DNA from: Haloferacaceae archaeon
Lineage (GTDB): Archaea; Halobacteriota; Halobacteria; Halobacteriales; Haloferacaceae
Direction: 5' to 3'
DNA: 15,540 nucleotides
NCBI GenBank assembly: GCA_018609965.1
Contig: JAHENP010000205.1
Span: 1-15,540, forward strand
A model generated the notes under the pieces. The model searched no databases and was not told the DNA's origin. It saw nothing but the letters and a program-made list of their open reading frames with translations. Below are positions 1 to 15,540 of this stretch, in pieces. Position numbers and translations under genes: made by a program. Position 1 is the first letter of the stretch, and the number at the start of each line of letters is the position of its first letter.

Positions 1-978
1 CGGCGCGTTCACCGGGTTGCCGATCCGGATCGCAGTCGCGCGCGTTTCCACGTCCGGCCACCGACGGATCTCGTCGTTCCCCTCGGTGACGGCCTCGACG
101 AGCGGTGCCGCGCCGGCGGCCTGGACGCCGGTGAGTGACGGCACCTCCTCGGGCTCCATCGCACCCGCGGAGACGAGTTCTCGGAACGCCTTGTACAGTG
201 CGGAGGTGTTGCCGGCGTTCCCCACCGGCAGAACGATCCGGTCGGGGTAGCTGCCGTGGTCGGCGTAGAACCGTTCGAGAATCTCGAAGCCGATCGTCTT
301 CTGTCCCTCCAGCCGGAACGGGTTCAGTGAGTTGAGCAGGTACGCCTCGCCACGCCCGGCCAGTTCCTGAACCACATCGAGGCAGTCGTCGAAATTGCCA
401 TCCAACTCGACAATCTGCGCGTCGTGGAGACTCGCCTGCGCGATCTTCCCGGCGGCGACCTTCCCCTGTGGGAGCAACACGAGCGTCTCTAACCCGGCGC
501 GCGCGCCGTACGCCGCCAGCGCCGCGCTCGTGTTCCCGGTTGAGGCGCAGGCGAGTCGGTCGACACCAACCGCCTGCGCGACACGGACACCGACCGTCAT
601 CCCGCGGTCTTTGAACGAGCCGGTCGGGTTCATCCCCTCGTGTTTGATACGGAGGCGGTTGACGCCCGCGTCCTCCCGAATCCGCGGGACGTGGTGGAGC
701 GGCGTGGCACCCTCCGGCAGCGAGACCCCCTCGTCGAACGGGAGGGCGTCGGCGTACCGCCACACGCCGCGGTCTGTCGGACTCGCCGCGAAGTCGCTCC
801 AGTCTGGGTGCTCGTCGTACCGGACTTCGAGCAGCCCGTCGCAGTCGTCACAGGTGTACCTGATCGCGTCGAACGGCGCGAACGTCGCGCCGCAGGCGAC
901 ACAGGCCAGCCACGTCCCGTCTTCCGCCTCCGGGGGCGTCCTCGTCGTCTCTCCGTCGACGAGCGGCAGTTGGGCCAT
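1..978 (-). CDS. thrC: Threonine synthase, C-terminal part beyond the window
   Basis: PLP-dependent threonine synthase, which converts O-phosphohomoserine to threonine in the cytoplasm, the last step of threonine biosynthesis. 326 codons are present, read from ATG at 978; the frame is open to the window edge, so the C-terminus is missing. Residues 26-46 form a rubredoxin-like zinc ribbon (C26, C29, C43, C46), common at the N-terminus of archaeal and bacterial threonine synthases. NPTGSFKDRG (117-126) holds the Schiff-base lysine K123. STGNTSAALAAYGARAG is the conserved substrate-loop region, and PVGNAGNTSALYKAF resembles the glycine-rich phosphate-binding loop. The start is supported by a T-rich box (TTTTCA on the minus strand, 1006-1001) about 27 bases upstream, which implies a leaderless transcript. 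It is divergent from the ketopantoate reductase gene. Family assignment is firm; cystathionine-synthase-like fold members are excluded by the zinc ribbon plus the SFKDRG motif. Confidence 0.95.
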   Translation of the reverse strand, partial: MAQLPLVDGETTRTPPEAEDGTWLACVACGATFAPFDAIRYTCDDCDGLLEVRYDEHPDWSDFAASPTDRGVWRYADALPFDEGVSLPEGATPLHHVPRIREDAGVNRLRIKHEGMNPTGSFKDRGMTVGVRVAQAVGVDRLACASTGNTSAALAAYGARAGLETLVLLPQGKVAAGKIAQASLHDAQIVELDGNFDDCLDVVQELAGRGEAYLLNSLNPFRLEGQKTIGFEILERFYADHGSYPDRIVLPVGNAGNTSALYKAFRELVSAGAMEPEEVPSLTGVQAAGAAPLVEAVTEGNDEIRRWPDVETRATAIRIGNPVNAP

Positions 979-1000
979 ACAACCATCTCGGTACGCTCCG

Positions 1001-1006
1001 TGAAAA
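1001..1006 (-). promoter_or_regulatory. Candidate box A of thrC
   Basis: TTTTCA on the minus strand lies about 25-28 bases upstream of the ATG at 978. That is the spacing expected for a haloarchaeal TATA-like element driving a leaderless transcript. It was assigned from position and base content only. Confidence 0.4.
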
Positions 1007-1088
1007 GTCGGGCGCTCGGTGTCAGACGTGCCGGCCCCGCTTCCGACGACCGTAATCCACGTTACTGTCGACGGCCGAGTGGGTGACG

Positions 1089-2015
1089 ATGGAGATCGTC
1101 GTCTTCGGTGCCGGCGCGCTCGGGAGCCTCGTCGGCGGACTGCTCGCTCGCGAACACCCGGTCACTCTCGTCGGCCGTGACCCACACGTCACTGCCGTCC
1201 GCGAGGACGGACTCCGCGTCACGGGCGCCGTCGAGACGACCGTCCACCCGCAAGCGACGACGGACGGCACCGGACTCGACGCCGACCTCGCGGTCGTCAC
1301 GGTGAAAGCCGGCGACACGGCGACCGCCGCCGAGCAGTTGGCGACCGGAGATGTCGAGCTGGTGTGGTCGCTGACGAACGGGCTCGTCGAGGAACGACTC
1401 TGCGAATCACTCGGGGACCGGGTTCTCGCCGGCACAGCAACCTACGGGGCAGAGCTACCCGAACCCGGCGTGGTCTGTTGCACGGGAGTCGGTGAGCTCC
1501 GTGTCGGCGAACTCGCGTGGGGCGTGAACAACCACACAGACGGCGACTCGGAGCCGTCACGCCGAGCCCAGCGAACCGCGGCGGCGTGTCGTGTTGCCGG
1601 TCTGAGGGCGACAGCCGACCCGGAGATGGCGACGCGTCGCTGGCGGAAGCTTGCGGTCAACGCCGGAATCAATGCCGTCACCGCGCTCGCGCGGGTCAAG
1701 AACACCGCCCTGTTGGAGCCAATCTCTCCAGTTGCTGCACGTGCCGCTCGGGAGACAGCACGTGTCGCGCGCGCGAGCGACACCGACCTTGCCGGCGAGG
1801 CAGCTGTCGAGGCGGTCGAAACGGTGGCAGCCGCGACGGCAGACAACCAGTCGTCGATGCTTCAGGACGTACGTGCTGGCCGTCCGACAGAAGTCGACGC
1901 GATCAACGGTGCGGTCGTCCGGCGTGGCGAGGCGCTCGGCGTCGAGACTCCGACAAACCGGACGCTCACGGAACTGCTCCGGCTCTGGGCGGCGGCCAAC
2001 GCGAACACGGACTGA
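1089..2015 (+). CDS. panE: 2-dehydropantoate 2-reductase (ketopantoate reductase)
   Basis: Reduces ketopantoate to pantoate with NADPH in the coenzyme A pathway (cytosolic, 308 aa, normal family length). The N-terminal Rossmann fold starts at once with VFGAGALGS (5-13). The second strand ends in VGR (28-30), where Arg suits the NADPH 2'-phosphate. Residues matching the known catalytic set are visible: a TNG motif (96-98) and K187 in WRKLAVNAGINAVTAL, corresponding to the general-acid Lys. SSMLQDV (255-261) and the TEVDAINGAV block with E268 correspond to substrate-binding Ser and Glu positions. A GTG at 1083 is also in frame. ATG 1089 was preferred because the protein then begins directly with strand beta-1, and a weak TATA-like GTTACT (1061-1066) sits about 27 bases upstream. 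It is a single gene, divergent from thrC and followed by a long non-coding gap. The identification is strong; the exact start is less certain. Confidence 0.9.
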   Translation: MEIVVFGAGALGSLVGGLLAREHPVTLVGRDPHVTAVREDGLRVTGAVETTVHPQATTDGTGLDADLAVVTVKAGDTATAAEQLATGDVELVWSLTNGLVEERLCESLGDRVLAGTATYGAELPEPGVVCCTGVGELRVGELAWGVNNHTDGDSEPSRRAQRTAAACRVAGLRATADPEMATRRWRKLAVNAGINAVTALARVKNTALLEPISPVAARAARETARVARASDTDLAGEAAVEAVETVAAATADNQSSMLQDVRAGRPTEVDAINGAVVRRGEALGVETPTNRTLTELLRLWAAANANTD

Positions 2016-2145
2016 ACGCGCACACGTCACTACCCTCTGAACGAAAATGTTTCACACGCGCCACACCCTCTCACCCGTCGCCGAGTGGTAACTCGTAGCT
2101 GAGCACGTAGTTTAGTTACTTGTAGACAATTTTCTGACGGAAGGG

Positions 2146-2183
2146 GTTGTGACATGGCCTGTCACGGGTAGCGTGACCACAAC
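2146..2183. promoter_or_regulatory. Candidate operator: three alternating GTGAC half-sites in a larger dyad
   Basis: GTGAC (2149-2153), GTCAC (2161-2165) and GTGAC (2173-2177) recur exactly 12 bases apart in alternating orientation. The first pair extends to a perfect dyad, GTGACA-N5-TGTCAC. An outer inverted repeat, GTTGTG (2146-2151) with CACAAC (2178-2183), encloses the set. It ends right before the TATA-like box, the usual place for an archaeal activator site. The repeats are visible in the sequence; regulatory function is inferred. Confidence 0.45.
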
Positions 2184-2192
2184 TTACATATA
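2184..2192 (+). promoter_or_regulatory. TATA-like box A of the protease gene
   Basis: TTACATATA in an otherwise GC-rich genome. A start site about 25-27 bases downstream falls near 2211-2217, giving a short leader of roughly 25 bases before the ATG at 2240. The leader contains AAGGA (2230-2234), a modest Shine-Dalgarno-like stretch five bases before the start. Confidence 0.5.
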
Positions 2193-2239
2193 CCAAACGG
2201 TCTATAGGGGAATTGCAGACTGAAGTGCCAAGGATAACG

Positions 2240-5200
2240 ATGAACTTGCGAAAAAAAGCTATCACACTGCTCTTGACCGTGTCGATGGTGCTCGCCCCCG
2301 GCGCTGGGGCGGTCGCCGCGGCACCCGGAGCACTGACAGACGACGCATCGACGACAGACGACGTAACGTTCGAACAGGGGGTCGTCGACCCGGCCGGTGA
2401 GGTGACGTTCACCGACAAGGGTGAGATCGATCCGGCTCTCACGAAGACTGACGGAACAACGACCGCGGTCGTGCGCCTCGACAGTGCCGACCAGTCACAG
2501 ATTGCACAGCTCGACCGTGAGGCGAGCGTCGACACGCTCAAGTCTCACGCCGCCGAGTCGCAGCGGAGTCTCCTCCGGTTTGCCAGTCAGCGTGACGGGA
2601 TCGAGGTGAAACAACGGTTCTGGATCGTCAACGCCGTCGTGGTCGAGATCGACACCAACGAGGTCCAGCTCCAGACTGTGAGCCGAATCCAGGGTGTCGA
2701 CCGGATTCACCAGAACTTCGAAGTGAACGTTCCGGAGCCGAAACAACAACGCCTCTCCGACGAGGCGGTCGACACTGACAACGGTGTCAACACAACCTAC
2801 GGGCTCGACCAGATCAACGCGCCCGAGGTGTGGTCCGAGTTCAACACCAAGGGTGAGGGCGTCGACGTCGCCGTCCTCGACACGGGTGTTGACCCGGACC
2901 ACCCGGACATCGACATCCAGGACGACCACTTCGTTCAGGTCGACTCTGAGGGGAACGTGGACAACGTGGCACCGTTCGACGACGAGGGGCACGGGACCCA
3001 CGTCTCCGGGACGGTCGCTGGCGGGAACGCGTCCGGTGAGTACATCGGTGTCGCACCCGGCGCGACGCTGTGGCACGGGAAGGTGCTCGGCAGCGACGGC
3101 GGCGGCACGTTCACCCAGATCGCCGGCGGAATGGAGTGGGCCGCGAGCCAGTCCGAGATCGACGTGGTGTCGATGAGCCTCGGCGCGAGCGGTTACTTCC
3201 CCGAACTGATCGAGCCGGTGCAGAACCTCGAAGCAGCCGGAAAGATCGTCGTCAGCTCCTCGGGCAACAGCGGCGCGGGAAGCTCCGGGACGCCCGGCAA
3301 CATCTACGAAGTGATGGCGATCGGTGCCAGCAACGAGGCTGGCGACATTGCGTCCTTCTCCAGCGGTGAGACGGTCGACACGAGCAGCGCGTGGGGCAGC
3401 GACGCGCCGTCCGACTGGCCCGACGAGTACACCGTCCCCGACTACGCCGCGCCCGGTGCAGACGTGAAGTCTGCACAGAACGGCGGCGGCTACACGGAGC
3501 TGTCCGGTACGTCGATGGCGGCTCCGCACTTCGCAGGTGCGATGGCGCTGATGCTCGCGGCCGGTGGTGAGAGCCTGGACAAGTCGACGATCCAGGAAGC
3601 ACTGACCGACACGGCGACCGCGCCGCCGAACGCGGACCCGACCCGGTACGGTGACGGGATCATCGACGTGCAGGCCGCAGCACAGCAGGTCTCGCTGAGC
3701 CAGTCGATCTCCGGTGTCGTCACGGACACGAACGGGAACCCCGTTCCGGAGGCGACGGTGACGACGAGCCAAGGCTTCGAGACGGTCACGGACAAGACCG
3801 GCGGCTACACCGTGCTCGCAGAGCCCGGTGAGGTGCAGGTGAACGTCTCCGGGTTCGGCGTCGAGTCGGTCTCCGAGACGGTGCAGGTCACCGAAAACGA
3901 GACGGCGACGCTGAACGTCACGGCCACGCCGACGGTCGACGTGGTGCCGCTGACGCCCCAGCCCGAGTCCGTTGAGGGTGGCGCAGAGGTGAGCGTCACT
4001 GTCGATGTCGCGAACGTCGAGTCGTACTCCGCCGAGCTGGCGGACGGCTTCGACCAGTCGAACGCGACCCTGTACGTCGACGGCACCGAGGTGCCGTTCG
4101 GCACGACCATCGAGTTCGACCAGGCGGTCGACGGCCCGGTGACGGTGACCGTCGAGACGGCCAACGGCTCCAGCGGGGAGTTGAGCGTGGTCCACACGTT
4201 CGGTGGTCTCGGTGAGAGCCTCGAAGTGACGACCGGCCCGACCAGTGTGTTCGCTGACCTGCAGACTGTCGGTGTCGTCGACGACAACAACGAGTACGGC
4301 AGCGACATCGCGGCCACACTCGCCGAGCAGCTTCCGGCGGGCTACGAGATCGATGTCGTGGACAGTGAGACGGCAATCGACTCTGTGAGCACGTACGACG
4401 CGTACGTGGTCCAGAACATCGAGGACGCCAACGCGGAGGCGTTCGCCGACGCGACCAGCGGCTACGAGGCCGGTGCGGTGTACCTCGATCAGTACGGTAC
4501 CGGTTCGAACGGGATCGAAGCACGCTCGGCCGCCATCGGCGACCCAGCCGAGACCAACCAGGAGTTCAGCGGTGACAACCCGTACCTGGTGAACTACCCG
4601 GCCGACCACCCGTTGTTCGAGGATGTCGCGAGCGGTGGGCCGATCCAGCTCCACGCAGCGAGCTTCGCCGACCGGACCACGTTCAGCGACACGGACGCGG
4701 CCGTGCTCGGTGAGGTTGCCTCCGGTGCGGACGGCGCAGCCGAAGGGAGCGGACTCGCAGTCGACGAGGAGCGCTGGGACATCCTGGCCGCCTCGCTGGG
4801 GTACACCTCCTTCGTCGGACAGGGCGACTACACGACCGAGGCAGACGTGCTCCTCGGGAACGCAGTCGAGACCGCGGCGAACCCGCCGGGCCCAGCCGGG
4901 ACGATCTCGGTGACGAACGAGACGATCGCGCCCAGCGAAAACACCACCGTCTCTCTCCAGACGACCGCCGACAGTGTCTCTGGGTACGAGGTGACGGTGA
5001 CGTTCGATCCGCAGAAGCTCCAGGTCACTGACGTGTCCGGTGTCGACATGGCCGACCCGGTCGTCAACCTGGACAACGAGGCCGGTGAACTCGTGCTCAC
5101 GCAGGCACAGGCCTCGCCGGTCGACGGCGCCGAGTTCGCCCGGATCGACTTCGACACGACTGCCATGGAGAAAGGTGAGTCGGCGACAATCGACGTGGTC

Positions 5201-5554
5201 GGCCCCGCCTCCGACGTGTACGACACGAACGGTTCGGCGTACATCTCGGAGGCCGAGCCGGGTGAAGTCGACGTGCTCCAGGCGGAGCTCGGTGACGTCA
5301 ACGCCGACGGCGAGGTCACCGCTGGTGACGCGGTCATCGTCCAGCGGTACATCGCCGGGCTGCCGACAGACACGCCCGACAGTCAGGTCGCCACGCTGGC
5401 CGACCTGAACGAGGACGGTGCCGTCACGTCCGCAGACGTGACCGCCATCCTCCAGCTGGTCGCCAACAACAACGAGAGTGACGACCAGCAGTCGAGCGTC
5501 GAGCAGGAGACGACTCGGTCCGTCGACGGACAGACCGCAGTCGTCGCCGACTGA
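2240..5554 (+). CDS. Secreted subtilisin-like (S8) protease with cohesin and dockerin modules
   Basis: A secreted serine endopeptidase of 1104 aa from ATG 2240. An in-frame ATG at 2213 adds nine residues before a clear signal peptide (1-28, RKK then a hydrophobic core, AAA-P) and was rejected. Domains in order: an I9-like propeptide (about 75-165); the S8 catalytic domain (about 188-490) with D214 (LDTGVD), H251 (HGTHVSG), oxyanion N343 (SSGNSG) and S425 (GTSMAAPH); a carboxypeptidase-regulatory-like beta domain (about 499-570); an Ig-like region (about 573-655); a Rossmann-like glutamine-amidotransferase-fold region without Cys (about 668-880); a cohesin (about 886-1014); and a dockerin (1018-1076). 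The dockerin has two calcium-loop repeats, DVNADG...D (D1019, N1021, D1023, D1030) and DLNEDG...D (D1055, N1057, D1059, D1066). I see no cysteine and no C-terminal membrane anchor or sorting motif. Signal type is Sec-like (R-K, not R-R), unlike many halolysins. The next gene encodes an anchored cohesin. The catalytic assignment is firm; the docking role is inferred. Confidence 0.93.
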   Translation: MNLRKKAITLLLTVSMVLAPGAGAVAAAPGALTDDASTTDDVTFEQGVVDPAGEVTFTDKGEIDPALTKTDGTTTAVVRLDSADQSQIAQLDREASVDTLKSHAAESQRSLLRFASQRDGIEVKQRFWIVNAVVVEIDTNEVQLQTVSRIQGVDRIHQNFEVNVPEPKQQRLSDEAVDTDNGVNTTYGLDQINAPEVWSEFNTKGEGVDVAVLDTGVDPDHPDIDIQDDHFVQVDSEGNVDNVAPFDDEGHGTHVSGTVAGGNASGEYIGVAPGATLWHGKVLGSDGGGTFTQIAGGMEWAASQSEIDVVSMSLGASGYFPELIEPVQNLEAAGKIVVSSSGNSGAGSSGTPGNIYEVMAIGASNEAGDIASFSSGETVDTSSAWGSDAPSDWPDEYTVPDYAAPGADVKSAQNGGGYTELSGTSMAAPHFAGAMALMLAAGGESLDKSTIQEALTDTATAPPNADPTRYGDGIIDVQAAAQQVSLSQSISGVVTDTNGNPVPEATVTTSQGFETVTDKTGGYTVLAEPGEVQVNVSGFGVESVSETVQVTENETATLNVTATPTVDVVPLTPQPESVEGGAEVSVTVDVANVESYSAELADGFDQSNATLYVDGTEVPFGTTIEFDQAVDGPVTVTVETANGSSGELSVVHTFGGLGESLEVTTGPTSVFADLQTVGVVDDNNEYGSDIAATLAEQLPAGYEIDVVDSETAIDSVSTYDAYVVQNIEDANAEAFADATSGYEAGAVYLDQYGTGSNGIEARSAAIGDPAETNQEFSGDNPYLVNYPADHPLFEDVASGGPIQLHAASFADRTTFSDTDAAVLGEVASGADGAAEGSGLAVDEERWDILAASLGYTSFVGQGDYTTEADVLLGNAVETAANPPGPAGTISVTNETIAPSENTTVSLQTTADSVSGYEVTVTFDPQKLQVTDVSGVDMADPVVNLDNEAGELVLTQAQASPVDGAEFARIDFDTTAMEKGESATIDVVGPASDVYDTNGSAYISEAEPGEVDVLQAELGDVNADGEVTAGDAVIVQRYIAGLPTDTPDSQVATLADLNEDGAVTSADVTAILQLVANNNESDDQQSSVEQETTRSVDGQTAVVAD

Positions 5555-5597
5555 CCGCGCTGGCTGGGGACCGTCCTCGCCGGCAGCGACAACGACG

Positions 5598-5606
5598 TTT
5601 TTTTCT
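5598..5606 (+). terminator. T-tract terminator after the protease gene
   Basis: Seven consecutive T followed by CT lie 43 bases past the protease stop, the form of archaeal intrinsic terminators. It sits only 28 bases before the ATG of the cohesin gene, so it could end or attenuate readthrough. The same T-rich stretch is also about where a box A for a leaderless cohesin transcript would lie. Confidence 0.5.
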
Positions 5607-5633
5607 TCGCTGATCTGTAACCTCCGCGCTGGG

Positions 5634-6389
5634 ATGAACAAAATCACTGCCGCCGTCCTCGCGGGGTGTCTGCTCGCGGCTGGCGCGCTCGCGGCCACGA
5701 GCACAGTCGCGGCTGCCGGTGTGACACAACAGGACCAACAGAACGGGACGATCACCATCGCGACGGAACAGACGGACGAGACGCTCGTCGTCACGCTGTC
5801 TTCGTCCGGCGAACTGGCCGGCTACCAGGCGAACCTCACCTACGATCCGGACGTGGTGCGGTTCCGCGAGGCGACTGGGCTCGACTTCGCCGACCCGGTG
5901 GTGAACAACCGGACTGCCGGCTGGGTGTTCCTCACGCAGGCGGCCGTAGACAGCACCCAGGACCCGGATCTGGTGCGTGTTACGTTCGATGTTGTCGGCA
6001 ACGGTGATCCGGCCATCGGGTTCAACAACTCGAACACGCTGCTCAACAACGCCGACGCCGAGGTCGTCGACCCGGGCTACGAGACCAGCGCGGTCGAACA
6101 GGTGACCGTGACCACTCCTACGCCGACGGTGACACCGACGCCCACCGACTCGCCAACGGTGTCCGGGGACGACACGACCGAGTCACCGACTGTGACCGAC
6201 GCCACCAGTTCGACCACGACGGCGACGACGGTGACGACCTCCTCTGGACCGGACGACAGCGCCACCACGACGGAGACGCCCGACGGTGACGACGGGTTGT
6301 TGTCGAATCAGTTCCTCCTCGGTGTCGGCGCGGCTGTCGGGGTTGTGGTGCTCCTCGGGGTCGGTGTCCTTCTCGGTCGGCGGCTCTGA
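5634..6389 (+). CDS. Membrane-anchored single-cohesin surface protein
   Basis: A 251-aa protein from ATG 5634. In-frame codons upstream were ignored because the N-terminus here is a textbook signal peptide (1-28, MNK then a long hydrophobic core ending AAA). Residues 37-160 are a cohesin-type beta-sandwich. They match the protease cohesin at the GY.......YDP strand, the block ADPVVN (86-91) and the LTQA strand (100-103). Residues 160-220 are a Thr/Ser/Pro/Asp-rich stalk with TPTPTV repeats, suited to O-glycosylation. Residues 226-248 form a Gly/Val/Leu membrane span ending in RRL at the C-terminus, so the cohesin would face outward. It likely serves as a cell-surface receptor for dockerin proteins, first of all the protease encoded 79 bases upstream on the same strand. 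An LAGC string at 9-12 resembles a lipobox but lies too early in the signal peptide to be a convincing lipidation site. Its dockerin partner is inferred. Confidence 0.85.
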   Translation: MNKITAAVLAGCLLAAGALAATSTVAAAGVTQQDQQNGTITIATEQTDETLVVTLSSSGELAGYQANLTYDPDVVRFREATGLDFADPVVNNRTAGWVFLTQAAVDSTQDPDLVRVTFDVVGNGDPAIGFNNSNTLLNNADAEVVDPGYETSAVEQVTVTTPTPTVTPTPTDSPTVSGDDTTESPTVTDATSSTTTATTVTTSSGPDDSATTTETPDGDDGLLSNQFLLGVGAAVGVVVLLGVGVLLGRRL

Positions 6390-6404
6390 CCCACCACGGT
6401 TCGA

Positions 6405-6418
6405 CCGGCTTCAGCCGG
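6405..6418. terminator. Possible shared terminator hairpin between convergent genes
   Basis: CCGGCT-TC-AGCCGG is a perfect six-base inverted repeat located 16 bases after the cohesin gene stop and 17 bases before the convergent DUF4097 gene stop. It could act for both strands. No T-tract follows, so this is a weak call. Confidence 0.35.
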
Positions 6419-6434
6419 CTACTCTCTCGTGTTC

Positions 6435-7364
6435 TCACTCCTCGACAGTGATCGAGCCGACGTGTGTCGACACCGACAGCGCCGGCCCGCCCTCGCCGAA
6501 CGTTCCCTCGACGCGAACCGTGCTGAGTCCGTGCGCGCTCCCCAGTGCCGGGGCGGTCACAGAGCCGACGCTCGTCGACGCCGTCACAGACGCGTTCAGT
6601 CCCGGGCCGGGGCGGAGCCGCACGGCTCCCGTCGCGCTCTCGACGGTCGTCGCTCCACGGACGGCGGGCACGTCGGCGTCGATTCGCCCCGCAGTCGTCG
6701 CGAGGTCGTCGATCCCAACCGGGTCACGGACAGTGATCCCGCCGGTCGTCGCCCGGGCGGCCACGTAGCCGTCGACCGACTCCGCAGAGAGGTGGCCGTT
6801 CGTCGACGAGAGCTGTACGTCGCCGTCGACGCCGCGGACGGTCACGTCCCCGTTCGTCGTCTCTGCGTGCAACGCTCCTGCCGTCTCGATCACCTCACAG
6901 CCGCCGTTGGTCGCCTCGACACGGTGGAGAGTAACGCCGTGGGCCGTGCACTCCCCGTTGGTCGTCGCGGCGTGTTCGATGTCGAGGTCTGCGGGCACGG
7001 TCACGTCGAGGTCGACCCGAACACTCCCGTCCGTCTCCCCGTCGTGTTCGACGCGGACGGCCAACGGCTCCCCGTCGCCGCCCTCAGCGACGAGCTGGGC
7101 GTTCGCCAACGCACTCTGGCTGGTCGCGCTGGTCTCTGCGACGACCTGAACAGAGTCGGTGTCGTGTGCCTTCTCGGGGTCGTCTGCGCCGTTTGCGCCG
7201 TGTGTCCCGTCGGCGTCGCGTCTGCCGTTGCCGTTCCCGTGTGTGTCGAGTGTCAGGTCTCCGTTGACCGTCTCGACGGTCAGCGCCGTCGGTCGGTCGA
7301 ACACTCGCGTCTCCGTCTGGTGAACGTCGTGTGTGCCGGCCGAGGACAGAATCTCCTGTAACAC
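6435..7364 (-). CDS. DUF4097-family beta-repeat protein
   Basis: A protein of about 309 aa of the DUF4097/putative adhesin type, which folds as a stack of short beta strands. The N-terminal pattern QTETRVFDRPTALTVETVNG is typical of haloarchaeal members. The body repeats the motif (T/S/A)TNG about every 19-25 residues (TTNGEC, ATNGGC, TTNGDV, STNGHL, then TTGGI). The molecular role is unknown in the family. There is no ATG near the N-terminus. GTG at 7364 was chosen because a TATA-like TTCATACTC (7394-7386) lies about 27 bases upstream, consistent with a leaderless mRNA. A second GTG nearer the conserved region (before FDRPTAL) is possible. No signal peptide is evident from either start, so it may be cytoplasmic despite the adhesin label. 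It is downstream of and on the same strand as the DUF2270 gene, with a 100-base gap. Confidence 0.75.
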   Translation of the reverse strand: MLQEILSSAGTHDVHQTETRVFDRPTALTVETVNGDLTLDTHGNGNGRRDADGTHGANGADDPEKAHDTDSVQVVAETSATSQSALANAQLVAEGGDGEPLAVRVEHDGETDGSVRVDLDVTVPADLDIEHAATTNGECTAHGVTLHRVEATNGGCEVIETAGALHAETTNGDVTVRGVDGDVQLSSTNGHLSAESVDGYVAARATTGGITVRDPVGIDDLATTAGRIDADVPAVRGATTVESATGAVRLRPGPGLNASVTASTSVGSVTAPALGSAHGLSTVRVEGTFGEGGPALSVSTHVGSITVEE

Positions 7365-7464
7365 ACGAGTGTGGTGTGTCGCAGGGAGTATGAAGGCTCG
7401 CAGAACCCGTCTTCTGTCGAGTATCGGATAGTTTCCAACGAGCGGCGGGCGCGGCTCTGGCGAC

Positions 7465-8277
7465 TCACTCGCGCGGCGGGCGGATGTCCTCCGTCCGGAG
7501 TTCGTCGTGTGCCCGCCAGGTTCGCGGTCGGAGCGCGACGAGCGTGGCGGCCGCGAACGCGACGACGACGGTCGCCGTGACGACCACCCCCGGTGCCGCG
7601 CCGACGGCGGCACTGCCGGGCCACCGATCCGGGCCGAACGCGGTCACACGCAACACCCACGCACCGCTCACGATGGCGAGCAGCGGGAGGTACACCCGCC
7701 GGAGCCGGTGTGCGACGGCCTCCTCAGCGGAGACCCGCAGCGCCGGCTGGTGGTAGTCGTCCGCCAGCCGTTCCCGCCAGTCGCTTGTCGGCTCCCGGCT
7801 CGGGTCCAACCCGACCGCGAACACGTTGCGTTGGAGCGTCCGCACCCGCGACCGCCACGCGTCGTACGCCCGGTACCGGCGCGCCTCGACGACCAGGAAC
7901 AACCCGACCGCCAGGTTGCCGATCAACAACACGTAGTGTGGGTTCGACGGGTTCGAGAACGCCCACGTCAACACTGCCGCCAACAACAACACCGCCCAGT
8001 TGGTGGTGCGGTCGAGCCGTTCCCGCCAGAACTTCATCCGGTGGACCTCCCCGCGGTAGAGGTGCGCGAGCGCCGAACTCGGCCCCATCTCACCCTCCAA
8101 CAGCCCGCGACCGACCGCCGGGTCGCCGGCGCTCGCGCCCGGTGGCTGGTGGTTTCCCTGCTCGCCGCTCTGTGATCCTGTCTCGCCGCCTCGCCGCGAC
8201 TCTGTCTCGCCGCCGTCCGGCTCTGTCCGGTCGGATTGACCGGTCTCGACCGTACCGGCCTCGTTCGTGTCGGCCAT
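7465..8277 (-). CDS. DUF2270 family integral membrane protein
   Basis: A 270-aa predicted membrane protein of unknown function. After a long low-complexity acidic N-terminus (1-60, Gly/Glu/Thr/Ser/Gln-rich) comes the DUF2270 signature: HLYRGE (72-77), R-L-D-TTNWAV (88-96), a membrane helix (95-107), SNPSNPHY, a second helix (116-131), then EARRYRAYDAWRSRVR (131-146). Two further helices lie at about 195-211 and 228-249. The C-terminus is charged (RTEDIRPPRE). ATG 8277 was chosen; a GTG at 8280 directly precedes it. An AT-rich island at 8381-8412 likely holds the promoter, with a leader of about 75-100 bases that contains a possible 25-codon ORF. The DUF4097 gene follows on the same strand and may be co-transcribed. 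Confidence 0.85.
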   Translation of the reverse strand: MADTNEAGTVETGQSDRTEPDGGETESRRGGETGSQSGEQGNHQPPGASAGDPAVGRGLLEGEMGPSSALAHLYRGEVHRMKFWRERLDRTTNWAVLLLAAVLTWAFSNPSNPHYVLLIGNLAVGLFLVVEARRYRAYDAWRSRVRTLQRNVFAVGLDPSREPTSDWRERLADDYHQPALRVSAEEAVAHRLRRVYLPLLAIVSGAWVLRVTAFGPDRWPGSAAVGAAPGVVVTATVVVAFAAATLVALRPRTWRAHDELRTEDIRPPRE

Positions 8278-8382
8278 CACTCCCTCTCGACGCTGGGGTC
8301 GTCACTCGTCGGGTCGCCTGCTGTCCCCGTCTCCGGCACGTCGAGTGTGCTCACACGAGGATGTTCGGGCCCGCTGCACAAG

Positions 8383-8397
8383 AGTATTGTGATAATA
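8383..8397 (-). promoter_or_regulatory. AT-rich promoter candidate for the DUF2270 gene
   Basis: On the minus strand this reads TATTATCACAATACT, the only AT-rich segment upstream of the DUF2270 gene. A start site 27 bases downstream would fall near 8354, at the GTG of the 25-codon upstream frame. Confidence 0.35.
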
Positions 8398-8572
8398 GTG
8401 CAATTCAAAAGAGACAGTTCGCGGCCGGCGGCTGTGGAGACGGGTCGTTGTCGCAGAACGGTGTCGTCACTCGTGGTCGCTCTGGCCGTACGCGGTACGC
8501 TGCCACAGCCGTCTTGACGGAGTCTGACGGCAGAAGAGATTTTCTCGTGAACTGCGGGACGGCGACACCACC

Positions 8573-8603
8573 TCCCCGAAGGGGAACCCGAGTCAAACGA
8601 CTC
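8573..8603 (-). terminator. Two tandem hairpins downstream of tRNA-Thr
   Basis: On the minus strand, GAGTC-GTTT-GACTC (8603-8590) is followed by TCCCC-TTC-GGGGA (8585-8573). They begin 25 bases after the tRNA 3' end. They may stop transcription or protect the trailer. There is no T-tract, so function is uncertain. Confidence 0.3.
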
Positions 8604-8627
8604 CTCGTTCAGTTTGTCACGCCAGAG

Positions 8628-8699
8628 AGCCTAGGCCGGAATTTGAATCCGGGGTCTCGTCCTTACCAAGGACGCGCTTTACCGCTAAGCTACCCAGGC
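8628..8699 (-). tRNA. tRNA-Thr (anticodon GGT)
   Basis: A 72-base cloverleaf on the minus strand. The acceptor stem is GCCTGGG with CCTAGGC (one G-U pair) and discriminator T (8628). The D arm is GCTT...AAGC. The anticodon stem CGTCC/GGACG encloses the loop TTGGTAA with anticodon GGT, reading ACC and ACU. The variable region has five bases. The T stem CCGGA/TCCGG encloses TTCAAAT. No intron is present and CCA is not encoded; both are normal for archaea. U73 is, as I recall, the discriminator found in haloarchaeal threonine tRNAs. Confidence 0.95.
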
Positions 8700-8722
8700 A
8701 AGCATGACGGTATACTCTGCTG

Positions 8723-8740
8723 CCGTTATTATACGTTTCG
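8723..8740 (-). promoter_or_regulatory. BRE plus TATA box of tRNA-Thr
   Basis: The minus strand reads CGAAACGTATAATAACGG. The purine-rich CGAAAC (BRE-like) followed by TATAATAA is the strongest archaeal promoter in the window. It is placed so that transcription starts a few bases before the mature tRNA 5' end at 8699. Confidence 0.75.
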
Positions 8741-8774
8741 ATACACCACGACTCGCAGGCGACGCGGCGGCGTT

Positions 8775-8866
8775 CACGAGGGCAGCGCGGTGACCATCAC
8801 GAGGGCAGCGCGGCGGCCCTCACGAGACCAGCGCGGCGGCGTTCACAACACCAACGCGGCGATCTC
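8775..8866. repeat. Tandem 23-base repeats at the 3' end of the SpoIIM-like gene
   Basis: Four consecutive 23-base units start at 8775, 8798, 8821 and 8844. The first three share CACGAG..CAGCGCGG, and the fourth, inside the coding end, is the most diverged. Each unit is preceded by T, so each junction carries TCA (a TGA stop on the minus strand). Only the one at 8843-8845 ends the gene; the others are downstream copies of the C-terminal coding tail. Confidence 0.8.
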
Positions 8867-10768
8867 CGGAGTGAGGAACGCCTCGACGAGGGCGGCGACG
8901 ACCAACAACACCGCAGCGCCACCCAGTACGTGTGCCGTCTCGTGGAGTCGGTCGGCGACGCTCCCGGCGTCCGTCTCACCCCGCACCGCCCGCCAGCCGA
9001 CACCCGCGAGGTGGAGCCCCAACCCCCAGGTGACGGCCAACACCGGAATCTCGATCACGCCGTGGGGGGCGACGAGCGCGACCAGTGCCCGGAGTTCGAA
9101 CGCGCCCGCCAGCGCGCCGACGACCGCGCCGTTGAACGCGGCACTGACCGCCGCCGGCACGCCGAACGCCAGCCCGCTGTAGACGCTGCCCGCGGCCACG
9201 AGCCAGTTGTTGGCCGCGATGTTGACGAAGTCGTTCACCGGGAGCGCACCGAACACGTTGCCCACGTCCGACGGCGCCGGCACTGCGACCCCCGCGGGCG
9301 CGGTGACGGCCCACCCGCCGGCCAACCCGAGCGTGAACACTGCGAGCGCGCCGACGACCGCCGCCGGCGTGGCGAGAACGAACTCGCAGAACGCGCGCAA
9401 CCCCCCACCGAACGCGCGCCGGAGCCGTTCGCCGACCCCGTCCCGGTCACGCACCGGCACCGTCGGCGCCGAGTCCGTGACACCGGTCGACTCGACACCA
9501 CTCCCCCTCGGCTCGGTCGCGGTCGACTCGACGCCCGTCTCCGTCGCGGTCGGTTCGACAGTCGACTCCGTCGCGGTCGGTTCGACAGTCGACTCCGTCG
9601 CAGTCGGCTCGAGGCCGGTCTCCGTCGGTTCGTCGTCGAACGCCGTCGACTCGCCGTCGAAGGCCGTCGGCTCGTCAGTAGACGGTGTCGCCCCGCTGCC
9701 AGACGCCGTCGGCTCGTCAGCCGGCGACTGCGTCAGGCGATCCGGCTCCGTTCGCGCGCCGGCGTACACGGCGGTCGCGAGCAGGTCGGCGAACGGAGCG
9801 ACGAACAACGGCGTGACGAGCGCGCCGAGACGGGCGGCACCGACAGCACCGAGCACGCCGGCGACGATGCCGGCACCGACGTAGAGTACGGCAACGACCA
9901 ACACGAACCCGACGGCGGTACCGAGCTGGTAGCGGAAGACACCCAAACTCGCCCGGACGGCACCGAACACGCCCCGGTCGTCGACGACGACCGCCGGCCC
10001 CGCAAACGCCAACAGCCCGAGCCCCACGAGCGTGACGAGAACGCCGACAAGCGCGAGCAGGACCCCGACCAGTGCGGCAGCAGGCTGTGTGGTGGCCAAC
10101 GAGAACGCGAGCACCACTGGACCACCGACGAAGACGACCCCGAGCAGGCTCTTCAACAGGAACAACCCGGCGAACGTCTGCCACCGGCCAGCGCCACGCA
10201 CCCCTGCAGTCAGCGCCCGGTGAGCGGGGTCACGCTCTCCACTCGACCCACCCGGTTCGTCCCCGACCGCGAGTGTGGCCCAGACGGTCGTCTGTGTCAC
10301 CGCGCTGGCCACGCCGCGCGCGAGCACGAGCACAACCACCGAGACCACGCCACCAGCGAGGAGCAACGCCCCGACCTCGGGGACGGCGAGCCCATCGATT
10401 GCGGTCTCTAACTCCGGCGGCACCCCCGGCACGGGACCGCCGGGAGCGGTGTCGGCGGCTCCACCCCGTTCCTCCAACAACGGCGCGGCGGCCTCCAGTG
10501 CAGGCTCGATCCGTCCGGTCGCGGCGAGCAACGCCACGGCCGCCCCGACGGCGAGTAGCAACGGCGCTCGCGCCACGCTCGCGGTGCCGAGTGCGAGAAG
10601 ATACGCCGGCAACACCGCCGTCGGGAGGTCGTACAACACCCGTCTGGCGGCGCTTGCGGCGTCAGACACCGACGGCGTCCGTTCGTCCAACGGCGGGAGC
10701 GAGACGGCCGTCGGCACTGACTCTGTGGTCCGTCCGTCGTCCGGCGGATCGTCGCGTGTGGAGGACAC
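8843..10768 (-). CDS. Multi-pass membrane protein with SpoIIM/DUF95-like C-terminal domain
   Basis: A 641-aa membrane protein from a GTG start at 10768. The N-terminal half (about 45-340) has six or so Ala/Val/Leu/Gly-rich helices. It resembles the haloarchaeal family of large membrane proteins distantly related to glycerophosphodiesterase membrane domains, though I assign this only tentatively. Residues 345-440 are a low-complexity Thr/Glu/Pro/Ser linker with a nonapeptide EPTATESTV repeated about three times (387-413). The C-terminal part (about 455-641) matches SpoIIM/DUF95 proteins: NIAANNWLVAAGSVYSGLAF (516-535), FNGAVVGALAGAF (545-557), then APHGVIEIPVLAV (567-579), the hallmark PHG.xE segment, and two last helices. 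The function in archaea is unknown; bacterial SpoIIM acts in membrane remodelling during engulfment. The combination of two membrane domains joined by a repeat linker is notable. The gene ends in tandem 23-base repeats. GTG is the best start: no ATG lies further upstream in frame. Confidence 0.75.
   Translation of the reverse strand: MSSTRDDPPDDGRTTESVPTAVSLPPLDERTPSVSDAASAARRVLYDLPTAVLPAYLLALGTASVARAPLLLAVGAAVALLAATGRIEPALEAAAPLLEERGGAADTAPGGPVPGVPPELETAIDGLAVPEVGALLLAGGVVSVVVLVLARGVASAVTQTTVWATLAVGDEPGGSSGERDPAHRALTAGVRGAGRWQTFAGLFLLKSLLGVVFVGGPVVLAFSLATTQPAAALVGVLLALVGVLVTLVGLGLLAFAGPAVVVDDRGVFGAVRASLGVFRYQLGTAVGFVLVVAVLYVGAGIVAGVLGAVGAARLGALVTPLFVAPFADLLATAVYAGARTEPDRLTQSPADEPTASGSGATPSTDEPTAFDGESTAFDDEPTETGLEPTATESTVEPTATESTVEPTATETGVESTATEPRGSGVESTGVTDSAPTVPVRDRDGVGERLRRAFGGGLRAFCEFVLATPAAVVGALAVFTLGLAGGWAVTAPAGVAVPAPSDVGNVFGALPVNDFVNIAANNWLVAAGSVYSGLAFGVPAAVSAAFNGAVVGALAGAFELRALVALVAPHGVIEIPVLAVTWGLGLHLAGVGWRAVRGETDAGSVADRLHETAHVLGGAAVLLVVAALVEAFLTPEIAALVL
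9507..9610. repeat. 27-base coding tandem repeats in the linker of the SpoIIM-like gene
   Basis: A 27-base unit (TCGCGGTCGG TTCGACAGTC followed by GACTCCG) is repeated nearly perfectly, with degenerate flanking copies on both sides. Because 27 is a multiple of three, it encodes repeats of EPTATESTV without shifting the frame. Confidence 0.8.
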
Positions 10769-10972
10769 ACCTCACGTCTGTCACGCGCTCTACCTAACAC
10801 TGCTGCTCCGTCTCACCGGCAGAGACGCTGCCCGTCGCGCTCGTGGCGCCATCTCTTTGCGAACGGGTCGTGACGGCGCGCTCGCTCTACCACGCCGACG
10901 CGCTCGCTCTACGACACCGGCGTGCCCGCCCGTGTCACACAGCTTTTCGGGGGCGCCGGCCGAACGAGCGGT
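10769..10972. other. Divergent intergenic region between SpoIIM-like and ferritin-like genes
   Basis: These 204 bases contain no gene. TTAGGTAG on the minus strand (about 10797-10790) is at leaderless spacing from the GTG at 10768. CTTTTC (10943-10948) is at leaderless spacing from the ATG at 10973. Two copies of CGCGCTCGCTCTAC lie at 10877-10890 and 10899-10912, with a partial third, GCGCTCTAC, near 10785. Confidence 0.5.
10877..10920. repeat. 22-base direct repeat, two copies
   Basis: CGCGCTCGCTCTAC is repeated exactly with a 22-base period; the remaining eight bases of each unit are similar (CACGCCGA versus GACACCGG). It lies in the divergent intergenic region. It could be a regulatory site or a simple duplication. 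Confidence 0.6.
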
Positions 10973-11572
10973 ATGGACGTAGACGAGTTCACCGACGCGC
11001 TGCGTGACGCCCACGAGACACCCCTGTCGCGACTCGGCTCCTCGAAGTCGTTGTACGCGCTCACCGGCGGGGAGATGGCCGGCGACGCGGTTCGCGCGGC
11101 AGTCGCCCGGGAGGCGACGCTGGCGGCCGAGGCGTACGCCGACCTCGCGAGCGAGACCAGCGGGGAGACGAAGACACTGTTCGAGACGTTGGCCGACCGG
11201 GTCGCAAAGCAGGCGGAGACGGCCGGCGCGGAGCCAGCCGACCGGGAGTTTCCGGACGCCGAAGCGCTCGGGGAGCCAACAACGGACGCCGGCCGGCTCG
11301 GCGCCGCGTTGGCCCGCCAGCTGTTGGCCGACACCCGAGTCGGACAGGCGGTCGGGTTCTTCGTCGGCGACGCCGACCCTGCGGGTGCCGACGAGTTCCG
11401 GTCGCTCCGCGAAGCGGTCGCGGCCGACCACGACCGCGTCGCCGACCGGCTGGCGGCCGTCGACGACCGCGCGGCTACCCGCGAGGCGGCCGACGCCGTG
11501 ATTGAGGCCGCCTACGACGACTACGTGGAGAGCCTGGAGTCGATGGGTGTCGAGCCGAAGAACGTCTGCTGA
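10973..11572 (+). CDS. Ferritin-like helical protein (haloarchaeal rubrerythrin-family relative)
   Basis: A 199-aa soluble acidic protein, almost entirely alpha-helical by composition. The N-terminus MDVDEFTDALRDAHETPLSR, then LGSSKSLYALTGGEM (21-35), matches a family common in haloarchaea that I recall under rubrerythrin-like or 'transcription antitermination' names; I do not trust the latter. Helices at about 37-62, 64-86, 107-131, 140-165 and 169-190 fit an up-down helical bundle. The paired ExxH metal ligands of true rubrerythrins are not obvious: E47 and E53 are present, but no matching His follows. Iron binding is therefore doubtful. ATG 10973 was chosen over an upstream in-frame GTG (10922) because a T-rich box (CTTTTC, 10943-10948) lies 25-30 bases upstream, fitting a leaderless start. 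It is a single gene; the ABC operon begins 131 bases later with its own promoter. Confidence 0.65.
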   Translation: MDVDEFTDALRDAHETPLSRLGSSKSLYALTGGEMAGDAVRAAVAREATLAAEAYADLASETSGETKTLFETLADRVAKQAETAGAEPADREFPDAEALGEPTTDAGRLGAALARQLLADTRVGQAVGFFVGDADPAGADEFRSLREAVAADHDRVADRLAAVDDRAATREAADAVIEAAYDDYVESLESMGVEPKNVC

Positions 11573-11621
11573 TCCGGGACCGACGGCCCCACTGTCGGCT
11601 ACTTCTGCCCAGTACTGATAA

Positions 11622-11628
11622 CTATATA
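11622..11628 (+). promoter_or_regulatory. Upstream TATA-like element before the ABC operon
   Basis: CTATATA lies 75 bases before the ATG at 11703. It could be an alternative, distal promoter to the proximal AT-rich box at 11661-11680. Confidence 0.3.
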
Positions 11629-11659
11629 GCAGTGTGAGGGTGGCGTACCGAGACACACC

Positions 11660-11690
11660 GTACATATTAAGTGTTAATAAGGAAATGTAC
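11660..11690. promoter_or_regulatory. Nested dyads overlapping the ABC operon promoter
   Basis: TATTAAGTGTTAATA (11665-11679) is a 15-base dyad with perfect six-base arms around GTG. It lies inside a second inverted repeat, GTACAT (11660-11665) with ATGTAC (11685-11690). The TTAATA arm (11674-11679) sits 24-29 bases before the ATG at 11703, where box A is expected, so a protein bound here would compete with TBP. This suggests repressor control of the importer. The symmetry is seen; the binding protein is unknown. Confidence 0.55.
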
Positions 11691-11702
11691 GGCAATACGA
11701 GC

Positions 11703-12884
11703 ATGACGCACTCTAGGCGGGGAGCGCTCTCCCTGACGGGCGCGGCGTTGGCAGCCGGGTTGGCCGGCTGTGTGACCAGCAGCGACGACACGGCGACGGC
11801 CGCCGGCGACGGGTCGGGTGAGGGCTCGGAGTCCGGCGGCAACTCGGGCGCGGAGACGTACGAGGTCGGCCACGGCGACTCTCAGACCACCGTCTCGGCG
11901 GCGTCGTTCCCGGAGAAGCTGTTCGTCTACGCGGTCCAGACGGGGTGGTCGAACTGGGGTGCACAGATGAAGGCGTTCGAACAGGAGTACGGCGTCCCGT
12001 TGAACGACGACCAACGCACCTCCGGCGAGGCGTTGTCGGACCTGCGGGCCAACTCACAGGACCCCACACATTCAGCGTACAACGGCGGCTACACGTACGG
12101 TATTCTCGCGATGGAGGACGGACTGACACAGGCGTACAAGCCGAAAAACTGGGACAAGGTGCCCGAGAAGCTGAAGACAGACAACGGCCACATGACCGCC
12201 ACGCGGCGGATGACGACGACGGTCACCTACCGGAAGGACATCTACGAGGAGGAAGGCATCGAGCCGCCCGAGACGTGGGAGGATCTGCGTCGCGAGGAGA
12301 TCGCCGCGAAGACACAGTACCAGCCCCCCAACGCCGCGGTCGGGCTGGCGGGCGCGATCTCGATCAACAACGCCTACGGCGGGAGCCTAGAGGACGTGCA
12401 GCCGGTGATCGACTACTACAACGACGTGAAACAGAAGGGCGCCGTCTTTGCGGGCAACGTCGAACAGAAGTTCACCAAAGGGGAGGTCCACACGTTCGTC
12501 GAGTACGACTACACGGGGTTGGACCTGAAGTACAACGCCGACTCAATCGGGGAAGACCAGGTGGAGACGCGGCTCCTGACCGGCCCCGACGGGGAGAAGG
12601 GGGCGCTCAACCAGCCGTACGGCTACGGGATGCTGAAAGGGGCGCCGAACCCGGAGGCGTGTAAGCTGTTCATGGACTACGTGCTCTCCTTGGAAGGCCA
12701 ACGGAAGTTCCTAGACGCGTTCGTCCGCCCGATCCGGGCGCCGGAACTGGAGATGCCCGAACAGTTCCCGGCCCAGTCCCGGTACGAGGAGACGGAGTTC
12801 CAGGTGGACTACACGAAGCTGGTGAACGAACAGGAGTCGATCATCAGCGAGATCGGCCAGGGTGTCGGGCTGACGGGTTACTGA
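11703..12884 (+). CDS. ABC importer substrate-binding lipoprotein
   Basis: A 393-aa extracellular solute-binding protein of the family-1 type used by POPT-class importers (iron, polyamine, phosphonate, thiamine and similar ligands). The N-terminus SRRGALSL (4-11) is a twin-arginine signal, followed by a lipobox LAGC with lipidated C23 and a Ser/Gly/Asp spacer (24-51): a Tat-exported, lipid-anchored haloarchaeal binding protein. The mature domain shows TVTYRKDIYEEEGIEPPETW, the hinge-region motif typical of these families, and GQRKFLDAFVRPIR near the C-terminus. ATG 11703 is preferred over ATG 11685 (six residues longer) because the TTAATA box is at leaderless distance; both give the same signal. 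It is first gene of a four-gene operon, with permease 1 one base after its stop. The ligand cannot be read from the sequence. Confidence 0.85.
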   Translation: MTHSRRGALSLTGAALAAGLAGCVTSSDDTATAAGDGSGEGSESGGNSGAETYEVGHGDSQTTVSAASFPEKLFVYAVQTGWSNWGAQMKAFEQEYGVPLNDDQRTSGEALSDLRANSQDPTHSAYNGGYTYGILAMEDGLTQAYKPKNWDKVPEKLKTDNGHMTATRRMTTTVTYRKDIYEEEGIEPPETWEDLRREEIAAKTQYQPPNAAVGLAGAISINNAYGGSLEDVQPVIDYYNDVKQKGAVFAGNVEQKFTKGEVHTFVEYDYTGLDLKYNADSIGEDQVETRLLTGPDGEKGALNQPYGYGMLKGAPNPEACKLFMDYVLSLEGQRKFLDAFVRPIRAPELEMPEQFPAQSRYEETEFQVDYTKLVNEQESIISEIGQGVGLTGY

Positions 12885-12885
12885 G

Positions 12886-13851
12886 ATGTCCACGCTCGAT
12901 TCGGAGTCCCTGCGCCGGACGGCGGTTCCGGAGACAGAACGGGACCGGGAACGCCGGCGGATCGCGCTCCTGTCGGTGCCGTTCCTGGCGCTCGCGACGT
13001 TCGGGGCGTTCGTCCCGTTGGCGCAGATGCTCCGGATCAGCACCTCCCAGTCCAGTTTCGCCGCCGAGGGGTTCACCCTGGCCGCCTACCGAGAGCTGTT
13101 CGCGTCGATGGTGGCGTATCTCCCGGTCGTCGGGGACGTACTCGTCGCGGACGTGAACCCGGTGTACGGGGTCGTTGTCTGGAACTCGTTGTGGTTCGGC
13201 GCGCTCACGACCGTCGTCAGCGTCGCCTTCGGCGTCTGTCTGGCACACACGCTGGAGAAGTACGACCTCCCGTTTGAGGGAACGATCGTCACACTTCTGT
13301 CGTTCCCGATCAGTCTCCCCGGGATCGTCGCGGCGTTCATGATGATCGTGTTGTTCGGCACGACGGGCGTGTTGTCGAACGCACTCGCGTTTCTCGCCGG
13401 CACAGAGGTCGACACCGTCGCCCTGACGGGCCAGCCGTCCGGCACCACCAACGCAGTCGTCGGGTTGTTCTTCGGCTACCTCTACTCGATGATCCCGCGG
13501 GCGACGTTTCTGTTGCGAGGGACGTACGCGGAGGTGAACGGTGACGCCGAGGCGGCCGCCCGGTCGTTGGGTGCGGGGCCACTGGAGACGTTCTGGCACG
13601 TCACCCTCCCGCAGATCCGGCCGGGGATTGTCGGTGCCGTGATCCTCACGTTCCGCACCGCGTTGGCCATCTTCGGCACCGTGCTCGTGTTGAAGGCGTT
13701 GTCGGTGGTGACGTTCCGGTTCGACCAGGAGATCCAGGTCGGCTTCGACCTGCCGATGGCGTCGGCGCTGGCGGCGGTGTTTTTCGCGTTCACGCTCGCG
13801 TTCACGTTCCTCGGACTCCGGTTCACCAGCGCGGAGGTGAGTGAGGCGTGA
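12886..13851 (+). CDS. ABC importer permease 1 (POPT type)
   Basis: A 321-aa inner permease subunit. A charged cytoplasmic N-terminus (1-25) is followed by a helix at about 28-47. An extracytoplasmic loop (about 50-98) precedes five further helices in the core (about 99-121, 133-156, 188-210, 246-270 and 292-312). The EAA loop that contacts the ATPase is clear at 222-248: AEAAARSLGAG, then LPQIRPGI. Its ATG comes one base after the binding-protein stop, so translation is probably coupled. The stop overlaps the start of permease 2. Confidence 0.88.
   Translation: MSTLDSESLRRTAVPETERDRERRRIALLSVPFLALATFGAFVPLAQMLRISTSQSSFAAEGFTLAAYRELFASMVAYLPVVGDVLVADVNPVYGVVVWNSLWFGALTTVVSVAFGVCLAHTLEKYDLPFEGTIVTLLSFPISLPGIVAAFMMIVLFGTTGVLSNALAFLAGTEVDTVALTGQPSGTTNAVVGLFFGYLYSMIPRATFLLRGTYAEVNGDAEAAARSLGAGPLETFWHVTLPQIRPGIVGAVILTFRTALAIFGTVLVLKALSVVTFRFDQEIQVGFDLPMASALAAVFFAFTLAFTFLGLRFTSAEVSEA
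13833..13840 (+). promoter_or_regulatory. Strong Shine-Dalgarno deciding the GTG start of permease 2
   Basis: GGAGGTGA is a full match to the archaeal 16S rRNA tail (UCACCUCC) and lies seven bases before GTG 13848. This supports GTG over later ATG codons. Confidence 0.7.
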
Positions 13852-14855
13852 CCGACGACCACGTTTCCGACGCCGACGGAGAGCCGGCGGCCGACGACTA
13901 CGGGGTGATGGAAACCGAGAGTCACGAGCCGGCGACGGACGGTGGACGCACCCGTGGTGACGTGCCGAGCGCGTCGAACGGACTGTTGGATCGGTTCTCC
14001 GTCGTGTTCGGCCGACGGTTCCTCGTCGGTGTGCTCGCGGTGACGCTGGTGTTTCTGATCGGCCCGGTGCTTCTGACGTTCGTCGCGTCGTTCTTCCAGA
14101 GCTGGACCGGGATCGCCCCGAGCGGCTCACTCACCCTGATCCACTGGGAGCAGGCGCTCGGGCTGGTGGAGACGGTCGGCGCCTCCCGCGGGCTCGGCAC
14201 CTGGGTCGTCGACGTGCCAGGAACGGGGCTGGCGGTCCGACTCCCGGCGAGTATCGCGTTCAGCATGTTGTTGGCGCTTGCGGGCGTCGGGATCAACCTC
14301 CTGGTGGGGATTCCAATCGCGTACGCCGTCACCCGTTACGACTTCTACGGGCGGGATCTGCTCAACGCGGTCGCGGTGTTGCCGATCGTTCCCGGGATCA
14401 TCCTCGGGATTGCGTTCCTGCGAACCTACCCCAACCTGCCGAGTGCGGCCGCGCTCGTGATCGGTTACTCGTTGCTGAAGACGCCGTACATGGTGTTGGC
14501 GGTGCAGTCGTCGTTCGAGTCGATGGAACTCCGCCAGCTAGAGGAGAGCGCCCGCTCGCTGGGCGCCTCCTGGCCCCGGACGTTTCTGACGGTGTTGGTG
14601 CCGAACGCGAAACGCGGGATCGTCTCCGGGTCGATCATCTGTTGGACGCTCGCGGCCGCGGAGTTCAACTTCTCGTACATCGTCTACTCCCGGGGCCCGA
14701 AGCCGTTCTCGTTGTTCCTCTTCGAGAACATCTCCAACAACCCGTTCCAACGGGCGGCGGCGGCGGTGTCGATCTACTTCCTGATCGTCGCGTTGGTGAC
14801 CGCGTTGCTGCGCGCGACCGGGGAACGCGGCTTCTCGACGGGTGGTGTGCGGTGA
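13848..14855 (+). CDS. ABC importer permease 2 (POPT type)
   Basis: A 335-aa permease subunit starting at GTG 13848, overlapping the permease 1 stop by four bases (GTGA). A long acidic N-terminal tail (1-45) precedes the first helix (58-80). Core helices lie at about 135-160, 172-191, 200-221, 257-280 and 305-322. A degenerate EAA loop is seen at 232-258: EESARSLGAS, then VPNAKRGI, with E-S-A in place of E-A-A. Unlike bacterial fused FbpB-type permeases, this operon has two separate permeases, so the transporter is a heterodimer with an ATPase dimer. Confidence 0.88.
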   Translation: MTDDHVSDADGEPAADDYGVMETESHEPATDGGRTRGDVPSASNGLLDRFSVVFGRRFLVGVLAVTLVFLIGPVLLTFVASFFQSWTGIAPSGSLTLIHWEQALGLVETVGASRGLGTWVVDVPGTGLAVRLPASIAFSMLLALAGVGINLLVGIPIAYAVTRYDFYGRDLLNAVAVLPIVPGIILGIAFLRTYPNLPSAAALVIGYSLLKTPYMVLAVQSSFESMELRQLEESARSLGASWPRTFLTVLVPNAKRGIVSGSIICWTLAAAEFNFSYIVYSRGPKPFSLFLFENISNNPFQRAAAAVSIYFLIVALVTALLRATGERGFSTGGVR

Positions 14856-14873
14856 CCGAGCGACGGCTCACAC

Positions 14874-14880
14874 GGTGATC
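14874..14880 (+). promoter_or_regulatory. Shine-Dalgarno of the ATPase gene
   Basis: GGTGATC is complementary to the conserved GAUCACC near the 3' end of 16S rRNA and ends four bases before ATG 14885. It gives the ATPase its own ribosome entry in the 29-base gap after permease 2. Confidence 0.55.
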
Positions 14881-14884
14881 ACAG

Positions 14885-15540
14885 ATGGCAGAACGAGTCA
14901 GACTGACGAACGTGACGAAACGCTTCGGAGACACCCTCGCGGTCGACGGGGTCGATCTCACCGTCGAGCCGGGGGAGACGCTGGGCGTCGTCGGCCCCTC
15001 CGGCTGTGGGAAGACGACCACGCTCCGGACGGTCGCGGGGTTCGAGACGCCGACGGCCGGCACCGTCACGTTCGACGGTGAGCCGGTGACGGACGTGCCG
15101 CCAGAACGCCGCGACGTGGGGCTGGTGTTCCAGTCGTACGCGTTGTTCGACAACATGACCGTCGCGGAGAACGTCGCCTTCGGGCTGAAGATGCGCGGCG
15201 TCGACCGCGAGGAGCGTCGTGCCCGCACACAGGAGCTGTTGGAACTGCTTGGGATCGGCGAGATGGGTGACCGCGATCCGACGACGCTGTCGGGTGGCCA
15301 ACAACAACGCGTCGGGTTGGCCCGCGCGCTCGCCATCGAGCCGCGGGTGCTCCTGTTGGACGAGCCGATGACCGGGTTGGACGCCAAGCTGAAACGCCGC
15401 CTCGAAGAGGAGATTGGCGCGTTGTTGTCGGAGTTGGACGTGACGGCGTTGTACGTCACCCACGATCAGGCGGAGGCGATGGCGATGTGTGACCGGATCG
15501 CCGTGATGAATGACGGCGAGGTCGAACAGGTCGACACCCC
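14885..15540 (+). CDS. ABC importer ATPase, truncated by window end
   Basis: Nucleotide-binding subunit of the same importer. 218 full codons are present and the frame is open at the edge, so the C-terminal regulatory (TOBE-like) domain expected in this class is missing. Motifs: Walker A GPSGCGKTT (37-45); Q-loop Q83 in VFQSYALF; signature LSGGQQQR (135-142); Walker B VLLLDEP (155-161) with catalytic E160; D-loop TGLD (163-166); switch H193 in VTHDQAEAM. The sequence is of the CUT1/POPT type (PotA, FbpC, MalK relatives), in line with the two single-domain permeases. The substrate is not specified by the ATPase. Confidence 0.92.
   Translation, partial: MAERVRLTNVTKRFGDTLAVDGVDLTVEPGETLGVVGPSGCGKTTTLRTVAGFETPTAGTVTFDGEPVTDVPPERRDVGLVFQSYALFDNMTVAENVAFGLKMRGVDREERRARTQELLELLGIGEMGDRDPTTLSGGQQQRVGLARALAIEPRVLLLDEPMTGLDAKLKRRLEEEIGALLSELDVTALYVTHDQAEAMAMCDRIAVMNDGEVEQVDT

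Follow-up and report, generated by a model that had tools for sequence, protein, structure and literature searches.

Protease and anchor genes at the locus

The window, the whole 15,540-nucleotide stretch that we analyzed from a Haloferacaceae archaeon, contains two neighboring genes on the + strand, where all of the features described below also lie. The first (2240..5554) encodes an S8 (subtilase) protease of 1104 residues with a signal peptide, recognized by eye, and a C-terminal cohesin–dockerin tandem. Its Peptidase_S8 domain (2852..3658, residues 205–473) matches the Pfam model at 8e-45 and is followed by a carboxypeptidase-regulatory-like domain (3704..3925, residues 489–562; Pfam 7e-12). 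The alignment columns of D214, H251 and S425, which we take to be the S8 triad, are invariant in all 32 of the pair proteases described below, which places the protein in the S8 family and bears out the complete triad proposed in the original prediction. That prediction also held that the protease has no membrane anchor. In agreement, no membrane span was found beyond the signal peptide in 19-residue Kyte–Doolittle windows, the most hydrophobic of which has a mean of only 1.15.

The C-terminal dockerin (Dockerin_1, 5288..5449, residues 1017–1069) is clear in profile searches, with a Pfam value of 8.5e-13 and 2.3e-13 in a second search. Both of the calcium loops anticipated for it, DVNADGEVTAGD from residue 1019 (5294-5329) and DLNEDGAVTSAD from residue 1055 (5402-5437), are complete and EF-hand-like with D/N ligands, as in type I dockerins. 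The profile search that had been suggested for both module types was less decisive for the cohesins. The protease carries a cohesin of its own immediately before the dockerin (4886..5284), which rules out an enzyme with the dockerin as its sole docking module. This domain is found by PF00963 with an E-value of 1.2e-4, under the model cut-off, and by a cohesin family profile that includes the sequence itself. Because the two cohesins in the window score 23.3 and 21.4 bits against a Pfam cut-off of 24.1, their identity rests on fold matches: the predicted structures of both match solved cohesins, including 2xdh from Archaeoglobus fulgidus.

The second gene (5634..6389) encodes a 251-residue protein, also with a signal peptide by eye, that has the architecture originally described for it. 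A cohesin domain (5733..6107), identified by its fold match to solved cohesins, is followed by a Thr-rich stalk (6090..6299; 36% Thr, 11% Pro) and a C-terminal membrane span (6315..6377) with a mean Kyte–Doolittle hydrophobicity of 2.6, after which the chain continues with GRRL. The anchor has one cohesin, ruling out a multi-cohesin scaffoldin in the window, and a PGF-CTERM/archaeosortase signal is likewise ruled out by the lack of both a profile match and a PGF motif. The 79-base gap between the genes contains a run of seven T residues (5598..5604), a possible archaeal terminator that counts against assuming co-transcription of the pair; T-runs of at least five are present in 14 of the 32 intergenic gaps at pair loci.

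Conservation of the gene pair in haloarchaea

Conservation of the two genes together was among the checks named beforehand. Of 391 haloarchaeal genomes analyzed, 32, spanning 12 genera and four families, were confirmed to have a protease with S8, cohesin and dockerin domains followed, in the same order, by a cohesin-only gene; Halorubrum sp. T3 and Halomicrococcus gelatinilyticus are among the carriers. Outside Halovivax, 30 of 32 S8–cohesin–dockerin ORFs (fetched loci plus the window) have a cohesin-only partner downstream. The C-terminal span is clear in 30 of the 31 complete anchor copies, and the anchor C-termini are PGF-type in 17 of the 32 loci, non-PGF in 14 and truncated in one; TIGR04126 matches 5 of 31 anchors at E≤0.01. 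Within the source genus the module is patchy, occurring in one of three other genomes searched. A scan of contigs from named organisms yielded 18 loci, one of them from a haloarchaeon.

The arrangement extends to other cargo. Of the 61 cohesin-only ORFs examined outside Halovivax, 55 sit directly downstream of a dockerin gene, and the neighboring cargo includes S8 proteases, a phosphoesterase class and others. Some of the sequences behind the custom cohesin profile were anchors previously recognized beside dockerin proteases, which biases it toward finding more of them. With this profile, cohesins were detected in 69 of 391 genomes versus 131 of 391 for dockerins, indicating that many haloarchaeal dockerins are without a detected partner. 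Among the 22 of 32 pair genomes with one dockerin at E≤1e-5, the same profile finds exactly two cohesins in 20.

A surface-docking model and its alternatives

The original prediction pointed to an adjacent pair of similar arrangement in A. fulgidus, and it is found both in that genome and in the literature (PMC9705933). The window has the same two-gene layout as ORF2375/ORF2376, where gene 1 ends in a cohesin and a dockerin and gene 2, downstream on the same strand, is C-terminally anchored and has a single cohesin. The A. fulgidus gene 1 differs in having a β-propeller-repeat (PD40) match at 1.2e-5 and no S8 match, and the protein from its second gene has a terminal PGF motif, whereas the window's anchor has a plain span. 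The dockerin of ORF2375 is reported to bind the cohesin of ORF2376 with Ca2+, both in native gels and on cells; the reverse display, with a cell-borne dockerin and free cohesin, failed according to the same paper (PMC9705933). The window pair is a version of a known archaeal two-gene system in which the cargo is a protease; it is not a wholly distinct system, although a distinct one had been proposed. A haloarchaeal dockerin subtilase was also listed as early as a 2008 survey, which describes the Halobacterium S8 protease NP_280653.1 with Dockerin_1 repeats (PMC2605481). Compared by description, that protein differs in that no cohesin or partner gene is mentioned in the paper text, where the word 'cohesin' occurs zero times.

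Taken together, the domains, folds, gene order, conservation and A. fulgidus binding data lead us to propose, with a probability of roughly 0.8, that the two genes constitute a surface-docking module for the subtilase. The protease would be secreted, and its C-terminal dockerin would bind the cohesin of the downstream protein in a calcium-dependent manner. The Thr-rich stalk and C-terminal span of the anchor would then tether the bound enzyme to the cell membrane, and the protease would stay at the cell surface rather than diffuse off. A further docking site may be offered by the protease's own cohesin. Its simplest ligand would be the dockerin of a second molecule of this protease, and proteases could in this way chain outward from the anchor. 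Surface docking by the neighboring protein, as originally predicted, is well supported by the conserved gene order, the anchor span in 30 of 31 copies, the pairs with other cargo and the measured A. fulgidus precedent. The predicted minimal set has to be amended, however, from one dockerin and one cohesin to one dockerin and two cohesins.

The presence of a second cohesin raises the question of whether the dockerin might chiefly bind the protease's own cohesin, either between copies, giving a soluble multimer, or within one chain, giving a closed form, with the anchor cohesin being secondary. The own cohesin and dockerin do occur together in 32 of 32 pair proteases, although this is the rule by which the loci were selected. 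Mirror-tree distance correlations are 0.81 for the dockerin and own cohesin, which share a polypeptide, and 0.70 for the dockerin and anchor cohesin, a range that fails to separate the candidate partners. We nevertheless regard binding chiefly to the own cohesin as unlikely, given that the anchor gene is kept beside the protease in 32 genomes with its span clear in nearly all complete copies, and that the measured A. fulgidus interaction is between the gene 1 dockerin and the gene 2 cohesin (PMC9705933). In addition, a partner like the anchor adjoins 22 phosphoesterase proteins in which neither Pfam (E≤0.05) nor the custom profile detected a cohesin of their own.

Dockerins of haloarchaeal glycosidases and a GAG lyase have been called substrate-binding (PMC10963439, PMC13260240), and the cohesin and dockerin of the window could in principle be substrate-binding or stabilizing domains of non-interacting neighbors. 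This seems quite improbable in light of the 55 of 61 adjacencies across S8, phosphoesterase and other cargo, the intact calcium loops and the measured A. fulgidus pair (PMC9705933). Least probable of all is that the anchor cohesin is there for other dockerin proteins and not for the protease. The source genome is only 74% complete and encodes a second, divergent dockerin-like protein on contig C336, which makes its count of one dockerin threshold-dependent. Against this, 22 of the 32 pair genomes show a single dockerin at E≤1e-5.

The docking module offers a concrete and testable function for the cohesins and dockerins of non-cellulolytic archaea, for which the title of Bayer 1999 used the words 'enigmatic vestige'. 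It suggests that, wherever a cohesin partner is present, the dockerins of haloarchaeal enzymes may serve for docking and not for substrate binding, and that cohesin–dockerin pairs may be a general archaeal means of retaining enzymes at the surface, including proteases, phosphoesterases and perhaps PhoX phosphatases. Salt-stable docking pairs might also find use in enzyme display.

Candidate extended arrays in Halovivax

Three Halovivax genomes carry an extended version of the system, and among the loci analyzed only those of Halovivax have several cohesins per protein. In one of these genomes, a scaffoldin with 14 cohesins, ending in a PGF-type C-terminus, adjoins eight dockerin-bearing S8 proteins, and we consider this island a candidate archaeal "proteolysome". 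That label, originally suggested for the window, suits the multi-cohesin islands better and is less apt for a minimal pair. We lean slightly toward a view in which the window shows the minimal archaeal surface form and the full form is a Halovivax scaffoldin that ends in a PGF-type C-terminus and uses as many as 14 cohesins to hold an array of subtilases, many with cohesins of their own for further tiers. If so, this would be a protease machine of cellulosome scale in Archaea, exceeding the five-cohesin archaeal proteins described so far in the published passages considered here, and would carry the cellulosome principle over to proteolysis and to Archaea. Among the open-access literature covered, we found no description of the haloarchaeal cohesin–protease pair or of the Halovivax scaffoldin.

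Relationship to other cohesin–dockerin systems

The window differs from a cellulosome in having a one-cohesin anchor and an S8 protease, rather than glycoside hydrolases, as cargo. The cohesin–dockerin proteins of ANME archaea are also non-cellulosomal and include scaffoldin-like proteins with up to five cohesins, but their common dockerin proteins are ABC-transporter substrate-binding proteins, and the relevant passages name no protease array (PMC9012536). The mucinolysome is cellulosome-like with a non-cellulose substrate, and has scaffoldins with as many as 12 cohesins as well as some peptidases that bear dockerins; it is, however, bacterial, and glycosidases predominate (PMC12997984). The ScaO-like scaffoldin WP_128706311.1 of Acetivibrio mesophilus also combines an S8-peptidase-like domain with a C-terminal Coh1-Doc1 in one protein, but it is bacterial and cellulosomal and has FN3 and galactose-oxidase-like domains (PMC11557425).

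Clostridium thermocellum dDoc_0689 is another subtilase with dockerins. One of these prefers the cohesin of the cell-bound ScaD, and surface retention of the protease has been proposed (PMC12484212). This protein differs from the window's protease in being part of a cellulosome and in having two dockerins, and the passages describing it mention no cohesin of its own. The profile of the window's cohesin–dockerin tandem matches solved dockerins that include PDB entries 8x39 and 8x3a, whose chains are named 'Serine protease'; our guess is that these represent the dDoc_0689 protein.

Architecture and conservation of the protease–anchor pair

The two window genes very probably form a module that docks a subtilase on the cell surface in a calcium-dependent manner. 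The protease gene (2240–5554) specifies 1104 residues. An N-terminal signal, recognized by eye, precedes a Peptidase_S8 domain (8e-45), and the protein also carries a carboxypeptidase-regulatory-like domain as well as a cohesin (4886–5284). The original prediction gave this enzyme a C-terminal dockerin with two intact calcium loops and no membrane anchor. Consistent with this, residues 1017–1069 form a type I dockerin (8.5e-13) with both loops complete, and beyond the signal the 19-residue hydrophobicity mean peaks at 1.15, too low for a span. The anchor gene (5634–6389) encodes 251 residues and has the proposed layout of a cohesin on a stalk with a membrane span: a signal assigned by eye, the cohesin, a stalk in which 36% of residues are Thr, and finally a hydrophobic span, after which the protein ends in GRRL. 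The two genes are separated by 79 bases containing a run of seven T (5598–5604), and T-runs of at least five occur in 14 of 32 orthologous gaps; given these runs, the anchor gene may be transcribed separately from the protease gene. Neighboring genes at 6435–7355 (−), 7465–8280 (−), 8843–10768 (−) and 11634–13851 (+) encode a DUF4097 toastrack protein, a DUF2270 membrane protein, a SpoIIM-family protein, and an ABC transporter solute-binding protein and permease; we saw no connection between these window neighbors and docking.

A cohesin profile made from 16 family members and run over 391 genomes of the class matched 69 of them at E≤1e-4. Dockerin_1 was about twice as common (131 genomes at E≤1e-5, with 0 of 14 control genomes positive), and many haloarchaeal dockerins have no detected cohesin. 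Stretches around most cohesin matches were retrieved and annotated with three profiles. The expected conservation of the gene pair was found in 32 genomes from 12 genera and four families, each with an S8-cohesin-dockerin protease directly followed by a single-cohesin gene. Counted by protease, 30 of the 32 S8-cohesin-dockerin ORFs outside Halovivax, in the fetched loci and the window, have a cohesin gene directly downstream; the exceptions are a second copy that sits just downstream of a cohesin gene instead (locus L056) and one with no cohesin gene within the fetched stretch (L057). Every one of the pair proteases has both a Peptidase_S8 and a Dockerin_1 match, and the columns read as the triad (D214, H251 and S425 in the window protease) are invariant across the set of 32. 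In the Pfam Cohesin search proposed as a check, 13 of the 32 proteases matched at E≤0.01; 15 of 31 complete anchors matched. One named example lies on Halomicrococcus gelatinilyticus plasmid NZ_CP100467.1, annotated ‘S8 family serine peptidase’ and ‘cohesin domain-containing protein’, and Halorubrum sp. T3 protein P0029 is identical in core sequence to the protease of a pair-bearing locus (L059). Its distribution is patchy: of three further genomes searched within the window's genus, one carries the module.

Archaeosortase substrates typically carry a PGF motif close to the C-terminus. Such a motif is present in 17 of the 32 pair anchors and absent in 14, including that of the window, with one anchor cut by a contig end. 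A clear C-terminal hydrophobic span occurs in 30 of 31 complete anchors and is weak in L060 (1.42). The cohesin is constant while the anchor type varies, which suggests that the conserved purpose is to keep the cohesin at the membrane.

Partners of the dockerin

Just one dockerin was detected at E≤1e-5 in most pair genomes (22 of 32), a threshold-dependent count because divergent dockerins fall below this cutoff, and 20 of these 22 contain exactly two cohesins by profile. The set is nearly closed, and the dockerin's partner, if a cohesin, is most simply one of those two. The window's own genome, which is only 74% complete, encodes a 551-residue protein (contig C336, locus L005, minus strand 1486–3141) with a dockerin-like end (E 0.023) preceded by a cohesin-like domain read by eye.

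The simplest use of the protease's own cohesin would be to dock further protease copies, allowing chaining. It may instead bind the dockerin within the same protease; pairwise distance correlations of the dockerin and cohesin partners (0.70, 0.81 and 0.77) do not tell the partners apart. In a tree of 143 cohesins, with a few Halovivax domains present twice, the anchor cohesins split into two groups, neither of which includes an enzyme-borne one; support at the deep nodes is low (0.28 to 0.71). Enzyme-borne and anchor cohesins therefore look like separate lineages, both retained, although this is not firm.

Other cohesin–dockerin pairs in haloarchaea

Outside the Halovivax loci, 55 of 61 cohesin-only ORFs are immediately preceded by a same-strand dockerin gene. 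By our arithmetic, a genome of about 3,500 genes, only a few of them encoding dockerins, would give chance adjacency well under 1% of the time. The S8 class accounts for 30 of the 55, a share biased upward by a profile partly derived from such anchors, and a calcineurin-like phosphoesterase-dockerin class, absent from that profile, for 21. The other four are L054, L082, L118 and L117; in L117 a PhoX-type phosphatase gene (3950–6613, −) with a weak dockerin hit lies beside the cohesin gene (3157–3903, −). Six cohesin-only ORFs (L111–L115 and one phosphoesterase locus) have no counted dockerin neighbor. All 22 phosphoesterase proteins (L087–L108) contain Metallophos and 21 match Dockerin_1 at E≤0.05; their genes overlap or abut those of anchored cohesins, with overlap in 20 of 22 pairs, by 4 bases in 19 of these. 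These genes would constitute a second haloarchaeal docking pair with a different cargo.

Relationship to the Archaeoglobus fulgidus system

The original prediction pointed to an A. fulgidus pair comprising a cohesin-dockerin protein and a cohesin neighbor, and we found this layout in genome G500. Residues 278–434 of a 506-residue ORF match the A. fulgidus cohesin of PDB 2xdh (E 2.3e-94), and the next ORF (190 residues) combines a cohesin with the C-terminal sequence STPGFELLLAV, which fits ORF2375 and ORF2376. In one report, the ORF2375 dockerin (432–506) and ORF2376 cohesin (29–162) bind with Ca2+ on native gels, and binding also occurs on E. coli carrying the cohesin at the cell surface; display in the opposite orientation failed (PMC9705933). 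The window module is a variant of this pair.

We scanned ORF2375 and seven large cohesin-dockerin proteins from related archaea. All eight match Cohesin and Dockerin_1 at E≤0.01 (four dockerin matches being below Pfam's cutoff); three have PD40, two have LamG-type domains, three have neither and none of the eight has an S8 domain. Pfam cohesin matches at E≤1e-4 occur in 146 of 392 genomes of a phylum-wide sample. Together, these results argue that the two-gene layout is long established in archaea, with the protease as a haloarchaeal cargo within the range examined. In gene sets of the Archaeoglobi/methanogen type (L144–L156), a cohesin-dockerin protein, which carries PD40 or LamG in some sets, is accompanied by a small cohesin with a C-terminal span; several sets add a further small protein bearing dockerin-type loops. 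A 2008 list already contains a subtilase of Halobacterium with dockerin repeats, without a partner (PMC2605481).

An enlarged version in Halovivax

The Halovivax form appears to be a striking enlargement of the A. fulgidus-type pair. Three of five Halovivax genomes have 31, 16 and 7 Pfam cohesin matches at E≤0.01; the other two have none at this threshold. NCBI proteins P0036, P0037 and P0038 (H. limisalsi, H. cerinus and H. gelatinilyticus), compared from residue 31 onward, are contained in ORFs of G222, G070 and G372. An H. limisalsi-type island in G222 (C1 76519–112592; L046, L047, L137) encodes 30 cohesins, 10 proteins with dockerins and eight S8 proteins, which are dockerin-bearing. Its 2087-residue scaffoldin carries 14 cohesins (Pfam 1.4e-83) with a mean pairwise identity of 78%, and its PGF_CTERM match is marginally below the cutoff (23.4 versus 24.5 bits). 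G070 has an 8-cohesin protein with five S8 proteins, and G372 is smaller, with two S8 proteins. One study states that large scaffoldins had not previously been found in archaea bearing cohesin and dockerin domains and reports up to five cohesins for ANME (PMC9012536), compared with the 14 in G222. Not all 15 Halovivax-locus S8 proteins need be active, because seven lack the GTSM(A/S)(A/T)PH string and GHGTH is missing from one other. At 545–580 kb of G222 C1 (L051, L052), outside the scaffoldin island, three proteins of >2000 aa have C-terminal dockerins, and the one that was scanned contains PQQ propeller, PKD and CARDB domains.
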